64,000 bases of DNA. It comes from Actinomycetota bacterium (GTDB taxonomy: Bacteria; Actinomycetota; Actinomycetes; Propionibacteriales; Propionibacteriaceae). Positions 1-64,000 of this stretch are shown one piece after another. Each line of letters begins with the position of its first letter. Position 1 is the first letter of the stretch. Made by a program: the position numbers and the translations under genes. The stretch spans positions 1 to 64,000 of the forward strand of contig JAIUOR010000022.1 of the NCBI GenBank assembly GCA_020161795.1, given 5' to 3'. Below the pieces are notes generated by a model that did no database searches, was not told the DNA's origin, and worked only from the letters and a program-made list of their open reading frames with translations.

Positions 1-240
1 AAGCCTGCCCGGAACCCGCACGAAGCCCCCGAAACCAAGTATCAGAAGGCGGAAACAGGGCAGCCGAGACCACCGAGCGATCCCAAAGCCTCACTCACCC
101 ATCCGAGGCCGGGTAGCGCCAATGATCAGCGTTTCCCTAGCGACCTGCTGGCGTACCTGGACCGCGCCGACGGATAATCCTGAAAGAGCATCGACGAAGC
201 GCGCCGTAGCGCTCTCGGTCGCGTACCACCAGGAGGAGAG
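1..240. other. non-coding leader upstream of the phosphofructokinase gene
   Basis: No gene is recognised here; the open frames in this stretch are antisense or frame shadows. A GATAAT at 173-178 could be a -10 element for the gene starting at 241, but I see no convincing -35. The stretch ends in a strong AGGAGG ribosome binding site at 231-236. Confidence 0.5.
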
Positions 241-2523
241 ATGGCCCCAGCCGCCGACCGTCGCCTGCAGCTGGGCATTCTCACCAGCGGCGGCGACGCC
301 CAGGGGATGAATGCCGCCGTCCGCGCCGTCGCCCGCACCACGATCAGCCGTGGCGCCCGGGTGTTCGCGATCTACGAGGGCTTCCAGGGCATGGTGGACG
401 GCGGGGAGGGCATCCGCGAACTGGAGTGGGAGGACGTCAGCAGCATCCTGCACAAGGGCGGAACCGTCATCGGCACCTTCCGCAGCAAGGACTTCCGGGA
501 GTGGGAGGGACGGCGCCGGGCCGCCCGCAACCTGCTCGAGCACGGCATCGACCGGCTGGTGGTGATCGGGGGCGACGGCTCGCTCTCCGGCCTGGACCAG
601 TTCCGCGCCGATTGGCCGGGGCTGCTCGCCGAACTGGTGGAGGCCGGGGAGATCAGCCCGCGGACCGCCGCCGAGCATCCCGCGCTGATGTTCGCGGGAC
701 TGGTCGGCTCGATCGACAACGACCTGGTCGGAACCGACTCCACGATCGGCGCCGACAGCGCCCTGCACCGCATCATCGAGGCGATCGACGCACTGGCCAG
801 CACCGCCGCCAGCCACCAGCGCTGTTTCGTGGTCGAGGTGATGGGGCGCCACTGCGGGTACCTCGCGCTGATGGCCGCGGTGGCCGGGGGCTGCGACTAC
901 GTGCTGATCCCGGAATCCCCGCCCGCACCGGGCTGGGAGGACATGATGTGCGCCTCGCTGCGGCGGGCCAGGGGCAACGGCCGGCGCGACACCATGGTGG
1001 TGGTCGCCGAGGGAGCCCGGGAACGCACCGGCGAGCCGATCACCTCGGCCTATGTCCGCGACGTGCTGCAGGAGCGGCTGGGCGAGGACACCCGGGTGAC
1101 CATCCTCGGGCACGTCCAGCGCGGCGGCGCCCCCAGCGCCTACGACCGCTGGGCTTCGACCTGGCTGGGCCACGAGGCAGCCCTGGAGGTGCTGTCGGCC
1201 AGCCCGGGCAGCGTCGGCCCGGTGATCGGCTTCCACGGCAACGAGGTCGTGCGGGTTCCGCTGGTCGACGCGGTGGCCCGGACCCGCGAGGTGCCCGAGT
1301 TGATCCGCACCGGGGAGTACGGCCAGGCGATGGAGCATCGTGGCGGCGCCTTCACCGAGATGGCCCAGATCCTGCGCGAACTGGTCGATCCCACCCCGAC
1401 GCCGGCGGAGCGGCCCAGCTTCAGCGCGGAGTCCCAGGCCCGGCTCGCGGGCCTGGGCATTCCCGCGCCCGGCCCCGCCAAGCGGATCGCGATCCTGCAC
1501 GTGGGCGGTCTGGCGCCGGGCATGAACTCCGCCGCGCGTGACGCCGTCCGGCTCGGCATCCGGCGCGGCCACACCATGCTGGGGGTCCGGGACGGCTTCG
1601 TCGGCCTGCGCGAACAGGCGATCTCCGAACTGGGCTGGGCAGAGGTCGAGGAGTGGCTGGCCAACGGCGGCGCCGAACTCGGCGTGCGCCGCACCCTGCC
1701 GACGGCGAGCGAGCTGTACCCGATCAGTCGCGCCCTGGAGGAGCACCGGGTGGACGCGCTGCTGATGATCGGCGGCTGGAACGGCTACCAGGGGGTGCAT
1801 CTGCTCGACCGGGAACGGGATCGCTACCCGGCGCTGCGCATCCCGATGGTGTGCCTACCGGCGTCCATCGACAACAACCTGCCCGGCTCGGAGTTCTCGA
1901 TCGGAGCCGACACCGCGCTGAACGTGGTGACCGAGGCGATCGACCGGCTGAAGGTCTCCGGAGCGGCTGCCAAGCGCGCCTTCGTGGTGGAGACGATGGG
2001 ACGCTACTGCGGCTTCCTCGCGCTGGCCAGCGGCCTGGCGGGCGGAGCCGAACGGGTCTACCTGCACGAGGAGGGCCTGAGCCTGGACGCGCTGCAGGCC
2101 GACGTCAGCTGGCTGCGGGAGAGCTTCGCGGCCGGCCGCAAGCTCTTCCTCGCGGTCCGCAACGAGGAGGCCAACCCGCTCTACACCACCGACTTCATCG
2201 CCCGGGTGCTGGAGGAGGAGGGCAGCGGCCGCTACGACGTCCGCCAGGCGGTGCTCGGCCACGTGCAGCAGGGCGCCTCCCCCACCCCGGCCGACCGGCT
2301 GCTGGCCGCCCGGCTGGTCTCGCACGCGCTGCACGTGGTGGGAGAGCAGTTCGCCGCCGGCACCGCGGAGAGCTTCTACCTTGGCCTGGCCGACGGCGCT
2401 ATCCAGCGATTCCCGATCGCCCGGCTGAACGACGACGTCGACATGGAGTTCCGGCGTCCCCGCCACCAGTGGTGGCTGGCGCTGCGTCCCGTGCTGCAGG
2501 CCGTTGCCGACGGACCGGTCTAG
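241..2523 (+). CDS. fused two-domain (eukaryote-like) 6-phosphofructokinase
   Basis: Phosphorylates fructose 6-phosphate to fructose 1,6-bisphosphate in glycolysis. At 760 aa it is about twice the usual bacterial enzyme (about 320 aa) and holds two tandem PFK domains (about 1-385 and 415-760). The N half has the full catalytic set: GGDGS at about 110-114, where Gly rather than Asp suggests ATP rather than PPi as donor, SIDND at about 157-161, and MGRHCGYLAL. In the C half GGDGS is replaced by IGGWNG and SIDND by SIDNN (about 542-546), as in the regulatory C half of eukaryotic PFKs. This implies one catalytic and one allosteric half. The start follows AGGAGG by 4 nt. The gene appears monocistronic. 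Confidence is high for the family; the ATP preference and the allosteric role are inferred from motifs. Confidence 0.9.
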   Translation: MAPAADRRLQLGILTSGGDAQGMNAAVRAVARTTISRGARVFAIYEGFQGMVDGGEGIRELEWEDVSSILHKGGTVIGTFRSKDFREWEGRRRAARNLLEHGIDRLVVIGGDGSLSGLDQFRADWPGLLAELVEAGEISPRTAAEHPALMFAGLVGSIDNDLVGTDSTIGADSALHRIIEAIDALASTAASHQRCFVVEVMGRHCGYLALMAAVAGGCDYVLIPESPPAPGWEDMMCASLRRARGNGRRDTMVVVAEGARERTGEPITSAYVRDVLQERLGEDTRVTILGHVQRGGAPSAYDRWASTWLGHEAALEVLSASPGSVGPVIGFHGNEVVRVPLVDAVARTREVPELIRTGEYGQAMEHRGGAFTEMAQILRELVDPTPTPAERPSFSAESQARLAGLGIPAPGPAKRIAILHVGGLAPGMNSAARDAVRLGIRRGHTMLGVRDGFVGLREQAISELGWAEVEEWLANGGAELGVRRTLPTASELYPISRALEEHRVDALLMIGGWNGYQGVHLLDRERDRYPALRIPMVCLPASIDNNLPGSEFSIGADTALNVVTEAIDRLKVSGAAAKRAFVVETMGRYCGFLALASGLAGGAERVYLHEEGLSLDALQADVSWLRESFAAGRKLFLAVRNEEANPLYTTDFIARVLEEEGSGRYDVRQAVLGHVQQGASPTPADRLLAARLVSHALHVVGEQFAAGTAESFYLGLADGAIQRFPIARLNDDVDMEFRRPRHQWWLALRPVLQAVADGPV

Positions 2524-2532
2524 CCGAACGAA

Positions 2533-2554
2533 GGTCCCGGCCGAGGCCGGGACC
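2533..2554. terminator. GC-rich hairpin between convergent genes
   Basis: A perfect 9-bp stem (GGTCCCGGC / GCCGGGACC) with a 4-nt loop lies between two convergent stop codons. There is no T run, so it may act as a bidirectional or Rho-assisted terminator. Confidence 0.55.
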
Positions 2555-2565
2555 GCGGCCGGGCC

Positions 2566-3618
2566 TCAGTCGGTGAAGGTGCTGGTGTCGATCACGTAGC
2601 GGTAGCGGACCTGCGAGGCGACCACCTTGTCGTAGGCGTCGTTGATGTCCTCGCCGCCGATGATCTCGACCTGGGCCGCCAGGCCGTGCTCGGCGCAGAA
2701 GTCGAGCATCTCCTGGGTCTCGGCGACGCCGCCGATCTGGGAGCCGGCCAGGACACGGTTCGCACCGACCAGGGCGTTCAGCCTCAGCTGGACGGGATGC
2801 TCGGGCAGACCGACGTCGACCAGCGCACCGCCGACCTTCACGCAGCCGAGCAGAGCCGTGATGTCGACCCCGGACGAGACGGTGCTGATCACCAGGTCGA
2901 AGCTGCGGCTCAGCGACCGCAGCGTCCCGGGTTCGCTGGTGGCGTAGTACTCGGTGGCGCCGAACCGGCGCCCGTCGGCCTCCTTGGAGCGGGTCTGGCT
3001 GATCACCGCGACCTCGGCGCCCATGGCGGCGGCGATCTGGACGCCCATATGCCCCAGGCCGCCCATGCCGACGACAGCGACCCGCTTGCCCGGACCGGCG
3101 CCCCAGCGCCGCAGCGGCGAGTAGGTGGTGATGCCGGCGCACAGCAGCGGTGCCGCCTGGGCCAGGTCGATGCTGTCCGGGATCCGCAGCACGTAGTCCT
3201 GCTCGACGGTGATGCAGGTCGAGTAGCCGCCGGCCGTGGGCAGGCCGTCGCGTCCGGTGGAGTTGTAGGTCCAGACGGTGCCGCCCGGCACGTCGCAGAA
3301 CTGCTCGCGCCCGCTGCGGCACTGCTCGCACTCGCCACAGGAGTCGACGAAGCAGCCGACGCCCACGTGGTCGCCGACGGCGAACTTCGTCACCTCGGAA
3401 CCGACCTGGCGGACGATCCCGGCCAGTTCGTGCCCGGGGACGAGCGGATAGGTGACCGGCCCCCACTCGCCGCGGGCGGTGTGGATGTCGGAATGGCAGA
3501 TGCCCGCGTACACCACGTCGAACAACACCTCGGTCGGGCCGGGCTCGCGCCGCTCGATGGTGGTGCGGGCGAACCGTCCGGTGGGCGAATCGATGGCGTA
3601 GGCAATGGCTTGCGGCAT
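2566..3618 (-). CDS. zinc-dependent NAD(P) alcohol dehydrogenase, CAD/YahK-like
   Basis: A 350-aa medium-chain dehydrogenase that probably reduces aldehydes with NADPH in the cytosol. The sequence shows the catalytic zinc motif GICHSDIH near residue 40, GHE in VPGHELAG, the four-Cys structural zinc loop CGECEQCRSGREQFC, and the Rossmann motif GMGGLGHMGVQ. These are typical of the cinnamyl-alcohol dehydrogenase-like YahK/YjgB group. The start was placed at MPQAIAYAI because AAGGAGCC (3622-3629) lies just upstream; a longer frame adds 24 unlikely residues. It is divergent from the ROK regulator gene. The substrate cannot be read from the sequence. Confidence 0.88.
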   Translation of the reverse strand: MPQAIAYAIDSPTGRFARTTIERREPGPTEVLFDVVYAGICHSDIHTARGEWGPVTYPLVPGHELAGIVRQVGSEVTKFAVGDHVGVGCFVDSCGECEQCRSGREQFCDVPGGTVWTYNSTGRDGLPTAGGYSTCITVEQDYVLRIPDSIDLAQAAPLLCAGITTYSPLRRWGAGPGKRVAVVGMGGLGHMGVQIAAAMGAEVAVISQTRSKEADGRRFGATEYYATSEPGTLRSLSRSFDLVISTVSSGVDITALLGCVKVGGALVDVGLPEHPVQLRLNALVGANRVLAGSQIGGVAETQEMLDFCAEHGLAAQVEIIGGEDINDAYDKVVASQVRYRYVIDTSTFTD

Positions 3619-3806
3619 GGAGGCTCCTTCTCTCGCTCCCATTCTGCCCCTGCTCAGCGGTCGCGCGTGCCCGTCGGGAGATTTGGCCACCCCGGCTCAG
3701 TCGCACGCCCGGCGCCGGGCATCATCCCCGGGCTGGACGGGTCGGCACGTCTCCGATCGGGGAACGTAACGATCTCATCACGACTGGGAGAGGGATTGCC
3801 TGAGCA

Positions 3807-3829
3807 TTGTTCGTAAGGTTTACTAACAA
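3807..3829. promoter_or_regulatory. palindromic operator at the start of the ROK regulator gene
   Basis: A 23-nt dyad with outer arms TTGTT / AACAA and inner GTAA / TTAC, centred on 3818; only two of eleven pairs mismatch. It ends 2 nt before the ATG at 3832, where no Shine-Dalgarno is seen. Its position suggests autorepression by the ROK protein, with control of the sugar operon behind it. Confidence 0.6.
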
Positions 3830-3831
3830 AC

Positions 3832-4965
3832 ATGCAGCAGGGTCGCACCACGAGTTCACACCGGCATCCCGGTGGTGGGCCGCGTTCAACCCGCCCCGAG
3901 GACGGCCGCCGCCACAACCTGGCGCTCGTCCTGCAGTCGCTCTACGACGAACCCCAGATCTCCCGAGCCGATCTGTCGCGTCGGACCGGGCTGACCCGGG
4001 TCACCATCTCCGACCTGGTCGCCCAGCTCATCGCCGACGAACTGATCGCCGAGACCGGGACCACCACCGGCGCCCGGCCGGGCAAGCCCGCCACCATGCT
4101 GTCGGTCCGCGACGACAGCCGCGACATCATCGCGCTGGATCTCTCCGCCCCCCAGACCATCACCGGCGGCGTCTACAGCCCGCGCGGCCAGGCCCGGCAC
4201 CGGGCGCAGCGCGATCTGGGCACCGCCACCGGCGAGGCCGCCTACGCCGCCGTGCTCGATCTCGCCCAGGAGCTCATCGCCACCGCTACCCGGCCGATCC
4301 TGGGGATCGGCGTGGGCAGCCCGGGTACCGTCGACCGGCGCGGCACGGTGATCGCCGCCCCCAATCTGGCCTGGCACGGGCTGCCCTTGCAGCAGCGCCT
4401 GATCGAGGCGCTCGACCTCCCCGTCCATGTCGAGAACGACGCCAACGCGGCCGTGCTGGCCGAGCAGGCCTACGCGGAAGGCCCAGCCAACCTGATTCGC
4501 ATCCAGATCTCCCGCGGTGTGGGCGCCGGCCTGCTGATCGCCGGCTCCGTGGTGATCGGCACCTCGGCCGCCGCCGGTGAGATCGGCCACGTCGTGATCG
4601 ACCACGGCGGAGCGCCCTGCCCGTGCGGCAAGAACGGCTGCCTGGAGACCTGGCTGTCGGTGCCCTCGCTGCGCCACCGGATGCTCACCGACGAGCCCAC
4701 CGAGGTGCTGGCCGAAGCCGGACGACGGCTCGGCATGGCGCTCTCCCCCGTCGTCGGGATGCTCGACCTCAACGACATCGTCGTGGGCGGCCCCGCCGAA
4801 TTGATCGACGGCCACCTGCTGGCGAACGCCCAGCAGGTCGTCACCGAACGCACCCACTCCGATTTCCGCGGTGAGGTCAGGCTGCGCCTGAGCTCGCTGG
4901 GGGACGACGCCGTCCTGCTCGGCGCCGTCGCTCTCGTCCGTCGTATCCATCTGGGCGTGTCATGA
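3832..4965 (+). CDS. ROK-family (NagC/XylR type) transcriptional repressor
   Basis: A 377-aa cytosolic regulator that most likely represses the sugar operon downstream and is released by a sugar or sugar phosphate. The N terminus carries a winged helix-turn-helix (about 28-85, with ISRADLSRRTGLTRVTISDLV). The rest is a ROK fold with GIGVGSPGTVD, VENDANAAVLAE and the zinc motif CPCGKNGC (about 263-270). It starts directly after a 23-nt palindrome. The next gene starts 53 nt after its stop codon, so the two are probably cotranscribed. The ligand is not visible; GlcNAc or GlcNAc-6-P would fit the neighbours. Confidence 0.88.
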   Translation: MQQGRTTSSHRHPGGGPRSTRPEDGRRHNLALVLQSLYDEPQISRADLSRRTGLTRVTISDLVAQLIADELIAETGTTTGARPGKPATMLSVRDDSRDIIALDLSAPQTITGGVYSPRGQARHRAQRDLGTATGEAAYAAVLDLAQELIATATRPILGIGVGSPGTVDRRGTVIAAPNLAWHGLPLQQRLIEALDLPVHVENDANAAVLAEQAYAEGPANLIRIQISRGVGAGLLIAGSVVIGTSAAAGEIGHVVIDHGGAPCPCGKNGCLETWLSVPSLRHRMLTDEPTEVLAEAGRRLGMALSPVVGMLDLNDIVVGGPAELIDGHLLANAQQVVTERTHSDFRGEVRLRLSSLGDDAVLLGAVALVRRIHLGVS

Positions 4966-5018
4966 GGCACGTCTTCGACCCACAGTCCGGCCACCAGGTC
5001 CGAACCGAAAGGAAAACC

Positions 5019-6401
5019 ATGAAGAAGAAGCTGGCCGCGGTGGCCTTGTTCGCCGCGTCTGCCCTGGCATTGGGTGCCTGCGCCGGTACCCCTGCCACCA
5101 CCACCCCGGCGCCGCAGCCGACCGATACTGCGCCAACCACCGAAGCTCCGGCGAAGACCCCCCAGGACATCACCTTCTGGCTGATCGGTGGCGACACGCC
5201 GCAGGCCCTGCGCGACTACCTGGTCGAGCAGTACAAGACGGTCAACGGCGGCACCCTGACCATCGAGGAGCAGACCTGGGGCGACATCATCGCCAAGCTG
5301 ACCACCTCGCTGCCGGACGCCGCGAACACCCCCGACGTCACCGAGATCGGCAACACCCAGGCACCGACCTTCACCAACGTGGGCGCCTTCGCCGACATCT
5401 CCGACATGTACGAGGAACTGGGCGGCGCCAAGCTGCTGCAGTCCTTCGTCGACGTCGGCGCTGTGGACGGCAAGAACTACACGCTGCCGTACTACTTCGG
5501 CTCCCGCTACGCCTTCTACCGCAAGGACGTCTGGAAGGAAGCCGGCGTCGAGGTTCCCAAGACTCTGGACGAGTTCAACGCCGCGGTGAAGACCATCACC
5601 GAAAAGAACCCCCGCGACATCAAGGACTTCTCCGGCTTCTTCATCGGCGGCCAGGACTGGCGCAACGGCATCTCGTGGATCTTCGCCAACGGCGGCGATC
5701 TGGCCAAGTACGAGAACGGCCAGTGGACCTCCACCCTGTCCGACCCGAACACCATCAAGGGCCTGACCCAGCTGCAGGAGATCCAGAAGTCCGCTTCGAT
5801 GGCTCCCTCCACCGCTCGGGACGCCAGCCCGTGGCTGTACATCAACGACTCCGACGTCGCGGCCGCGACCGACGATCAGGCCGAGGAGAAGACCACCCTC
5901 TCCGCCGCCACCATCATGGCTCCGGGTTGGGCTCACTGGTCGATCGGCGACCTGGTGAAGAACGACGAGGGCAAGGAAGTCCGTCAGTGGAACGACGACA
6001 CCTTCGGTGTCTTCGCCCTGCCGGGCAACGACGGCAAGCCGGCTCCGGTCTTCGCCGGCGGCTCCAACATCGGCATCTCGGCCGCTAGCCAGAACCAGGA
6101 AGGCTCGCGCGACCTGCTGCGGATCATCTTCTCCTCGGAGTACCAGACCATGCTCGGTGAGAACGGCCTCGGGCCGGCCAACTCCGACTACGTCTCGGCG
6201 CTGGGCGACGACCAGTTCGCGCAGGCCCTGATCGAGTCGGCCAGCAACTCCAAGCTGACCCCGGCTGCTCCCGGTTGGGCCGCTGTCGAGGGCTCGCTGA
6301 AGCTCGAGGAGTTCTTCGCGAAGGTGGCCGAGGGTGGCGACATCGCCGCGCTGGCCGCGCAGTACGACGCGGAGATCACCCCGATGCTCAACATGAAGTG
6401 A
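5019..6401 (+). CDS. ABC sugar transporter, substrate-binding lipoprotein
   Basis: A 460-aa extracellular solute-binding protein of family 1 (CUT1 importers). It has a charged MKKK start, a hydrophobic signal segment and a lipobox LGAC at about 18-21, so it should be lipid-anchored outside the membrane. A Thr/Pro-rich linker follows before the binding fold. The start was taken at MKKKLAAV behind GAAAGGA; a frame 19 codons longer has no lipoprotein signal at its N terminus. It is the first transport gene of the operon. A strong hairpin and a palindromic repeat separate it from the permeases, as expected where the binding protein is made in excess. The substrate is probably a disaccharide of GlcNAc or glucose, inferred from the GH94 enzyme. 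Confidence 0.9.
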   Translation: MKKKLAAVALFAASALALGACAGTPATTTPAPQPTDTAPTTEAPAKTPQDITFWLIGGDTPQALRDYLVEQYKTVNGGTLTIEEQTWGDIIAKLTTSLPDAANTPDVTEIGNTQAPTFTNVGAFADISDMYEELGGAKLLQSFVDVGAVDGKNYTLPYYFGSRYAFYRKDVWKEAGVEVPKTLDEFNAAVKTITEKNPRDIKDFSGFFIGGQDWRNGISWIFANGGDLAKYENGQWTSTLSDPNTIKGLTQLQEIQKSASMAPSTARDASPWLYINDSDVAAATDDQAEEKTTLSAATIMAPGWAHWSIGDLVKNDEGKEVRQWNDDTFGVFALPGNDGKPAPVFAGGSNIGISAASQNQEGSRDLLRIIFSSEYQTMLGENGLGPANSDYVSALGDDQFAQALIESASNSKLTPAAPGWAAVEGSLKLEEFFAKVAEGGDIAALAAQYDAEITPMLNMK

Positions 6402-6407
6402 CCTGAC

Positions 6408-6433
6408 GACCCCGGGCACCCCCGCCCGGGGTC
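6408..6433 (+). terminator. 10-bp hairpin directly after the binding-protein gene
   Basis: A perfect stem GACCCCGGGC / GCCCGGGGTC with a 6-nt loop begins 7 nt after the stop codon, with no T run. It probably stabilises the mRNA end or partly terminates transcription, lowering permease expression. Confidence 0.6.
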
Positions 6434-6447
6434 ACCGAAACACACCC

Positions 6448-6519
6448 ATCGAGGGCCAGCCTTAGGGGCGAGGGCCAGCGCTCAAGGCTGGCCCTCAGCA
6501 ACCAGGGCTGGCCCTCGAT
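6448..6519. repeat. nested inverted repeat of a GAGGGCCAGC module
   Basis: The module GAGGGCCAGC occurs twice forward and twice inverted. The outer arms are 6448-6462 and 6504-6519; the inner hairpin is 6470-6479 with 6487-6496. It can fold as one long or two short hairpins. REP-like palindromes between binding-protein and permease genes are known to tune differential expression. Confidence 0.7.
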
Positions 6520-6579
6520 CCGGGAACATCCGCCCACCCTGCGAACCGCTGTGCTGGAATAGCGCCAGAAAGGCACTCC

Positions 6580-7527
6580 ATGACGGTCACCCAGACCCTG
6601 TCGGCCGAGAACCAGGCCGCTCGCGCCGCCGCCGCCCGCGCCCGCAAACTCGGCCGGCTCGCGCCCTACGCGCTGATCATCCCCAGCATCGCCATCCTGC
6701 TGTTCTCCCTCGGCTACCCGCTGGTATGGCAGTTCATCACCTCAACCCAGAAGTTCGGTCTGGCCCAGCAGTTCGGCCGGCCACCCGAGTTCATCGGCCT
6801 GGGCAACTACGCGACCGTCTTCACCAACCCGGAGACCTGGGCGATCGTGCTGCGCTCGATCGCGTTCATGCTGGTCAACGCGGCGCTGACCGTCGTCATC
6901 GGCGTGCTGCTCGCGCTGCTGATGACCGCCATCGGCAAAGCCGCCCGCCTCATCCTGCAGGTCGCCCTGCTGATCGCCTGGGCGATGCCGGTGGTCGCGA
7001 CCATGACCATCTGGACCTGGCTGTTCGACTGGCGCCGCGGCATCATCAACTGGCTGCTCACCGCCGTCGGCCTCGACTTCACCAACCACAACTGGCTGGC
7101 CGAGCCGCTCAGCTTCTACTTCGTCGCCACCGTGATCGTGGTGTGGATGTCGGTGCCCTTCGTCACCTTCTCGGTCTACGCCGGGCTCACCCAGGTCTCC
7201 GACGAGGTGCTGGAGGCCGCCCAACTCGACGGCGCGGACGGCTACCGCCGCTTCCACTACATCATCCTGCCGCTCATCCGGCCGGTGCTGATGATCGTGC
7301 TGCTGCTGCAGTTGATCTGGGATCTGCGGGTCTTCACCCAGATCCGGATGCTGCAGGACGCCGGCGCACCGCCCTCCAGCACCGATCTGCTCGGCACCTA
7401 CATCTACCGGCTGGGCGTGGCCTCCTCCGACTTCGGGATGGCCTCGGCGCTGTCGATCTTCGTCCTGCTGCTCACCGTCGCCATGAGCGCCTTCTACGTC
7501 GTCCAGTTGCTGAAGGAGGACTCCTGA
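6580..7527 (+). CDS. ABC sugar transporter permease 1 (MalF type)
   Basis: A 315-aa inner-membrane permease of the CUT1 family. After a short cytosolic N terminus come about six hydrophobic helices, starting with YALIIPSIAILLFSLGYPLVW. The coupling loop EAAQLDGADGYRRFHYIILPLIRP matches the EAA-motif of these proteins. It forms the channel with the permease that overlaps its stop codon. No ATPase gene lies in the operon, so a shared MsiK-type ATPase encoded elsewhere is likely, as is usual in actinobacteria; this last point is inference. The start follows AGAAAGGCACTCC. Confidence 0.9.
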   Translation: MTVTQTLSAENQAARAAAARARKLGRLAPYALIIPSIAILLFSLGYPLVWQFITSTQKFGLAQQFGRPPEFIGLGNYATVFTNPETWAIVLRSIAFMLVNAALTVVIGVLLALLMTAIGKAARLILQVALLIAWAMPVVATMTIWTWLFDWRRGIINWLLTAVGLDFTNHNWLAEPLSFYFVATVIVVWMSVPFVTFSVYAGLTQVSDEVLEAAQLDGADGYRRFHYIILPLIRPVLMIVLLLQLIWDLRVFTQIRMLQDAGAPPSSTDLLGTYIYRLGVASSDFGMASALSIFVLLLTVAMSAFYVVQLLKEDS

Positions 7528-8426
7528 TGACCACCACCACCCTCACCACCCCTCTCGTCGCAGCCACCGCCACCACCAAGGCACCCAGGCAGCGGATCCG
7601 TCCGCTCAAGGTCGTGCTGAGCGTGATCGCCATCGCGCTGGCGCTGGCCTGGGTCTTCCCGGTCTACTGGATGGTCAACTCCTCGCTGCTGCCCAACGCC
7701 GTCCTGCAGTCGGTCACCCCCCGCTTCCTCCCGTTCGGCGGCTCGCTGGACAACTTCCTCACCGTGATGACCGACGGCAAGTTCTTCGGCGCCCTGCAGA
7801 TGAGCCTGGCCATCACCCTGCTGACCGTCGCCGTCGCGCTGCTGTTCGCCTTCCTCGGCGCGCTGGCCATCAGCCGGTTCAAGTTCCGCGGACGCACCTC
7901 GTTCGTGCTGGCACTGCTGTTCATCCAGATGCTGCCGGCCGAGGGCCTGTTCATCGCCCAGTACAAGCTGATGGCCTCGGTGGGGCTGCTCAACAACATC
8001 CTCGGCGTCTCGCTGATCTACATCGCCGCGGTGGTGCCGTTCACGGTCTGGATGCTGCGCGGCTTCGTCGCCGGCATCCCGGCCGACCTCGAAGAGGCCG
8101 CGATGGTGGACGGCTGCACCCGCACCCAGGCCTTCTTCCGGGTGACCTTCCCGCTGCTGGCACCGGGGCTGATCGCCTCCGGCGTCTACGCCTTCCTGCA
8201 GGCCTGGAACGAGTTCACCGTCGCCCTGGTCATCCTGCAGAAGGAGGACGCCATGACGTTGCCGCTGTGGCTGCGGACGTTCATCCTGCAGAGCGCGAAC
8301 CGGGCTACCGACTGGGGTCAGGTCATGGCATCCTCGACCCTGGTCGCCATTCCGGTGATCGTCTTCTTCCTGCTGGTGCAGGGCCGGCTCACCTCGGGCC
8401 TGGTCGCCGGAGCCGTGAAGGGCTGA
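7527..8426 (+). CDS. ABC sugar transporter permease 2 (MalG type)
   Basis: A 299-aa partner permease. Six hydrophobic segments and the EAA loop (LEEAAMVDGCTRTQAFFRVTFP) mark it as a MalG-type CUT1 subunit. Its ATG overlaps the TGA of the preceding permease (TGATG), indicating translational coupling; a GAAGGAGGA ribosome site lies inside the upstream gene. The Thr-rich N terminus (MTTTTLTT) is cytosolic. It acts with the binding protein and permease 1 to import the operon's oligosaccharide. Confidence 0.9.
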   Translation: MTTTTLTTPLVAATATTKAPRQRIRPLKVVLSVIAIALALAWVFPVYWMVNSSLLPNAVLQSVTPRFLPFGGSLDNFLTVMTDGKFFGALQMSLAITLLTVAVALLFAFLGALAISRFKFRGRTSFVLALLFIQMLPAEGLFIAQYKLMASVGLLNNILGVSLIYIAAVVPFTVWMLRGFVAGIPADLEEAAMVDGCTRTQAFFRVTFPLLAPGLIASGVYAFLQAWNEFTVALVILQKEDAMTLPLWLRTFILQSANRATDWGQVMASSTLVAIPVIVFFLLVQGRLTSGLVAGAVKG

Positions 8427-8431
8427 CACAC

Positions 8432-9358
8432 GTGAGTGAGACACTGAGCCTGGGCGTCGACATCGGTGGCACCAAGGCACACGGGCTGGTGCTGGACGCC
8501 ACCGACCGGGTGCTCGCCGACCGGATCGTGCCCACCCGGCTGACCGCCGACGGGGTACGGCGCACGGTCGTCGAGGTGGCCGCGGCCCTGGCCGCCGATC
8601 TCGGCGCCTCACCGGCCGGGTTCACCTCGGTCGGGCTGGGCATCCCGGGATTGGTGGATCACAACCGCGGCGTCGTGGAGACCGCGGTGAACCTCGGCAT
8701 CGCCCGCTCCGAACTGGCCGGCCTGCTCGCCGGCGACTTCACCGCCGGCGTCCGGGTGGAGAACGACCTGAAGGCGGCGGCACTGGGGGCCGGGCTGGTG
8801 CTGGGCCAGACGGTGCGCGACCTGGTCTACGTCAACATCGGCACCGGGCTGGCAGCGGCCGCGGTGAGCGGCGGACGCCTGGTCCGCGGCGTCCGGAACG
8901 CGGCGGGCGAGATCGGCCACCTGGCCATCGACCCGGCCGGCGAGCCCTGTGCCTGCGGCCAGCGAGGCTGCCTGGAGACCGTGCTGGGCGGCCTCTACCT
9001 GGCCCCCCGGCTGGCCGCCCACGGGCTGGAGCTGGAGCGGCTCGACTCCGATCCCCGCCCGGTGGCGATCGCCGAGCGGGAACGTCTCGTCGCCACCCTG
9101 GCGACCGTCCTCACCACGGTCGCCATCGCCTACGACTCGGCTGTCATCACCCTCGGCGGCGGCGTCGTCCGCGCCGCGCGCTGGCTCCGCCCGGCGGTCT
9201 GCGACGAACTGCGACGCCGCGCGGCCGACTCGCCCTTCCTGACCGGCCTGGCGGTCGCCGACCGGCTGGCGGAGCTTCCCGAAGGCTCGCCGGTCGCCGC
9301 GATCGGCGCCGCCCTGGTCGGGCGCGACCCGGCCGCCGTCCCGTCCAAGGAGCACTGA
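8432..9358 (+). CDS. ROK-family sugar kinase (glucokinase or GlcNAc kinase)
   Basis: A 308-aa cytosolic kinase using ATP to phosphorylate a hexose at C6. It has the N-terminal phosphate loop GVDIGGTKAHGLV, the catalytic region RVENDLKAAALGAG (Asp of the END motif) and a zinc site with Cys near 173, 175 and 180 (CACGQRGC). It lacks a DNA-binding domain, unlike the ROK regulator at the head of the operon. The GTG start is 5 nt after the permease stop. If the operon handles chitobiose, this enzyme would phosphorylate the free GlcNAc released by the GH94 phosphorylase; glucose is the alternative. Confidence 0.87.
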   Translation: MSETLSLGVDIGGTKAHGLVLDATDRVLADRIVPTRLTADGVRRTVVEVAAALAADLGASPAGFTSVGLGIPGLVDHNRGVVETAVNLGIARSELAGLLAGDFTAGVRVENDLKAAALGAGLVLGQTVRDLVYVNIGTGLAAAAVSGGRLVRGVRNAAGEIGHLAIDPAGEPCACGQRGCLETVLGGLYLAPRLAAHGLELERLDSDPRPVAIAERERLVATLATVLTTVAIAYDSAVITLGGGVVRAARWLRPAVCDELRRRAADSPFLTGLAVADRLAELPEGSPVAAIGAALVGRDPAAVPSKEH

Positions 9359-11541
9359 TGTCCGTCCCCGCAACGTACCGCCCGCTCAAGGCGGTGGTGC
9401 TGGCCGCCGGCCACGACCAGGCGACCCGCGACCTGCTGCTGCGTCCGCTGGCCGGATCGACGGTCATCGAGCAGACCCTGGCCAATGTCACGGCGGTGGT
9501 GCCGCAGCACGACGTCATCATCGTCGTTGCCGAACACGACCACGCCGTCCGCGAGCACCTGGGCGAGGGCTGGACCTACGTCGTCCAGACCGTCCAGGCC
9601 GGCACCGGGGACGCCGTCCGCTGCGCCCGGTTCCAGCTGGCCGGCTTCGACGGCGACGTGCTGATCGCCTACGGCGACACCCCGCTGCTGCGCGCCTCGT
9701 CGCTGCGCGGGCTGCTGTGGCGGCACCGGCTGAAGACCGCCCAGTTCTCCCTGCTCACCGCCGTGCTGCCGGACGGGAGCGGCTACGGCCGCATCCAGCG
9801 CGAGGGCCGCCGGATCGTCGGCATCGTCGAGGACGCCGACCTCTCGGAATCCAACGAGCACATCACCGAGGTGAATGTCGGCGCCTACGTGGTCGACAAC
9901 GCGATCCTGATCCCCGGCCTGGACGCGATGGCCAGCAGCGGCGAGCACCGCCTCACCGAACTCGCGCGGCGGCTGATCGGCCAGGGCGGCACCGTGGTCT
10001 CCTACGCCATCGTGGACGCCGGCGAGGTGCAGGACATCAACACCGACGCGGAACTCCAGACGGCCGCCGACATCGTGCTGCGCCGGCTGTTCGCGCCCCA
10101 GCACGCCATCGAGACCGGGGAGATCAGCTTCGGCACCGGGGGCTGGCGGGCCCTGATCGGTGAGGCGTTCACCATCCACAACGTCCGGCGGCTGTGCCAG
10201 GCGCTGGCCAACGAGATCACCCGCAGCGGCCGCGAGCCGATGGGCGTGGTGGTCGGCGGCGACCGCCGCTTCCTCTCCCGGGAGTCGGTCGTGGCCGCGG
10301 CCGAGGTGTTCGCGGGCAACCGCATCGGCGTCCACCTGCTCGTGGAGGACGTGCCGACTCCGCTGGTCACCTTCGCCGCGCCCTACCTGGGCACCGCCTA
10401 CAGCCTGATCTTCACCGCCTCCCACAACGCGCCGCAGTGGAACGGGCTGAAGGTGTTCCGCTCCGACGGCTCGCTGCCGCTGGAGGACGAGACCAATGCC
10501 CTGACCGCCGAGGCGAACTCGCTCAGCCAGGCCGATGTGGTGTCGATCGATCTCGGGCTGGCCACCTCGGCGGGGCTGGTGCGCGAGGTCGACCTGACCA
10601 ATCCCTATATCGACGCGATCGAGCGGATCGTCGACGTCTCGCTGATCCGGGAGGCCGGCCTGCGGGTGGTCGTGGACGCCATGTACGGCACCTCCCAGCT
10701 CACCCTGGGGACGATCCTGTCGGACGCCCGGGTGCGCACCGAGTTCATCCACGAGCGGCACAACCCGCTGTTCGGCGGCCGTTCGCCGGCCCCCGATCCG
10801 GAGCGGCTGTCGACCCTGATCGACATCGTGCGGAACTCCGGCCGGCACTACGACCTGGGGATGGCCACCGACGGCGATGCCGACCGGATCGCCATCATCG
10901 ACGAGAACGGCCGCTACATCTCGACCAACGATCTGCTGCTGCTGGTCTACTGGTACCTCCACGAGGTGCGCGGGGAGCGCGGCGGCGTCGTCCGCAACCT
11001 GGCCACCACCCACCTGCTGGACCGGCTGGCCGAGGCCTTCGGCGAGGAGCACCGCGAGGTGGCGGTGGGCTTCAAGCACATCACCGCCGGGATGGACGAG
11101 ATCGACGCCGTGCTGGGTGGCGAGAGCTCCGGCGGCCTGACCATCCGCGGTCACATCAAGGGCAAGGACGGGGTCTTCGCCTGCGCCCTGGTGGTCGAGA
11201 TGCTGGCCCGTACCGGCAAGCCGCTGACCGAGTTGCTGGAGACGGTGTACGCGATCACCGGACGGCTCCACACCGTCGAGCACGGCGTACCGGCCACGCC
11301 GGACATGCGGGTCGAACTGCCGCGCCGGATGGCCTCGGCCGCGCCGACCGAGATCGCCGGCTACCCGGTCACCCGGATCGACAGCTACGACGGCATCAAG
11401 ATCCACCTCGAAGGCGGAGCCTGGGCGCTGCTGCGGTTCTCGGGCACCGAGCCCGTGCTGCGCATGTTCGTCGAGGCCCAGACCCCCGAACAGGCCGACC
11501 AGCTGATCGCCTGGCTGGAGGCCTTCGCCTCCGGCACCTAG
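9358..11541 (+). CDS. bifunctional GlmU-like nucleotidyltransferase / phosphohexomutase fusion
   Basis: A 727-aa fusion. Residues 1-235 resemble the GlmU uridylyltransferase domain (KAVVLAAG, AGTGDAVRCA, AYGDTPLL, GYGRIQREG, EVNVGAYVVD), though the GTRM part of the first loop is degenerate. Residues 260-727 form an alpha-D-phosphohexomutase with the phosphoserine loop TASHNA (Ser about 355), metal loop DGDADR (about 505-510), sugar loop GGESSGG (about 587-593) and phosphate loop RFSGTEP (about 693-699). The mutase half could interconvert GlcNAc-1-P and GlcNAc-6-P, while the transferase half could turn the 1-phosphate into UDP-GlcNAc. The start overlaps the kinase stop by one base. Exact substrates and activity of the degenerate transferase half are inferred. 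Confidence 0.85.
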   Translation: MSVPATYRPLKAVVLAAGHDQATRDLLLRPLAGSTVIEQTLANVTAVVPQHDVIIVVAEHDHAVREHLGEGWTYVVQTVQAGTGDAVRCARFQLAGFDGDVLIAYGDTPLLRASSLRGLLWRHRLKTAQFSLLTAVLPDGSGYGRIQREGRRIVGIVEDADLSESNEHITEVNVGAYVVDNAILIPGLDAMASSGEHRLTELARRLIGQGGTVVSYAIVDAGEVQDINTDAELQTAADIVLRRLFAPQHAIETGEISFGTGGWRALIGEAFTIHNVRRLCQALANEITRSGREPMGVVVGGDRRFLSRESVVAAAEVFAGNRIGVHLLVEDVPTPLVTFAAPYLGTAYSLIFTASHNAPQWNGLKVFRSDGSLPLEDETNALTAEANSLSQADVVSIDLGLATSAGLVREVDLTNPYIDAIERIVDVSLIREAGLRVVVDAMYGTSQLTLGTILSDARVRTEFIHERHNPLFGGRSPAPDPERLSTLIDIVRNSGRHYDLGMATDGDADRIAIIDENGRYISTNDLLLLVYWYLHEVRGERGGVVRNLATTHLLDRLAEAFGEEHREVAVGFKHITAGMDEIDAVLGGESSGGLTIRGHIKGKDGVFACALVVEMLARTGKPLTELLETVYAITGRLHTVEHGVPATPDMRVELPRRMASAAPTEIAGYPVTRIDSYDGIKIHLEGGAWALLRFSGTEPVLRMFVEAQTPEQADQLIAWLEAFASGT

Positions 11542-11605
11542 GAGGCGGCGGGGCACCCCCCAACCGTCCTCCGCCCACCACGTCATCCCGTCCCCCACCG
11601 TCATC

Positions 11606-11621
11606 CCCCGCGAAGGCGGGG
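11606..11621. repeat. REP-like hairpin before the GH94 gene
   Basis: CCCCGC-GAAG-GCGGGG (6-bp stem, 4-nt loop) within a CGTCATCCC context; the CGTCATCCC motif also occurs alone at 11581-11589. It resembles the common CATCCCCGCGAAGGCGGGG extragenic repeats of GC-rich bacteria. It ends 27 nt before the next start codon. Confidence 0.55.
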
Positions 11622-11648
11622 ATCAGGACCGACCAGCAGGAGCCACTG

Positions 11649-14171
11649 ATGCGCTACGGCCACTTCGACGACGACCGCCTGGAGTACGTGATCGACCGGG
11701 TGGACGTCCCGGCCTCCTGGATCAACTACCTGGGTGTCGAGGACTGGTGCACCGTCATCAACCAGAACGCCGGCGGGTACAGCTTCTACCTCTCCAGCCA
11801 GCAGGGCCGGGTGACCCGGTTCCGTCCCAATGGGGTGCCGCTGGATCGGCCGGGCCACTACCTGTACCTGCGCGACGACGCGGACGGCGACTACTGGTCG
11901 GCCTCCTGGCAGCCGGTGGGGCGCTCGCTCGAGGAGGCGAGCTATCGCACCCGGCACGGGCTGAGCTACTCGGTCTTCGAGTCGAGCTACCGGGGCATCG
12001 AGGCGAGCCAGCGGATCTTCGTCCCGATCGGTGAGGACGCCGAGGTCTGGGACGTCACGCTCACCAACACCGGCGACGCCCCACGCACCCTGTCGCTGTT
12101 CGGCTATGTCGAGTTCAGCTTCCACTCGGTGCAGATCGACAACGAGAACTTCCAGATGTCGCTCTACGCCTCCGGGGCGGACTACGCCGACGGCGTGGTG
12201 GAGTACGACTTCTACTACGAGCCCTGGACGTACCACTACTTCACCGCCACCGCCGAGCCGGCCGGGTTCGACACCCTGCGGGATTCCTTCCTGGGCGCCT
12301 ACCGCACCGAGACCAACCCGCTGGCGGTCGAACGCGGCGAGTGCTCGGGTTCGCAGGCCACCACGGGCAACCACTGCGGCGCGCTGCACCACAAGGTGAC
12401 GCTGGCGCCGGGTGAGACCGTCCGGTTGGCCTACGTGCTGGGCTACGGACGCCGTGAGGTGGGCACCCGGCTGCGCGCGAAGTACGCCGACCCGGCCGCG
12501 GTGGACGCCGCGATCGCCGACTTGGCCGCCTACTGGGAGCGCAAGCGCTCGGTGCTCTCGCTGCGGACCCCGTCGGCGGCCATGAACACCCTGCTGAACA
12601 CCTGGACGCTGCTGCAGGCCGAGACCTGCGTGGTGTGGTCGCGGTTCGCCTCCTTCGTCGAGGTCGGCGGCCGGGTCGGGCTGGGTTACCGGGACACCGC
12701 GCAGGATGTCATGAGCGTCGTCCACACCAACCCCGGCAAGGTCCGGCAGCGGATGGAGGAACTGCTGCACGGCCAGATGTCCTGGGGCTACGGCCTGCAC
12801 CTGTTCGACCCGCTGCTGTTCGCCGAGAACCAGCGCTCCGATATCCCGGTCGGCGTGAAGCTGCCGACGGTGGTGCCGGGCAGGGCCGGCGACCTCGTCC
12901 ACGGCCTGGCGGACGCCTGCTCCGACGACCACCTGTGGCTGGTGCCCTCGGTGCTGGAGTACGTCAAGGAGATCGGCGATCTCGCCTTCCTCGACCAGGT
13001 GATCCCGTTCGCCGACTCGGACATGACGCTGGCCGAGCGCTCGGAGGTGATGGGCGCCAACGCCGCGTCCCGCTTCGATGCCGCACCGGCGACCGTCTAC
13101 GAGCACCTGCGGCGGGCGATCGAGTTCACCGCCGAGCAGGTCGGCGACAACGGCATCGCCAAGGGTCTGCGGGCGGACTGGAACGACTGCCTCAACCTGG
13201 GCGGCGGGCAGACCGCGCTGGTCAGCTTCCTGCACCTCTGGGCGGCGAACGCCCTCGCCGAGGTCGTCGAGCACCTGGCCGCATCCGATCCGCGTTGGGA
13301 CGCCGAACTCGTCCGGCTGCGGGAGATCGCCGCCAAAGTCACTGCGGACGTCAACCGCGAGCTGTGGGACGGCGACTGGTACATCCGCGGCTACACCCGC
13401 GACGGGGTGAAGATCGGCTCGGCCGAGAGCCCGGAGGGGAAGATCTTCCTGGAGCACATGGGCTGGGCGGTGATCTCCGGCGCCGCCTCGCGGGAGCGCG
13501 GAGAGAGTTCGATGGACGCCGTCCGCACCCATCTGGCCAGCGAGTACGGCACCCACCTGTGCTGGCCGAGCTACACCCAGGTGGACGACACCATCGGCTA
13601 CGTCACCCGGGTCTACCCCGGGGTGAAGGAGAACGGCGCGATCTTCAGCCACCCCAACGCCTGGCCGGTGATCGCCGAGACCATGCTGGGCCGCGGCGAG
13701 CAGGCGATGGCCTACTACGACGCGCTGGCTCCCTACCACGGCAACGACGCCATCGAGACCCGTGGTGCCGAGCCGTACGTCTACGCCCAGTTCCTCTACG
13801 GCCGCGACCACGAGTGGTTCGGCAAGGCCCAGAATCCCTGGCTCACCGGCACCGCCGGCTGGATGTACACCGCCGCCACCAAGTACATCCTGGGCATTCG
13901 CCCCGAGTTCGACGCCCTGGTGATCGACCCGTGCATCCCCGCCGACTGGGAGGGCTTCACCGCCACCCGCCAGTGGCGGGGCGCGACCTACGAGATCGAG
14001 GTGCGCAACCCGTCACGGGTGTCCGCCGGTGTCGCTTCGGTCGAGGTGGACGGAGTTCCGCTGCCACCCGTACCGGAGCCACAGCGCGACCGCCCGGTGG
14101 CGCGCATCCCGCGCGCCGACTCCGGCGTCCACCGCGTGGTGATCACCCTGGGTGCACTTTCTGCCAAATAG
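11649..14171 (+). CDS. chbP: GH94 disaccharide phosphorylase, probably N,N'-diacetylchitobiose phosphorylase
   Basis: An 840-aa cytosolic enzyme that cleaves a beta-1,4 disaccharide with phosphate, conserving the bond energy as a sugar 1-phosphate. The N terminus (RYGHFDDDRLEYVI, WINYLG, NAGGYSFY) and the centre (QAETCVVWSRFASFVEVGGR, TCSDDHLW-type CSDDHLW) follow Vibrio chitobiose phosphorylase as I remember it more closely than cellobiose phosphorylase. The DWND motif at about 510-513 ends in the expected catalytic Asp. The GlmU/mutase fusion just upstream also favours a GlcNAc-1-P product. The start has AGGAG 8 nt before. The last six residues (GALSAK) and the stop codon lie inside a palindromic repeat. 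Cellobiose remains a possible substrate. Confidence 0.8.
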   Translation: MRYGHFDDDRLEYVIDRVDVPASWINYLGVEDWCTVINQNAGGYSFYLSSQQGRVTRFRPNGVPLDRPGHYLYLRDDADGDYWSASWQPVGRSLEEASYRTRHGLSYSVFESSYRGIEASQRIFVPIGEDAEVWDVTLTNTGDAPRTLSLFGYVEFSFHSVQIDNENFQMSLYASGADYADGVVEYDFYYEPWTYHYFTATAEPAGFDTLRDSFLGAYRTETNPLAVERGECSGSQATTGNHCGALHHKVTLAPGETVRLAYVLGYGRREVGTRLRAKYADPAAVDAAIADLAAYWERKRSVLSLRTPSAAMNTLLNTWTLLQAETCVVWSRFASFVEVGGRVGLGYRDTAQDVMSVVHTNPGKVRQRMEELLHGQMSWGYGLHLFDPLLFAENQRSDIPVGVKLPTVVPGRAGDLVHGLADACSDDHLWLVPSVLEYVKEIGDLAFLDQVIPFADSDMTLAERSEVMGANAASRFDAAPATVYEHLRRAIEFTAEQVGDNGIAKGLRADWNDCLNLGGGQTALVSFLHLWAANALAEVVEHLAASDPRWDAELVRLREIAAKVTADVNRELWDGDWYIRGYTRDGVKIGSAESPEGKIFLEHMGWAVISGAASRERGESSMDAVRTHLASEYGTHLCWPSYTQVDDTIGYVTRVYPGVKENGAIFSHPNAWPVIAETMLGRGEQAMAYYDALAPYHGNDAIETRGAEPYVYAQFLYGRDHEWFGKAQNPWLTGTAGWMYTAATKYILGIRPEFDALVIDPCIPADWEGFTATRQWRGATYEIEVRNPSRVSAGVASVEVDGVPLPPVPEPQRDRPVARIPRADSGVHRVVITLGALSAK

Positions 14172-14226
14172 CCCGCCTCCGCGACGGATTACGTCGGCAG
14201 GCGCCACTATTTGGCAGAAAGTGCAC
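14152..14226. repeat. palindromic element, copy 1 (20-bp perfect arms)
   Basis: GTGCACTTTCTGCCAAATAG (14152-14171) is exactly repeated in inverse at 14207-14226, around a 35-nt core that itself pairs (CGCCT / AGGCG, CGACG / CGTCG). It overlaps the end of the GH94 gene and supplies its stop codon. A diverged copy lies at 31879-31950. Confidence 0.9.
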
Positions 14227-14257
14227 ACCCCCAGCCGGTCAGCGAGAGGAGCCGGTC

Positions 14258-15406
14258 ATGGACGACACGTCGGCCGCACCCCGTGCCGGCGCGATCGGAC
14301 GGGCGGCAGTGGCATACGCCGTGCTCGGCCTGGCCTTCTGGCGGGCCGTCGCCGACTACTTCGCCCGCGACATCGGGGTCGGCGGCGCCACCTACCGGGT
14401 GGGCGACTGGCTGATCAACTACGCCGGCGGGTTCGTCCGGCGCGGGCTGTTCGGGGAGTTGCTGTTCGCCGCCAGCCCGCCGGGCCAGCCGACGCTCTGG
14501 GCGCTCGCCGGCTTCCAGCTCGCGTGCTACGCGATCGTGGCGGCGTATGTGGTCGGCTTCCTGCACCGCACCCGCTACGCCTGGCCGGCGGTCGCCCTGG
14601 CCTGCAGCCCGGCGGCGTTACCCTTCATCGGCTGGGACGTCGAGGGCGGCTGGCGCAAGGAGATCATCGGCTTCGCCGCGATCGCCCTGCTGGGCTGGGC
14701 GCGGCGCCGTAGCGGCGAGCGGCTGAGCCGGGTTCTGGTCGCGGTCGCGGTCGTCGTGTTCGGGCTGGCGATCTTCTCCTGGGAGGCCAGCGTCTTCGCC
14801 ATCCCGATGCTGCTCTTCCTCCTGCGCCACTACGACGGCCGGCCGGATCTGCGCAGCTGGGCGACCTGGTCGATCCTCGGGCTCGGCCTGGTCGGCGGAG
14901 TGGCGAGCCTGCTGTTCCGGGGCGATACTGCCGTCGCCGCACAGATCTGCCGGACGGTGGTCGCCCAGGGCCTCAACCCGGACCTGTGCGGGGGCGCCAT
15001 CGCCAAGATCGGCCAGCCGCTGGCCGAGGCGATGGCCGCGGTGGCGATCCGGTTCCCGCTGTACCAGTGGTTCCTGGTGCTGCTTCCGCTGGCGCTGCTC
15101 CCCGTCCTCACCTCGCCCTGGCTCCGGCGCAACTGGCCCTGGTTCCTGGCCACCATCGTGACCGTCGTCCCGCTCTATGTGATCGCCGAGGATTACGGCC
15201 GCTGGGCGCACCTGCTGCTGATGGCACCCGCGTTGGCCATCATGGCCGGCGATCTCCGCGACGTGGCGACGCGGTGGTGGAACGGCTGGACGACCGTCGC
15301 CTACGTGACGCTCTGGGGGCTGCCGCACTGGCTGTTCCCGGACGGCGCCTGGCCCCTGCACAGCTTCTGGGGTGCGCTGCTGGAGACCGTCTTCAATCCG
15401 CGGTAG
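14258..15406 (+). CDS. multi-spanning membrane protein of unknown function
   Basis: A 382-aa protein with about nine to ten hydrophobic segments, among them AAYVVGFL, LLGWARR, VLVAVAVVVFGLAIF, WSILGLGLVGGVASLLF and FLVLLPLALLPVL. The short loop DWLINYAGGFVRRGLFGELLF and a WDVEGGWRKE motif resemble membrane proteins found near polysaccharide genes, but I cannot name the family with confidence. The start is chosen at the ATG preceded by GAGAGGAG. It lies just after the palindromic element that ends the GH94 gene and is convergent with, and overlaps by 14 nt, the next gene. Its function in the sugar operon, if any, is unknown. Confidence 0.7.
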   Translation: MDDTSAAPRAGAIGRAAVAYAVLGLAFWRAVADYFARDIGVGGATYRVGDWLINYAGGFVRRGLFGELLFAASPPGQPTLWALAGFQLACYAIVAAYVVGFLHRTRYAWPAVALACSPAALPFIGWDVEGGWRKEIIGFAAIALLGWARRRSGERLSRVLVAVAVVVFGLAIFSWEASVFAIPMLLFLLRHYDGRPDLRSWATWSILGLGLVGGVASLLFRGDTAVAAQICRTVVAQGLNPDLCGGAIAKIGQPLAEAMAAVAIRFPLYQWFLVLLPLALLPVLTSPWLRRNWPWFLATIVTVVPLYVIAEDYGRWAHLLLMAPALAIMAGDLRDVATRWWNGWTTVAYVTLWGLPHWLFPDGAWPLHSFWGALLETVFNPR

Positions 15407-15869
15407 CCGGCTCCGGTGCGACCAGCGCGTATTCGGTGCCGGTCGGCGTGCGCTCCAGGAGCTCGGCCTCCACCATCAGGCGGCGCAGGCTGGCCACATC
15501 GTCGTCGAAGACGGCCAGCCGGAGGTTCAGCTCCTTCTCGGTGACGACCTCGTCCGGGCGCAGCACCCGGGAGGCGAGCAGCCGCAGCAGTTCCAGTCGC
15601 TCGGCGGGTCTGGCGGGCAGGCCCATCAGCCGGCCCTGCGGGGTGAGGAAGCGTTCGACCCCGCGCTCCACCGGGCGGACGGACTCCCGCAGCAGCGCGC
15701 GCAGGGCGGCCTCGTCCACCTGCCCGGTGGCCGCGAGGATGCCAGCCTGCGTCAGCCGCTCGATCGCCCGCGGCGATCCGCCGGGCGGCTCGGTCTCGAC
15801 GATCACCCGGGCCAGCGCCCGCCGGGTCTCGGGGTTCGCCAGCAGGGCGACGATGCCGCGTGCATCCAT
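15393..15869 (-). CDS. DUF2087 domain protein
   Basis: A 158-aa protein without signal or membrane segments. The N-terminal 60 residues look like a small helical, possibly winged-helix segment (IVALLANPETRRALARVIVE). The C-terminal part matches DUF2087: LPARPAERLELLRLLASRVL, then VVTEKELNLRLAVFDDDVASLRRLMVEAELLER. DUF2087 is often attached to helix-turn-helix regions, so a regulatory or nucleic-acid-binding role is plausible but unproven. Its start codon overlaps the stop of the phosphoesterase gene by one base (TGATG), so the two form an operon. Confidence 0.75.
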   Translation of the reverse strand: MDARGIVALLANPETRRALARVIVETEPPGGSPRAIERLTQAGILAATGQVDEAALRALLRESVRPVERGVERFLTPQGRLMGLPARPAERLELLRLLASRVLRPDEVVTEKELNLRLAVFDDDVASLRRLMVEAELLERTPTGTEYALVAPEPATAD

Positions 15870-16804
15870 CAGGCGTTGTCCGGGTCGTGGGCGGCCATGA
15901 TCGCCTCCTGCTCCTCCGGGCCGAGCTGGGCGAGCATGGCGAGTTGCTCGTCGGTGACCGGGATCTCGAAGGCGGTCGGGTGGTCGCCGAGCGGGACGAT
16001 CGAGTGCACGATCTGCCCGGGGTAGACATGGATCAGGTTGAACGCCTGGGCCCCGTCCTGGCCGCGCATGCTGGGCGCGGGCATCAACAGGTCGACGGTG
16101 TAGCAGGTGGCGGCGGCGGCCGAGACCGGGATGCCAGCGAAGGTGCTCCAGGTGCTGTAGTGGAGGTGGCCGGCGATGATCCCCCGGACGTCGGAGCCGG
16201 CCAGGACGGCCTCCAGCGCGTCCTGCTCGCGCAGTTCGATCAGCTGGGAGAGGACGACCGGGATCGGCAGCGGCGGGTGGTGCATGGCCAGGATGCTGCC
16301 GCGCGGGGCCGGGGTGGCGAGCACGCCGGCCAGCCACTCCAGCTGCGCCGGGGTGAGCAGACCCCAGTGGTGGCCGGGAACCGTGGAGTCGAGCACGATC
16401 AAGCGCAGCCCGTCCAGGTCGTAGACCGCGTCCACCTCCGCGTCGGACGGCTCGCCGTCCAGCAGGCCGGCGCGGAAGGCGGCGCGATCGTCGTGATTCC
16501 CCATCACCCAGACCAGCCGCGCGCCAAGCTCGGCCGCGACCGGTTCCAGCATCCCCCGCACCCGCCCGTAGGCGTCGGCGGCGCCGGTGTCGGCGATGTC
16601 GCCGGTCACCACGATCGCAGCCGGACGCAGCCCGCTGGCGACCAGCCCGCGTAGCGCCTCGGCGAGATGGCCGTCGGAGTCGACGGTCCCCATCAGAGGC
16701 GCCGCGCCGGCGACGAAGTGGGTGTCGCTGAGGTGCACGATCACCTGATCGGGAGGCGGGTACTGGCCGAGGCTCAGGACGGATTGGCGGGGCACGCTCA
16801 GCAT
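15869..16804 (-). CDS. calcineurin-like metallophosphoesterase (CpdA/Icc-like)
   Basis: A 311-aa cytosolic dinuclear-metal phosphoesterase. It shows the family motifs in order: LSDTHF (about 25-30), VTGDIAD, MGNHDDR, AMHHPPLP and GHLHYSTWSTFAG. The opening LSLGQYPPPDQVIVHLSDTHF is like actinobacterial CpdA/Icc phosphodiesterases, known for 3',5'-cAMP and related substrates; the true substrate here is not shown. The start is ATG at 16804, with only a weak GGGGTGGGG ribosome site. It is divergent from the sigma-factor gene and coupled to the DUF2087 gene. Confidence 0.85.
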   Translation of the reverse strand: MLSVPRQSVLSLGQYPPPDQVIVHLSDTHFVAGAAPLMGTVDSDGHLAEALRGLVASGLRPAAIVVTGDIADTGAADAYGRVRGMLEPVAAELGARLVWVMGNHDDRAAFRAGLLDGEPSDAEVDAVYDLDGLRLIVLDSTVPGHHWGLLTPAQLEWLAGVLATPAPRGSILAMHHPPLPIPVVLSQLIELREQDALEAVLAGSDVRGIIAGHLHYSTWSTFAGIPVSAAAATCYTVDLLMPAPSMRGQDGAQAFNLIHVYPGQIVHSIVPLGDHPTAFEIPVTDEQLAMLAQLGPEEQEAIMAAHDPDNA

Positions 16805-17029
16805 TCAACCCCACCCCGGCGAGCCCCGCACAACCCCGGCTTGTCGATCGACCAGATTCCCCTCTCCTTGCCCTACCGCCTGCGTTCAGGCGCCCTTCCG
16901 AGCCCGCGCCGCAGCCCGCCCCTGTCTCGTCCGGCAGCGTCGCGACGCCCGCCCAGGCGACCGAAGCAACGACCGGGCAGGCCATGTATCACCGGGAGGG
17001 TTGCCGTCCTCCTGCCTGGTGTGAACACA

Positions 17030-17638
17030 ATGGTCGCCATGTCCCAGGCGCACCCCCGCTCCGACGAGCCTGACCTGCCCACGAAGGGCCGGTGGCAGCT
17101 GTCGGCGGATCTCTTCGAGCGCTGGCGGGCCGGCGACGCGCTGGCGCTGGACGATCTGGTCCGGTTGATGACCCCCGCGCTGTGGCAGGTGGTGCGCGCC
17201 TGCGGGCTCGACCATGCCCTCGCCGAGGATGTCGTCCAGCACACCTGGCTGACCCTGGTGCGCCAGCACGAGGCGATCACCGAGCCCAAGGCGGTGGCCG
17301 GGTGGCTGCTCACCACCGCGCGCCGCGAGGCCTGGCGGGTGGGACGCCGGCAGAACCGTGCCGACCCGACCGACACCACCGAGTTCGACTGGCGGCTGCC
17401 CGCCCAGGAGTCGACCGAGGATCTCGCCGCCCGCCGGCAGGCCGCCACCCAGCTGTGGCAGGCCGTCTCCCGGCTCAACGAGCGCTGTCAGCAGCTGCTG
17501 CGGATCATCGCCTTCGACGAGCGCCCGGACTACGCCGGAATCGCGCGCGACCTGGGGACGGCGGTCGGAAGCATCGGCCCGACCCGCCTGCGGTGCCTGG
17601 GGAAGCTGCGCGCCCTGCTGAACGGAGAACCGGCATGA
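17030..17638 (+). CDS. ECF-type sigma-70 family RNA polymerase sigma factor
   Basis: A 202-aa protein with region 2 (LFERWRAGDALALDDLVRLMTPALWQVVRACGLDHALAEDVVQHTWLTLVRQ, about 25-78) and region 4 (QLLRIIAFDERPDYAGIARDLGTAVGSIGPTRLRCLGKLR, about 155-195). The helix-turn-helix of region 4 ends in the GPTRxRxLxKLR pattern usual in actinobacterial ECF factors. Two ATGs (17030, 17039) are possible; neither has a clear ribosome site, so the start is uncertain. Its stop overlaps the next ATG (ATGA). As first gene of the subtilisin-CHAT cassette it probably drives expression of that cassette or of a linked regulon; no matching promoter motif could be verified by eye. Confidence 0.85.
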   Translation: MVAMSQAHPRSDEPDLPTKGRWQLSADLFERWRAGDALALDDLVRLMTPALWQVVRACGLDHALAEDVVQHTWLTLVRQHEAITEPKAVAGWLLTTARREAWRVGRRQNRADPTDTTEFDWRLPAQESTEDLAARRQAATQLWQAVSRLNERCQQLLRIIAFDERPDYAGIARDLGTAVGSIGPTRLRCLGKLRALLNGEPA

Positions 17639-18093
17639 CCGAGCTCTCAGACCAGGCCCTGCTGGCGAGTCTGCGGACGCTGTGGCAGGACATCGATCCG
17701 GTGCCCGCCGACCTGGCCGACCGCGTGGTCGCGGCGATCGCGGTCGACACCCTCGACCGGGAGTGGGAGCTGCTGTCCCTGGTGGCCGGGCTCGAGACCG
17801 GCGCGGTGCGCAGCGATGCCGACCGGCTCACCCTGCAGTTCAGCGACGGCACCACCAACGTGCTGCTGCACGTGGCGAACGCCGCCGGCGGGAAGCGCGT
17901 CGACGGCTGGGTGGACGCCCAGGCCACCAGCATTCAGTTACTGCAGGGCACCCGGCAGTGGTCGACCCAGCCAGGTGAGGACGGACGGTTCGCCTTCGAC
18001 CAGATCCCACCGGGCCTGTGCCACCTGCGGCTGACCATTCAGCCGTCCAGCGGCGGCCACCGCGAGTTCCGCACCCCAGCGTTCGAAGTGTGA
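17635..18093 (+). CDS. small sigma-linked protein with C-terminal beta (transthyretin-like) domain
   Basis: A 152-aa protein without signal peptide or membrane helix. Residues 1-50 are helical (LLASLRTLWQDIDPVPADLADRVVAAIAVD) and resemble the N terminus of small regulators encoded beside ECF sigma factors. Residues 75-150 look like a carboxypeptidase-regulatory/transthyretin-type beta sandwich (VDGWVDAQATSIQLLQG, DGRFAFDQIPPGLCHLRLTI). Its ATG lies in the sigma-factor stop (4-nt overlap), so the two are made together. An anti-sigma or adaptor role is an inference from position; no zinc-binding anti-sigma motif is present. Confidence 0.65.
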   Translation: MTELSDQALLASLRTLWQDIDPVPADLADRVVAAIAVDTLDREWELLSLVAGLETGAVRSDADRLTLQFSDGTTNVLLHVANAAGGKRVDGWVDAQATSIQLLQGTRQWSTQPGEDGRFAFDQIPPGLCHLRLTIQPSSGGHREFRTPAFEV

Positions 18094-18113
18094 CCCCGAT
18101 CCAAGGAGCATAG

Positions 18114-19706
18114 ATGTCGGTCGATGACACCACGCCAGGCCCTCCCCAGCCCCCGCGATGGTCGTGGCAGGACCGGGCGAGAGGCTCCCTCCTGGTAGGG
18201 GCGGCGCTGAACCCCTACCTGGATCAGGAGACCGGAATCCAGGTGTTCCCGACCGCGTACATCCCCGACCACCTGCTGCTCTCGCAGAACGACCAGTTCG
18301 ACAAGAACCTCGAGGCCCTGCGGCAGGCCGCCGGCGAATCCGGCCTGAGCCTGGCGCATCAGCGGCTGGATGGCACCCCGCTGGGCTCGAACGAGCGGGT
18401 GGAACCCAGGTTCCCGGGAGCACCTGCCGCGATGCTGCTGCAGCTGACCGCCGACGGCCCGCTGACCTCGCCGGATGCCTGGCAGGTGCTGCAGCACGCC
18501 CGCCGGCTCACCCGCTCCAAGCTGACCGGGGTGGGCCTGGACCACATCGTCTCGATCGATCCGATCAACCTGAACGCGTTCACGCACACCAACCCGTTCA
18601 CCAAATCCAATCCGTTCACCAAGTCGAACCCCTTCACCAAGTCCAACCCGTTCACGAAGTCCAATCCCGCCGGGGAATACGCGGAGCCCGGTTACGGCGG
18701 ACGCCAGCCCGTGGCCTGGGTGGGGCCGGCACCGGTGCGCACCCCGGACAAGCGGTTCCCCGGACGCCGCCCGGTGGTGGCGATCCTCGACACCGGCTGC
18801 GGCCGGCACGACTGGCTGCCGGACGGCATCGTCACCCGCCAGGTGCTGCTGGACGGGGTACCGCTGGGGCTGACCGACGCCGCCGACCCCGAGATCTATC
18901 CCGATCTCTACGGCCCGCTGGACGGGGAGATCGACCCGGTCGCCGGGCACGGCACCTTCATCGCCGGTCTGGTGCGCCAGGCCGCCCCCGACGCCGATCT
19001 GCTGTCCATCCGGGTGGCGGACGCCCTGGGCGTGGTGGCCGAGAGCGCGCTGCTGACGGTGCTGGAGCAACTCGGCGTGCTGCTGTGGCGCTACCGCAAC
19101 CGCAAGCGGGGCGGGCACCCGGTCGACGTGCTCAACCTCTCGCTCAGCTACTACCACGAGACCCCGGAGGACGGCCTCTTCGGACTGGCCTTGTTCGACA
19201 TCCTCAAGGCGCTGCGGCTCCTGGGATGCGTGGTGGTCACCTCGGCCGGCAATGACTCGATCGATCGGCCGGCGTTCCCGGCCGCGCTGTGGCCCTGGCC
19301 CGGCGCGGACAACGGCCTCCAGCCCGACGACGGCACTCGGCAGCTCGCGGTCGGGGCGCTCAACCCGAACCGGCACAGCACCGCGCTGTTCTCCAACGTC
19401 GGCCCGTGGGTGAACGCCTACGCACCCGGCGCCGCCGTGGTGAGCACCATTCCCGCCTTCCAGGGCGGATTGCAGGCCACCGCCCGCGACGACTATGACG
19501 GCCGACGGCGCGAGACCATCGACCCGGACGACTACCGCGGCGGCTTCGCGACCTGGAGCGGCACCTCCTTCGCCGCTCCCCTGGTCGCGGGATGGGTGGC
19601 CGCCGAGCTGACCGGAGAACTGCTCACGGGCTCACCCGAGCCGCTGCCGGCCGAGCAGGCCACCGCCCTCGCCGAGCAGGCCATCCAGCGCGCACTCGAC
19701 CGCTGA
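18114..19706 (+). CDS. subtilisin-like S8 serine protease with NPFTKS repeat linker
   Basis: A 530-aa protease without a signal peptide, so it probably acts in the cytosol. Residues 1-150 form an uncharacterised N-terminal domain. Residues 154-184 are a tandem of NPFTKS hexapeptides. The catalytic S8 domain follows with Asp about 226 (AILDTGC), His about 279 (GHGTFIAG), an SAGN oxyanion-hole Asn region and Ser about 485 (WSGTSFAAPL). The start has AAGGAGCATAG before it. It is the third gene of a cassette with a sigma factor, a beta-domain protein and a CHAT protease. The repeat linker could be a cleavage or docking site, which is a hypothesis. Confidence 0.88.
   Translation: MSVDDTTPGPPQPPRWSWQDRARGSLLVGAALNPYLDQETGIQVFPTAYIPDHLLLSQNDQFDKNLEALRQAAGESGLSLAHQRLDGTPLGSNERVEPRFPGAPAAMLLQLTADGPLTSPDAWQVLQHARRLTRSKLTGVGLDHIVSIDPINLNAFTHTNPFTKSNPFTKSNPFTKSNPFTKSNPAGEYAEPGYGGRQPVAWVGPAPVRTPDKRFPGRRPVVAILDTGCGRHDWLPDGIVTRQVLLDGVPLGLTDAADPEIYPDLYGPLDGEIDPVAGHGTFIAGLVRQAAPDADLLSIRVADALGVVAESALLTVLEQLGVLLWRYRNRKRGGHPVDVLNLSLSYYHETPEDGLFGLALFDILKALRLLGCVVVTSAGNDSIDRPAFPAALWPWPGADNGLQPDDGTRQLAVGALNPNRHSTALFSNVGPWVNAYAPGAAVVSTIPAFQGGLQATARDDYDGRRRETIDPDDYRGGFATWSGTSFAAPLVAGWVAAELTGELLTGSPEPLPAEQATALAEQAIQRALDR
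18573..18662 (+). repeat. 18-nt tandem repeat encoding NPFTKS
   Basis: Four units of 18 nt (from 18591, 18609, 18627 and 18645), each coding NPFTKS, preceded by a degenerate unit (NAFTHT, 18573-18590). Third positions differ between units while the peptide is constant, so selection acts on the protein. Confidence 0.9.
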
Positions 19707-19732
19707 CCGGTTGAGCGGCCAAGATGGGTTAG

Positions 19733-22189
19733 GTGACCCTCTCGGCCGAGGAACTGTACCGACGCGGCGTCGTCCATGTGAACGCCGGACGCTTCGCCAC
19801 CGCCAGCCGGGCCCTGGAGACCGCCCGGGAACGCACCACCGATGTGGATCTGCTGGCCCGGATCGCCGGCACGCTGGCCTACGCCGCGGCGCGCACCGGA
19901 GACCCGGCCGGCGCCGAGCGGCTCTGCCTCGACGCCCTCGCCACCGATGTCAACGCTGCGACGGCGGCCGTGCTGCAGGGGCAGGTGGGGCTGCTGGCGC
20001 TCGGCCGGGGAGACTTCGACATCGCCGTCAACTGGCTGAACCGCAGCATCGCGGGCATCGGGGAGGATCCCGAGCGCCGCAACGCGATGTACATCAACCG
20101 CAGCGTGGCCCACATGCAATCCGGACGGCTGCGCGAGGCGCAGGACGATCTGGCACGCGCGGCGGTCGACCTGCAGGCCCTCGACGACGTCTCGGGCCTG
20201 GCCATGGTGCAGCACAACGCCGGATATGTCAGCCTGCTGGCCGGCGACCTCGTCCCGGCGCTGCGGCATATGGCGGCCGCGCGCGCGGTGTTCCAGGCCG
20301 AGTCGGTGGTCTCCGCGGCAACCAGCGACGTGGATCGGGCCGAGGTGCTGCGCGACGCCGGGCTGGTCACCGAGGCCGAGCGCACCCTCGCCGAGGTGGC
20401 CCGGGTCTTCGGCGCCCATCGGATGCGGCAGGCCCAGGGCGAGGCCGAGTACAACCTGGCCCGCTCCCTGCTGCTGCACGATCCGGGAGGGGCGGCGAAG
20501 GTGGCTCGCGCCGCCGTCCGGCGATTCCGGTCGCTGGGCAGCGACTCCTGGGCAGCCCGCGCCGAGGGCATCCGGCTGCGCGCCGAACTCGACAACGACC
20601 GTCACCCCGCGACCCCACGCCGGACTTCGGCGCCGCCTCGCGACGCCATCGAGGCCGCCGTCGCGGAACTCTCCCGGCTGGGTTTCGCCGGCGAGGCGAC
20701 AGCCCTGCTGCTGACCCGTCAACTGTGGGAGGCGGAGCGAGCCGAGACGTGCTCGGCCGCGGCGATCCGGGTGCCCCGTAATGCCTCCCTGCAGGTGCAA
20801 TTGCTGGCCCACCACGTGCGGGCCGCCCGGGCAGCCCGGGCCGGTCGCCACGGCGAGGCCCGGCGGCAGGCAGCCCTCGGGCTGGACACCCTGGCGACCC
20901 GGCAGGTCGCGTTCGGCAGCCTCGACCTGCAGACCTCGCTGGTCGCGCATGCCTCCGGGCTGGTGACCCAGGGGGTGGCGGCGGCGGTAGCCTCCGGGCG
21001 CCCGGAGGCGGTCTTCGAGTGGTCCGAACGTGCCAGGCACCTCAGCCAGCAGGTGGTGCCACTGCGCCCGCCGCCGGATCCGGAACTGGCCGAAGACCTG
21101 GCAGCGTTGCGCACGCTGCGCGCCGAGGATCCCCATTGGCTGGCCAGCCCCCAGGCCAGGGCACTGGCCGAGCGTGCCCGGGATCGGCAGTGGACCTCCA
21201 CCGGCACAGCCGGCCTGACCGAGCGGGTTCGGCTCGCCGAACTGCAGGAATCGCTGGACGCGGACACCGCCTTCGTCAGCTATGTCTTCGACGGGCACCG
21301 GCTCGGTTGCCTGGTGGTGACGGCCGGCCGTGCCCAGGTGGTCGCGGCACCGGCCTGGAGCGACCTGGAACCCGTGCTCGCCGGGCTGCGCGCCGATCTC
21401 GACGTCTCGGCCAGCATCCGGGTCGGCCCGATGGCGCCGATCGTCGCGCGCGGGCTGGAGCGACGGCTGGCTGCGCTCGCCGGGCTGCTGATCGACCGTC
21501 CGCTGGCCGTGGTCGGAGACCGGCGGGTGGTGCTGACCGCCCCCGGGGCACTGGCCGGGTTGCCCTGGCCGATGCTGCCCGGTCTGCGGGGCCGCCCGTT
21601 CACCCTGGCGACGTCGGCGACCAACTGGGTCCGCGACCGGGGGCGGAAGCCCGTCGGCAGCGCCGGCTTCGCCGCCGGACCGGACGTGGCCCGCGGCCCG
21701 GAAGAGGTCACCCGGGCGGCGGCGTCCTGGCCCGTCGCGACCACCCTGCTGGGGCCGTCGGCCACGGTCGACGCCGTGGCCGCCCTGGCCAGTGAGGTGG
21801 ACGTCCTGCACCTGGCGACCCACGGCCGCCACGCCGTCGACAATCCTCTGTTCTCCGGGCTGGATCTGGCCGACGGCACGCTCTTCGGCTACGACATCGA
21901 CCGGATGCCGCGGGTGCCGGAGGTCGTGGTGCTGTCGGCCTGCGAGGTCGGCCGTTCCACCGTCCGCTGGGGCGAGGAGGCGATCGGGATGACCCGCGCC
22001 TGGCTGCATGCGGGAGCCGCCTGCGTGGTGGCCGCACCGGTGGTGGTGGCCGACGACCTCGCCTGCGAGCTGCTGGGTGCCATGCACGCGGGTCTCGCCG
22101 CGGGCCGGTCCCCGGCCGAGGCACTGGCCCAGGCCGGCCTCGTCACCGGCGCCACCGCGCCCTTCCAGTGCCACGGCTCGGGCTTCTAG
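19733..22189 (+). CDS. TPR-CHAT domain protein (caspase-like protease)
   Basis: An 818-aa cytosolic protein. The first 400 residues are helical repeats of TPR type (LYRRGVVHVNAGRFATASRALETA, LGRGDFDIAVNWLNRSIAGIG, HMQSGRLREAQDDLARAAVDLQ). The C terminus is a CHAT peptidase domain with the dyad His about 697 (LATHGRH) and Cys about 737 (VVLSACEVG). CHAT proteases are relatives of caspases and separases; some act in bacterial stress or defence pathways. The GTG start follows the subtilisin stop by 26 nt. The pairing with a subtilisin and a sigma factor suggests a proteolytic switch, possibly a cascade. No nuclease or pore gene is present nearby, so an abortive-infection role is unproven. Confidence 0.87.
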   Translation: MTLSAEELYRRGVVHVNAGRFATASRALETARERTTDVDLLARIAGTLAYAAARTGDPAGAERLCLDALATDVNAATAAVLQGQVGLLALGRGDFDIAVNWLNRSIAGIGEDPERRNAMYINRSVAHMQSGRLREAQDDLARAAVDLQALDDVSGLAMVQHNAGYVSLLAGDLVPALRHMAAARAVFQAESVVSAATSDVDRAEVLRDAGLVTEAERTLAEVARVFGAHRMRQAQGEAEYNLARSLLLHDPGGAAKVARAAVRRFRSLGSDSWAARAEGIRLRAELDNDRHPATPRRTSAPPRDAIEAAVAELSRLGFAGEATALLLTRQLWEAERAETCSAAAIRVPRNASLQVQLLAHHVRAARAARAGRHGEARRQAALGLDTLATRQVAFGSLDLQTSLVAHASGLVTQGVAAAVASGRPEAVFEWSERARHLSQQVVPLRPPPDPELAEDLAALRTLRAEDPHWLASPQARALAERARDRQWTSTGTAGLTERVRLAELQESLDADTAFVSYVFDGHRLGCLVVTAGRAQVVAAPAWSDLEPVLAGLRADLDVSASIRVGPMAPIVARGLERRLAALAGLLIDRPLAVVGDRRVVLTAPGALAGLPWPMLPGLRGRPFTLATSATNWVRDRGRKPVGSAGFAAGPDVARGPEEVTRAAASWPVATTLLGPSATVDAVAALASEVDVLHLATHGRHAVDNPLFSGLDLADGTLFGYDIDRMPRVPEVVVLSACEVGRSTVRWGEEAIGMTRAWLHAGAACVVAAPVVVADDLACELLGAMHAGLAAGRSPAEALAQAGLVTGATAPFQCHGSGF

Positions 22190-22231
22190 GATCGCCGTTC
22201 CATGGCGCCGGCTGCCGCGTGGTGACCAGGT

Positions 22232-22260
22232 TTGGCGAAGTTCCGCCGCCGATGTATCAA
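22232..22260 (+). promoter_or_regulatory. promoter of the candidate small RNA
   Basis: TTGGCG (22232-22237) and TATCAA (22255-22260) are separated by exactly 17 nt, with TG directly before the -10. No plus-strand gene follows before the terminator at 22384-22423, so this promoter appears to serve an RNA of about 157 nt. Confidence 0.5.
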
Positions 22261-22266
22261 ACCCCA

Positions 22267-22423
22267 GCCCTAGGTGCTCCTCCTTGTCGGAACGATGCTG
22301 TGCACAGCAAGTCTGGGGGGAATTGCGAGCATGGCGAACGGAGCGGCCACAGGTCGCTAAGGGGGCCGGTCGCTGTAGTTCCGGAGGGGGTGCCGCAGAC
22401 TCGGGCGGCATCCCCTCTCTTAT
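22267..22423 (+). ncRNA. candidate stand-alone structured small RNA, family not recognised
   Basis: The stretch lies between a promoter-like element and an intrinsic terminator and contains no plausible gene. It can fold as a multi-branch RNA. A closing stem CGGAAC (22288-22293) / GTTCCG (22378-22383) encloses two hairpins: ATGCT / AGCAT with a G-rich loop (GGGGGG, 22315-22320), and AGCGGCC / GGTCGCT (22342-22358). The 5' part holds CTCCTCCTTG (22277-22286), complementary to a Shine-Dalgarno sequence. It lacks the hallmarks of SRP RNA, tmRNA or RNase P RNA that I know. 6S-like RNA or an mRNA-binding regulator are options. Confidence 0.45.
22384..22423 (+). terminator. intrinsic terminator of the candidate small RNA
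   Basis: A 12-bp stem GAGGGGGTGCCG / CGGCATCCCCTC (one G-T pair) with a 10-nt loop is followed by TCTTAT on the plus strand. It ends 9 nt before the stop codon of the convergent rhodanese gene. Confidence 0.7.
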
Positions 22424-22432
22424 GCGTTCCGG

Positions 22433-22795
22433 CTACCCGCCGGTGACGACGGACAGCCCGGTTCGATCGGCCGCCGCCTGCACGCCGCCGGCGTCGACCA
22501 CCTGCTCGAACCCCGCCTCCCGCATGAGCTGGGTGGCCTGGGCCGAGCGATTCCCCGAACGGCAGTAGACGACGTAGCTGCCCTCCACCTGCAATTCGGC
22601 GATCTGCGAGGCGAACGACTCCGACTGCAGATCGATGTTCACCGCGCCCTCCAGGTGGCCCTCGGCGAACTCGGACGGAGTCCGCACGTCGATCACCACG
22701 GCCTGGGAATCGATCGGCTCGGCCGGCGCCGAGCCGCATCCCGCCGTCGCGAACAGCATCATCAAGCCCAGCATCGCCACTGCCAACCGCCGCAT
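22433..22795 (-). CDS. rhodanese-domain lipoprotein
   Basis: A 120-aa exported sulfurtransferase-fold protein. Residues 1-20 form a lipoprotein signal with lipobox ATAGC (Cys 20). One rhodanese domain follows (VVIDVRTPSEFAEGHLEGAVNIDL) with the active-site loop YCRSGNRS, so the catalytic Cys is present. It should sit on the outer face of the membrane and may handle sulfane sulfur or serve as a redox partner. The start was chosen at MRRLAV behind GAGAGGA rather than six codons earlier. It follows the ABC-F gene by a single base and is probably cotranscribed with it. Confidence 0.85.
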   Translation of the reverse strand: MRRLAVAMLGLMMLFATAGCGSAPAEPIDSQAVVIDVRTPSEFAEGHLEGAVNIDLQSESFASQIAELQVEGSYVVYCRSGNRSAQATQLMREAGFEQVVDAGGVQAAADRTGLSVVTGG

Positions 22796-22796
22796 C

Positions 22797-24503
22797 TCAA
22801 TCCTCTCGACCACCCCAGCCTATACCTATGGGGGTATCTGAACGGACCGTTTCCTGGGCGAGCTCCTGGTTCGTCAACCGGCCGTCCGGGCTCAGCACGA
22901 GCTCGGCGTCCATTCGCAGGCGCCGCAGGAAGGCGTGGTCGTGGGATACCACCAGCAGGCCGCCCCGCCAGGCGTCCAGGGCGGCCACCAGCTGCTCGAC
23001 GCTGGCCAGGTCGAGGTTGTTGGTGGGCTCGTCCAGCACCAGGAGTTGCGCCGGCGGGTCGGCCAGCAGGATGCGCGCCAGCGCGACCCGGAACCGTTCG
23101 CCGCCGGAGAGGGTCGCCACCGGACGCTCGACGGCGGCACCGCGCAGCAGGAATCGCGCCAGCCGATTCCGCAGCAGCCCGAGCGGCTGATTCGGTGCTG
23201 CCGCGGCGACGTTGGCCAGCACGCTGCCTTCGTCGTCCAGCCCGTCGAGCCGCTGCGGCAGATAGCCCAGCCGCTCGGTCCGGGCGACCGCCGTCGCGCG
23301 CAGGCCCGCCGCGGCGTCGCCGGGGAGCTCCGCAGCCGGCCGTGGCACCGGCTGCGCCGATCCGGACGAGCGCACCAGCTGCTCGATCAGGGTCGTCTTG
23401 CCGACACCGTTGGGACCGGTGAGAGCCACCCGCTCGGGGCCCTGGATCACCATCGTCCGGCCATCGGAGCCGGTGAGCTCGGCGAGCCGCCGCCCGGCAG
23501 GAACCTGCGGATCGGGCAGATCCACCCGGATCCGGGCGTCCTCGCGGACCCGGGCCTCGGCCCGTTCCACAGCGGTGGCAGCCGCTTCGATCCTGGCGTC
23601 GAGCATCCCGCGCCGGGCTCCGGCCGACTTCTCCGCCGAGTTGCGACGGTCGTTGATGGCTGCCGGGACGTAGCGGCGATTGGCCTTGTCCTTGCGGCCC
23701 TGCCGTTCGGCGTGGGCGATCTTCTGCTCCGCGTCGATCCGCTGCCGGCGCTCGACCCGCAGGGTCTGCTCGGCGGTCCGCAGCGCCTGCCGGGCGGCCT
23801 CCTGCTCCCGCTCGAGCGCGTCGCGGTACTCGCTGTACGGGCCGCCGAAGACGGTCAGTGAGCCGTCGCGCAGTTCGGCCGTGGCGTCCATCAGTTCGAG
23901 CAGTTCCCGGTCATGGCTGACCGCGATCAGCGTCCCTCGCCAGCCCCGGATCAGCTCATAGAGCCGAGCCCGGGAGGCGGCGTCGAGGTTGTTGGTGGGC
24001 TCGTCCAGCAGGGCGACCCCAGCACCACGCAGCCGGATTCCCACCAGCGCCGCGAGCACGGTCTCGCCGCCGGACAGGGTCGCGACCGGCCGGTCAAGGC
24101 CGGTGGGCAGCCCGGTTTCGGCCAGGGCGGCGACCGCGCGCGGCTCGATGTCCCAGCCGTCCCCGACCACGTCGAAGCGGGCCGGGTCGGCGTCGCCCGC
24201 CTCGATCGCCCGCACCGCGTCCATGACCTCGCGGATGCCGAGCAGCTCGGCGACGGTCGCGTCGACGTCCAGGGTGAGAGTCTGTGGCAGGTAGTCGACG
24301 GTGCCGGCGACGAGCAGGCTGCCGGCGCTCGGCCGCAACTGGCCGGCGACCAATCGCAACAGGGTGGATTTGCCGGCGCCGTTGGCGCCGATCAGTCCGG
24401 TGCGCCCGCGGCTGAAGGCACCGGTGAGGCCCGAGAGCGCGGTGGCGCCGTCCGGCCAGTCGAAACAGAGGCCGTCGAGCACGACGGCGGGTTGAGCAGG
24501 CAT
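22797..24503 (-). CDS. ABC-F family ATPase (ribosome-associated type)
   Basis: A 568-aa soluble protein with two ATP-binding cassettes and no membrane segments. Walker A motifs are GANGAGKS and GPNGVGKT; both halves have the LSGGE signature and LLDEPTNNLD / VLDEPTNNLD Walker B. A charged helical linker with many Arg and Lys (about 235-330) joins the cassettes, typical of ABC-F proteins that bind the ribosomal E site. Members protect ribosomes from antibiotics or act as translation factors; which applies here is unclear. A possible upstream leader peptide and hairpin (24512-24609) would fit translation-sensing control. It is coupled to the rhodanese gene. Confidence 0.9.
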   Translation of the reverse strand: MPAQPAVVLDGLCFDWPDGATALSGLTGAFSRGRTGLIGANGAGKSTLLRLVAGQLRPSAGSLLVAGTVDYLPQTLTLDVDATVAELLGIREVMDAVRAIEAGDADPARFDVVGDGWDIEPRAVAALAETGLPTGLDRPVATLSGGETVLAALVGIRLRGAGVALLDEPTNNLDAASRARLYELIRGWRGTLIAVSHDRELLELMDATAELRDGSLTVFGGPYSEYRDALEREQEAARQALRTAEQTLRVERRQRIDAEQKIAHAERQGRKDKANRRYVPAAINDRRNSAEKSAGARRGMLDARIEAAATAVERAEARVREDARIRVDLPDPQVPAGRRLAELTGSDGRTMVIQGPERVALTGPNGVGKTTLIEQLVRSSGSAQPVPRPAAELPGDAAAGLRATAVARTERLGYLPQRLDGLDDEGSVLANVAAAAPNQPLGLLRNRLARFLLRGAAVERPVATLSGGERFRVALARILLADPPAQLLVLDEPTNNLDLASVEQLVAALDAWRGGLLVVSHDHAFLRRLRMDAELVLSPDGRLTNQELAQETVRSDTPIGIGWGGRED

Positions 24504-24511
24504 GAGAGGCT

Positions 24512-24540
24512 CCGGGTCGGTGGGATACGCCGACCTCCGG
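24512..24540 (-). terminator. possible attenuator hairpin before the ABC-F gene
   Basis: CCGGGTCGG (24512-24520) pairs with CCGACC and CCGG (24530-24540) around a 9-nt loop, 8 nt upstream of the ABC-F start. It has no T run. It could terminate transcription or block the ribosome site. Confidence 0.35.
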
Positions 24541-24558
24541 GCCCATGGGCGGGCAGGG

Positions 24559-24609
24559 TCAGCGCGTGATGGTCGGGATACTTCCCACGTCGCGCATGTT
24601 CACCCTCAT
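24559..24609 (-). CDS. possible 16-codon leader peptide of the ABC-F gene
   Basis: A short frame of 16 codons (or 12 from a second ATG at 24597), ending in IPTITR, lies about 55 nt upstream of the ABC-F start, followed by a hairpin. ABC-F resistance genes are often controlled by ribosome stalling on such leaders. No ribosome site is clear, so this remains a suggestion. Confidence 0.28.
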   Translation of the reverse strand: MRVNMRDVGSIPTITR

Positions 24610-24742
24610 CCGGCGTCCCCTGGCATCGCGGAACCTCCGCGGGAACCCGTCCAGGGTGCCACAGGCCGGCGTCGGCCGCAAAGCCCGTCCGCCGAAGACC
24701 GGGTGTTCGACACGACGGGCCCGGGTCGCGTCCCAACCTCGA

Positions 24743-25246
24743 TCAGGCAGTGCGCAGCGTGTCGAGCCAGGGACGCAGGTTGGCCACCGTGTCCGGCATG
24801 AAGACCAGCTCATCGAGCATCTCCAGCAGGCGGGCGGGCGCCACCCACTCACCCCAGGCCACCTCCTCGGGCTGCCAGCGGATCGGCCCGTCCCAGGTGC
24901 ACTCGTAGCAGTAGGCGTGGTAGCGGGTGTGGTCGTCGGCGTAGTCGCCCTCGAACAGCGGACGAAGGTCGGCCCCGGTCACTCCGAGCTCCTCGGCGAC
25001 CTCGCGGACCGCCGACTCGTACGGGTCCTCACCGGCCTGCAGCACACCGCCGGCAGCGAAGTCGTAGCGACCGGGATAGACATCCTTGGTGTCGGTGCGC
25101 CGATGGACGTACACCCGCCCGGCCGAATCGCGCACCACGATGGCGGTCGCGGCGTGGCACAGGTTCTCCGCGCGCATCCGGGCGCGGGTCACCACCTCGC
25201 CGGTCGGCCGGCCGTCAGCCCCGTACAGCGCCACGAGTTCGGTCAC
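24743..25246 (-). CDS. Nudix hydrolase (YfcD-like)
   Basis: A 167-aa cytosolic hydrolase of nucleoside- or other diphosphates. The Nudix box is complete: GGVLQAGEDPYESAVREVAEELGV. The N terminus (ELVALYGADGRPTGEVVTRARMRAENLCHAA) and the HRRTDTKDVYPGRYD stretch resemble the YfcD / isopentenyl-diphosphate-isomerase-like branch. The GTG at 25246 is chosen as start since AGGATGGGAGG lies before it; a frame 32 codons longer overlaps the promoter region of the divergent lipase gene. The substrate is unknown. Confidence 0.87.
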   Translation of the reverse strand: MTELVALYGADGRPTGEVVTRARMRAENLCHAATAIVVRDSAGRVYVHRRTDTKDVYPGRYDFAAGGVLQAGEDPYESAVREVAEELGVTGADLRPLFEGDYADDHTRYHAYCYECTWDGPIRWQPEEVAWGEWVAPARLLEMLDELVFMPDTVANLRPWLDTLRTA

Positions 25247-25340
25247 CCTCCCATCCTGCCGCAACCCTCCTGCCGCGGTAGTGGTTGACGCCGGCCGGTG
25301 GGGCGAGGACGCTGGCAGCACCACACCCCGGGAGGTTCCC

Positions 25341-27290
25341 ATGTCGGAATCGGTCGCTGATCAACCCCAGGCCGCGATGGCCGAGTGTTCACTGGTGATG
25401 AAGGGCGGTATCACCTCGGGGGTGGTGTACCCCCAGGCGGTCACCGAACTGGCGGCGCGCTACCGCTTCCGGCGCATCGGCGGCTCCTCGGCCGGGGCGA
25501 TCGCGGCGGTGCTCGCGGCCGCGGCCGAGTACCACCGCGGCCGGACCAGCACCCGGCCCGACCCGGGACGGACGGAGCCAACCGGGCTGTCGGCTCCGTC
25601 CGTCCCCGCCCCCAGTGACTCCTGGGATCCGGATGCGATCGGCTTCGAGCGACTGCGCCGGCTCCCCTACCACCTGCAGACCCAGCTGCCGCTGCTCTTC
25701 ACGCCATCCGCGGTCACCCGGGGGGCGTTCGGCTTCCTGACCGCCTGGATCGAACCGGAGTGGTCGAAGGCCAAGCGGATCGGCGTCTCGCTGGGACGGC
25801 TGGTGCGCTGGGGATGGCTGCCGTTCGGGGTCGTGACCCTGCTGGCGCTCGTCCCGGCCTTCCTGTCGTCGACCGCGCTGGTGCGCGGGCTCCGTCCCGA
25901 GACCTGGTGGCCGGTGATCGGTGCCACCCTGCTCTGGCTGCCGCTCGCGCTCCTCGGAGGTCTACTGGCGGCGGCGCTCGTCCTGGGACGACGAGCCTGG
26001 CGGACGATCAACCGCAACGGCATGGGCATGGTCAACGGTCACCTCGCCGACGATTCCGACGCGCTCACCGACTGGCTCGCCCGGGAGATCAACCTCACCG
26101 CCGGGCGCGGAACGTCCGACCCCCCGCTCACCTTCGGCGACCTCTGGGGGTCGACCGCCACCGCCGAGTTCCTGAAGGCCTTCACGCGGGGCGACGGCGC
26201 TCAGGCCCGGTTCAACCACCGGGCGTCCTCCATCGCCTGGGCCAAGCTGGATCCCGACCTCGACCTGCGCGTGATGACCACCTGCCTCACCCACCGGCTG
26301 CCCTACAGCTTCCCCTTCTTCGACGACACCTACCTGTTCTGCCCGAGCTGCCTGGCCGACTACTTCCCGTCCGGAGTGGTGCGGACGATGACCGAGCGCT
26401 CCCGGGACGCCGTCGACTCCGGCGAGGCATGGGAGCCGCCGGGCTGCCCGCAGCACGGCACGGCCCTGCGACGCCTCCCGTTCGCCCCGCACATCCCGGT
26501 GGTGGTGGCGGCCCGGCTGAGCCTCAGCTTCCCCGTGTTGATCAGCGCCGTCCCGCTGTACTTCCAGGACTTCTTCAAGCGACGCGACCACGCTGCTTCG
26601 GTGCCGGTCGTCACCGCCTGGTTCTCCGACGGCGGCATCACCAGCAACTTCCCGATGCAGTTCTTCGACGCCTGGCTGCCGAACCGTCCCACCTTCGGGA
26701 TCAACCTGGCCGACTTCGAGGCCGACTACGACGACCAGGCGGTCACCCTGCCGGTCGCGACCAAGCGGGCGCGGCTCGTGGAGACCCCGATTCACGGCGC
26801 GCTCAGCCTGCTCAAGACCATCTTCCACACCATGCAGGACTGGCCCGACCGGCTTCAGATGGATTCGCCCGGTTTCAAGGACCGGATCGCCACGGTTCGC
26901 ACCGCCGACGGCGAAGGCGGCCTGCATCTGGCGATGAAGCCGGAGACCATCGCGGCGCTGAGCGCGAAGGGAGCCCTGGCCGGCCAGAAGTTGCGCGACG
27001 ACTTCGACTTCGAACTGCATCGCTGGCTCCGGTTCCGGATCGCCATGAACGGGCTCAGCCTCGCGCTCGCCCGGTTCGGCACGAATCTGCCCGACTTCGA
27101 GGCCAACGTGCCAGAGCCGTGGGCGCGTCCCACCTACCAGTTCCGCGCGAGCCGGGAGGCCCGGGTGCGGCAGGACGGGCGCGACCTCGCTGCCCTCGCC
27201 GCGGCCTGGGAGGCGGATGGCTGGCCGGCGAACCGCGATCAGCCCCCACGCCCGGAGCCGGTGCTGCGCTTCGGCCCCGGTAGCCACTAG
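25341..27290 (+). CDS. patatin-like phospholipase family protein
   Basis: A 649-aa protein. The N-terminal patatin motifs are present: oxyanion loop MKGGITSGVVYP (about 19-30), nucleophile GGSSAGA (Ser about 49) and, far downstream, the catalytic Asp in SDGGITSNFP (about 430-440). Two hydrophobic segments between about 155 and 220 (GWLPFGVVTLLALVPAFL, LLWLPLALLGGLLAAALVLG) suggest membrane attachment. A CPSC motif near 335 may bind metal. The ATG follows GGGAGGTTCCC. It is divergent from the Nudix gene and no toxin-like partner is adjacent, so a lipid-turnover or effector role cannot be decided. Confidence 0.85.
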   Translation: MSESVADQPQAAMAECSLVMKGGITSGVVYPQAVTELAARYRFRRIGGSSAGAIAAVLAAAAEYHRGRTSTRPDPGRTEPTGLSAPSVPAPSDSWDPDAIGFERLRRLPYHLQTQLPLLFTPSAVTRGAFGFLTAWIEPEWSKAKRIGVSLGRLVRWGWLPFGVVTLLALVPAFLSSTALVRGLRPETWWPVIGATLLWLPLALLGGLLAAALVLGRRAWRTINRNGMGMVNGHLADDSDALTDWLAREINLTAGRGTSDPPLTFGDLWGSTATAEFLKAFTRGDGAQARFNHRASSIAWAKLDPDLDLRVMTTCLTHRLPYSFPFFDDTYLFCPSCLADYFPSGVVRTMTERSRDAVDSGEAWEPPGCPQHGTALRRLPFAPHIPVVVAARLSLSFPVLISAVPLYFQDFFKRRDHAASVPVVTAWFSDGGITSNFPMQFFDAWLPNRPTFGINLADFEADYDDQAVTLPVATKRARLVETPIHGALSLLKTIFHTMQDWPDRLQMDSPGFKDRIATVRTADGEGGLHLAMKPETIAALSAKGALAGQKLRDDFDFELHRWLRFRIAMNGLSLALARFGTNLPDFEANVPEPWARPTYQFRASREARVRQDGRDLAALAAAWEADGWPANRDQPPRPEPVLRFGPGSH

Positions 27291-27474
27291 CCAAGCGCCG
27301 ATCGGGCGGGGTTACCAGGCCCGGCTTTCCTCTCCGGCGCTGGATTCGCCGATCTCGCGGGGTTACGACCACCCCGGGCGGCGCCGGTAACCCCGCCCCA
27401 TCGGCGCTTGGCTCACGTCGGCGCGGGCCGGCGGCGCGTAACCCCGTCAGATCGGCTAACCCCGTCAGATCGGC
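27290..27474. repeat. palindromic repeat cluster with GGTAACCCC modules
   Basis: A 27-nt arm (27290-27316) is repeated in inverse at 27386-27412 with one mismatch, around 69 nt that hold a further GGGGTTAC copy. Just beyond, an 18-nt unit (TAACCCCGTCAGATCGGC) is repeated in tandem at 27439-27456 and 27457-27474. The left arm begins at the stop codon of the lipase gene. It can form a long hairpin and may act as a terminator. The last 110 nt up to the protease gene show no other feature. Confidence 0.85.
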
Positions 27475-27585
27475 GAACATCCACAGCAACTCCATAGCCG
27501 ATCGGTAGCCGTCGCATGGCTCACGGCGGGGCTGGTCACAGAGTGGGCGCCAAGGGTGGGTCCATCACCTACTTCAGGAGTTCCG

Positions 27586-28644
27586 ATGGCCCATCCAATC
27601 GCCCGTACCGCGGCCGCGCTGTTGGCCGCGCCTGTCCTCGCCCTCGCGTTCGCCATGCCGGCGAGCGCGACCGTCACGGCCGTGCGGTATCGCCCGCCGG
27701 TCAACGGCTGGCACCTCGTCCCGCCCAGCGCCTCCCAAGCCGCCACTCAGACCGCCACCCTCGCCTCGGACAAGGAGTCGACCGGCGTCGTGCTGATCGA
27801 CACCACCGTCGACTACGGCGTGGGCGCGGCCGCCGGCACCGGCCTCGTCCTCACCGCGGACGGGGTCGTGGTGACCAACCATCACGTGGTCGAGGGCAGC
27901 ACCCAGGTCGAGGTGACCGACCCGTCCACCGGGGCGAGCTACACCGCCGACGTGATCGGCTACGACCCGGATACCGATGTCGCGGTATTGCAGCTGGAGG
28001 ATGCCAGCGGGCTGACCACCGTGGCCACCGACACCTCGGCCGTCGCCGAGGGCGACGACGTGACGGCGGTCGGCAACTCCAACGGCGGCGGCGTGTTGAC
28101 CGCGGCATCGGGGGAGATCACCGACACCAGCACCGCCATCGACGTCTCCGGCGACAACGGCAGCGTGGAGCACCTCACCGACCTGATCGAGATCGATGCC
28201 ACGGTCGTGCCCGGCGACTCCGGCGGGGCGCTACTGGACGACGACGGCGAGGTGATCGGTATGAACGTCGCAGCCGCGTCGAACGGCACCACCGGCTACG
28301 CGATCCCGATCAGTTCCGTGCTCGACCTGGCCGACCAGATCCTCTCCGGAGACGACTCCGGCGCGGTCACGCTCGGCTACGGACCGGCGCTGGGTCTGCA
28401 GTTGAGCGCCCGCACCACCGACCTGCTCGTCGTGGGCGTGGTCTCCGGGAGCGCGGCGGACGAGGCCGGCATCACCGCCGGTTCGGTGCTGACAGAGTTC
28501 AACGGCACCTCACTCACCGAGTACTCCGACCTGACCAGGGCATTGGCCAAGCTCTCCCCCGGCGACACCGCGTCCATCAACTGGATCGACTCCACCGGCA
28601 CCCACACCGCCACCGTGACCCTGGGCCGCGCTCCGCTCGCCTGA
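27586..28644 (+). CDS. secreted HtrA-like (S1C) serine protease with PDZ domain
   Basis: A 352-aa exported protease. Residues 1-29 are a signal peptide (AAALLAAPVLALAFAMPASA). The trypsin-like domain shows His in VVVTNHHVVEG, Asp in DPDTDVAVLQL and Ser in VVPGDSGGALL. A PDZ domain follows (about 265-352, LGLQLSARTTDLLVVGVVSGSAADEAGI). It is predicted to act outside the membrane in protein quality control or signalling; unlike many HtrA proteins it has no membrane anchor. The ATG at 27586 has AGGAG 5 nt upstream. A perfect 11-bp hairpin follows the gene. Confidence 0.9.
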   Translation: MAHPIARTAAALLAAPVLALAFAMPASATVTAVRYRPPVNGWHLVPPSASQAATQTATLASDKESTGVVLIDTTVDYGVGAAAGTGLVLTADGVVVTNHHVVEGSTQVEVTDPSTGASYTADVIGYDPDTDVAVLQLEDASGLTTVATDTSAVAEGDDVTAVGNSNGGGVLTAASGEITDTSTAIDVSGDNGSVEHLTDLIEIDATVVPGDSGGALLDDDGEVIGMNVAAASNGTTGYAIPISSVLDLADQILSGDDSGAVTLGYGPALGLQLSARTTDLLVVGVVSGSAADEAGITAGSVLTEFNGTSLTEYSDLTRALAKLSPGDTASINWIDSTGTHTATVTLGRAPLA

Positions 28645-28677
28645 GTCACCCCGCCCGGAGCCGAGCCCGATCACCAC

Positions 28678-28705
28678 AGCCTGTCCGGCCACCACCGGAC
28701 AGGCT
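28678..28705 (+). terminator. hairpin after the S1C protease gene
   Basis: AGCCTGTCCGG pairs perfectly with CCGGACAGGCT around a 6-nt loop, 34 nt after the stop codon. No T run follows. Confidence 0.6.
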
Positions 28706-28716
28706 CTCGACCGGTT

Positions 28717-28790
28717 GGGATCCAGAACACCGATGGATCGGCTGGGATCCAGAACATCGATGGATCGACAGGGATCCAGAACATCGACCC
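28717..28790. repeat. 27-nt tandem repeat, about 2.7 units
   Basis: Units beginning GGGATCCAGAACA start at 28717, 28744 and 28771, so the period is 27 nt (nine codons in any frame). Open frames exist through it on both strands, but none has a plausible start or family, so it is treated as non-coding. Confidence 0.8.
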
Positions 28791-28816
28791 AACCGAATCC
28801 AGGCCAGACCTCCCCG

Positions 28817-28885
28817 CAGAAACCGGGTGATACCGGGCCACCGCATGGATAATCCAGCCACGCGAGCCCAATCACGCGGTTTGTG
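28817..28885. repeat. 69-nt palindromic repeat, copy A
   Basis: Begins CAGAAACCGGGTGAT and ends in a slightly altered inverse (ATCACGCGGTTTGTG). An inner pairing of CCACCGC-type and GCG-type segments surrounds TGGAT. It is homologous to copy B at 28961-29030. Confidence 0.8.
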
Positions 28886-28960
28886 CTGAGGAGGGGCGGA
28901 GCGCGATCCCTGAAGCGGTGGGGCGGGCGAGCGAGCCGGGGCGCCATACAGAAAGCCATA

Positions 28961-29030
28961 CAGAAACCGGGTGATTCCGAGCCACCGCGTGGATAAATCC
29001 AGGCACGCGGGCCAGATCACCCGGTTTCTG
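28961..29030. repeat. 70-nt palindromic repeat, copy B (15-bp perfect arms)
   Basis: CAGAAACCGGGTGAT (28961-28975) is exactly inverted at 29016-29030. It lies 6 nt from the left end of the IS element. Between copies A and B (28886-28960) there is no gene, only a short CATACAGAAA direct repeat. Confidence 0.85.
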
Positions 29031-29083
29031 CGCGTTTGAATCGCCCCGGGTCTGATGGAGGCTCTCAATCCTGGGAAGGGATG

Positions 29084-29413
29084 ATGGCAGTCATGGGTGC
29101 ACCGAGGAAGTACAGCGTTGAGTTGCAGCAGCGGGCGACGCGGATGGCGTTGGACGCGAGGCGGGATCCGGAGTTGTCGCGGGGTGCGATCAAGCGGGTC
29201 TCGGATCAGTTGGGGGTGCATCCGGAGGCGTTGCGGAACTGGGTGCGCCAGGCAGAGATCGATGACGGGGTCCGACCTGGGGTGACGAGTGAGGACACGG
29301 CCCGGATCGTGGAGTTGGAGCGGGAGAACCGTGAGTTGCGGCGGGCGAACGAGATCTTGAAGACGTCGGCAGCGTTTTTCGCGGCCGCGGAGCTCGACCG
29401 CAGGATCAAGTAG
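29084..29413 (+). CDS. IS3-family transposase OrfA
   Basis: A 109-aa DNA-binding subunit: helix-turn-helix (RKYSVELQQRATRMALDAR, RVSDQLGVHPEALRNWVRQAEID) followed by a leucine-rich coiled coil (ARIVELERENRELRRANEILKTSAAFFAAAEL), as usual in IS3 OrfA. Several ATGs are possible (29081, 29084, 29093) behind AAGGG at 29076-29080. The orfB frame begins in an overlapping register near the end, so a fused product by programmed frameshifting would be the norm for the family. Confidence 0.87.
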   Translation: MAVMGAPRKYSVELQQRATRMALDARRDPELSRGAIKRVSDQLGVHPEALRNWVRQAEIDDGVRPGVTSEDTARIVELERENRELRRANEILKTSAAFFAAAELDRRIK

Positions 29414-29433
29414 GCCGCCCGGTTCCGGTCGCG

Positions 29434-30415
29434 GTGGTGGTCGACTACATCGACGCCCACCGTGACCGGGTCGTGGCGGGCCGCCCGCTCGGGGTCGAGC
29501 CGATCTGTGAGGTCCTGACCGAGTCAGGAGTCCGGATCGCCCCGAGCACCTACTACGCCGCCAGGAACCGGCAGCCGTCCGCGCGCGCGGTCCGTGACGC
29601 CGAGTTGGTGGAGGACATCAAGACCGCCCACAAGGCGAACTTGGGTGTCTATGGGGCCAGGAAGATCCATGCCGTGCTGAACCGCGGGGGCGTCAGCGTG
29701 GCCCGTTGTACGGTCGAGCGGCTGATGAGGGCTGAGGGGCTGCGTGGGATACCACGGGAGAAGACCCGCAGGACCACCCTGGGCGACGGCGCCGAGACCG
29801 AGCGGCCCGAGGACCTGGTGAAGCGCGCGTTCATCGCGACCGGACCCAACCAACTGTGGGTGGCCGATCTGACCTATGTCCGGACCCATGCCGGCTGGAC
29901 CTACGTGGCGTTCGTCCTGGATGTGTTCTCCCGGATGGTCGTCGGCTGGCAGGTGTCCACCAGCCTGCGCACCGACCTGGCCCTGGACGCCCTCGACATG
30001 GGCCTGTGGGCCCGCGGCCGGGCCGGCCAGGACGTCACCGGCCTCATCCACCACAGCGACCGAGGAGTGTCAGTATCGAGCGATTCGCTACACCGAACGA
30101 CTCGCCGAAGCCGACGCTGTCGCCTCGGTCGGTTCCAAGGGCGACAGCTACGACAACGCCATGGCCGAAGCACTGAACTCACTGTTCAAAGCCGAGTGCA
30201 TCCGCAACCCCGCGATGCGACCGGCAGGCGGCTGGAAGAACGTCGCCGACGTCGAGATCGCGGTCGCCGAATACATCGACTGGTACAACCACCGCCGCCT
30301 CCACGGCGAACTCAGGCACCTGCCACCAGCCGAATACGAGGCCACCTACTGGGCAACCCAGCCCGACCGGCACTACCGTAAGAACCCGATCCTCACCGAG
30401 GCCGGAACCAACTAA
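29434..30415 (+). pseudogene. IS3-family transposase OrfB, frameshifted
   Basis: The DDE integrase part is in two frames. The first half runs from about 29434 (HTH_21-like EPICEVL and YGARKIHAVL, integrase WVADLTYV with the first Asp, and IHHSDRG with the second Asp). At about 30065-30072 one extra base shifts the frame. The rest (QYRAIRYTERLAEA, NSLFKAE with the catalytic Glu, WYNHRRLHGEL) continues in another frame to the TAA at 30413-30415. The indel separates the catalytic Glu from the two Asp residues, so this copy should be unable to transpose unless helped by another. A sequencing error cannot be excluded. Confidence 0.85.
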
Positions 30416-30445
30416 ACAAGCCTCCATCAGACCCGGGGCGATTCA

Positions 30446-30679
30446 CGTTAGTGGCCCGCGGTTGATGTCGTGGTGGAAGCAAGACCGGCGTCCTGCCGAC
30501 CTCCTTGGCGGTCACTCGCCAGCGACCTTTGCCACGCCCATGACAACGACAAGGCCGGCGACACCGGGCGAAATGTGGAATCCGTTGGGGCAGCACAACC
30601 GCCTCACAGGAACCTCAAAGACTCCACTGGCTGGATAGAGCCAGACCAGAACACAACCGGTCTTTGAAGGAGAATCGAC
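30446..30679. other. non-coding stretch between the IS element and the DUF4956 gene
   Basis: No gene recognised in either strand. The last part supplies a GAAGGAG ribosome site (30667-30673) for the DUF4956 gene. A promoter for the DUF4956/VTC operon is expected here but no clear -10/-35 pair was found. Confidence 0.5.
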
Positions 30680-31291
30680 ATGACGACCATCGCGCTCATC
30701 GCGGCCAACCTGATCGCCATCACCCTGCTCACCTTCGGCCTGTACTTCCGTCGCCATCGCCGGCGCGACCTGGTGGTCGCCTTCCTGGGCGTGAACGTCG
30801 GAGTGATGGCGGTGGCACTGGTGCTCGGCGCCGCCACCTCCACCAGCCTGGGGCTGGGCCTGGGCCTGTTCGGGGTGCTGTCGATCATCCGGCTGCGTTC
30901 CACCGAGATCAGCCAGCGGGAGGTGGCCTACTACTTCGCGGCTCTCGCGCTCGGCCTGATCGCCGGTATCGGCACCGACCTGCTGGTCGCCGGTGGGCTG
31001 ATGGCGATGATCGTCGGCGCGCTGTGGGCCGGGGACCATCCGGCGCTGCTGAGCCGCACCCGCCAGCAGGTGATCACCCTCGATCGGGCGATCACGGACG
31101 AGGCCGAACTCCGCAGTGAACTGACCTCGCTGCTCGGCGGCCCGATCGACCAGGTCACCGTGACCCAGCTCGACCTGGTGCGCGACCTCACCGTGGTGGA
31201 CGTCCGGTACCGCCGGCCGCAGCGTTCGGACGCGACTCTGCCGGGACGCCCAAAGACCCACACCCGGGAGCTTCAGGAAGCGAGCCGATGA
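30680..31291 (+). CDS. DUF4956 membrane protein
   Basis: A 203-aa protein with about four to five membrane segments in the first 120 residues (ALIAANLIAITLLTFGLYF, DLVVAFLGVNVGVMAVALVLG, GLGLGLGLFGVLSII, LALGLIAGIGTDLLVAGGLMAMIVGAL) and a soluble C-terminal domain. The conserved FGVLSIIRLRSTEISQREVAYYFAALALGL centre identifies DUF4956. Such proteins are typically encoded next to VTC-domain polymerases and secreted CotH or carbohydrate-binding proteins, as here. The function is unknown; a role in polyphosphate handling at the membrane is inferred. Its stop overlaps the next start by 4 nt. Confidence 0.87.
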   Translation: MTTIALIAANLIAITLLTFGLYFRRHRRRDLVVAFLGVNVGVMAVALVLGAATSTSLGLGLGLFGVLSIIRLRSTEISQREVAYYFAALALGLIAGIGTDLLVAGGLMAMIVGALWAGDHPALLSRTRQQVITLDRAITDEAELRSELTSLLGGPIDQVTVTQLDLVRDLTVVDVRYRRPQRSDATLPGRPKTHTRELQEASR

Positions 31292-32223
31292 TGACCACCC
31301 TGCCCGTCGACCGCTTCGCACCGATCACCCTGCCCGAGCTGCTGGCCGGGGCCGAACTGCTCACCCGGTTCGACCGCAAGTACCTGCTGGATCGCCAGCA
31401 GGCTGAGGCCCTGCTGCAGGAATTCGACCCACATACTCGCGCGCTGACGATCGACGGACGCCGGCGCTTCCGGTACGAGTCGGTCTACTTCGACACCCCC
31501 GATCTGCTCAGCTACCGGCAGGCGGCCCACGCCCGTCGCCACCGCTTCAAGGTGCGCACCCGGAGCTATCTCGATTCGGGCCTGGCTTTCCTGGAGGTGA
31601 AGGTGCGCGGCGACCGCGAGATCACCGTGAAAGACCGGATCGGCCATGAGTTCGACACCCGCGACCAGCTCACCGACGCCGGCCGTGACCACGTCGAGGA
31701 CACCCTCGACCGCCGAGGGATGGACGGTTCGGCCGCCCAGCAACTCCGCCCCACCCTGATCACCCGCTACGAACGAACCACCCTGGTTCCGCCGGAACCC
31801 GGCGTCCGGGTGACCATCGACACCGGCCTCACCTGGCAGGACGTCTCGCCGGCCTCGACAGAGAAGCCCGGCGATGGCGTGCACTTTCTGCCAAATACCG
31901 CCTCCGGCCGGCAGATACGGCAGGCAGAGCGACTATGTGGCAGAAACTGCCCGGATTGCGCTGCAGTTGAGCCGGGAACTCGGACCCACGCCGCCGGCGA
32001 GCACGCTCTCGCGCTAGCCGATCTCGTGATCGTCGAGACCAAGTCGGGCGCTCGCCCGTCGGCCGTCGACCGCCTGCTGTGGCGGAGCGGTCAGCGGCCA
32101 GCCTCCGTCAGCAAGTACGGCACCGGCCTGGCCGCCCTGCGCGGCGAACTGCCGGCCAACAAATGGGCGCGGATCCTGCGCCACCACTTCCACACCACCG
32201 AGGAGCTCCCATGCGCCGCCTGA
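31288..32223 (+). CDS. VTC-domain polyphosphate polymerase-like protein carrying a palindromic-element insertion
   Basis: A 311-aa cytosolic protein with the VTC fold (polyphosphate polymerase of the triphosphate-tunnel superfamily): RFDRKYLLDRQQ, RYESVYFDTPDLLSY, RRHRFKVRTRSYLDSGLAFLEVKV, LRPTLITRYERT and VIVETKSG provide the basic and acidic tunnel residues. Between RVTIDTGLTW and the VETKSG strand there is an unusual loop of about 50 residues; 24 of these codons (31879-31950) are a copy of the palindromic repeat found at 14152-14226, inserted in frame. The core motifs on both sides are intact, so the protein may still be active. It overlaps both neighbours and belongs to the DUF4956 operon. 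Confidence 0.85.
   Translation: MMTTLPVDRFAPITLPELLAGAELLTRFDRKYLLDRQQAEALLQEFDPHTRALTIDGRRRFRYESVYFDTPDLLSYRQAAHARRHRFKVRTRSYLDSGLAFLEVKVRGDREITVKDRIGHEFDTRDQLTDAGRDHVEDTLDRRGMDGSAAQQLRPTLITRYERTTLVPPEPGVRVTIDTGLTWQDVSPASTEKPGDGVHFLPNTASGRQIRQAERLCGRNCPDCAAVEPGTRTHAAGEHALALADLVIVETKSGARPSAVDRLLWRSGQRPASVSKYGTGLAALRGELPANKWARILRHHFHTTEELPCAA
31879..31950. repeat. palindromic element, copy 2, in frame inside the VTC gene
   Basis: The left end GTGCACTTTCTGCCAAATA (31879-31897) is identical to copy 1; the right end (31933-31950) matches CTATTTGGCAGAAAGTGC with two changes. The core keeps CCGCCTCCG and CGGCAGGC. The length is exactly 72 nt (24 codons) without a stop in the VTC frame. Confidence 0.87.
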
Positions 32224-33764
32224 AGACCGTCCTGGCCGGACTGGCCGCCGTCGCCGTCCTGGCGGGTTGCAGCGTGCTGCCGACGACGGCCGCCACCAGC
32301 GACACCACGAACCCCGCGACGACCAGCACCGCCACGAGCGGCGTCACCGCCGCCGAGGTGCTGGCGGCGAACGAGGATGCCACCACCGTGAACGACGACG
32401 AATGGTCGCTGGACGACGCCGTCGACATCACCCTGACCGGCTCGACCGCCACCACCGACGCCGACGGGGTGGGCGTGGAGGGCAACACCGTCACCATCAC
32501 CGCCGCCGGGGTCTATCGGCTCTCCGGCGCGCTGGCCGGTCAGGTAGTGGTGGACGCACCGGAGGACGCCCTGGTCGTCCTGGTGCTGGACGGCGCCGAG
32601 ATCGCCAGCGACACCACCGCTGCGATCGCCGTGCTGAACGCCGACGACGTCGGCATCTACCTGGTGGACGGCACCAGCAACACCCTCTCCGACACCTCCA
32701 GCTACGGCGAGGACTCCGACGTCAACGCCGCCCTGTTCAGCGAGGAGGATCTGACCATCAGCGGCACCGGCTCGCTGACGGTGACCGGCAACGGCAACGA
32801 CGGCATCACCAGCGAGGACGACCTGGTCATCCTCTCCGGCACCATCGCGGTCACGGCCGTGGACGACGGGCTCCGCGGCAAGGACTCGCTCACCGTCGAG
32901 GATGGCACCGTCACGGTCGACGCCGGTGGGGACGGCCTCAAATCCGACAACGAGGACGAGGACACCCGCGGCTACCTGGATCTCTCCGGCGGGACGATCA
33001 CCGTCACGGCCGGCGACGACGGACTGGACGCCGAGACCGACATCGTGCTGACCGGCAGCGACGTGACCGTCACCACCGGCGCGGTCGACACCGACGAGGC
33101 CACCTCGAAGGGCGTGGACGCGGGCGCGGTCTTCATCATCGAGGACGGCTCGCTCACCGTCACCGCCTCGGTGGAAGCGGTCGAGGCCGCCACCGTGGTG
33201 ATCGCCGGCGGGACGGTCGACCTGACCGCCAGCGACGACGGCATCAATGCCTCGACCGGTACCGGTGAATCCATGCAGGCCGATGCCGGCGCCTCGCTGG
33301 AGATCTCCGGCGGCACGGTGACCATCGACGCCGAAGGCGACGGTCTGGACTCCAACGGCACACTGCTGATCTCTGGCGGCACGACAACCGTCCACGGGCC
33401 TACTCGCGGCGGGAATGGCGCCATCGACAGCAATGGTGGAATCACCATCACCGGCGGGACGCTGGTGGCCTTCGACACCGGCGACATGTCCGAGGCACCC
33501 GGCACCTCCTCGACTCAGGGCTGGCTGATCGCCCCGGTCTCCGGCAGCGCCGGTGACACGGTCACCATCACCGATGTCTCCGGCACCACGGTGGCCCAGG
33601 TCACCTCGGCCAAGGCGTTCGGCTCGGTCACCTACTCGTCGGCCGAGATCGCGAATGGCGAGAGCTACCAGGTCGCCGCCTCCGCCGGCTCCACCACCGT
33701 CACCGCCGGCGAAGGCGGAATGGGCGGAGGCCCCGGCGGAGGCGGCCCGGGCGGAAACCGCTGA
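32211..33764 (+). CDS. secreted lipoprotein with carbohydrate-binding (DUF4353-type) beta-helix
   Basis: A 517-aa exported protein. The lipoprotein signal ends in VLAGC (Cys about 20), then a Thr/Ala-rich linker. From about 60 to 470 it is built of repeated beta strands such as LTISGTGSLTVTGNGNDGITSEDDLVI, GTVTVDAGGDGLKSDNE and GTITVTAGDDGLDAE, the pattern of DUF4353 carbohydrate-binding domains. The C terminus is glycine-rich (GGMGGGPGGGGPGG). It is rich in Asp and probably Ca-binding. The ATG has GAGGAG upstream and overlaps the VTC gene by 13 nt. Together with DUF4956 and VTC it forms a recurrent trio of unknown biology. Confidence 0.82.
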   Translation: MRRLKTVLAGLAAVAVLAGCSVLPTTAATSDTTNPATTSTATSGVTAAEVLAANEDATTVNDDEWSLDDAVDITLTGSTATTDADGVGVEGNTVTITAAGVYRLSGALAGQVVVDAPEDALVVLVLDGAEIASDTTAAIAVLNADDVGIYLVDGTSNTLSDTSSYGEDSDVNAALFSEEDLTISGTGSLTVTGNGNDGITSEDDLVILSGTIAVTAVDDGLRGKDSLTVEDGTVTVDAGGDGLKSDNEDEDTRGYLDLSGGTITVTAGDDGLDAETDIVLTGSDVTVTTGAVDTDEATSKGVDAGAVFIIEDGSLTVTASVEAVEAATVVIAGGTVDLTASDDGINASTGTGESMQADAGASLEISGGTVTIDAEGDGLDSNGTLLISGGTTTVHGPTRGGNGAIDSNGGITITGGTLVAFDTGDMSEAPGTSSTQGWLIAPVSGSAGDTVTITDVSGTTVAQVTSAKAFGSVTYSSAEIANGESYQVAASAGSTTVTAGEGGMGGGPGGGGPGGNR

Positions 33765-33824
33765 CGGCATGGCAACCACGGCACCTCTCTTGGCTTCCGA
33801 CCCTGGACGCGGGAGGATCGAATC

Positions 33825-34307
33825 ATGATGATCAACGAGCCCCTGGCAGAGCCGATTCTGCTCACGGTGGCGGATGAGCCGACCGTGGTCATCCGCCACC
33901 ACGGCGTCACGGTGGCCGATCTGCCGAACCTCTTCGACGCGGGCTTCACGGCTCTCGCCGCCAGCGGTGCCGCCCTCAGCGGGCCGCCCTTCGCCATCTA
34001 TCGCGGCGACCCGGCCGCCGTCTTCGACATGGAGATCGGCTTCCCGGTGTCCGCGCCGCTTCCCGCCCCGGTCGAGGGCTCGGTGACCGTCGAGCCGGAC
34101 ACGCTGCCGTCCGGGCCGGCGCTCGCGCTGAGTCACATCGGGTCCTACGACACCCTCGGCGAGAGCTGGGGCCGGCTGGCCGCCGAGGCGGCCGCGCGCG
34201 GTTTCACCCCGACGCTCTTCTTCGAGGTGTACGTCAGCGACCCGACCCCAGAAACCGACCCGGCAACGCTGCGTACCGACCTGTTCCTCGTGGGGACGCC
34301 GGCCTGA
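33825..34307 (+). CDS. GyrI-like effector-binding domain protein
   Basis: A 160-aa protein with the GyrI/SOUL-type small-molecule-binding fold found at the C terminus of AraC/MerR regulators: PTVVIRHHGVTVADLPNLFDAGFTAL, PPFAIYRGD, FDMEIGFPV and ALALSHIGSYDTLGESWGRLAAEAAARG, FFEVYVSDP. There is no DNA-binding domain. It may bind hydrophobic or cationic compounds. The start has GGGAGGATCGAATC upstream. It is a single gene following the carbohydrate-binding lipoprotein after 60 nt; whether it is cotranscribed is unclear. Confidence 0.83.
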   Translation: MMINEPLAEPILLTVADEPTVVIRHHGVTVADLPNLFDAGFTALAASGAALSGPPFAIYRGDPAAVFDMEIGFPVSAPLPAPVEGSVTVEPDTLPSGPALALSHIGSYDTLGESWGRLAAEAAARGFTPTLFFEVYVSDPTPETDPATLRTDLFLVGTPA

Positions 34308-34423
34308 CGCACGGACCACAGGGCGAGGCTGAACGGACCGCCCGCCGGATCACCCCACCTGCGGACGACCGCGATCGGGCGGACGACCTGTTCCCCGGTT
34401 GACGGCTCACGCACACTGGAGAC

Positions 34424-36025
34424 ATGGCTCCGGGCGGAGCGGGACACCGCCGATCCCAGGCCGGCCTCCTGGCGGGTCTGGTGGTGCTGCTCGCCGGCTG
34501 CGGCCTCACCTCCCCGACCCCACCCGGGCAACCGGCCACCCCGCCCACGCCGGCGAGCCCATCCGGCCGCCCGGCACCGGTCGACCCCGGCACTCCCGGG
34601 CGCTGCGGCGCGGTGCCGACCCGGGCAGACCGGGAACTGCGGGGCATGTGGCTCGCCACGGTCAGCAACCTCGACTTCCCCAGCCGCGGCGGTCTCTCCC
34701 GGGAGCAGGTCATGGCCGAGTACCGTGGCTGGCTCGATCTGGCCGAGCAGTTCCACCACAACGCGATCTTCGTCCAGGTCCGGCCGACCGGCGACGCCTT
34801 CTGGCCCTCCGCCTACGCTCCCTGGTCGCAGTGGCTGACCGGACGGCTGGACGGCGCCGATCCGGGCTGGGATCCACTGGCGGAGATGATCGCCGAGACC
34901 CATGCCCGCGGCCTGGAGTTCCACGCCTGGTTCAACCCGTTCCGGGGAGCGCAGCGGGCGGAGGTGGGCGGCCCGGGCGCCGACTGGGAGAAACTCCCGC
35001 CGAACCACCCACTGCGCGACCACCGCGACTGGGCGGTGATCTACCCGAAGGCCGACGAGAAGCTGAGCGCGTTCTACTTCGACCCCGGGATCCCGGACGC
35101 CCGCCGCTTCGTCCAGGACGCGATCCTGGAGGCGGTGGCCAACTACGACCTGGACGCCGTCCACTTCGACGACTTCTTCTACCCCTATCCGGTTGACGAC
35201 GAGGACCTCGACGACTCCGCCAGCTTCGCCGCCTACGGCGAGGGCCGGAAGGCCGACTGGCGGCGGGCCAATGTCGACACCTTCGTGCGGGAGATGGACG
35301 AGCGGATCAAGCAGGTCAAGCCGTGGGTGAAGTTCGGGATCAGCCCCTTCGGGATCTGGAAGAACGCGAAGTCGGCCGGTGGCGCCGGCACCCACGGCCT
35401 GGAGGCCTACCGCGCGATCTACGCCGACACCCGGAAGTGGGTGCGCGAGGGCTGGGTCGACTACATCGTCCCGCAGCTGTACTGGCACATCGGCTACGAC
35501 CGGGCCGACTACGCGGCGCTGCTGCCCTGGTGGGCGGACCAAGCGAAGGACGCCGGCGTCCAGCTCTACATCGGTCAAGCCGACTACCGGGTGGGGACCG
35601 GCGGCGCCTGGGATTCCCCCAGCGAGCTGTCGAAGCAGCTGGCGCTCGCTCGCGAGCACGAGGTCTCCGGCTTCGTCCACTTCCGGGCCACCAGCCTGCG
35701 AGCCGATACCCTCGGCGCCCAGACCCGCTACCGGGAGAGGTTCTACTCCGCCCCGGCGCTGGTGCCCACCATGGAACAGCTTCCGGCCGCGCCGCCGCCG
35801 GCCCCGCAGGACCTCACCGTCACCCCAGCCGGCGATCGAGTCGAACTCCATTGGCAGGGCAGCCCCGGGGCCGCGCACTACGCGGTCTACCGCATCGACG
35901 GTGATCGGGCGAACCTGATCGGGCAGGTCGCCTCGACATCCTTCAGCGGCGAGCCCGGCAGCTACTGCGTCAGCGCACTCGACAGATCCTGGAACGAGGG
36001 CCCCGCCAGTTCGCCGGCAGGGTGA
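34424..36025 (+). CDS. GHL10-type glycosyl hydrolase-like lipoprotein with fibronectin-like C terminus
   Basis: A 533-aa exported protein. The signal ends in LLAGC (Cys about 26), followed by a Pro/Thr linker and a GHL10 (YngK-like, former DUF187) barrel from about 65 to 400: RELRGMWLATVSNLDFPS, HHNAIFVQVRPTGDAFWPS, HAWFNPFR, YDLDAVHFDDFFYPYP, WVKFGISPFGIWKN and VDYIVPQLYWHIG. The C-terminal 85 residues resemble a fibronectin type III domain (APQDLTVTPAGDRVELHWQGSPGAAHYAVYR). Related proteins cleave cell-wall or capsule glycans; the substrate is unknown. The gene is close to the cardiolipin synthase gene (68 nt apart). Confidence 0.87.
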   Translation: MAPGGAGHRRSQAGLLAGLVVLLAGCGLTSPTPPGQPATPPTPASPSGRPAPVDPGTPGRCGAVPTRADRELRGMWLATVSNLDFPSRGGLSREQVMAEYRGWLDLAEQFHHNAIFVQVRPTGDAFWPSAYAPWSQWLTGRLDGADPGWDPLAEMIAETHARGLEFHAWFNPFRGAQRAEVGGPGADWEKLPPNHPLRDHRDWAVIYPKADEKLSAFYFDPGIPDARRFVQDAILEAVANYDLDAVHFDDFFYPYPVDDEDLDDSASFAAYGEGRKADWRRANVDTFVREMDERIKQVKPWVKFGISPFGIWKNAKSAGGAGTHGLEAYRAIYADTRKWVREGWVDYIVPQLYWHIGYDRADYAALLPWWADQAKDAGVQLYIGQADYRVGTGGAWDSPSELSKQLALAREHEVSGFVHFRATSLRADTLGAQTRYRERFYSAPALVPTMEQLPAAPPPAPQDLTVTPAGDRVELHWQGSPGAAHYAVYRIDGDRANLIGQVASTSFSGEPGSYCVSALDRSWNEGPASSPAG

Positions 36026-36093
36026 CCGTCGGGACGACCGGGCCGGCTGAACGGCTGGTACTCTGCCAGCGCCTCCGGGAGAAGGAGCCGGCA

Positions 36094-37533
36094 ATGATCG
36101 TCGAGCTGTGGCCGATCGCCTGCGCCGTACTGGCGGTCTACTGGGTTGCCGTCGCCGTGCTCATCATCTCCGAGAACCGCGATCCGACAGCCGCCCTCGC
36201 CTGGCTCCTGGTCCTGATCGCGCTGCCCGGCGTCGGGCTGGTGCTCTACTTCTTCTTCGGACGCAACTGGCCGGCGATCGCGCGCCGGTCGAAGAAGCGG
36301 CAGCACACCCGAGCCGTCGCGCGGCGCTTCATGCAGCCCTACTACGCGCACTATGACGCCATCCACCCCAAGCTGGAGGGGCAGCACCCCGAGAGCTGGA
36401 TCCGGCACGACTCCCACCTGATCACGCGACTCGCGGAGGCCCCGCCGATGACGGTGCGCACCTGCGACATCCACCCGGAGGGACAGCCGTACTTCGACGT
36501 GCTGATCGCCGACCTGGCGGCCGCGGAGCGGTTCATCCACATGAGCTACTACATCTGGAAGGACGACGTCCTCACCGAGCGGATCACCGACGTCCTGGTC
36601 GAACGCCTGCGGGCCGGCGTCGAGGTCCGGGTGCTCAACGACTGGTTCGGTGCGGCGCCGTTCAGCCGCCGCACCATGAAGCGGCTGCGCGAGGCCGGCG
36701 CCATCGTCCGGTTCGACGTGACCGGGATCGCCAAGCTGAACTACCGCAACCATCGCAAGATCACCGTCGTGGATGCCGAGATCGGGCACACCGGCGGCTT
36801 CAACGTCGCCCAGGAGTACATCGACGGTGGCAGCCGGTTCCCGGCCTGGCGCGATACGGGGCTGCGGCTGACCGGTCCCGGTGTCGCCGAACTGGAGAAG
36901 CTGTTCGACGTCCGCTGGCTGGAGGTGGACGGCGAGGATCTCTTCCAGGAGCGCTACTACCCCGACCCGTCGCTGCCGCCCGGTGACATCGTCGTCCAGA
37001 CCGTCCACCACGGCTTCGACGATCCCTGGCTCGCCGCCACCCGCGCCCATCAGGTGGCCATCAGCGGCGCGCGCGACCGCGTGCTCATCCAGACCCCCTA
37101 CTTCGTCCCCGACCCACCGACGCTGCAGGCCATCACCAATGCCGCTGCCGCCGGGGTGCGGGTGGAACTGATGCTGACGGGCATGCTCGACAAGAACATC
37201 CCCTGGTACGCCGCGGAGACCTATTTCGAGCAGTTGCTGGAGGCCGGCGTGCACATCTATCGCTGGGAGAAGGGCTTCTTCCACGCCAAGTCGTTGACCG
37301 TGGACGGCAAGGCCACCAGCATCGGCACCCTCAACCTCGACGTCCGTAGCCTGCGGCTCCACAAGGAGCTCATGGTCTGGATCTACGACGACGCCGCAGC
37401 CCGCCGCTCCGAGGAGATCTTCGCCGCCGACCTGCAGGACTGCGTGGCGCTGACCCTCGACGACATCCACCAGTGGAGCTGGCTCCGCCGCTTCCGCAAT
37501 TCCGCCGCCCGGCTGTTCTCCAACCTGCTCTGA
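36094..37533 (+). CDS. cls: cardiolipin synthase (phospholipase D family)
   Basis: A 479-aa membrane enzyme joining phosphatidylglycerol units to make cardiolipin. Two N-terminal membrane helices (about 3-23 and 33-53, with FFFGRNWPAIARRSKKR after them) precede two phospholipase D domains with the HKD motifs NHRKITVVD (about 230) and FFHAKSLTVDG (about 395). GGFNVAQEYI and YFVPDPPTL are also typical. The ATG at 36094 follows GAAGGAG; a longer frame adds 24 residues and no membrane signal. It follows the GHL10 gene on the same strand. Confidence 0.92.
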   Translation: MIVELWPIACAVLAVYWVAVAVLIISENRDPTAALAWLLVLIALPGVGLVLYFFFGRNWPAIARRSKKRQHTRAVARRFMQPYYAHYDAIHPKLEGQHPESWIRHDSHLITRLAEAPPMTVRTCDIHPEGQPYFDVLIADLAAAERFIHMSYYIWKDDVLTERITDVLVERLRAGVEVRVLNDWFGAAPFSRRTMKRLREAGAIVRFDVTGIAKLNYRNHRKITVVDAEIGHTGGFNVAQEYIDGGSRFPAWRDTGLRLTGPGVAELEKLFDVRWLEVDGEDLFQERYYPDPSLPPGDIVVQTVHHGFDDPWLAATRAHQVAISGARDRVLIQTPYFVPDPPTLQAITNAAAAGVRVELMLTGMLDKNIPWYAAETYFEQLLEAGVHIYRWEKGFFHAKSLTVDGKATSIGTLNLDVRSLRLHKELMVWIYDDAAARRSEEIFAADLQDCVALTLDDIHQWSWLRRFRNSAARLFSNLL

Positions 37534-37614
37534 TCGCGATCGGTCACCCGAGCGACGAGGACGCCGCGAAACCCGGCCATCGACCAACGTCGCGAAGATC
37601 GACCCGAGCCGGAA

Positions 37615-37659
37615 TTAGCATCGCTAGAGTTGCTTGCTTAGCAGCCCTAGCGATGCTAA
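37615..37659. promoter_or_regulatory. 13-bp perfect inverted repeat, operator-like
   Basis: TTAGCATCGCTAG (37615-37627) is exactly inverted at 37647-37659, separated by 19 nt. It is AT-richer than its surroundings and lies 56 nt before a small gene with a strong ribosome site. It could be an operator or an mRNA hairpin; the regulator is unknown. Confidence 0.5.
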
Positions 37660-37714
37660 GCTCCTGGAAACGCAAGATCCCACGAGATTGCACGAGGTGA
37701 AGGAGGAGCCAGCC

Positions 37715-37843
37715 ATGCGAACAGCGCGAGCAGCAATGCGCGGTGTCGTCCGATTCCTCACCGCCGGCCTGCGTACCCCTGGCCAGCCGGAATCGGAGAT
37801 GACGATTCTGGCGGTTCTCGGGCCCGGCGGACGCCGGCCCTGA
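37715..37843 (+). CDS. small 42-residue protein of unknown function
   Basis: A short gene with an excellent ribosome site (AAGGAGGAG, 37700-37708) 6 nt before its ATG, downstream of a perfect inverted repeat. The peptide begins MRTARAAMRGVVRFLTAGLRTPGQ, an amphipathic basic segment, and ends LAVLGPGGRRP. There is no recognised family. It might be a membrane-active or regulatory peptide. Support comes from the ribosome site and upstream operator-like dyad rather than from homology. Confidence 0.45.
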   Translation: MRTARAAMRGVVRFLTAGLRTPGQPESEMTILAVLGPGGRRP

Positions 37844-37875
37844 CGCGGGTCTGCGCGACCGGGTAGTCTGCGGGT

Positions 37876-38148
37876 GTGCTGACGACGTCGCAGGCCGCTG
37901 AGTTGGTCGGGTTGCCCGCTGACCAGTTTCGTTCGGCGATGTCCAAAGAGCGCAAGAACGGCAAGGAGTTCCACGCCCCCAAGGAGCACTGGCCCGACAA
38001 GCGCACCCCGATGTGGGACGAGGACAAGGTCCACGCGTGGGGAAAGGCCCGCAAGAAGCGCAAGAAGCGCAAGGGCGCCGCGGCTGAGCCGACGCTGCCG
38101 AACGACCCCTTGCCCACCGGACCGGATGAGTCCGCGAACAAGGCGTGA
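37876..38148 (+). CDS. small helix-turn-helix protein with Lys/Arg-rich tail
   Basis: A 90-aa protein. Residues 1-55 resemble an excisionase/MerR-like DNA-binding fold (TTSQAAELVGLPADQFRSAM, then TPMWDEDKVHAWGK). Residues 55-70 are strongly basic (KKRKKRKKRKG). Its GTG start lies 6 nt after a TAGTCT element (37864-37869), so translation is probably leaderless. No phage or integrase gene is adjacent, so an excisionase role is unlikely; a small nucleoid or regulatory factor is more plausible. Confidence 0.65.
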   Translation: MLTTSQAAELVGLPADQFRSAMSKERKNGKEFHAPKEHWPDKRTPMWDEDKVHAWGKARKKRKKRKGAAAEPTLPNDPLPTGPDESANKA

Positions 38149-38329
38149 AGGCGACCCCCGGGCCGCTACGGCATCGGCGTAGCCGAACGCCGACGAGCGA
38201 GACCGGCGCCACGGCGGTGGCAATCCATACCTGAGCGTCGCCACTCTCCACGATCGGTCGATCTGCTGCCTCATCGGTTCTGGACGCTGCTTCTGGTGGG
38301 GCCGGCGCCAGGACCGTAGGGTGCCGGTC

Positions 38330-39310
38330 ATGGAGACGCGTCTGCGATCGGGATGGGCGATCCCGCGGCAGGTCCTGCTGCTTGGCGCGGCGGTGGGCCT
38401 GGTACTGATCGCAGCATTCGTCGCGGTGTTGTGGTGGGCCGGCGCCGCCGCCGCGGTCGCGCTGGGGATGGGCTTCCTCGCCGGAACCCGCCCGGCCACC
38501 CCGCTCAACCCGCGCCACGCGATAGCGCTGGCGCTCCCGGCCGCGCTGGCTGGCGCGGTAGGGGTCGGCTTGCGCGGTCAGCCGTTCGCGGCGGCGTGTT
38601 TCGTGGCGTTGTGCTGTGTCATGACGGCACCCGCCGAGATCCGGCAGGCTGGATTGCTCGCCGGGATGCCGACGGCTGCCGCGGTGCTGGTCTCCGTACC
38701 CGGAAGCTACGATCCGGCGCTCACTGCGATCTGGATGATCGCCGGAAGCGCGCTGCTGGTAGCGATCTTCGTGGTGGCCAAGCTCCCCCGGTCGGCGGCG
38801 AGCGGCACGCCGCCGAAACGAGCATGGCGGCACGCCGCGGTGATGGCCGTCTCGGTCGGAATCGTGGTCTATCTCGTGCAGTTCCACGGCCTGTCGCACG
38901 GCTACTGGGTGGCGGTGACCCTGACGGTGGTGCTGCAGCCGCGCCACGACCTCACTCGGACGAAGGCCCGTCAGCGCATCCTCGGCACGGTGGGCGGCGT
39001 CGTGCTCGCCCTGCTGCTGGTGGAGGTGCTGCCGCCGTGGGGGATCACGCTCGCGCTCGCGGCCGGCCTGGTGCTGATGAGTTGCTACGCGATGCTGAAC
39101 GACTACGTCCGCCAGGTGGTGTTCCTCACCTCCTCGATCGTCCTGCTGGCGCCCGCCGGCGGAGCCGGCCTGATCGCCGCCGAACGCGCGGTCGCCACCG
39201 TGATCGGCACGCTGCTGGCGGGTGCGCTCGCGGTTCTGCTGGAACGCACCGATCCCGGCGAGCAGCCGGCCCCCGTCCGGGGAGACAGCGATCAACACCC
39301 AGGCGGCTAA
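38330..39310 (+). CDS. FUSC-family membrane protein (putative aromatic-compound exporter)
   Basis: A 326-aa inner-membrane protein with about ten hydrophobic segments in two similar halves (LLLGAAVGLVLIAAFVAVLWWAG and AVMAVSVGIVVYLV). The second half shows the FUSC pattern GLSHGYWVAVTLTVVLQPRHDLTRTKARQRILGTVGGVVLALLL. FUSC proteins export aromatic acids or related compounds. A TAGGGT element (38317-38322) lies 7 nt before the ATG, favouring a leaderless start there over the GTG three codons earlier. The 180 nt upstream hold no other gene. A hairpin with GCCGGCC / GGCCGGC arms at 39321-39361 may end the transcript. Confidence 0.82.
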   Translation: METRLRSGWAIPRQVLLLGAAVGLVLIAAFVAVLWWAGAAAAVALGMGFLAGTRPATPLNPRHAIALALPAALAGAVGVGLRGQPFAAACFVALCCVMTAPAEIRQAGLLAGMPTAAAVLVSVPGSYDPALTAIWMIAGSALLVAIFVVAKLPRSAASGTPPKRAWRHAAVMAVSVGIVVYLVQFHGLSHGYWVAVTLTVVLQPRHDLTRTKARQRILGTVGGVVLALLLVEVLPPWGITLALAAGLVLMSCYAMLNDYVRQVVFLTSSIVLLAPAGGAGLIAAERAVATVIGTLLAGALAVLLERTDPGEQPAPVRGDSDQHPGG

Positions 39311-39408
39311 CGCGAGGTGAGCCGGCCGGGATCCGGGAGCATGCCTCCGCTCGCGGCCGGCGCACGAGCCCACTTCGTCGAGGACCCGTTCCCCGTCCGG
39401 CGCGTCGG

Positions 39409-39951
39409 CTACCCGCTGTCGGCGCCGCGGGATCGGTTGAGCGACCAGATCGTGCCCGCCAGGACGGTGGCGAAGGAGGTCCACGCCGCGTATGGCGCCA
39501 ACGACCACCCGTAGCGGGCTCGCACCCCGCCCGCCCGCTTGGCCAGCCGGGACGAACTCGCGGCGAGCGCTGCGGCGCCGGCGGTCGCGGCCCCGAGATG
39601 GCGGGAACGGAAGAACAGCCAACTCCACAGCCCGTTGAGCGTCAGGTTCACGGCCAGCCTCCGGCGGTACTCTGCCGCCGCCGCGTCGTCACCGCGACGC
39701 TCCAACTCGTTCAGCACCAGCGTCGACGTCACCGCGATCCCGGCGTAGAGCGTCGTCCACACCACCGGGAAGGCGGCCGAGGGCGGCTGCCAGGAGGGCT
39801 TCTTCAGACCGGCGTACCACTGGCCGTCGGGATCGGTCGCCACCGATCCGGCCACCGCGGCGGCGGCCACCAGCCCGGTTGCGACCGCCGCGTTCCGCAG
39901 TCCTCGCCCGGCTGGCTCCGCCGGGCCGCCCTTGTCATGCATTCTGGACAT
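39409..39951 (-). CDS. TspO/MBR family tryptophan-rich sensory protein
   Basis: A 180-aa inner-membrane protein with five expected helices. The conserved core is WYAGLKKPSWQPPSAAFPVVWTTLYAGIAVTSTLV, then LAVNLTLNGLWSWLFFRSRHLGAA and PYAAWTSFATVLAGTIWSLN. TspO proteins bind porphyrins and related ligands in stress responses. The start at 39951 has GGGAGG before it; a second ATG three codons later is possible. It is convergent with the FUSC gene and about 150 nt from the DoxX pseudogene on the same strand. Confidence 0.9.
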   Translation of the reverse strand: MSRMHDKGGPAEPAGRGLRNAAVATGLVAAAAVAGSVATDPDGQWYAGLKKPSWQPPSAAFPVVWTTLYAGIAVTSTLVLNELERRGDDAAAAEYRRRLAVNLTLNGLWSWLFFRSRHLGAATAGAAALAASSSRLAKRAGGVRARYGWSLAPYAAWTSFATVLAGTIWSLNRSRGADSG

Positions 39952-40095
39952 GGCCCTCCCTCATCGGCTTTCGTCCAGCCTGCCAGGCCGCTCAAGGTGT
40001 GCGTAGGGCGATCACGGACACAGCGCAGTCGAGCGAGCCGGCGGCTGGTGGGTTCCACGTCAAGAAAACCATCGGGCCGGCCGGAATCGGCGTTC

Positions 40096-40469
40096 TCAGG
40101 CGAAGGCGTAGGGCCCGAACCGTCCCCAGGCGACGACCGCTGCCAGGAGGAGCAGCACGACGTTCACCACGATCGTCCGCGCTTCTCCGCGTCGCAGGTG
40201 CGTGACGATCGCGCCGATCATGATCAGCAGCAGACCGACGGCGGCCAGCGGCGTCAGGATCGGTGCGATCCCGGTCACCCAGGCAGGATCAATCCCAACG
40301 CCCCCAGCACCTCCAGCGCACCGATGGTCTTGACCATGGGCGCGCTGAAGTCGTTCACCCAGCCCATCGAGGCGGCGAGCTTCTCCCGGGGCTGAGAGAG
40401 CTTCATCGCTCCCGCGCCCAGGAAGGCAAGCGCGAGCAGGCCGGCGACAATCCACAGGAAGACGTTCAC
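40096..40469 (-). pseudogene. DoxX-family membrane protein, frameshifted
   Basis: Two overlapping frames make one DoxX-like protein of about 124 residues. The first frame (from the ATG at 40469) reads MNVFLWIVAGLLALAFLGAGAMKLSQ through EVLGALGLILP and then stops. The second frame continues with VTGIAPILTPLAAVGLLLIMIGAIVTHLRRGE to the end. Restoring one TGCC unit to the TGCC at 40282-40285 would rejoin the frames, so loss of one copy of a TGCC duplication is the likely cause. DoxX proteins are four-helix membrane proteins of oxidative stress pathways. It is divergent from a MarR gene and shares operator-like palindromes with it. Confidence 0.78.
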
Positions 40470-40481
40470 AGCACTCCTAAC

Positions 40482-40531
40482 AGTTCAATCTTGAACTTAA
40501 TCATAGGCGAGCATTACTTCAATCTTCAAGT
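40482..40531. promoter_or_regulatory. two MarR-type palindromic operators
   Basis: AGTTCAATCTTGAACT (40482-40497) is a perfect 16-nt dyad, and ACTTCAATCTTCAAGT (40516-40531) is a dyad with one mismatched pair. Their centres are 34 nt apart, about three helical turns. The TTCAA-N2-TTGAA shape is typical of MarR sites, and they lie between the divergent DoxX and MarR genes. Confidence 0.72.
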
Positions 40532-40564
40532 AAAGATCGAGGTGCGGCCAGCTCGGACCCCGAC

Positions 40565-40570
40565 TACCCT
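40565..40570 (+). promoter_or_regulatory. TANNNT -10 element of the leaderless MarR gene
   Basis: TACCCT lies 6 nt before the ATG at 40577, which has no ribosome site. The same arrangement occurs before the genes at 37876, 38330, 43005 (minus), 43796 and 51575. Confidence 0.55.
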
Positions 40571-40576
40571 TGAGCA

Positions 40577-41095
40577 ATGGACTCCGAGCCTCCCTGGCTG
40601 GACGACGAGGAGCAACAGGTCTGGCTCCAGTTGTCGCTGTTGCTGACCCGGCTACCTACCGCTCTGGAACGCCAACTGCAGCGGGATGCCGGCCTGAGCC
40701 TGTACGAGTACCTACTGCTCTCCGGGTTGTCGATGACGCCGACGCGACGGCTGCGGCTGCGCGATCTGGCGGAGTTCACCGGAACCTCGCTCTCCCGGCT
40801 TTCGAACGTCATCCGCAAGCTCGAGGGCCACGGCTGGGTGATCCGGGAGCCCGACCCACAGGACGGCCGCTCCACCTTCGCCGTCCTCACCGAGGCGGGG
40901 TACGCCAAGGTCGTGGCTTCCGCGCCCGGTCACGTCCGAGAGGTCCGCAAGCTGGTCTTCGACCCGCTCTCGACCGCCCAGTTGCGGCGCTTCGGCAGCA
41001 CGATCCGTCGCGTCCTGGACGTGATCGACCCCCATGGCTGCGACCCCGAAGCCCTCCTCCGCGCGGAAGACATAGAGCAGGTCTCGAGCCGCTAG
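40577..41095 (+). CDS. MarR-family transcriptional regulator
   Basis: A 172-aa dimeric winged-helix repressor. Core motifs are LSLYEYLLLSGLSMTP, RLRLRDLAEFTGTSLSRLSNVIRKLEGHGWVIREPDPQDGRSTFAVLTEAG (helix-turn-helix and wing, about 55-105). It should bind the two dyads at 40482-40531 and control itself and the divergent DoxX gene, in response to an unknown phenolic or oxidant signal. The start is the leaderless ATG behind TACCCT. No further gene follows on this strand before RecQ, which is convergent. Confidence 0.9.
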   Translation: MDSEPPWLDDEEQQVWLQLSLLLTRLPTALERQLQRDAGLSLYEYLLLSGLSMTPTRRLRLRDLAEFTGTSLSRLSNVIRKLEGHGWVIREPDPQDGRSTFAVLTEAGYAKVVASAPGHVREVRKLVFDPLSTAQLRRFGSTIRRVLDVIDPHGCDPEALLRAEDIEQVSSR

Positions 41096-41163
41096 CCCGC
41101 CTCGGCGATGCAGTAGCAGGAGGGGCCGACACCTTCCCCCCCCCTGAGCGTCGGCGACCAGGC

Positions 41164-43005
<1,842 letters not shown>

Positions 43006-43129
43006 GGTCGCACCCTATCCGAGCCCTCCGACACCGGATCCACAGCGGGCGCTCAGCGCTGCCGTAGCCGACCCTCAAGCAGCGTGGCTGTACTGGAGCC
43101 CGTCCCCAGAACCAAGGAGCAGAGATCCA

Positions 43130-43663
43130 GTGACGATCCGACACCGAGCCGCCGCCCTGGCGACCGTCGCACTGTTGGTGGGCGGCATGACAGCCGGGTG
43201 CGCCGCCACCTCCGGCAACGCCGGCGACGCGCCGCAGACGGCGCAGACCGGAGCACCGCCAGACCGGGGCGGCAGCGACACCAGCGCGCTGGTCGCCGCG
43301 CTGGCAAGCACCTTCAGCCTCGACGAGGCGACCGTCCAGGCCGCCGTCGACGATGCCATGTCCTCGCTGGGCGGCCGGGGTGGCGGTAGGCCCGCGGGCC
43401 AGTCCGGGGACGGCCCCGACGATTCGGGCAACCCGCCCTCCGCGTCGCCCGGCGACTCCGGCAACCCGCCCTCCCCGCCAGCCGGCGGACAGGGCATGGG
43501 GGGTGGCGGTCAGTTGGCCGAGCGGCTCGCCGCGTCCATCGCCACGGCGCTGGATCTCGACGAGGCCGAGGTGCTCACCGTCGTCCAGGCCAACCTCCCG
43601 CAGCGGGGCGGTTCCGGCGGCGACCAGAACGCGCCGAACCCGCAACCGACCCCGACGAGTTGA
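43130..43663 (+). CDS. small secreted lipoprotein, Gly/Pro-rich
   Basis: A 177-aa protein with a lipoprotein signal (lipobox GMTAGC, Cys about 24). Two similar helical segments, LVAALASTFSLDEATVQAAVDDAM and LAASIATALDLDEAEVLTVVQANL, flank a disordered stretch rich in Gly, Pro, Asp and Ser (SGNPPSASPGDSGNPPSPPAGG). The helices resemble short putative EF-hand-free repeat motifs seen in actinobacterial surface proteins; no function is known. The GTG start has AAGGAG 10 nt upstream. It is divergent from recQ. Confidence 0.68.
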   Translation: MTIRHRAAALATVALLVGGMTAGCAATSGNAGDAPQTAQTGAPPDRGGSDTSALVAALASTFSLDEATVQAAVDDAMSSLGGRGGGRPAGQSGDGPDDSGNPPSASPGDSGNPPSPPAGGQGMGGGGQLAERLAASIATALDLDEAEVLTVVQANLPQRGGSGGDQNAPNPQPTPTS

Positions 43664-43795
43664 CGCCGCGGCCCACCACGATCCACCACGAATCCGGGGG
43701 CCGGAACTCCGCGATCGCTCACGGCGGGGCCGGCAGGGTGGGTCTGTGCCGTCCACCTGTCGGGAGCCAGCGGCCCAGCGTGTAGCGTCAGGCTC

Positions 43796-46700
43796 GTGAG
43801 TCCTCCCGGTGACCGGCCATCCCAGGATCCCTCACTCGTCTCCGTGATCGACCGCACCGGCTCCGCTCCCGCCGCGCGCACCTTGATCGACATCCTGCGC
43901 GCCACCGCGGCACGCCACCCCTCCTCGTCCGCCATCGAAGACTCCACCGGCACGCTCAGCTACGCCGAACTGCTGGATGCGGTGCAGGCCGGTGGTGTCG
44001 AGTTGGCTCGGGCCGGGGTGCGCCGGGGCGACCGGGTGGGCGTCCGGCTGCCCTCGGGATCGCGTGGGCTCTACCTGGCCATCCTGTCGGTCCTGGCCGC
44101 CGGGGCGGCCTACGTCCCGGTGGATGCCGACGATCCGCCCGAGCGGGCCGAGCTGGTGTTCGGCGAGGCGGGCGTGGCGGGCGTCCTGACCGAGCAGGGC
44201 TACCGACCGGGCGCGGGAGACGGTCGCGAACCGGGCGAACCCGAGGACCCGGCGCTCGGCGACGACGCCTGGATCATCTTCACCTCCGGCTCCACCGGCG
44301 TGCCCAAGGGCGTGGCGGTCAGCCACCGTTCGGCCGCGGCCTTCGTGGACGCCGAGGCCCGGCTGTTCCTGCACGAGGCCCCGCTCGGCCCCGGCGACCG
44401 CGTGCTGGCCGGGCTGTCGGTGGCCTTCGACGCCTCCTGCGAGGAGATGTGGCTGGCCTGGCGCCATGGCGCCTGCCTGGTGCCCGCGCCACGTTCCACC
44501 GTCCGCAGCGGCGCCGACCTGGGCGGCTGGCTGGTGCGGCACCGCATCACCGTGGTCTCCACCGTGCCGACGCTGGCCGCGCTGTGGCCGGTGGAGGCGC
44601 TGGAACAGGTACGGCTGCTGATCTTCGGCGGCGAGGCCTGTCCGCTGGAACTGGCCGCCCGGCTGACCGGCGAGGGGCGCGAGGTCTGGAACACCTACGG
44701 CCCCACCGAGGCCACCGTCGTCGCCACCGCGCACCTGCTGGACGGCGTCTCCCCGGTGCTGATCGGCACCCCACTCGACGGCTGGGCGATCGCCGTGGTG
44801 GATCCCGAAGGCGACCCCGTCCCGCCCGGCACCACCGGCGAACTGGTGATCGGCGGGGTGGGCCTGGCCCGCTACCTGGATGCCACCAAGGACGCCGAGA
44901 AGTACGCGCCGCTGCCCTCGCTGGGCTGGGGACGGGCCTACCGCTCGGGCGATCTGGTCGCCCTGGAACCGGACGGCCTGGCCTTCCACGGCCGGGCGGA
45001 CGACCAGGTGAAGGTCGGCGGACGCCGGATCGAACTCGGCGAGGTCGAGGCGGCGCTGGCCGAGCTTCCGGGCGTGGACGCCGCCGCGGTGGCCGTCCGC
45101 CGCACCGAGGCCGGGACGCCGGTGCTGGTCGGCTACCTGGTCACCGCCCACCCGCTCGACCGGCAACGGGCCCGCGCCCGGCTGGCCGAGCGGCTGCCCG
45201 CCCCGCTGATCCCGCTGCTCGCCCAGGTGGACGAACTGCCCACCCGCACCTCGGGCAAGGTCGACCGGGACGCGCTGCCCTGGCCGCTGCCCGAGGTGAC
45301 CGAGGCGATCACCGAGTCGCTCACGCTGTTCAACCCCGACGAGGCCTGGCTGGCCAAGGAATGGGTCGCCGTGCTCGGCACCCCGGTGCTCGACCGGCAG
45401 ACCGACTTCTTCGAGCTCGGTGGCGGCTCGCTGACCGCTGCCCAGCTGGTCTCGCGGATCCGGGAACGGGCGCCGGAGTTCAGCGTCGCCGACGTCTACG
45501 ACCACCCGCGCCTGGCCGCGATGGCCACCGCTGTCGCCGAGACCGCCGTCGACACCCCGTGGCGGGAGTCGTTCAGCAAGGCCGGCGCCACCCCGCTGGT
45601 CACCCGCTGGGCGCAGACCCTGCTCAGCGTCCCGCTGTTCATCTTCTCCGGCGCCCGCTGGCTGATGTACCTGCTCACCGCCAGTTGGCTGCTGCGCACC
45701 ACCGCCGGCTTCGGGTTCCTGCCCGACGTGAACGGCTGGCTGGTGCTGATCGGCCTGCTGGCCTTCGTCGTCCCGTTCGGGCGGATGCTGATCGCCGCCG
45801 GCTGCGCCCGGCTGCTGCTGCGCGGGCTGCGTCCCGGCGACTACAAGCGCGGCGGCCGCACCCACCTGCGGCTCTGGCTGACCGAACAGATCTCACACCA
45901 GATCGACCCGGTGGGGCTGGCCGGCTCGCCCTGGGTGAGCTGGTACGCCCGCCTGCTCGGCGCCCGGATCGGACGAGACGTCGACCTGCACACCCTGCCG
46001 CCGGTGACCGGCCTGCTGCGGATCGGGGAGGGAGCGGCGATCGAACCCGAGGTCGACCTCTCCGGCTACTGGATCGACGGCGAGACGGTGCGGATCGGCA
46101 GCATCCGGATCGGCGCCCACGCCTCCGTGGGCGCCCGCAGCACCCTCGCCCCCGGAACCCGGATCGAGCCGGACGCCGAGGTCGCACCCGGCTCGGCGGT
46201 CTTCGGACGGGTCCGCGCCGGCCAGCTGTGGGCGGGCTCCCCGGCGACGCGGGCCGGTGAGCCCAGCGCCGACTGGCCCGACGCCCGCCCACCGGCCGGG
46301 CGCGCCTGGCTGGCGGCGTACGGGGTGTCCGCCGCGGCGCTCGGCCTGCTCCCGGTGCTCGCCTTCTCACTCGGCGCGCTGGTGGTCGTCCAGGCCATGC
46401 GCGGCGCCCCGGACGTGGCGAGCGCCGGCTGGCGGGCACTGCCCTGGCTGCCGCTCGGCGTGCTGGTCGCCGGCCTGGCGCTGGCCGGCGCGATCCTGCT
46501 GCTGGTACGGCTGCTCGCGCTCGGCCTCGCCCCCGGCACCTACCCGGTGCGCAGCCGGGTCGGCTGGCAGGCCTGGACCACCGAACGGCTGCTCGATGGC
46601 GCCCGCACCCAGCTGTTCCCGCTCTACGCCAGTCTGGCGACCCCGGTCTGGCTGCGGCTGCTGGGGGCGAAGGTGGGGAAGCAGGTGGAGGCGTCCACCG

Positions 46701-47719
46701 TCGTCCTGCTGCCCAGCCTGACCACCATCGAGGACGGCGCCTTCCTGGCCGACGACACCATGGTGGCCTCCTACGACCTGCGCGGCGGCTGGCTGCGGCT
46801 CGGCCGGGTGACGATCGGACGCCGGGCCTTCCTGGGCAACTCCGGCACCGCCGGCGCCGGGCACGTCGTACCCCGCGACGGCCTGGTGGCGGTGCTCTCG
46901 GTGGCCCCGACCAAGGCCAAGCCCGGCTCGTCCTGGCTGGGCTCGCCGCCGGTGCGGCTACGGCGGATCGTGGTCGGCGGAGCGGACGAGCGCACCTACC
47001 ACCCGACCCGCGGGCTGATCTGGGCCCGCGGCGCCTGGGAGGCCTGCCGGCTGCTGGCGACCGTCGCCACCTGCGCGATCGGCCTGGGCGTGCTGCTCAC
47101 CCTGGCCTGGCTCTTCGAACAGTTCGGCCCGCTCTGGGCGCTGGTGCTCTCCGGGGTGGTGATGCTGGCCGCCGGCGTGGTCGCCGCCCTGTTCACCACC
47201 GCGGTGAAGTGGCTGGTGGTGGGTCCGATCCGGGCCGGCGAGCAGCCGCTGTGGTCGAGCTTCGTCTGGCGGACCGAGGTCGCCGACACCTTCACCGAGA
47301 TGGTGGCCGGGCCGTGGTTCGCCAACCCGAGCACCGGGACGCCCGCGCTGGCGCTGTGGCTGCGCAGCCTGGGCGCGAAGGTCGGGCGCGGGGTGTGGTG
47401 CGAGACCTACTGGCTTCCCGAGCCCGACCTGGTCACCCTGGGCGACGGTGCCACCGTGAACCGCGGCTGCGTGGTGCAGACCCATCTGTTCCACGACCGG
47501 ATCATGAGCATGGACGCGGTCGAGATCCAGCGCGGCGGCACCCTCGGCCCGCACAGCATCGTCCTGCCCGGCGCTACCGTGGGGGCGCACGCCACGATCG
47601 GGCCGGCGTCCCTGGTGATGCGCGGGGAGTCCGTGCCGCGCGGTTCGCGGTGGAGCGGCAACCCGATCGGTCCGTGGCGTGCGGTCCAGGTCCGCGCCTA
47701 CCAGGAAGCTGCTTCGTGA
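43796..47719 (+). CDS. Pls/PosA-family non-ribosomal peptide synthetase (poly-amino-acid synthetase-like)
   Basis: A 1307-aa membrane enzyme. Residues 1-505 form an adenylation domain with motifs A3 (FTSGSTGVPKG), A5 (NTYGPTEATVV), A7 (YRSGDLV) and A10 (TRTSGKVDRD). A carrier domain follows at about 515-590 with the pantetheine Ser in ELGGGSLTAAQL. The C-terminal 700 residues alternate membrane helices with left-handed beta-helix repeats, in three related blocks, as in epsilon-poly-lysine synthetase (Pls) and poly-ornithine synthetase (PosA). These assemble isopeptide-linked homopolymers at the membrane. Which amino acid is activated cannot be read by eye. The GTG start is leaderless behind TAGCGT (43783-43788). 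It overlaps an M1 peptidase gene and faces a phosphopantetheinyl transferase gene. Confidence 0.88.
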   Translation: MSPPGDRPSQDPSLVSVIDRTGSAPAARTLIDILRATAARHPSSSAIEDSTGTLSYAELLDAVQAGGVELARAGVRRGDRVGVRLPSGSRGLYLAILSVLAAGAAYVPVDADDPPERAELVFGEAGVAGVLTEQGYRPGAGDGREPGEPEDPALGDDAWIIFTSGSTGVPKGVAVSHRSAAAFVDAEARLFLHEAPLGPGDRVLAGLSVAFDASCEEMWLAWRHGACLVPAPRSTVRSGADLGGWLVRHRITVVSTVPTLAALWPVEALEQVRLLIFGGEACPLELAARLTGEGREVWNTYGPTEATVVATAHLLDGVSPVLIGTPLDGWAIAVVDPEGDPVPPGTTGELVIGGVGLARYLDATKDAEKYAPLPSLGWGRAYRSGDLVALEPDGLAFHGRADDQVKVGGRRIELGEVEAALAELPGVDAAAVAVRRTEAGTPVLVGYLVTAHPLDRQRARARLAERLPAPLIPLLAQVDELPTRTSGKVDRDALPWPLPEVTEAITESLTLFNPDEAWLAKEWVAVLGTPVLDRQTDFFELGGGSLTAAQLVSRIRERAPEFSVADVYDHPRLAAMATAVAETAVDTPWRESFSKAGATPLVTRWAQTLLSVPLFIFSGARWLMYLLTASWLLRTTAGFGFLPDVNGWLVLIGLLAFVVPFGRMLIAAGCARLLLRGLRPGDYKRGGRTHLRLWLTEQISHQIDPVGLAGSPWVSWYARLLGARIGRDVDLHTLPPVTGLLRIGEGAAIEPEVDLSGYWIDGETVRIGSIRIGAHASVGARSTLAPGTRIEPDAEVAPGSAVFGRVRAGQLWAGSPATRAGEPSADWPDARPPAGRAWLAAYGVSAAALGLLPVLAFSLGALVVVQAMRGAPDVASAGWRALPWLPLGVLVAGLALAGAILLLVRLLALGLAPGTYPVRSRVGWQAWTTERLLDGARTQLFPLYASLATPVWLRLLGAKVGKQVEASTVVLLPSLTTIEDGAFLADDTMVASYDLRGGWLRLGRVTIGRRAFLGNSGTAGAGHVVPRDGLVAVLSVAPTKAKPGSSWLGSPPVRLRRIVVGGADERTYHPTRGLIWARGAWEACRLLATVATCAIGLGVLLTLAWLFEQFGPLWALVLSGVVMLAAGVVAALFTTAVKWLVVGPIRAGEQPLWSSFVWRTEVADTFTEMVAGPWFANPSTGTPALALWLRSLGAKVGRGVWCETYWLPEPDLVTLGDGATVNRGCVVQTHLFHDRIMSMDAVEIQRGGTLGPHSIVLPGATVGAHATIGPASLVMRGESVPRGSRWSGNPIGPWRAVQVRAYQEAAS

Positions 47720-49065
47720 GTCGAAAAGCACCCAACGGTTCCCCGGCCGGCGGCACGGTGGCGGTCGCCGACCCCTATGCGCCGCAGAGCGGCGATCCCG
47801 GCTATCGGGTGCGCGAGTACCGGCTGAGCCTGCGCTACAAGGTCGCCACCAACCGGCTGGACGGCGAGGCGACGATTCTCGCCAAGGCGCTCACGCCGCT
47901 GCGAAGCGTCCAGCTCGACCTGGTCGGGCTCACCGCCTCCCGGGTGAAGGTGGACGGCGCCCATCCGGCCCGCTACCAGCAGGACCAGCGGCGGCTCACC
48001 ATCCGGCTTCCCCGGGAGGTGGAGGCCGGCCAGCGGTTCGAGGTGCAGGTGCGCTACGGCGGCTCGCCGCAGCCCCGCAACTCCCGCTGGGGACGGGTGG
48101 GCTGGGAGGAGTTGGACGACGGCGTGCTGGTGGCGTCCCAGCCGGTCGGCGCGCCGACCTGGTTCCCGTGCAACGACCGGGTCGCCGACAAGGCGCGATA
48201 CCGGATCGAGCTGACCACTGAAGAGGCGTACACCGTGATCGCGCCGGGCACCCTGAAGGGGCGGACCTCCGGCTCGGGGCGGACCACCTGGACCTATGTC
48301 GAGGAGATACCCACGGCCACCTACCTGGTCAGCGTGCACATCGGGCGCTACCGCAGCGACCCCCTCGCGAAGCCGGCGGTGGGCGCCCTGCACTACCCCG
48401 CCGAGTTGCGCTCCGCGGCGCGCGCCACCGCGCCGAAGCTGCCGGCGATGGTCGACCTCTTCCAGCGCTGCTTCGGGCCGTATCCGCTCGACCGCTACGA
48501 CATGGTGGTGACCCCGGATCGGCTGGAGATTCCGCTGGAGGCGCAGGGGATGGCCACCTTCGGCGCCAACCACCTCGACGGCAGTTGGGAATCGGACCGC
48601 CTGATCGCCCACGAACTCGCCCACCAGTGGTTCGGCAACAGCGTGGGATTGAGCCGGTGGCGCGACATCTGGCTGAACGAGGGTTTCGCCTGCTACGCCG
48701 AGTGGTTGTGGTCGCAGGCCTCCGGCGGGCTGAGCACCCACCAGCAGGCCAAACAGCACTGGACGAGGATCGCTGCCCTGCCGCAGGATCTGGTGCTCTC
48801 CGACCCGGGGCCCGACCTGATGTTCGACGACCGGGTCTACAAGCGCGGCGCGCTCACCCTGCACGCCCTGCGCCGGGTGACCGGCGACGAGACCTTCTTC
48901 AAGACCCTGCGTACCTGGACCGCCGAACACGCCCACACCACCGCCACGACCGGCGACTTCATCGCCCTGGCCGAACGGGTGGCCGGCTGGCGGCTGGGCG
49001 GGCTCTTCACCGCCTGGCTCGACCAGCCCGAACTCCCCAGGCTCCCCCGCCGCAGCGAGGGTTAG
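47716..49065 (+). CDS. M1-family zinc aminopeptidase
   Basis: A 449-aa metallopeptidase. The N-terminal beta domain (YRLSLRYKVATNRLDGEATILAKA) and the catalytic motif HELAHQWFG with the distal Glu in WLNEGFACYAEWLW (about 295-325) are intact; MATFGANHL is the usual GAMEN-type strand in altered form. No signal peptide is seen, so it acts in the cytosol. Its GTG overlaps the stop of the synthetase by 4 nt, so the two are translationally coupled. A role in trimming or degrading the synthetase product, or in self-protection, is an inference from this coupling. Confidence 0.88.
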   Translation: MSRKAPNGSPAGGTVAVADPYAPQSGDPGYRVREYRLSLRYKVATNRLDGEATILAKALTPLRSVQLDLVGLTASRVKVDGAHPARYQQDQRRLTIRLPREVEAGQRFEVQVRYGGSPQPRNSRWGRVGWEELDDGVLVASQPVGAPTWFPCNDRVADKARYRIELTTEEAYTVIAPGTLKGRTSGSGRTTWTYVEEIPTATYLVSVHIGRYRSDPLAKPAVGALHYPAELRSAARATAPKLPAMVDLFQRCFGPYPLDRYDMVVTPDRLEIPLEAQGMATFGANHLDGSWESDRLIAHELAHQWFGNSVGLSRWRDIWLNEGFACYAEWLWSQASGGLSTHQQAKQHWTRIAALPQDLVLSDPGPDLMFDDRVYKRGALTLHALRRVTGDETFFKTLRTWTAEHAHTTATTGDFIALAERVAGWRLGGLFTAWLDQPELPRLPRRSEG

Positions 49066-49673
49066 CCAGACCAGGCCACGCTGATCAGGTACGGCTCCGG
49101 TACCTCGACATCCCGCAGTTCGTAGCGGACGGGGCTGTCCACCCAGGCGGCGGAACCGCGGATGAGCACGTCGGCCGGATCCACCCGGAGCCCGCGTCCG
49201 TCCGCCTTGAGGACGGCCTCGACCTGCGTCCACCGCCGCGGCGCGCGGCTGGGGGCAACCCGGAGCAGCCTCCCGAGATCGTCCCAGCGCGGGCCGGGCG
49301 CAGCGTCCACCACGTCGATGCCGAGTCGTGCCACGCTGCCGACCGCCGCGACCACCAGGCCGGGGGCGTAGGCGACCGAGGCGTTCGCAGCCGCCCCCCG
49401 CACGGCGACCGGGCCGTGCGGGCCGCCGCAGCGCGGGCACGGTCCGGTGTCGGCGGTCGCGGTGCCGAACCGCTGGCCGAGCAGTCTGAGGAGTAGCGCC
49501 CGTCCGGTCAGGAAGGCCTGCCGTCGCGGGCCGCCGAGCAGCGCGACGCGCTGGTGATCGACCGTCCCCAGCGCCACCTCATCCGGGGCGGAGCCCGGAG
49601 CCGCCCACCCGATCAGGATCCGGTCGTGCGCCGTCGCCTGGCCGAACCAGGACTGGCCCGCGGCGTCCGGCAT
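49062..49673 (-). CDS. 4'-phosphopantetheinyl transferase (Sfp type)
   Basis: A 203-aa enzyme transferring phosphopantetheine from CoA to a carrier-protein Ser. The family motifs are present: RQAFLTGRALLLRLLG near 52, LGIDVVDA (metal-binding Asp, about 116-122) and RRWTQVEAVLKADGRGL (about 145-160). A Cys-pair (CPRCGG) near 80 is common in these proteins. It is convergent with the peptidase gene and overlaps it by 4 nt. It most likely activates the carrier domain of the Pls/PosA synthetase. About 150 nt with no gene separate its start from the haemoglobin gene. Confidence 0.87.
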   Translation of the reverse strand: MPDAAGQSWFGQATAHDRILIGWAAPGSAPDEVALGTVDHQRVALLGGPRRQAFLTGRALLLRLLGQRFGTATADTGPCPRCGGPHGPVAVRGAAANASVAYAPGLVVAAVGSVARLGIDVVDAAPGPRWDDLGRLLRVAPSRAPRRWTQVEAVLKADGRGLRVDPADVLIRGSAAWVDSPVRYELRDVEVPEPYLISVAWSG

Positions 49674-49826
49674 GGGTGGCTCCCTTCGGCCCGTCGAGCC
49701 TAACCGGCCGGACGGGCCGCGGGCGCCACTCGCGGATCTTCCTGGTCAGCCTGCCGACCAGGATCGCCGTGGCATGGCCGGCGCGCGTGCCCGTGCCCCC
49801 GGGCTGCTCAGGTGCGGCGACCGCCG

Positions 49827-50204
49827 TCAGTCGGGGGCGTTCACCAGGAAGCCGGCGGCCCGGGTGACGTACTCGCGGAACTCGGCCAGTTCGGGGGCCG
49901 GCAGCCCGAGGGAGTCCAGCGCCGCATTCATGTGGACCAGCCAGCGGTCCCGCTGGGCCGGCGTCACGGCGTAGGGGGCGTGCCGGATCCGTAGCCGCGG
50001 GTGTCCGCGCGTCTCGGAGTAGGTGTGCGGGCCACCCCAGTACTGCTCCAGGAACAGCCGCAACCGTTCGGCGGCCGGCTCCAGATCCTCCTCTGGATAG
50101 AGCGCCCGCAGCGGCGGATCCTCCGCGACCCCGGCATAGAACCGCGCCACCAGGCGGCGGAAGGTCTCCTGCCCGCCGACCCGCTCGTAGAAGGTCTCCG
50201 TCAC
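49827..50204 (-). CDS. group II truncated haemoglobin
   Basis: A 125-aa haem protein with a two-over-two globin fold. It shows FYERVGGQETFRRLVARFYAGVAEDPPLRALYPE, the conserved YWGGPHTYSETRGHPRLRIRHAPYAV with the proximal His, and WLVHMNAALDSLGL with the distal Trp. Such proteins (GlbO) bind oxygen and peroxide and often serve in oxidative or nitrosative stress. The GTG at 50204 begins at the conserved TETFYERVGG; the ribosome site is weak (GGGGGA). It is divergent from the Cys-leader gene at 50307. Confidence 0.9.
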   Translation of the reverse strand: MTETFYERVGGQETFRRLVARFYAGVAEDPPLRALYPEEDLEPAAERLRLFLEQYWGGPHTYSETRGHPRLRIRHAPYAVTPAQRDRWLVHMNAALDSLGLPAPELAEFREYVTRAAGFLVNAPD

Positions 50205-50306
50205 TCCCCCATCGTGCCAGACCGGCAAGCGGCCCCGACTCCGGGATCACCCGGCCCAGTCCCAGCATGCAGACGCGAACCCGGCCGCGCGGCCCCCGAC
50301 TGCACC

Positions 50307-50387
50307 ATGATGGGCATGAGTCTGGTCTGGGTGGGCACTGTGGCTGGCGCCGTGCTCCCGGGTTGCTGTTGTCGAATGTCGCGCTGA
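50307..50387 (+). CDS. polycysteine leader peptide gene, copy 1 (26 codons)
   Basis: A short frame ending GCCCRMSR, with three consecutive Cys codons eight to six codons before the stop. A second locus at 52747-52827 has the same length, the same start context (ACCATG, six bases, ATGAGT) and the identical last eight residues, while the middle differs. A start at the second shared ATG (50316) would give 23 codons. GTCGA within the Cys-codon region can pair with TCGAC after the stop. Cys-rich leaders of this type regulate sulfur genes by attenuation in mycobacteria. The gene lies 63 nt upstream of a TudS-related gene, so cysteine-responsive control of that operon is proposed. Confidence 0.6.
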   Translation: MMGMSLVWVGTVAGAVLPGCCCRMSR

Positions 50388-50450
50388 CATCCGCTCGACC
50401 CCGCTGCCAGCACCCGCGCCCGAACGGCCGGACCACACCGAAGGACTCCC

Positions 50451-51095
50451 ATGACACCCTCCACCGAAGCGAACCCGGCGACCTCGGGTGAGACTCCCCG
50501 GCGCCTCCTGATCGTCTCCCACTGCGTCCTGAACCAGAACGCGGTCGTCCAGCCGCTGGCTCGCAGCGCCGGCGTCATGCGCAGCGCCGCGGAGTGGGCA
50601 CTGGACGCCGGCTACGAGATCTTCCAGCTGCCCTGCCCCGAGTTCCGGTTCGCGGGTCCGCACCGTGCGGGGGCGTCCTTCGACGACTACAACACCACCG
50701 CCTTCCACTCCTCGAACGCCCGGTTGCTCGACTCGGTGATCCGGCATCTCCTGCGCTACCGGGAGGCCGGTTACGAGATCGTCGGCGGGCTGCATGTCCA
50801 GGGCAGCCCGGCCTGCGATCCGGATACCGGCAACTGGGTCACGGATCTGCTCGACGCAGCGGCCGCGGCCGGCATCGAGATCCGTCAGCTGTGGCAGTTG
50901 CCACAGACCGCGACGGGCGAGTTTCGATCGGGTGACTCCCAGGTGAGTTTCGGCGACCCGGCCACCCGCCGCTGTTACCCGGACGACGCGACCAGCCTGA
51001 CCCCCGCCCAGGCCGAGCGCCGCGCGGCGCTCGCCGCGACCCGGATCATCGGTCCCACGCTTCCGGTCAATCGGACGGGAGCCCGGCATGCCTGA
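50451..51095 (+). CDS. TudS-related putative desulfidase (DUF523-like)
   Basis: A 214-aa cytosolic protein. LLIVSHCVLNQNAVV (Cys about 24), QLPCPEFRFAG (Cys about 63) and GLHVQGSPACD (Cys about 124) are the three Cys-containing motifs that in TudS-type desulfurases hold a [4Fe-4S] cluster acting on thio-compounds. The resemblance is to the CD3072-type relatives of TudS. It probably removes sulfur from a thiolated substrate, which is inferred. The ATG follows GAAGGAC. A polycysteine leader lies upstream and a second, divergent homologue overlaps its end by 8 nt. Confidence 0.75.
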   Translation: MTPSTEANPATSGETPRRLLIVSHCVLNQNAVVQPLARSAGVMRSAAEWALDAGYEIFQLPCPEFRFAGPHRAGASFDDYNTTAFHSSNARLLDSVIRHLLRYREAGYEIVGGLHVQGSPACDPDTGNWVTDLLDAAAAAGIEIRQLWQLPQTATGEFRSGDSQVSFGDPATRRCYPDDATSLTPAQAERRAALAATRIIGPTLPVNRTGARHA

Positions 51096-51507
51096 GACCG
51101 AGGTCGATCTGCGCCGGTGGCGGATCCTGCTGCTCAGCCACGACGTCTTCACCACCCCGCAGGCCGGCCCGGTGGTCGACTGGGCCGCCCGCCACGACGC
51201 CGGGCTGTATCAGCTGCCCCTGCCCGCCCACGCGCTGCGGCCGCGGACCCCGGCCGGGCGCAGCATCCCGCCGCGGGTGGCCGAACTGCGTGAGGAGGAG
51301 GCCGGACTGGGCGCGGTGTTCGCCGACATCGCCAGCTATCTCAGTGCCGGCTACCACCTGCTGGGGCTGGCGATCACCGCCACGACCACTCGCACCGCGG
51401 CCGGACGCGCCTGGCTGCAGCGGGTGCGGCGGCTCGCCGCCGAGACGACCGGTCAGGAGCTGACGACCTGGGTGCTGCCGGCGCTCCCGGAAACACTCCA
51501 GCCGTAG
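51088..51507 (+). CDS. short TudS-related protein lacking the cysteines
   Basis: A 139-aa cytosolic protein. Its layout echoes the preceding protein (RILLLSHDVFTTPQAG for LLIVSHCVLNQNA, GLYQLPLPAHALRP for EIFQLPCPEF, YLSAGYHLLGLAITATTT for YREAGYEIVGGLHVQG), but none of the three motif cysteines remains. It may be a non-catalytic subunit that pairs with the Cys-bearing partner. The 8-nt overlap between the genes supports a complex. This relation was seen by eye and would need an alignment. Confidence 0.6.
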   Translation: MPETEVDLRRWRILLLSHDVFTTPQAGPVVDWAARHDAGLYQLPLPAHALRPRTPAGRSIPPRVAELREEEAGLGAVFADIASYLSAGYHLLGLAITATTTRTAAGRAWLQRVRRLAAETTGQELTTWVLPALPETLQP

Positions 51508-51574
51508 CGGTCCTCCCGGGGCGACGACGGGACGCAGGCTGTGCTGGCTCGGCGGTTGGGCGTACGGTGACGCC

Positions 51575-52639
51575 ATGTCCCATGGCGAGACAGCGCTCTC
51601 GGGCCGCATCGATGCGGCCATCCGCGGGCTCACGCCCGGGTACTTCGCGCTCGTGATGGCCACAGGCATCGTCTCGGTGTCGCTGCGGACGACCGGCTGG
51701 GCCCTGGCGTCGACCGCACTGCTGGTGATCGCCGCCGTCGCGTACCTGACCCTGATCGCGCTCACCATCGTCCGCGCCGTGCGGCATCGCGACGCGATGG
51801 CCGCCGACTTCGCCGACCCCGCCCGCTCCTTCGGGTTCTTCACCTTCGTCGCCGCGACCTGCGTGCTCGGCAGTCGGCTGACCCTGTCGGGCTGGCACGC
51901 TCCCGCGCTCATTCTGCTGCTGGTGGGCGCGATCGCCTGGATCGTGCTCGGCTACACCGTGCCCTGGACCGCGGTGATCGGCCGGAGCGACCCGACCGCG
52001 CTCGGCACGGCGAACGGCACCTGGTTCATCTGGGCGGTGGCCAGCCAGTCCATCGCCGTGCTGGCGGCCACGCTGGAGGCCGAGCTGAACGTGGCCCGCA
52101 CGGCGATGGCGCTGCTGGCGGTGTTCTCGTGGTCGGTGGGGGTCTTCCTGTACTGCGCCGTCGGGGTGCTGATCGGCGTGCGGATGCTGGCCCATCCCTT
52201 CCGGCCGGAGGATCTCACCCCGCCGTACTGGGTCGCGATGGGCGCAACCGCCATCACGGTCGTGGCGGGAGCGCGCATCGTCATGATGGCCGACGCCCCC
52301 ATGGTCGATGCGACCCGCGGCCTCATCGCCGGGGCCTCGGTCTTCTTCTGGGCGTTCGGAACCTGGCTCATCCCCCCGCTCATCGCCGCCGGGTACTGGA
52401 AGCACGTGCGGCACCGCATCCCGCTGCGCTACGAGGCCACCCTGTGGAGCATCGTCTTCCCGCTCGGCATGTACGGCGTCGGTTCTCAGTTCCTCGGCGA
52501 GGTCGACCGCCTGCCGATCGTCCATGCGATCGGGTTCGGTGAGAGCTGGCTCGCGCTGGCCGCCTGGGCCGCGACCTTCGTCGCCATGCTGGTGAACGTG
52601 TGGCGAAGAGTGCTCCGGCCCGCCGGCGACCCCCGTTGA
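51575..52639 (+). CDS. TDT-family transporter (TehA/SLAC1/sulfite-exporter type)
   Basis: A 354-aa inner-membrane protein with ten expected helices. The opening LTPGYFALVMATGIVSVSL, then RSFGFFTFVAATCVLGSRLTL and the late PLGMYGVGSQFLGEV match TDT transporters, a family including TehA, anion channels and fungal sulfite exporters. The substrate is not shown; sulfite or another sulfur anion would fit the TudS-related neighbours. TACGGT (51563-51568) lies 6 nt before the ATG, so it can have its own leaderless promoter. It is followed after about 107 nt by the second Cys-leader copy. Confidence 0.83.
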   Translation: MSHGETALSGRIDAAIRGLTPGYFALVMATGIVSVSLRTTGWALASTALLVIAAVAYLTLIALTIVRAVRHRDAMAADFADPARSFGFFTFVAATCVLGSRLTLSGWHAPALILLLVGAIAWIVLGYTVPWTAVIGRSDPTALGTANGTWFIWAVASQSIAVLAATLEAELNVARTAMALLAVFSWSVGVFLYCAVGVLIGVRMLAHPFRPEDLTPPYWVAMGATAITVVAGARIVMMADAPMVDATRGLIAGASVFFWAFGTWLIPPLIAAGYWKHVRHRIPLRYEATLWSIVFPLGMYGVGSQFLGEVDRLPIVHAIGFGESWLALAAWAATFVAMLVNVWRRVLRPAGDPR

Positions 52640-52746
52640 TTCGGCGACGCGGAGCCCGCGCCGCAGCCCCGAACACGCCCGGCTGCGAGCGCACCGTCCC
52701 ACGATGCAAGACTTCGGCTCGGCGGTTGGGCCCGCGAACTGCCACC

Positions 52747-52827
52747 ATGGCTGCCATGAGTCCGAACCAGGCGCGCGCTGCCGCTGTCGCCATGGTTCTG
52801 GGTTGTTGTTGTCGAATGTCGCGCTGA
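52747..52827 (+). CDS. polycysteine leader peptide gene, copy 2 (26 codons), orphaned
   Basis: A frame of the same length as the one at 50307-50387 and ending in the same GCCCRMSR; the 3' stretch GTTGTCGAATGTCGCGCTGA is nearly unchanged while the middle codons differ freely. GTCGA / TCGAC pairing after the stop is kept. No same-strand gene follows: the next sequence is the broken 3' end of a gene on the other strand. It may have lost its target gene when the arsenic island arrived. Confidence 0.55.
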   Translation: MAAMSPNQARAAAVAMVLGCCCRMSR

Positions 52828-52839
52828 CACTCGACCAAC

Positions 52840-53182
52840 CCCTCCGCCGACGTCCGGGCACACCGTGCCCTTGATGCGGAACGACCATCAGATCGACCGC
52901 GACATCGCTGGCGGCGACCCAGCGACCGGGGTTGGGGCCGGGAACGAACCCCGCCCCGCGCAGGAGCGAGCCGATCTCGGGCACGTCGGCCAGCCCGCGG
53001 GTATCGATCGCGAGGTCGGCGTCGGTCGTCATCAAGGGCACGTTGAGGTCGGCATCACCGGTGTGGTGGTAAACGGCCTGGGCGCCGACCAGGATGAGGC
53101 TGGGAAGGTGGTACGTCAGTGCTTCGAGGGCGTCCAAGAGGACGCGGCGGGCGGCGACATACTCGGGGGCGACGGCGTCCAT
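52840..53182 (-). pseudogene. nucleotidyltransferase-like toxin gene, 3'-truncated
   Basis: About 105 recognisable residues of a nucleotidyltransferase-fold protein: LPSLILVGAQAVYHHTG (the G-A-x pattern of the active site), then MTTDADLAIDTRGL with the paired Asp, and DVAVDLMVVPHQ with the third acidic residue. Relatives of this kind are normally over 200 residues. After about 52,860 the frame stays open but the protein becomes unrelated and runs antisense over the Cys-leader copy. The start codon is one base after the stop of the regulator gene, so it was the second gene of a two-gene unit. The junction marks a probable recombination end. Confidence 0.7.
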
Positions 53183-53183
53183 G

Positions 53184-54254
53184 TCACTCCTTCCACGACG
53201 GATCGATCGAGGCCAGGGCGTCCATCAGCTGCTCGGCCTCGGCGTCCGAACGGCCGGGCAAAGTCAGCAGGTCCGCCACCACCAGCGCTGTGGGTGCGAG
53301 GGTGGCAGGTTCACCGGGGCCGGGCAGGATCCGTCCATCTTGGGGGGCGGCGATGACCACGTTCGCGGTCGCCGCGTCGGCCTCCACCAAGCCCAGTTGC
53401 TCGGCCAGCCTGCGAGGTGAGGCCGCGTACAAGGCGAGCAGCCGCAGCGGGACCACCGACGTCTTGTCCGGCGGCAGCAGCCTGCGGGCCGCGGCCGAGC
53501 CCGTCACCGCCACGCCCTCCTGCTCAGCGACCCGGTCGATGACCTGCGCCAGCCCCCGCGGCGCGAGCCAGTACGCCACAGCCGGGTTGGTTGTGGCGTA
53601 CCCGTAGTCCTGCGCCCAGCGCCGCAGCAACGAACGCCGTCGCACGTTCGACACGGCGCCGCGCGCGTCCCGGTCGACGATCCCTTCAGCGGCCAGCGTG
53701 GTGAGCAGCTTCGACACCGACCCGGGCGAGACCTGCGCCACACTGGCCAACTCCCGGACACCGACCGGCACCTCGACCTCGGACAGGGCGCGGATCACGC
53801 GACTGGTAGCCACCCCGTTCAACCGGACCACCGCAGCAGACTCCGGAGCACGAGGAGAGCGCTCCGCCCCCTCACCAGTCAGAAGGATCAACGGGTCGTC
53901 CGAGACCAAGCGCACCCAGCCCGTCGCGTCGACGTAACTGATCCCGGCCTCTGTCAGGGCGCGGCGGGTGGCGGGGCCGAGGTAGTCCGCGACGAACAAG
54001 ACCGGGAAGCCCGTCTCCCGCTGTTCCCGCAGGGCTGCCACGGTATCGGCGAGCGACCTCCCGCCCGCCCGCTTTGCCTCGACTCTGTAGGTGACGCCCA
54101 CCCCTGCCGGCCCCCTCACCGACAACAGCACATCACTCGCGTACCGGGCGGCGCCGTCGGTGAGGTTGGCCGTCCACGCGCGCGGCAGCAGCTCCCTGAC
54201 CTGACGTATGGCATCCTCAAGCAGAAGTGTTTCCGGGCGAGCATCGTTTCTCAT
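53184..54254 (-). CDS. winged-helix regulator/antitoxin-like protein paired with a nucleotidyltransferase
   Basis: A 356-aa protein. Residues 1-140 resemble a restriction-endonuclease-like or AbiEi-type N-terminal region (SDVLLSVRGPAGVGVTYRVEAKRAGGRSL with an E-x-K pair, then FPVLFVADYLGPATRRALTEAGISYVDATGWVRL). A winged helix follows (about 160-215, VGVRELASVAQVSPGSVSKLLTTLAAEGIVDRD). The C-terminal third has no name I can give. Coupled to a nucleotidyltransferase gene it looks like the antitoxin of an AbiE-type pair, an inference from organisation. The start at 54254 overlaps a dyad. Confidence 0.68.
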   Translation of the reverse strand: MRNDARPETLLLEDAIRQVRELLPRAWTANLTDGAARYASDVLLSVRGPAGVGVTYRVEAKRAGGRSLADTVAALREQRETGFPVLFVADYLGPATRRALTEAGISYVDATGWVRLVSDDPLILLTGEGAERSPRAPESAAVVRLNGVATSRVIRALSEVEVPVGVRELASVAQVSPGSVSKLLTTLAAEGIVDRDARGAVSNVRRRSLLRRWAQDYGYATTNPAVAYWLAPRGLAQVIDRVAEQEGVAVTGSAAARRLLPPDKTSVVPLRLLALYAASPRRLAEQLGLVEADAATANVVIAAPQDGRILPGPGEPATLAPTALVVADLLTLPGRSDAEAEQLMDALASIDPSWKE

Positions 54255-54264
54255 AGTACGAAAC
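54246..54264. promoter_or_regulatory. inverted repeat over the start of the regulator gene
   Basis: GTTTC (54246-54250) and GAAAC (54260-54264) flank the start codon on the minus strand, and a TAGAAT -10-like element lies 10 nt upstream of the ATG. The arrangement fits autoregulation by the winged-helix protein. Confidence 0.45.
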
Positions 54265-54786
54265 ATTCTACTTCCAGAAACAGTGAGGGCGAGAGTCTGG
54301 CTGGCCCCAGAGCGCGGGTGCAGTGTCGCGGTTGAGGTCGCGCTCGAGCTCATCGCCGGTTCCCGCTCCCGCTCTGCATCGCAGCCCCCTGTTCAGTCGG
54401 ACACGCCACTCGCTCTCATAACGGGCGTCTACTGTTCTCGGGGGACAGTCCCGCAGCCTGAGTCCGTACCGATTCAGAGCAGACACGGGCAGCGCCGGCC
54501 AGTGGGTCCGATGACGGACCCATGGTCCTGAAGGGGGTGCCTTGCTCCGCGACTGACACTGTGGCATTGCGGGCTTCGGGGCGGGCGGCCAGGGCTGGCG
54601 CCTTGAACCACCCCCGGGCACAACTCCCCCCCTCTGGGATCGGGCGGACGGGAGCCATCAGCCCACAAGAACACGGTTCAGTCCAGCAGCAGTCGACCTC
54701 GGTGAGGGTCCCTTGCTACCCGAGCGACCCCGCGCCGCGCCCTGCCCGACAACCCCAGACGGCCCAGCCCGTTTCCGATGTCGTAC
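54265..54786. other. non-coding stretch inside the island
   Basis: About 520 nt without a recognisable gene; open frames on both strands lack family features or ribosome sites. The only clear structure is a perfect hairpin, TGGGTCCG-ATGA-CGGACCCA, at 54503-54522, possibly a terminator. Confidence 0.5.
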
Positions 54787-55329
54787 CTACCGCTGGGGCC
54801 GGTGCCGCTCGCGACCGGCGAGTGTCAGCTGACGGCGGTGGTGGTCATAGTGCTTGGGTGCCCATTCGAGCACGTCGGCGCGGGTCATCCACGACGTGAA
54901 GTAGGGATCCCACTGTTCGGGGACAGCCATCGCGAGCTGTAGCTCGGCGTCGGTCGCGCGGCGGCTCCAGTCGACGAGCCAGTCGGTGTCGAGGTTCATC
55001 CAGTGCTCGGCGCGACGTAGCCCGACGACGCGGACGCCAGCGACTGGCCCGGCGTAGTTGACCCAGTTGTAGGGACGCGTCAGCGCGGTGAGGATACGCG
55101 CGTGGCCGATCGAGACCCGGCGTGGCAGCCGTCCGAATCCACCGAACAGCGGAACGAACACCCGCGCGAGATGCTGCCCGAACCACATGTGGAACAGGAG
55201 TTCGCGGTTGGTCCAGCGGGTCCCCCACGTGGGCGCCAGCAGTTCCTCGGGGGTGGCGGCCGCGATGAGGCGGCGGTAGTCGTCGCGGACCCGTTCAAGC
55301 TCGGACACGATGTCGGCAGCGGCTGACAT
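54787..55329 (-). CDS. DinB-superfamily protein (four-helix metal-binding fold)
   Basis: A 180-aa protein with the DinB-like pattern: DIVSELERVRDDYRRLIAAATPEELLAP, ELLFHMWFGQHLAR with the first His, a long middle region, and DVLEWAPKHYDHHRRQL with the His pair near the C terminus. These enzymes use divalent metal and in actinobacteria often mycothiol. It follows the arsC gene on the same strand after 35 nt, so a thiol-linked detoxification role is possible but not shown. Confidence 0.72.
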   Translation of the reverse strand: MSAAADIVSELERVRDDYRRLIAAATPEELLAPTWGTRWTNRELLFHMWFGQHLARVFVPLFGGFGRLPRRVSIGHARILTALTRPYNWVNYAGPVAGVRVVGLRRAEHWMNLDTDWLVDWSRRATDAELQLAMAVPEQWDPYFTSWMTRADVLEWAPKHYDHHRRQLTLAGRERHRPQR

Positions 55330-55364
55330 GCTTCAAGTGTGCGCCCCGCCCGGGACCCTCGCCG

Positions 55365-56021
55365 TCACAGGTTGAGCGATGCCAGAAGGCTGCGGACGCG
55401 TCGTTCGACGTCGTCGCGGATGGGTCGGATGGCGTCGAGGTTCTGGCCGTGGGGGTCGTCGAGTTCCCAGCTCTCGTAGCGCTTGCCCGGGAAGATGGGG
55501 CACGCATCGCCGCAGCCCATCGTGATGACGACGTCGGCGGCGCGGACGGTCTCATCGGTCCAGGGTTTGGGGAACTCGTGGGCGATGTCGATTCCGCGTT
55601 CGGCCATCGCCTGGACCGCCACGGGGTTGACCTCGAGCCCGGGCTCGGAGCCGCCGGACCAGGCGACCGCATTGTCGCCGGCGAGCGCCTGGAAGAAGCC
55701 GAGAGCCATCTGGGACCGTCCGGCGTTGTGGGTGCACAGGAAGAGCACCACGGGTTTGCCGTCGTCGTGGAGTCCCTCGACGCGGGCGAGCGCGTGGAGG
55801 CGCTGCCTGGCGAAGCGTTCGGCGAGCAGGGGCAGGAACTTGGTGACGGTCGCGCGACCGGCGAACTGGTCGAAGGAACTGTCCAGGAACCGCTCGATGG
55901 TCTCAGTGCCGTAGACGCCGGAGAACTCCTGCGCGAGGTGCGCCGCAGCCTGCTTGAGCGCGAGTCTGTCGTCGGGGTGCAGACACTCCCAGCTGCGTTC
56001 CTGAGCAGGGTGGACGGTCAT
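55365..56021 (-). CDS. arsC: arsenate reductase, mycothiol-dependent type (three-helix N-terminal domain plus LMW phosphatase domain)
   Basis: A 218-aa cytosolic enzyme converting arsenate to arsenite. Residues 1-85 form the three-helix bundle domain (LKQAAAHLAQEFSGVYGTETIERFLDSSFDQFAGRATVTKFLPLLAERFARQRL). Residues 90-210 form the low-molecular-weight phosphatase fold with the P-loop CTHNAGRSQ (C-x5-R intact) and GCGDACPIFPGKRYESWELDDP. This architecture matches the corynebacterial arsenate-mycothiol transferases. A GAAGGAG site lies 7 nt upstream of the ATG, which overlaps the stop of the ArsR-ArsC fusion gene by 4 nt. Confidence 0.92.
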   Translation of the reverse strand: MTVHPAQERSWECLHPDDRLALKQAAAHLAQEFSGVYGTETIERFLDSSFDQFAGRATVTKFLPLLAERFARQRLHALARVEGLHDDGKPVVLFLCTHNAGRSQMALGFFQALAGDNAVAWSGGSEPGLEVNPVAVQAMAERGIDIAHEFPKPWTDETVRAADVVITMGCGDACPIFPGKRYESWELDDPHGQNLDAIRPIRDDVERRVRSLLASLNL

Positions 56022-56686
56022 CGTGGCTCTCCTTCAAGGCTTGATGCGAGTCGGTCGATGCGTTGGGTGATGTCGTCGTAGGCGGCGTCGAAGGCATGGG
56101 GGTCCTCCTTGACTGCCGGGTCGGGAATGGACCAGTGCAGCAGCGGGCCGTCCACGTCTTCGTAGGCCCGGTCACACACCGCGATGAGTAGCTCGTCGCC
56201 GGTGAGGACGTCCCGGGCGAGCTTGGGTGTCGCGTGCGTGAGGTCGAGCCCGTGGCGGCGCGCGACCGAGACCGCGCCCGGGTGCACCCGTCGGGCGGGG
56301 CGGGTTCCTGCCGAGACAGCGGGAATGTCGCTGATCGAGCGCCAGTAGGACTCCGCCAGCTGTGAACGGGCCGAGTTCTGGCTGCACACGAAAGCGACCC
56401 GGGCCGGACGAGGCAGCGGGGTCGCACCGAGCAACCGGTCGCAGGCCGGGGTCCGCTGAACGTAGCTGCGGCGTCCGTCTCCCTCGGAACGGTGCCGCGT
56501 GACGAGGCCCGCCTGCTCAAGGACGCCGAGGTGGTGGGCGACCAGGTTGGTCGGCAACTCCAGCTGGGCGGCGAGCTCGCCTGAGGCGAGGTCGGCGTGC
56601 GCGAGCAGGTCGATGATCGCGAGCCGCGACGGGTCACCCAGTGCGGCGTACGCGCGCGCCCTGGCGTTCACGTCCCCGAGTACCAC
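56018..56686 (-). CDS. ArsR repressor fused to an ArsC-type phosphatase domain
   Basis: A 222-aa fusion. Residues 1-85 are an ArsR winged helix (AYAALGDPSRLAIIDLLAHADLASGELAAQLELPTNLVAHHLGVLEQAGLVTRHRSEGD). Residues 95-220 are a low-molecular-weight phosphatase/arsenate reductase domain with P-loop CSQNSARSQ (C-x5-R intact) and HWSIPDP. The usual CxC metalloid site of ArsR is not evident, so sensing may differ or use other Cys. The GTG start has GAGGAGG upstream. It is first gene of the minus-strand operon and should bind the dyad at 56728-56750 in the divergent promoter region. Confidence 0.88.
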   Translation of the reverse strand: MVLGDVNARARAYAALGDPSRLAIIDLLAHADLASGELAAQLELPTNLVAHHLGVLEQAGLVTRHRSEGDGRRSYVQRTPACDRLLGATPLPRPARVAFVCSQNSARSQLAESYWRSISDIPAVSAGTRPARRVHPGAVSVARRHGLDLTHATPKLARDVLTGDELLIAVCDRAYEDVDGPLLHWSIPDPAVKEDPHAFDAAYDDITQRIDRLASSLEGEPR

Positions 56687-56727
56687 GACGGCCCCTCCTC
56701 AGATGATTACCTCGACAGATGTTGCCT

Positions 56728-56750
56728 CAATGCTAGCTGAGCTATTATTG
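56728..56750. promoter_or_regulatory. ArsR-type operator in the divergent promoter
   Basis: CAATGCTAGCT and AGCTATTATTG are inverted arms around a central G, with two mismatched pairs of eleven. TTGCCT (56722-56727) and TATTAT (56743-56748) could form a rightward promoter within it. It lies between the ArsR-ArsC fusion gene and the triple-fusion reductase gene. Confidence 0.65.
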
Positions 56751-56837
56751 GAGTCAAGGCCGGCCCACCCGGCTTCAACCCGCGACTTCGATCCGACGAT
56801 GTAAAGCACCCGCGGGGCATGAACCCAGGAGGTTTCC

Positions 56838-58979
56838 GTGTCCGACATCCCCATGCCAGCGTCGCCGCGTGCGCAGCGGCTCCTGATCGTCGGGGCGGTC
56901 GCCGCCGGCACGTCGGTGGGCGCCAAGGCCCGTCGCAACGACGAGGAGATGGAGATCGTGATCTACGAGCGGGACCGGGACATCTCCTACTCCGGGTGCG
57001 GCCTGCCGTACTTCATCGGCGGGACCGTGCCCGACGCCGACGACCTCCACCCCCGCGACCCGGCCTGGTTCGCCAAGCGCTACAACATCGACATCCGCAC
57101 CGGCCACGAGGTGATCAGCGCCGACCCGGCCGGCCGGACCCTCCAGGTTCGCGACCTGTCCTCCGGCGAGGTGACCACGGACCGCTACGACAGCCTCGTG
57201 CTCGCCACCGGCGCCACCAGCATCATCCCGCCGGTGCCCGGCGTCGACCTGCCGGGAGTCTTCGCCTTGCGCAGCGTCCGCGACGCCGAGGCGATCAAGG
57301 GCTGGCTCGACGACGCCTCGCCCAAGCAGGTCGTGGTCGTCGGATCCGGCTTCATCGGCCTGGAAGTGGCCGAACAGCTGGTGACAAGCGGGATCGGCGT
57401 CACCCTGGTCGAGCGCCTCCCGCAGGTCATGCCGGCCCTCGACGCGGACATGACGTTCCGCGTCCAGGAGGAACTCGAGCGCCACGGCGTGACCGTACGG
57501 CTCAACACGTCCATGGCCGGACTCCAAGGAGACACCCGGGTCTGCGGCGTGCGGCTCGACACCGGCGAACTCATTGCGGCGGAGCTGGTGATCCTTGCCG
57601 TCGGTGTGCGGCCCAACACCGACCTCGCGCGCGACCTCGGAGTGACCATCGGCGAGACCGGCGCGATCGCCGTGGACCCGTCCATGCGCACCAACGTCGA
57701 GGGCGTCTTCGCGGTCGGTGACTGTGCCGAAAGCTACTCGGTGATCACGGGCCGGCCGTTGTGGCGGCCGCTGGGATCGACGGCGAACAAGATGGGGCGA
57801 ATCGCCGGCGACCAGATCACCGGAGGCACCACCCTGGAGCATCGCGGGATCCTGGGCACCGGCATCGTGCGGGTGTTCGAACTGGCCGTCGGCCACACCG
57901 GGCTCACCGAGACGCAGGCCCGCGCCGAGGGATTCGACCCGGTCGTCCTGCACAACACCAAACCGGCCCACGCGACCTACCTGGGCGGCAAGGAACTCAC
58001 CATCAAGGCCGTGGCCGACCGCGCCTCCGGCCGACTCCTGGGCGCCCAAGCCGTCGGACCACAGGGAGTGGACAAGCGCATCGACGTGCTCGCCACCGCG
58101 ATCACCTTCGGCGCGACCGTCGCTGACCTGTTCCACCTCGACCTCGCCTACTCACCGCCCTTCGCCACCACGAAGGACCCGGTCCACTACACGGGCATGG
58201 CGCTCGAGACCGCCGTCCGCGGACGAGCTCCATTGATATCGCCCACCGACCTCGATGAGCGGCTGGCGCGAGGCGAGTGGATCCAGATCGTCGACGTGCG
58301 CGCCGCGAAGGACTACGCCAAGGGCCACCTGCCCGGGGCGGTGAACATCCCGCTGGCAGACCTGCGGCGGCGCGTCGGCGAACTCGACCCACAGGTGCCG
58401 ACGGTCACGTACTGCAACAAGGGCGTGACCGGGAACGCCGCCCAGAACGTCCTGCTCGCCCTCGGCCTCGCTGAGGTGATGAACCTGTCGGGCGGCAACA
58501 GCACCTACCAGACCCACACCCGCCAGCTGCAGAGGGCGACCTCCCTCCCGAGCACGATCAAGCCAAGCCACCTCCCCCATGTGCTGTTCCTCTGCGTGCA
58601 CAACGCGGGCAAGTCCCAGATGGCCGGGGCCCTGATGCGCCACCTGTACGGCGACCGGATCGTGGTGACCACTGCCGGCACCGGACCCGACGACGCCGTC
58701 GACGACGCGTCGGCGCGCATCGTCGCCGAGCTGGGCGCCAGCACCGCCGGGGAGCACCCCAAGGCCGTGACCGCCGCCATGCTGGACGCAGCCGACCGCA
58801 TCATCCTCATCGGCCCCGATGTCCAGCTGAACCCACCCGAGCCGCTGGCCGACCGCGTCGAGCGCTGGCCGATCCACGACCCGGCCGACGACGGCATCGA
58901 GGGCGACGAACGGACCCGCAACATCCGCGACCAGATCGCCAACCGGGTGCACGCACTCGCGACAGAACTGACCAGCTGA
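56838..58979 (+). CDS. CoA-disulfide reductase / rhodanese / LMW-phosphatase (ArsC-like) triple fusion
   Basis: A 713-aa three-domain protein. Residues 1-455 are a flavin disulfide reductase of the CoA-disulfide reductase type, with Cys about 54 in SYSGCGLPYF, NAD-binding GSGFIGLEVAE and VFAVGDCAE. Residues 465-555 are a rhodanese domain (IVDVRAAKDYAKGHLPGAVNIP) with Cys about 526 in YCNKG. Residues 580-713 are a low-molecular-weight phosphatase/ArsC domain whose P-loop reads CVHNAGKS, with Lys at about 592 in place of the catalytic Arg. The GTG start follows AGGAGG by 5 nt. As part of the arsenic island it may supply electrons or sulfur for metalloid chemistry; whether the third domain is active is doubtful. 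Confidence 0.87.
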   Translation: MSDIPMPASPRAQRLLIVGAVAAGTSVGAKARRNDEEMEIVIYERDRDISYSGCGLPYFIGGTVPDADDLHPRDPAWFAKRYNIDIRTGHEVISADPAGRTLQVRDLSSGEVTTDRYDSLVLATGATSIIPPVPGVDLPGVFALRSVRDAEAIKGWLDDASPKQVVVVGSGFIGLEVAEQLVTSGIGVTLVERLPQVMPALDADMTFRVQEELERHGVTVRLNTSMAGLQGDTRVCGVRLDTGELIAAELVILAVGVRPNTDLARDLGVTIGETGAIAVDPSMRTNVEGVFAVGDCAESYSVITGRPLWRPLGSTANKMGRIAGDQITGGTTLEHRGILGTGIVRVFELAVGHTGLTETQARAEGFDPVVLHNTKPAHATYLGGKELTIKAVADRASGRLLGAQAVGPQGVDKRIDVLATAITFGATVADLFHLDLAYSPPFATTKDPVHYTGMALETAVRGRAPLISPTDLDERLARGEWIQIVDVRAAKDYAKGHLPGAVNIPLADLRRRVGELDPQVPTVTYCNKGVTGNAAQNVLLALGLAEVMNLSGGNSTYQTHTRQLQRATSLPSTIKPSHLPHVLFLCVHNAGKSQMAGALMRHLYGDRIVVTTAGTGPDDAVDDASARIVAELGASTAGEHPKAVTAAMLDAADRIILIGPDVQLNPPEPLADRVERWPIHDPADDGIEGDERTRNIRDQIANRVHALATELTS

Positions 58980-59079
58980 ACGCACTCCGCGTCAGCCCGA
59001 TCGGTCCCATTGAAGGAGAGGTGTCCGCAGCTTCCTTCGCCGCGGTCCGATCGCGGCTGCACGCTGTCGCTTACCTACC

Positions 59080-59457
59080 TCACGACTCGACAGTTCCCAC
59101 AGGTGTCGGGTCGAGGAGCTGTTGGATCGCCCGCAGCCCGTCGGTGTTCACCGAGTACCAGGTCTGTCGGCCTGCCCGCTCCCGGTCGAGAAAGCCGGCG
59201 TCGAACAGGGCACCCAGGTGATGGGTGACGGTCGGCTGGGTGAGTCCCACCTGATCGGCCAGGACGCGGGTGGTCGCCCGTCCGTCGTCCGCGGCTCGGA
59301 TCAGGCTCAGCAGCCGCAACCGCGCGGGGTCGGCCAGCACCTTCAGCGCCCCGGCCAGGGCCAGCGCATCGCCGGACTGCAGGGGGGCCTGCAGGATCGG
59401 TGAACAGCACAGGTCACCGACCGACGTGACCCGCGGCGCCACCCCTTGAACACTCAT
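59080..59457 (-). CDS. ArsR-family metalloregulator
   Basis: A 125-aa winged-helix repressor. DLCCSPILQ near the N terminus gives a vicinal Cys pair likely to bind As(III) or another soft metal. The core is ALAGALKVLADPARLRLLSLIRAADDGRATTRVLADQVGLTQPTVTHHLGALFDAGFLDRERAGRQTWYSVN. It resembles the actinobacterial and corynebacterial ArsR group with N-terminal Cys residues. The start codon lies at the edge of a perfect 16-nt palindrome, and the divergent permease gene begins 67 nt away, so it probably controls both. Confidence 0.9.
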   Translation of the reverse strand: MSVQGVAPRVTSVGDLCCSPILQAPLQSGDALALAGALKVLADPARLRLLSLIRAADDGRATTRVLADQVGLTQPTVTHHLGALFDAGFLDRERAGRQTWYSVNTDGLRAIQQLLDPTPVGTVES

Positions 59458-59501
59458 AGACACGTGTCTATCATATCCATCAGCATCGATCAATCGATGC
59501 T
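59456..59501. promoter_or_regulatory. two perfect palindromes between ArsR and permease genes
   Basis: ATAGACACGTGTCTAT (59456-59471) is a perfect 16-nt dyad touching the ArsR start codon. AGCATCGAT (59482-59490) and ATCGATGCT (59493-59501) form a second perfect dyad. A TATGAT -10-like element for the minus strand lies between them. They are probable ArsR operators for both divergent genes. Confidence 0.7.
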
Positions 59502-59523
59502 CGTCTATGGATTGGAGAGGTAG

Positions 59524-60534
59524 ATGCTCGACCACCTGACCGATTTGGGTGTCGCGGTCGCGACCGATGTGGCGACCGCGCTGGCCCACAACTGGCCGTT
59601 CCTGCTGGCGAGTGTCGTGGTGGCCTCCGTCGTGCAGGTGTACGTCAAACCGGACCGGTTGGGCAGCTGGCTTCGGCGACGTACCTGGGCGGCGGTGCTG
59701 GGCGCCGTCGCACTGGGCGCGCTGACGCCGTTCTGCTCCTGTGGTACCACCGCCGTCGTGCTGGGCGCCATGGCCTCCTCGGTCCCGTGGGCGCCGGTGG
59801 TGGCGTTCATGGTGTCGTCGCCGCTGACCAGTCCGCAGGAGTACGTGTGGTCGGTCGGGCTGTTCGGGCCCGCCTTCGCGACCACGTTCTTCGGTGCGGC
59901 GATCGCTGTCGGTCTGATCGGCGGAGGTGCCGCCTGGTGGCTGGAGCGCCACGGGCTGCTCGCCGGACAGGCCCGCCTGGCGACCCCGAGGCCCGACGGT
60001 GGCTGCGACACCGGCTGCCAGACGGACGCCGTCGCGGGCGCGTCGGTCACGAGGCGCGTCGGCGGGACCCGGCAACTGGCCGTCATCGACGCCCGGCCGG
60101 ACACGGTGGTCGACGCCGAACCCGCGACCTGGCGTCGGTTCGGCGTGGCCCTGGCCACGAATGGCCGCCGGCTCGCCGTGTACTTCCTGGGTTTCGCCGC
60201 CCTGGGGTACCTGGTCATCAGGATCCTGCCGACGGGCCTCCTCACCACGTGGCTCGGCGCGGGCAACCCCGTCTGGTCGGTCCCGCTGGCCGCCCTGCTC
60301 GGCGTCCCTGTCTACCTCAACACCGACGCCTCGCTGCCCCTGGTGGCCACCCTCCTGGACGGCGGCATGGCCCCCGGAGCGGGCATCGCGTTCCTCATCA
60401 CCGGCGCGGGCACCAGCGTCGGGGCCATCAGCGGCATGCTCGTCATCGCCCGCTGGCGGATCGTCGCGCTGGTCATCGGCACGCTGCTGGTGACTGCCAC
60501 GGCCGCCGGTTGGCTCGCGGGGCTGTGGCTCTGA
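59524..60534 (+). CDS. ArsP-like permease (DUF318 / PF03773 family), 1
   Basis: A 336-aa inner-membrane protein with about eight helices in two halves. The signature TPFCSCGTTAVVLGAMASSVPWAPVVAFMVSSPLTSPQEY and the second-half GVPVYLNTDASLPLVATLLDGG are typical of the permease family containing ArsP, an exporter of organic or trivalent arsenicals. A long middle loop (about 150-215) contains CDTGC, possibly a metalloid site. The ATG has GGAGAGG upstream. It is divergent from the ArsR gene and followed by a second ArsR and a second permease. Confidence 0.83.
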   Translation: MLDHLTDLGVAVATDVATALAHNWPFLLASVVVASVVQVYVKPDRLGSWLRRRTWAAVLGAVALGALTPFCSCGTTAVVLGAMASSVPWAPVVAFMVSSPLTSPQEYVWSVGLFGPAFATTFFGAAIAVGLIGGGAAWWLERHGLLAGQARLATPRPDGGCDTGCQTDAVAGASVTRRVGGTRQLAVIDARPDTVVDAEPATWRRFGVALATNGRRLAVYFLGFAALGYLVIRILPTGLLTTWLGAGNPVWSVPLAALLGVPVYLNTDASLPLVATLLDGGMAPGAGIAFLITGAGTSVGAISGMLVIARWRIVALVIGTLLVTATAAGWLAGLWL

Positions 60535-60598
60535 CGTGGCAGGATGGATGAGGGTCGCCTTGCTTGCACGGGCGGCCGCACGGGAGCATAGTTCAGGT

Positions 60599-60919
60599 GT
60601 GGTTGAATCAATTGAGGCTGAACTGACGCGGGATGCGGCGACGCTGCTGGCGGTCGCAGCCGACCCGGTGCGGCTGACCCTGCTCAACCGCCTGGCGGCG
60701 TCCGGCACGCGGTGCGTGTGCGACCTGCAGCTCGATCCGCCGATCCCGGCGAACCTGCTGAGTTACCACCTGCGCATGCTGCGGGAGGCCGGCCTGGTGA
60801 CCACGGCCCGGCGGGGGCGATGGGTGGACTACACCCTGGCCGAGGACGCCCTGGAGCGGCTGCACGCCGCCCTGCCGGTGGCCGCGGCTACTCGGGCGGA
60901 GTGTGGGTCATGTCGGTGA
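60599..60919 (+). CDS. ArsR-family regulator, second copy
   Basis: A 106-aa winged-helix protein: TLLAVAADPVRLTLLNRLAASGTRCVCDLQLDPPIPANLLSYHLRMLREAGLVTTARRGRWVDYTLAEDALERL. The CVC pair at the end of the second helix is the classic As(III)-binding site, and a C-terminal CGSC may add ligands. The GTG at 60599 was chosen because conserved sequence starts there; frames from 60536 or 60548 would add up to 21 unlikely residues. Its end overlaps the next permease gene by 10 nt. Confidence 0.82.
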   Translation: MVESIEAELTRDAATLLAVAADPVRLTLLNRLAASGTRCVCDLQLDPPIPANLLSYHLRMLREAGLVTTARRGRWVDYTLAEDALERLHAALPVAAATRAECGSCR

Positions 60920-61962
60920 CGACCAGGTTGGGACGCCCCGGGCTCCGGCTGAGCCTCGGGGTCGCGGGGGCGGCCGTGGCGTGGGTGGCCTTGTACTGGG
61001 TCAACGAGCCGTTCTGGACGTGGCTGGTCGGCGAGGCCGCTGGGTTGGATCTGGAGTCCCGGCTGGGGTCCGGGGTGTGGTTCTTCTTCTACGACACGAT
61101 CAAGATCGCGTTGCTGCTGACCGGGATCATCTTCGTGGTCACGGTCCTGCGGTCGTTCATGAGCGTGGAGCGCACCCGGGCGCTGCTCGGTGGCAAGCGC
61201 GAGGGTGTCGGGAACGTGTTGGCGGCGCTGCTGGGCATCGTGACCCCGTTCTGCTCGTGCAGCGCCGTGCCGGCGTTCATCGGGTTCGTCGCCGCCGGCG
61301 TTCCCCTGGGGGTGACGATGAGCTCCCTGATCGCGAGCCCGCTGATCAACGAGGTGGCGATCGCGCTGCTGCTGGGCCTGTTCGGCCCCGGCCCCACCCT
61401 GCTGTACGTCGCCGCGGGCGTCAGCATCGCGATCGTCGCCGGCTGGGTGATCGGACGCCTCCGCCTGGAACGCTGGGTGGAACCGTTCGTGTTCGAGACC
61501 CGGCTCCGCGGCCAGGTCATCGACTCGACCGCCCACCTGACGTGGCCCGACCGCGTCCAACTCGGCATCGACGAGGTCGGGACAATCCTGCGCAAGATCT
61601 GGCCCTACCTGCTGGTGGGCATCGGCCTCGGCGCGGTCATCCACGGCTGGGCGCCGGAGAACTTCTTCGCCACTTACGCCGGCCGCGACAACCCCTTCGC
61701 CGTCCTGATTGCGGTCGTCGTCGGTGTCCCGCTGTACTCCAACGCCGCCGGCGTCCTGCCTCTGGTCGACGCCCTGCACGACAAGGGCCTCCCGATGGGA
61801 ACCCTGCTCGCGTTCATGATGGCCACGGTCGCCCTCAGCCTGCCCGAGATGATCCTGCTGCGCCGCGTGCTCAAACCGAAACTGATCGCCACCTTCGTTG
61901 CCGTGGTCGCCGCCGGGATCATCGCGGTGGGCTACCTGTTCAACGCCGTCCTCCCCGTCTGA
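60910..61962 (+). CDS. ArsP-like permease (DUF318 / PF03773 family), 2
   Basis: A 350-aa inner-membrane protein with about eight to nine helices. VTPFCSCSAVPAFIGFVAAGVPLGVTMSSLIASPLINEVAIALLLGLFG in the first half and GVPLYSNAAGVLPLVDALHDKGLPMGTLLAFMMATVALSLPEMILLRRVLKPKLI in the second define the family. It likely exports a trivalent or methylated arsenical. The gene is coupled to the ArsR gene upstream and followed, 45 nt on, by the thioredoxin-like gene; the permease/thioredoxin-like pairing is common in this family. Confidence 0.87.
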   Translation: MSVTTRLGRPGLRLSLGVAGAAVAWVALYWVNEPFWTWLVGEAAGLDLESRLGSGVWFFFYDTIKIALLLTGIIFVVTVLRSFMSVERTRALLGGKREGVGNVLAALLGIVTPFCSCSAVPAFIGFVAAGVPLGVTMSSLIASPLINEVAIALLLGLFGPGPTLLYVAAGVSIAIVAGWVIGRLRLERWVEPFVFETRLRGQVIDSTAHLTWPDRVQLGIDEVGTILRKIWPYLLVGIGLGAVIHGWAPENFFATYAGRDNPFAVLIAVVVGVPLYSNAAGVLPLVDALHDKGLPMGTLLAFMMATVALSLPEMILLRRVLKPKLIATFVAVVAAGIIAVGYLFNAVLPV

Positions 61963-62007
61963 AACCACCCGAAGCACCACCATCACCCGAAGAAGGAGTC
62001 ACACACC

Positions 62008-62244
62008 ATGCACATCAAAGTCCTCGGTCCCGGCTGCGCCAACTGCGTCAACCTGGAGAAGAACACCCGCGCAGCTTTGGCGTCTCTGGGAATGGAGGCC
62101 AGCGTCGAGAAGGTCACCGACTACGCCGACATCGCCGGCTACGGCATCATGCGCACCCCCGGCCTGGTGGTCGACGAGCAGGTAGTGCTGTCAGGTCGGG
62201 TCGCCAAGCCCGCCGAGATCGCCCAACTGCTGGCCGGCCGCTGA
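62008..62244 (+). CDS. small thioredoxin-like redox-active disulfide protein
   Basis: A 78-aa cytosolic protein with one thioredoxin fold: MHIKVLGPGCANCVNLEKNTRAAL with the CANC redox motif at residues 10-13, and the cis-Pro region IMRTPGLVVDEQVVLSGRV. It belongs to the short family usually encoded beside PF03773 permeases. It probably reduces or carries the metalloid substrate to the permease. GAAGGAG lies 10 nt upstream of the ATG. The ArsA gene follows after 36 nt. Confidence 0.88.
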   Translation: MHIKVLGPGCANCVNLEKNTRAALASLGMEASVEKVTDYADIAGYGIMRTPGLVVDEQVVLSGRVAKPAEIAQLLAGR

Positions 62245-62280
62245 CCGGTTGACCCCGCGATCGGCTGGAGGGAGTTTGCC

Positions 62281-64000
62281 ATGAAGTTCCTGGAGGACAT
62301 GCCACGGTTCGTGTTCTTCACCGGCAAGGGCGGGGTGGGCAAGACGTCGCTGGCGTGCGCGACGGCGGTCCACCTGGCCGGGGCGGGGCGTCGGGTACTG
62401 CTGGTCTCGACCGACCCCGCCTCCAACGTGGGCCAGGTCTTCGACCAGCCGATCGGGAACCGGATGACCCCGGTGGTCGGCGTCGAGGGCCTGGACGCGC
62501 TGGAGATCGACCCCGAATCGGCCGCCGAGCAGTACCGGGAAAGAATCCTCGGCCCCGTCCGGGCCGCGCTGCCGGCCAGCGAGACCGCGTCGCTCACCGA
62601 GCAACTGTCGGGGTCCTGCACCACCGAGATCGCATCGTTCAACGAGTTCACCGGATTCCTCGCCGAGGAGGACTCCCACTACGACCATGTGGTGTTCGAC
62701 ACCGCACCGACCGGGCACACCATCCGGCTGCTTCAGCTGCCCGGTGACTGGACCGGCTTCATCGATTCGGGTGGCGACGCGTCCTGCCTGGGGCCGATGT
62801 CCGGGCTGGACAAACACCGCGACCAGTACGCCCGCGCGCTGGCGGCCCTCACCGACCCCACCACCACCCGGCTGGTGCTGGTGGCCCGTGCGCAGGCCAC
62901 CTCGCTCGCCGAGGCCGAGCGCACGGCGTCCGAACTGGCCGGGATCGGGATCCACGCCACCCACCTCGTGGTGAACGCCGTCTTGCCCGCCGACGGCCAC
63001 CCCGACCCGCTCGCCGCCGCGACCCGCGCCCGCGAGACGGCCGTGCTCGCCGCCGTCGCGGGCCCGCTCGCCGACCTGCCACAGGACCGGATCCCGCTGA
63101 AGACCGTGAACATGGTCGGCGTGCTCGCCCTGCGGGCACTGCTGTCACCCGAAGACACCGCCGAGGCTCCGACGGACGCCGCCCCACTGCCCGCCGGAGG
63201 ACTGCCGGGCCTGGACGCCCTCGTCGACGAACTCGCCGCCATCGGTCACGGGCTGGTGATGTGTGTGGGTAAAGGTGGGGTCGGCAAGACCACCATCGCG
63301 GCGGCGCTCGCGGTCGGGCTGGCCGCACGCGGTCACCGGGTCCACTTGACCACCACCGACCCCGCGGCGCACCTGGACGCCACCGTCACCGAGACCCCCG
63401 ACCTGCCGTCGTTGACGCTGTCGCGGGTCGACCCCGCCCAGGCGATCGCCGACTACCGGGCCCACGTGATGGCCACCCAGGGCCAGGGCCTGGACGCCGA
63501 CGCGCTGGCCGTCCTCGCCGAGGACCTGCAGAGCCCATGCCACCAGGAGATCGCCGTCTTCCAGCAGTTCTCCTCCCTGGTCGGGCAGGCCCGTCGCCAG
63601 TTCGTGGTCATGGACACCGCACCCACCGGGCACACCCTGCTGCTGATGGACACCACCGGCTCCTACCACCGTGACACCGTCAAGACCATGGCGGCCGGCG
63701 TCCGGTTCACCACTCCGCTGATGCGTCTGCAGGACCCCGACTACACCCGCCTGGTCATGGTGACCCTGCCCGAACCGACCCCGGTGCTGGAGGCGATGGC
63801 GTTCCGCGACGACCTCGCCCGCGCCGGCATCACACCCTGGGCGTGGGTCATCAACCAATCCCTCACCGCCGCCAGGCCGACCGCCCCACTGCTGCTTCGG
63901 CGCGCCCGCCTGGAGACCGACCCCATCGACACCGTCACGAAGACGGCCGCCCGGGTCGCCGTCGTGCCCGTCCTGCTCGACGAACCCGTGGGCGCCGACC
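62281..64000 (+). CDS. arsA: arsenite-transporting ATPase ArsA, 3' end beyond the window
   Basis: The first 573 residues of the two-domain ATPase that drives arsenite export with a membrane partner. Both halves have the P-loop (FTGKGGVGKTS at about 14-24; VGKGGVGKTT at about 334-343) and the switch motif DTAPTGHT. The metalloid-binding cysteines of the family are visible in GSCTTEIASFNEF, DASCLGPMSGL and QSPCHQEIAVF. The start has GGAGGGAG 6 nt upstream. No ArsD or ArsB gene is in view; the partner may be one of the permeases or lie to the right. The gene is open at position 64000. Confidence 0.93.
   Translation, partial: MKFLEDMPRFVFFTGKGGVGKTSLACATAVHLAGAGRRVLLVSTDPASNVGQVFDQPIGNRMTPVVGVEGLDALEIDPESAAEQYRERILGPVRAALPASETASLTEQLSGSCTTEIASFNEFTGFLAEEDSHYDHVVFDTAPTGHTIRLLQLPGDWTGFIDSGGDASCLGPMSGLDKHRDQYARALAALTDPTTTRLVLVARAQATSLAEAERTASELAGIGIHATHLVVNAVLPADGHPDPLAAATRARETAVLAAVAGPLADLPQDRIPLKTVNMVGVLALRALLSPEDTAEAPTDAAPLPAGGLPGLDALVDELAAIGHGLVMCVGKGGVGKTTIAAALAVGLAARGHRVHLTTTDPAAHLDATVTETPDLPSLTLSRVDPAQAIADYRAHVMATQGQGLDADALAVLAEDLQSPCHQEIAVFQQFSSLVGQARRQFVVMDTAPTGHTLLLMDTTGSYHRDTVKTMAAGVRFTTPLMRLQDPDYTRLVMVTLPEPTPVLEAMAFRDDLARAGITPWAWVINQSLTAARPTAPLLLRRARLETDPIDTVTKTAARVAVVPVLLDEPVGAD

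Follow-up and report, generated by a model that had tools for sequence, protein, structure and literature searches.

The window analyzed here, a 64,000-nucleotide stretch of DNA from a bacterium of the same family as Propionibacterium acnes, contains two short frames that a sequence-only reading had described as polycysteine leader peptides placed around a desulfidase operon. Are these frames real, what might they sense, and which genes might they control? The frames and their shared elements are as follows.

50316..50387, + strand: leader ORF 1, 23 codons, MSLVWVGTVAGAVLPGCCCRMSR followed by the stop codon, with the start set from relatives
52756..52827, + strand: leader ORF 2, 23 codons, MSPNQARAAAVAMVLGCCCRMSR followed by the stop codon, an apparent orphan
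50364..50372, + strand: Cys codons TGC TGT TGT of leader 1, the putative regulatory run
50373..50378, + strand: CGA ATG of leader 1, an Arg-Met codon pair that is nearly invariant throughout the class
52804..52827, + strand: core TGTTGTTGTCGAATGTCGCGCTGA of leader 2

Both frames were present as claimed, each terminating in GCCCRMSR. With up to three mismatches allowed, the 24-base core had two matches in the window, both at the leaders (0.02 expected), and none of 100 shuffles of the window yielded two matches; with up to two mismatches, the same two sites were the only ones across this genome. The two frames are real, being far above chance expectation.

The starts proposed earlier (50307 and 52747, giving 26 codons) were found to be wrong. 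Leaders in the relatives G009, G011, G014, G017, and G136 start at an ATGAGT that lies in frame 9 nt 3' of the ATG chosen previously, and the frame therefore comprises 23 rather than 26 codons. Loss of the frame in relatives had been named as the observation that would count against a leader, and the frame is conserved: the same form of leader was present in these five genomes, with the endings CRCRMSN in G014, CCCRMSF in G017, and GCCRMSR in G136, and the only indel among the seven aligned close leaders was an in-frame insertion of 3 nt, or one codon, in G014. The middles of the two frames had also been said to show the divergence of genuine coding sequence. Differences between the two window leaders numbered 6, 7, and 3 at codon positions 1, 2, and 3, respectively, and those between leader 2 and the G009 leader numbered 1, 3, and 1, so that a third-position bias, considered as coding evidence, was absent. 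The middle shows no sign of amino acid constraint, and what is kept is the start, frame, core, and stop. GTCGA and TCGAC were likewise present at both leaders (50371/50395 and 52811/52831), but their pairing did not hold up as a conserved helix, given that TCGAC follows the core in only three of the seven rows of the alignment (the two window leaders and G136).

It is very improbable that the frames encode small cysteine-rich proteins acting in trans, for example in metal or redox binding. Such a role would suit the three adjacent cysteines close to the COOH-terminus, and a similar Cys-rich small ORF is reported to be ribosome-bound in M. smegmatis (PMC4633059), whereas the freely variable middle of the peptide, its length, and its context instead suit cis-acting leaders before sulfur genes.

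The genes around the leaders are as follows.

49827..50228, − strand: bacterial-type globin gene, divergent from leader 1
50451..51095, + strand: TudS-related putative desulfidase gene (CD3072-like), the first gene after leader 1
51088..51507, + strand: second gene, a weak TudS-like paralogue without any cysteine (pairwise E = 0.09)
51575..52639, + strand: SLAC1/TDT family transporter gene (PF03595, E = 1e-44; the tdt model scored below its cut-off)

Leader 1 precedes the TudS-related gene, as had been stated, with a gap of 63 nt. The product of this gene matched NF045597 at residues 17–149 with 122.8 bits (E = 9.2e-36), below the curated cut-off of 130 bits, and is thus by sequence a relative of the CD3072 TudS-related desulfidase rather than a formal member; it gave no Pfam match at E ≤ 1. 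The order of the two TudS-like genes is common to this locus and G009, where a similar globin gene, identified by reading, is likewise divergent from the leader. The SLAC1/TDT gene may belong to the operon as its third member. Leader 2 sits 3' of that gene, no recognizable + strand gene was found downstream of it, and the recognizable genes beyond are on the minus strand. Leader 1 and the G009 leader lie upstream of sulfur genes, whereas leader 2 does not, and the description of leaders paired around an operon is unsupported because leader 2 looks orphaned. It seems to be an orphan whose partner gene has been lost. Leader 2 might instead still function, for example within an attenuated antisense transcript directed against the convergent minus-strand genes. 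Its upstream motif and the leader itself resemble the relatives' sequences more than leader 1 and its motif do, but neither a Shine-Dalgarno (SD) sequence nor a recognizable + strand gene follows, and beyond about position 52866 the likeness to the G009 leader-gene junction, as judged by eye, is gone; we consider such a function unlikely.

Leaders of this class were also found before other sulfur genes. The G009 leader heads an operon of genes for a thioester-domain (TED) protein, SrpI encapsulin, an Aminotran_5 cysteine desulfurase, a PALP+rhodanese protein, TudS, and TudS2; the SrpI/desulfurase pair of S. elongatus is described as increasing under sulfate deprivation (PMC8049743). Other leaders lie 5' of MetQ or MetNIQ genes, including a third leader in this genome, ending MMCMRMCCC, before its MetNIQ genes, and in one other family the gene that follows the leader encodes an OmpR-type DNA-binding domain. 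With the search patterns used, such leaders were recognized in only 7 of 30 genomes of the genus. The leader-pattern scan of genome contigs matched at least 117 stretches, mostly by chance, of which 80 were read, plus 13 in more detail (seven common to both); the reading covered all of the 117 but 31, which fall within L138–L174. Matches of the other pattern searches were read in part, L175–L198 excluded. No leaders were listed within 1.5 kb of MetQ matches at 30 loci, and longer upstream regions at 20 MetQ places contained four. A search of positions 49800–53200 with 4227 Rfam covariance models gave no matches at E ≤ 5.

The most consistent property of these leaders concerns the codon after the cysteines. 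In a search that admitted any CGN or AGN at the Arg position, this codon was CGA in all 39 leaders read from family f39, in 68 of the 69 matches listed, and in all 21 copies of metL from one Streptomyces-like genus; among the 1100 Arg codons of 33 window genes, CGA occurs 61 times. TGT accounted for 78 of 117 Cys codons in the 39 f39 leaders and for 19 of 21 in the seven close leaders, with a background of 13 of 111 in window genes. Rare codons (TGT and CGA) thus occupy the putative sensing stretch, and a his leader-peptide assay is reported to have shown slower translation at CGA (PMC4046918). No conserved downstream partner accounting for CGA was found for the 39 f39 leaders. CATTCG, the Watson-Crick partner of CGAATG, follows the leaders in both Sinomonas and at four loci of one f39 genus, and was rejected as a general partner because its count of 4 of 39 lies within the shuffle range (mean of 1.57, maximum of 7). 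An AUGUC:GACGU hairpin also fails as a class feature, with the M-C forms having AUGUG by reading.

The near-identity of the core at the DNA level, the near-invariant CGA-ATG, and the unconstrained middle codons might suggest that what the loci share is a motif in DNA or RNA, either an operator or a structured RNA, with the reading frame being incidental. A separate operator-like motif does lie upstream, as listed below. In f39, however, the peptide end CCRMC is constant while the Cys codons alternate between TGT and TGC, under a search pattern that fixed C, C, M, and C plus the stop and left TGT/TGC switching free; moreover, the start, frame, and stop are conserved, as is the frame across the single indel. 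We therefore regard an incidental frame as improbable.

50303..50308, + strand: −10-like hexamer CACCAT of leader 1, 13 nt 5' of the leader ATG
52743..52748, + strand: −10-like hexamer CACCAT of leader 2
52698..52712, + strand: operator-like sequence CCCACGATGCAAGAC, located at −58 relative to leader 2, with similar sequences in relatives and a degenerate one at leader 1

A [T/C]ANNNT hexamer starts 12 to 13 nt 5' of the ATG in all seven leaders (two in the window and five in relatives), and a sigma-70 scan of positions 50150–53200 gave no full promoter match. The ATG chosen in the sequence-only reading overlaps the −10-like box, and the leader mRNAs are therefore probably leaderless, beginning at the leader ATG itself.

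Cysteine-responsive attenuation appears to be the best reading of these leaders, on the basis of a short frame that keeps its start, Cys run, CGA-ATG, and stop at a nearly constant length, together with the sulfur genes downstream both here and in relatives. The output may be exerted on the SD of the first gene through a predicted helix, P1.

50318..50323, + strand: 5' arm GAGTCT of P1
50443..50448, + strand: 3' arm GGACTC of P1, overlapping the SD of the TudS-like gene

P1, which joins the 5' end to the SD, emerged from RNAalifold unsupervised; the pairing is possible in all six SD-bearing rows and is present in the single-sequence minimum-energy fold of five of them, with that of G136 lacking P1 at the SD. 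The cost of opening the SD with a stalled and a queued ribosome dropped by more than 2 kcal/mol in three of the six leaders (G009, G014, and G017); for leader 1 it was not lowered (1.88 to 2.58 kcal/mol), and leader 1 RNA folded no better than shuffles (z of +0.76 and +2.06). Covariation in P1 was weak, with one pair changed on both sides, its score matched by 177 of 500 shuffles and its paired cells by 41 of 500. The weakness of P1 in the window's own copy leaves some room for the same sensor with another output, in which the leader governs transcription termination, either Rho-dependent or by competing hairpins. Rho was proposed for actinobacterial cys leaders by Seliverstov et al. (PMC1262725), and in L074, a leader before MetQ, CTGACAGCAC overlaps the stop and GTGCTGTCAG lies 68 nt downstream, a classic competing-hairpin layout. 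On the other hand, P1 is a predicted helix common to the close relatives, and a simple scan for terminator-like sites other than Rho sites gave none in the interval from leader 1 to its gene. Control of termination is thus possible but somewhat doubtful.

In the SD-control mechanism that we favor, ample Cys-tRNA would allow the ribosome to clear the leader, and the mRNA would refold, pairing its 5' end (AUGAGUCC) to the SD of the first gene (GGACUC) and keeping the gene off. When cysteine is low, the ribosome would stall on UGU-UGU-UGU-CGA, with the slow CGA codon retaining it where the Cys run ends, and following ribosomes would queue back to the start; the helix would then be blocked and the sulfur-releasing genes translated. 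On this model leader 1 would therefore raise the TudS-like desulfidase, and perhaps also the transporter, under cysteine shortage, induction of the desulfidase being assumed. Leader 2 would be left over from an operon that has been lost or replaced. We conclude with reasonable confidence that each frame encodes a cysteine-sensing leader peptide at the 5' end of a probably leaderless mRNA, with leader 1 acting through the SD and leader 2 as a remnant. More tentatively, and with slightly more doubt than belief, they may represent a widespread actinobacterial class of sulfur-amino-acid leaders in which Cys (and Met) codons combine with a near-invariant, rare-codon UGY-CGA-AUG as a codon-level brake, controlling a desulfidase, a sulfur-storage encapsulin operon, a methionine importer, and a gene for an OmpR-type regulator, and in which the leaderless 5' end sequesters the SD in the window's close relatives. 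If so, cysteine-responsive leaders reach desulfidase and encapsulin operons, TGYCGAATGTS is a sequence tag by which candidates for such a sulfur regulon could be listed, and the near-perfect conservation of one rare Arg codon after sensing codons offers a precise test.

The idea that Cys-run leaders control a sulfur operon is thus supported by conservation and context but is less new than had been claimed. Mycobacterial polycysteine sORFs (Canestrari et al. 2020, Mol Microbiol 114:93; cited in PMC9031893, PMC9094748, and PMC13236596) are, as described there, short ORFs that carry contiguous Cys codons and lie upstream of cysteine genes; they are leaderless and subject to attenuation by cysteine supply, as is probable for the present leaders. 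Compared by description rather than by peptide sequence, the present class differs in ending with CCRM plus one or two residues and in its near-invariant CGA-ATG; its downstream genes also differ, being those for TudS, the SrpI encapsulin operon, MetQ/MetNIQ, and an OmpR-type regulator. Cys leader peptides were predicted in 2005 in Propionibacterium acnes, mycobacteria, and Bifidobacterium (B. longum), similarly with Cys codon runs near the stop and without a conserved terminator hairpin; as compared by description rather than sequence, they precede cys/cbs genes, unlike those of the window (PMC1262725). The uORFC-8-2 before cysS in Rhodobacterales likewise has tandem Cys codons in a uORF and ribosome-mediated attenuation, but is described as alphaproteobacterial, with an intrinsic terminator, Cys at positions 14–15, and a preference for UGC (PMC8632094). 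A further case is metL of Streptomyces lividans TK24, published in 2021, a leaderless leader before metNIQ that ends CMCRRMCAF and is described as carrying several methionines and threonines, with neither Cys sensing nor CGA mentioned in that description (PMC8079986). A near-identical copy, L247, ends CMCRMCAF and bears the CGA-ATG-TG core, and by its sequence Streptomyces metL belongs to the leader class, from which leader 1 differs in preceding a desulfidase-like gene; if our reading is correct, metL would be re-read as a sensor of cysteine or of cysteine plus methionine. Cys leaders are already known in actinobacteria, and the strongest new observation is the conservation of CGA after the cysteines.

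The two short cysteine-run frames of the window are a real leader pair of a known kind. Both frames were found in the window as the sequence-only reading had described them, with 26 codons each at 50307-50387 and 52747-52827, and two copies of their core, TGYTGYTGYCGNATGTCNCGNTGA, were counted in the window, the count for the 3.47-Mb genome being likewise two. Given that the leaders of four genomes of the same genus (G009, G011, G014, and G017) and of one genome of the same family (G136) open with ATGAGT, the start was corrected to the in-frame ATG located 9 nt downstream of the one originally chosen, at 50316 for leader 1 and 52756 for leader 2. A [T/C]ANNNT hexamer starts at -12 or -13 of this ATG in all seven leaders, and the ATG chosen earlier overlaps the hexamer in both window copies alike. 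The leaders would comprise 23 codons on leaderless transcripts.

The frame is open in 7/7 aligned leaders, with one codon as the sole length difference. The middles had been said to diverge as in real coding sequence, a claim that was not borne out, with codon positions 1 and 2 varying as much as position 3. The features kept across the seven leaders are the start, the near-constant length, the Cys run (CCC in five leaders, CRC in G014, and CC in G136), Arg-Met-Ser, and the stop, a pattern to be expected where the leader peptide is not itself the product.

In the window, a divergent globin gene is followed by leader 1, the TudS-like gene (a putative desulfidase gene), a second gene, an SLAC1/TDT transporter gene, leader 2, and minus-strand genes. 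Leader 1 looks functional by its context. Leader 2 differs from the G009 leader at five positions and is closer to it than is leader 1; the sequence downstream of leader 2 is unrelated, with no Shine-Dalgarno sequence (SD) or gene, and this copy is an apparent orphan.

Features around leader 2
Minus strand, after leader 2: gene with a weak nucleotidyltransferase match, below the cut-off
Minus strand, after leader 2: gene for an HTH protein that weakly matches AbiEi
Window 52698-52712, before leader 2: motif resembling TCCACGATGCGAGAC

The second gene (51088-51507) weakly resembles the TudS-like gene and encodes zero cysteines, so that its product would have no cysteine ligands for an iron-sulfur cluster; it is perhaps a partner subunit. 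Further along, a long open reading frame (56838-58979) joins, by reading, CoA-disulfide-reductase-like and rhodanese-like parts and, at its end, an ArsC-like phosphatase part.

The order in G009 (locus L033, 6589-13504) is leader, thioester-domain gene, SrpI-type encapsulin, cysteine desulfurase, PALP plus rhodanese, TudS, and TudS2, with a globin gene, by reading, divergent from the leader. This operon is a possible cysteine-controlled sulfur compartment (background on SrpI in the available part of PMC8049743). Encapsulin is present in 5/30 genus genomes and absent from the window's own genome, and the TudS-like gene is present in two of the 30, the own genome and G009; leader 1 therefore occupies the G009 place minus the encapsulin part. 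Directly 3' of the leader in G011 and G017 lies a small protein starting with MALLIE and containing a VPxGGxLxFPGAPxGIA stretch; the G017 copy gave no Pfam match.

The MALLIE small protein
L032, 3594 onward
L034, 9311-9505

RNAalifold applied to the seven leaders predicted a helix P1 between GAGUCC at the 5' end and GGACUC at the SD of the first gene, a helix P2 inside the leader, a helix P3 joining GGGUUG at the Gly-Cys codons to CAACCC beyond the stop, and a small hairpin at the stop codon; covariation in the alignment was too weak to prove the fold. The inner six pairs of P1 are possible in all six rows having an SD, where no pair is broken and three single changes give G-U, and P1 appeared in 5/6 single-sequence folds. 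The 5' end of G136 instead paired with GACUC just upstream of the SD or was unpaired, depending on the length folded. Fold z-scores were -2.61 for G014, -2.46 for G009, -2.07 for G017, -1.47 for G011, -0.62 for G136, and +0.76 for leader 1 (+2.06 with a longer sequence). Blocking the positions of a stalled and a queued ribosome lowered the cost of opening the SD by >2 kcal/mol in G009, G014, and G017 and hardly in G011, with no drop for leader 1 or G136. We infer the mechanism for the window's own leader copy.

The upstream motif TCCACGATGCGAGAC was drawn from G014, whose score of 15/15 is by construction. At -57 to -69, similar motifs scored 14 in G009, 13 in leader 2 and G011, 12 in G136, and 11 in each of two Sinomonas leaders; lower scores were obtained for G017 (10), leader 1 and G272 (9 each), and the own metN leader (7). 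A score of at least 11 was reached in 25/2000 random windows. The motif is a possible operator for a common regulator.

Cysteine leaders form a wider class (background in the available parts of PMC1262725, PMC4633059, PMC9094748, PMC9031893, and PMC13236596), to which the Streptomyces-type metL, the published leader before metNIQ (PMC8079986, available part), also belongs.

Further leaders of the class
G000:C36 (own genome), L255 1516-1602: third own-genome leader, MPVFTTACRIARLHCAAPAMMCMRMCCC and stop, before metN-, metI-, and MetQ-like genes
G272: ending CCRRMSG, upstream of a MetQ-like lipoprotein
G023: ending CCCRMCG, upstream, by reading, of a MetQ-like lipoprotein and an ABC ATPase
G020: ending CCCRMCPRG
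Two Sinomonas leaders: ending CCCRMSS

The own-genome pattern search returned 14 rows, five from the three leaders, eight chance-like, and one ambiguous. The ambiguous one (around position 1503 of locus L265, from G000:C38) is a frame ending RCRM with a CGAATG core, 47 nt upstream of an HTH gene, and no -10-like box precedes its possible starts. In the G272 leader before MetQ (L074 120-207, also L057), CTGACAGCAC lies at the stop and GTGCTGTCAG 68 nt further downstream, a textbook competing-hairpin arrangement. The TGYCGAATGTSNNNNTGAC search of 394 class-wide genomes gave 19 places in 18 genomes: two in the window, 11 leaders of one actinobacterial family (f39, perhaps Microbacteriaceae), and six chance-like. 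TGYTGYMGNATGTGYNNNTGA matched 69/249 f39 genomes, and 39 of the 40 matches fetched for reading were leaders ending CCRMCx and stop; only L331, with Arg codon CGT, was not a leader. The gene after the leader encodes a Trans_reg_C domain at both f39 loci tested (L270 and L271) and at one Sinomonas locus. An MMM run about 9-11 codons upstream of Arg in 35/39 f39 leaders (L301-L340 except L331) means that methionine, in addition to cysteine, may be sensed by these leaders.

CGA was demanded by some patterns, including that of the 394-genome TGYCGAATGTSNNNNTGAC search, and such matches are therefore no test of this codon; the own-genome pattern also contained CGA. The TGYTGYMGNATGTGYNNNTGA pattern permitted any CGN or AGN, and CGA filled the Arg position in 68 of the 69 listed f39 matches and in all 39 leaders read, counts taken over related genomes, which are not independent. 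Adjacent Cys codons vary between TGT and TGC in these leaders, TGT making up 78/117. A metL search in the G583 family matched 21 of the 200 genomes covered, all in one genus, which the metL peptide suggests is Streptomyces-like, and CGA stood in 21/21. Among 33 high-GC3 window ORFs, CGA accounts for 61/1100 Arg codons and TGT for 13/111 Cys codons, a baseline that reflects the window rather than the codon usage of f39 or the metL genus. According to the available part of PMC4046918, CGA was poorly read in a his leader assay. We suggest that in the present leaders this codon would slow the ribosome where the Cys run ends. In the literature searched for CGA in Cys leaders, we recognised no description of it. 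The window pair, of a known leader kind, carries a distinct peptide end and comes with additional target genes and a rare codon under striking constraint.
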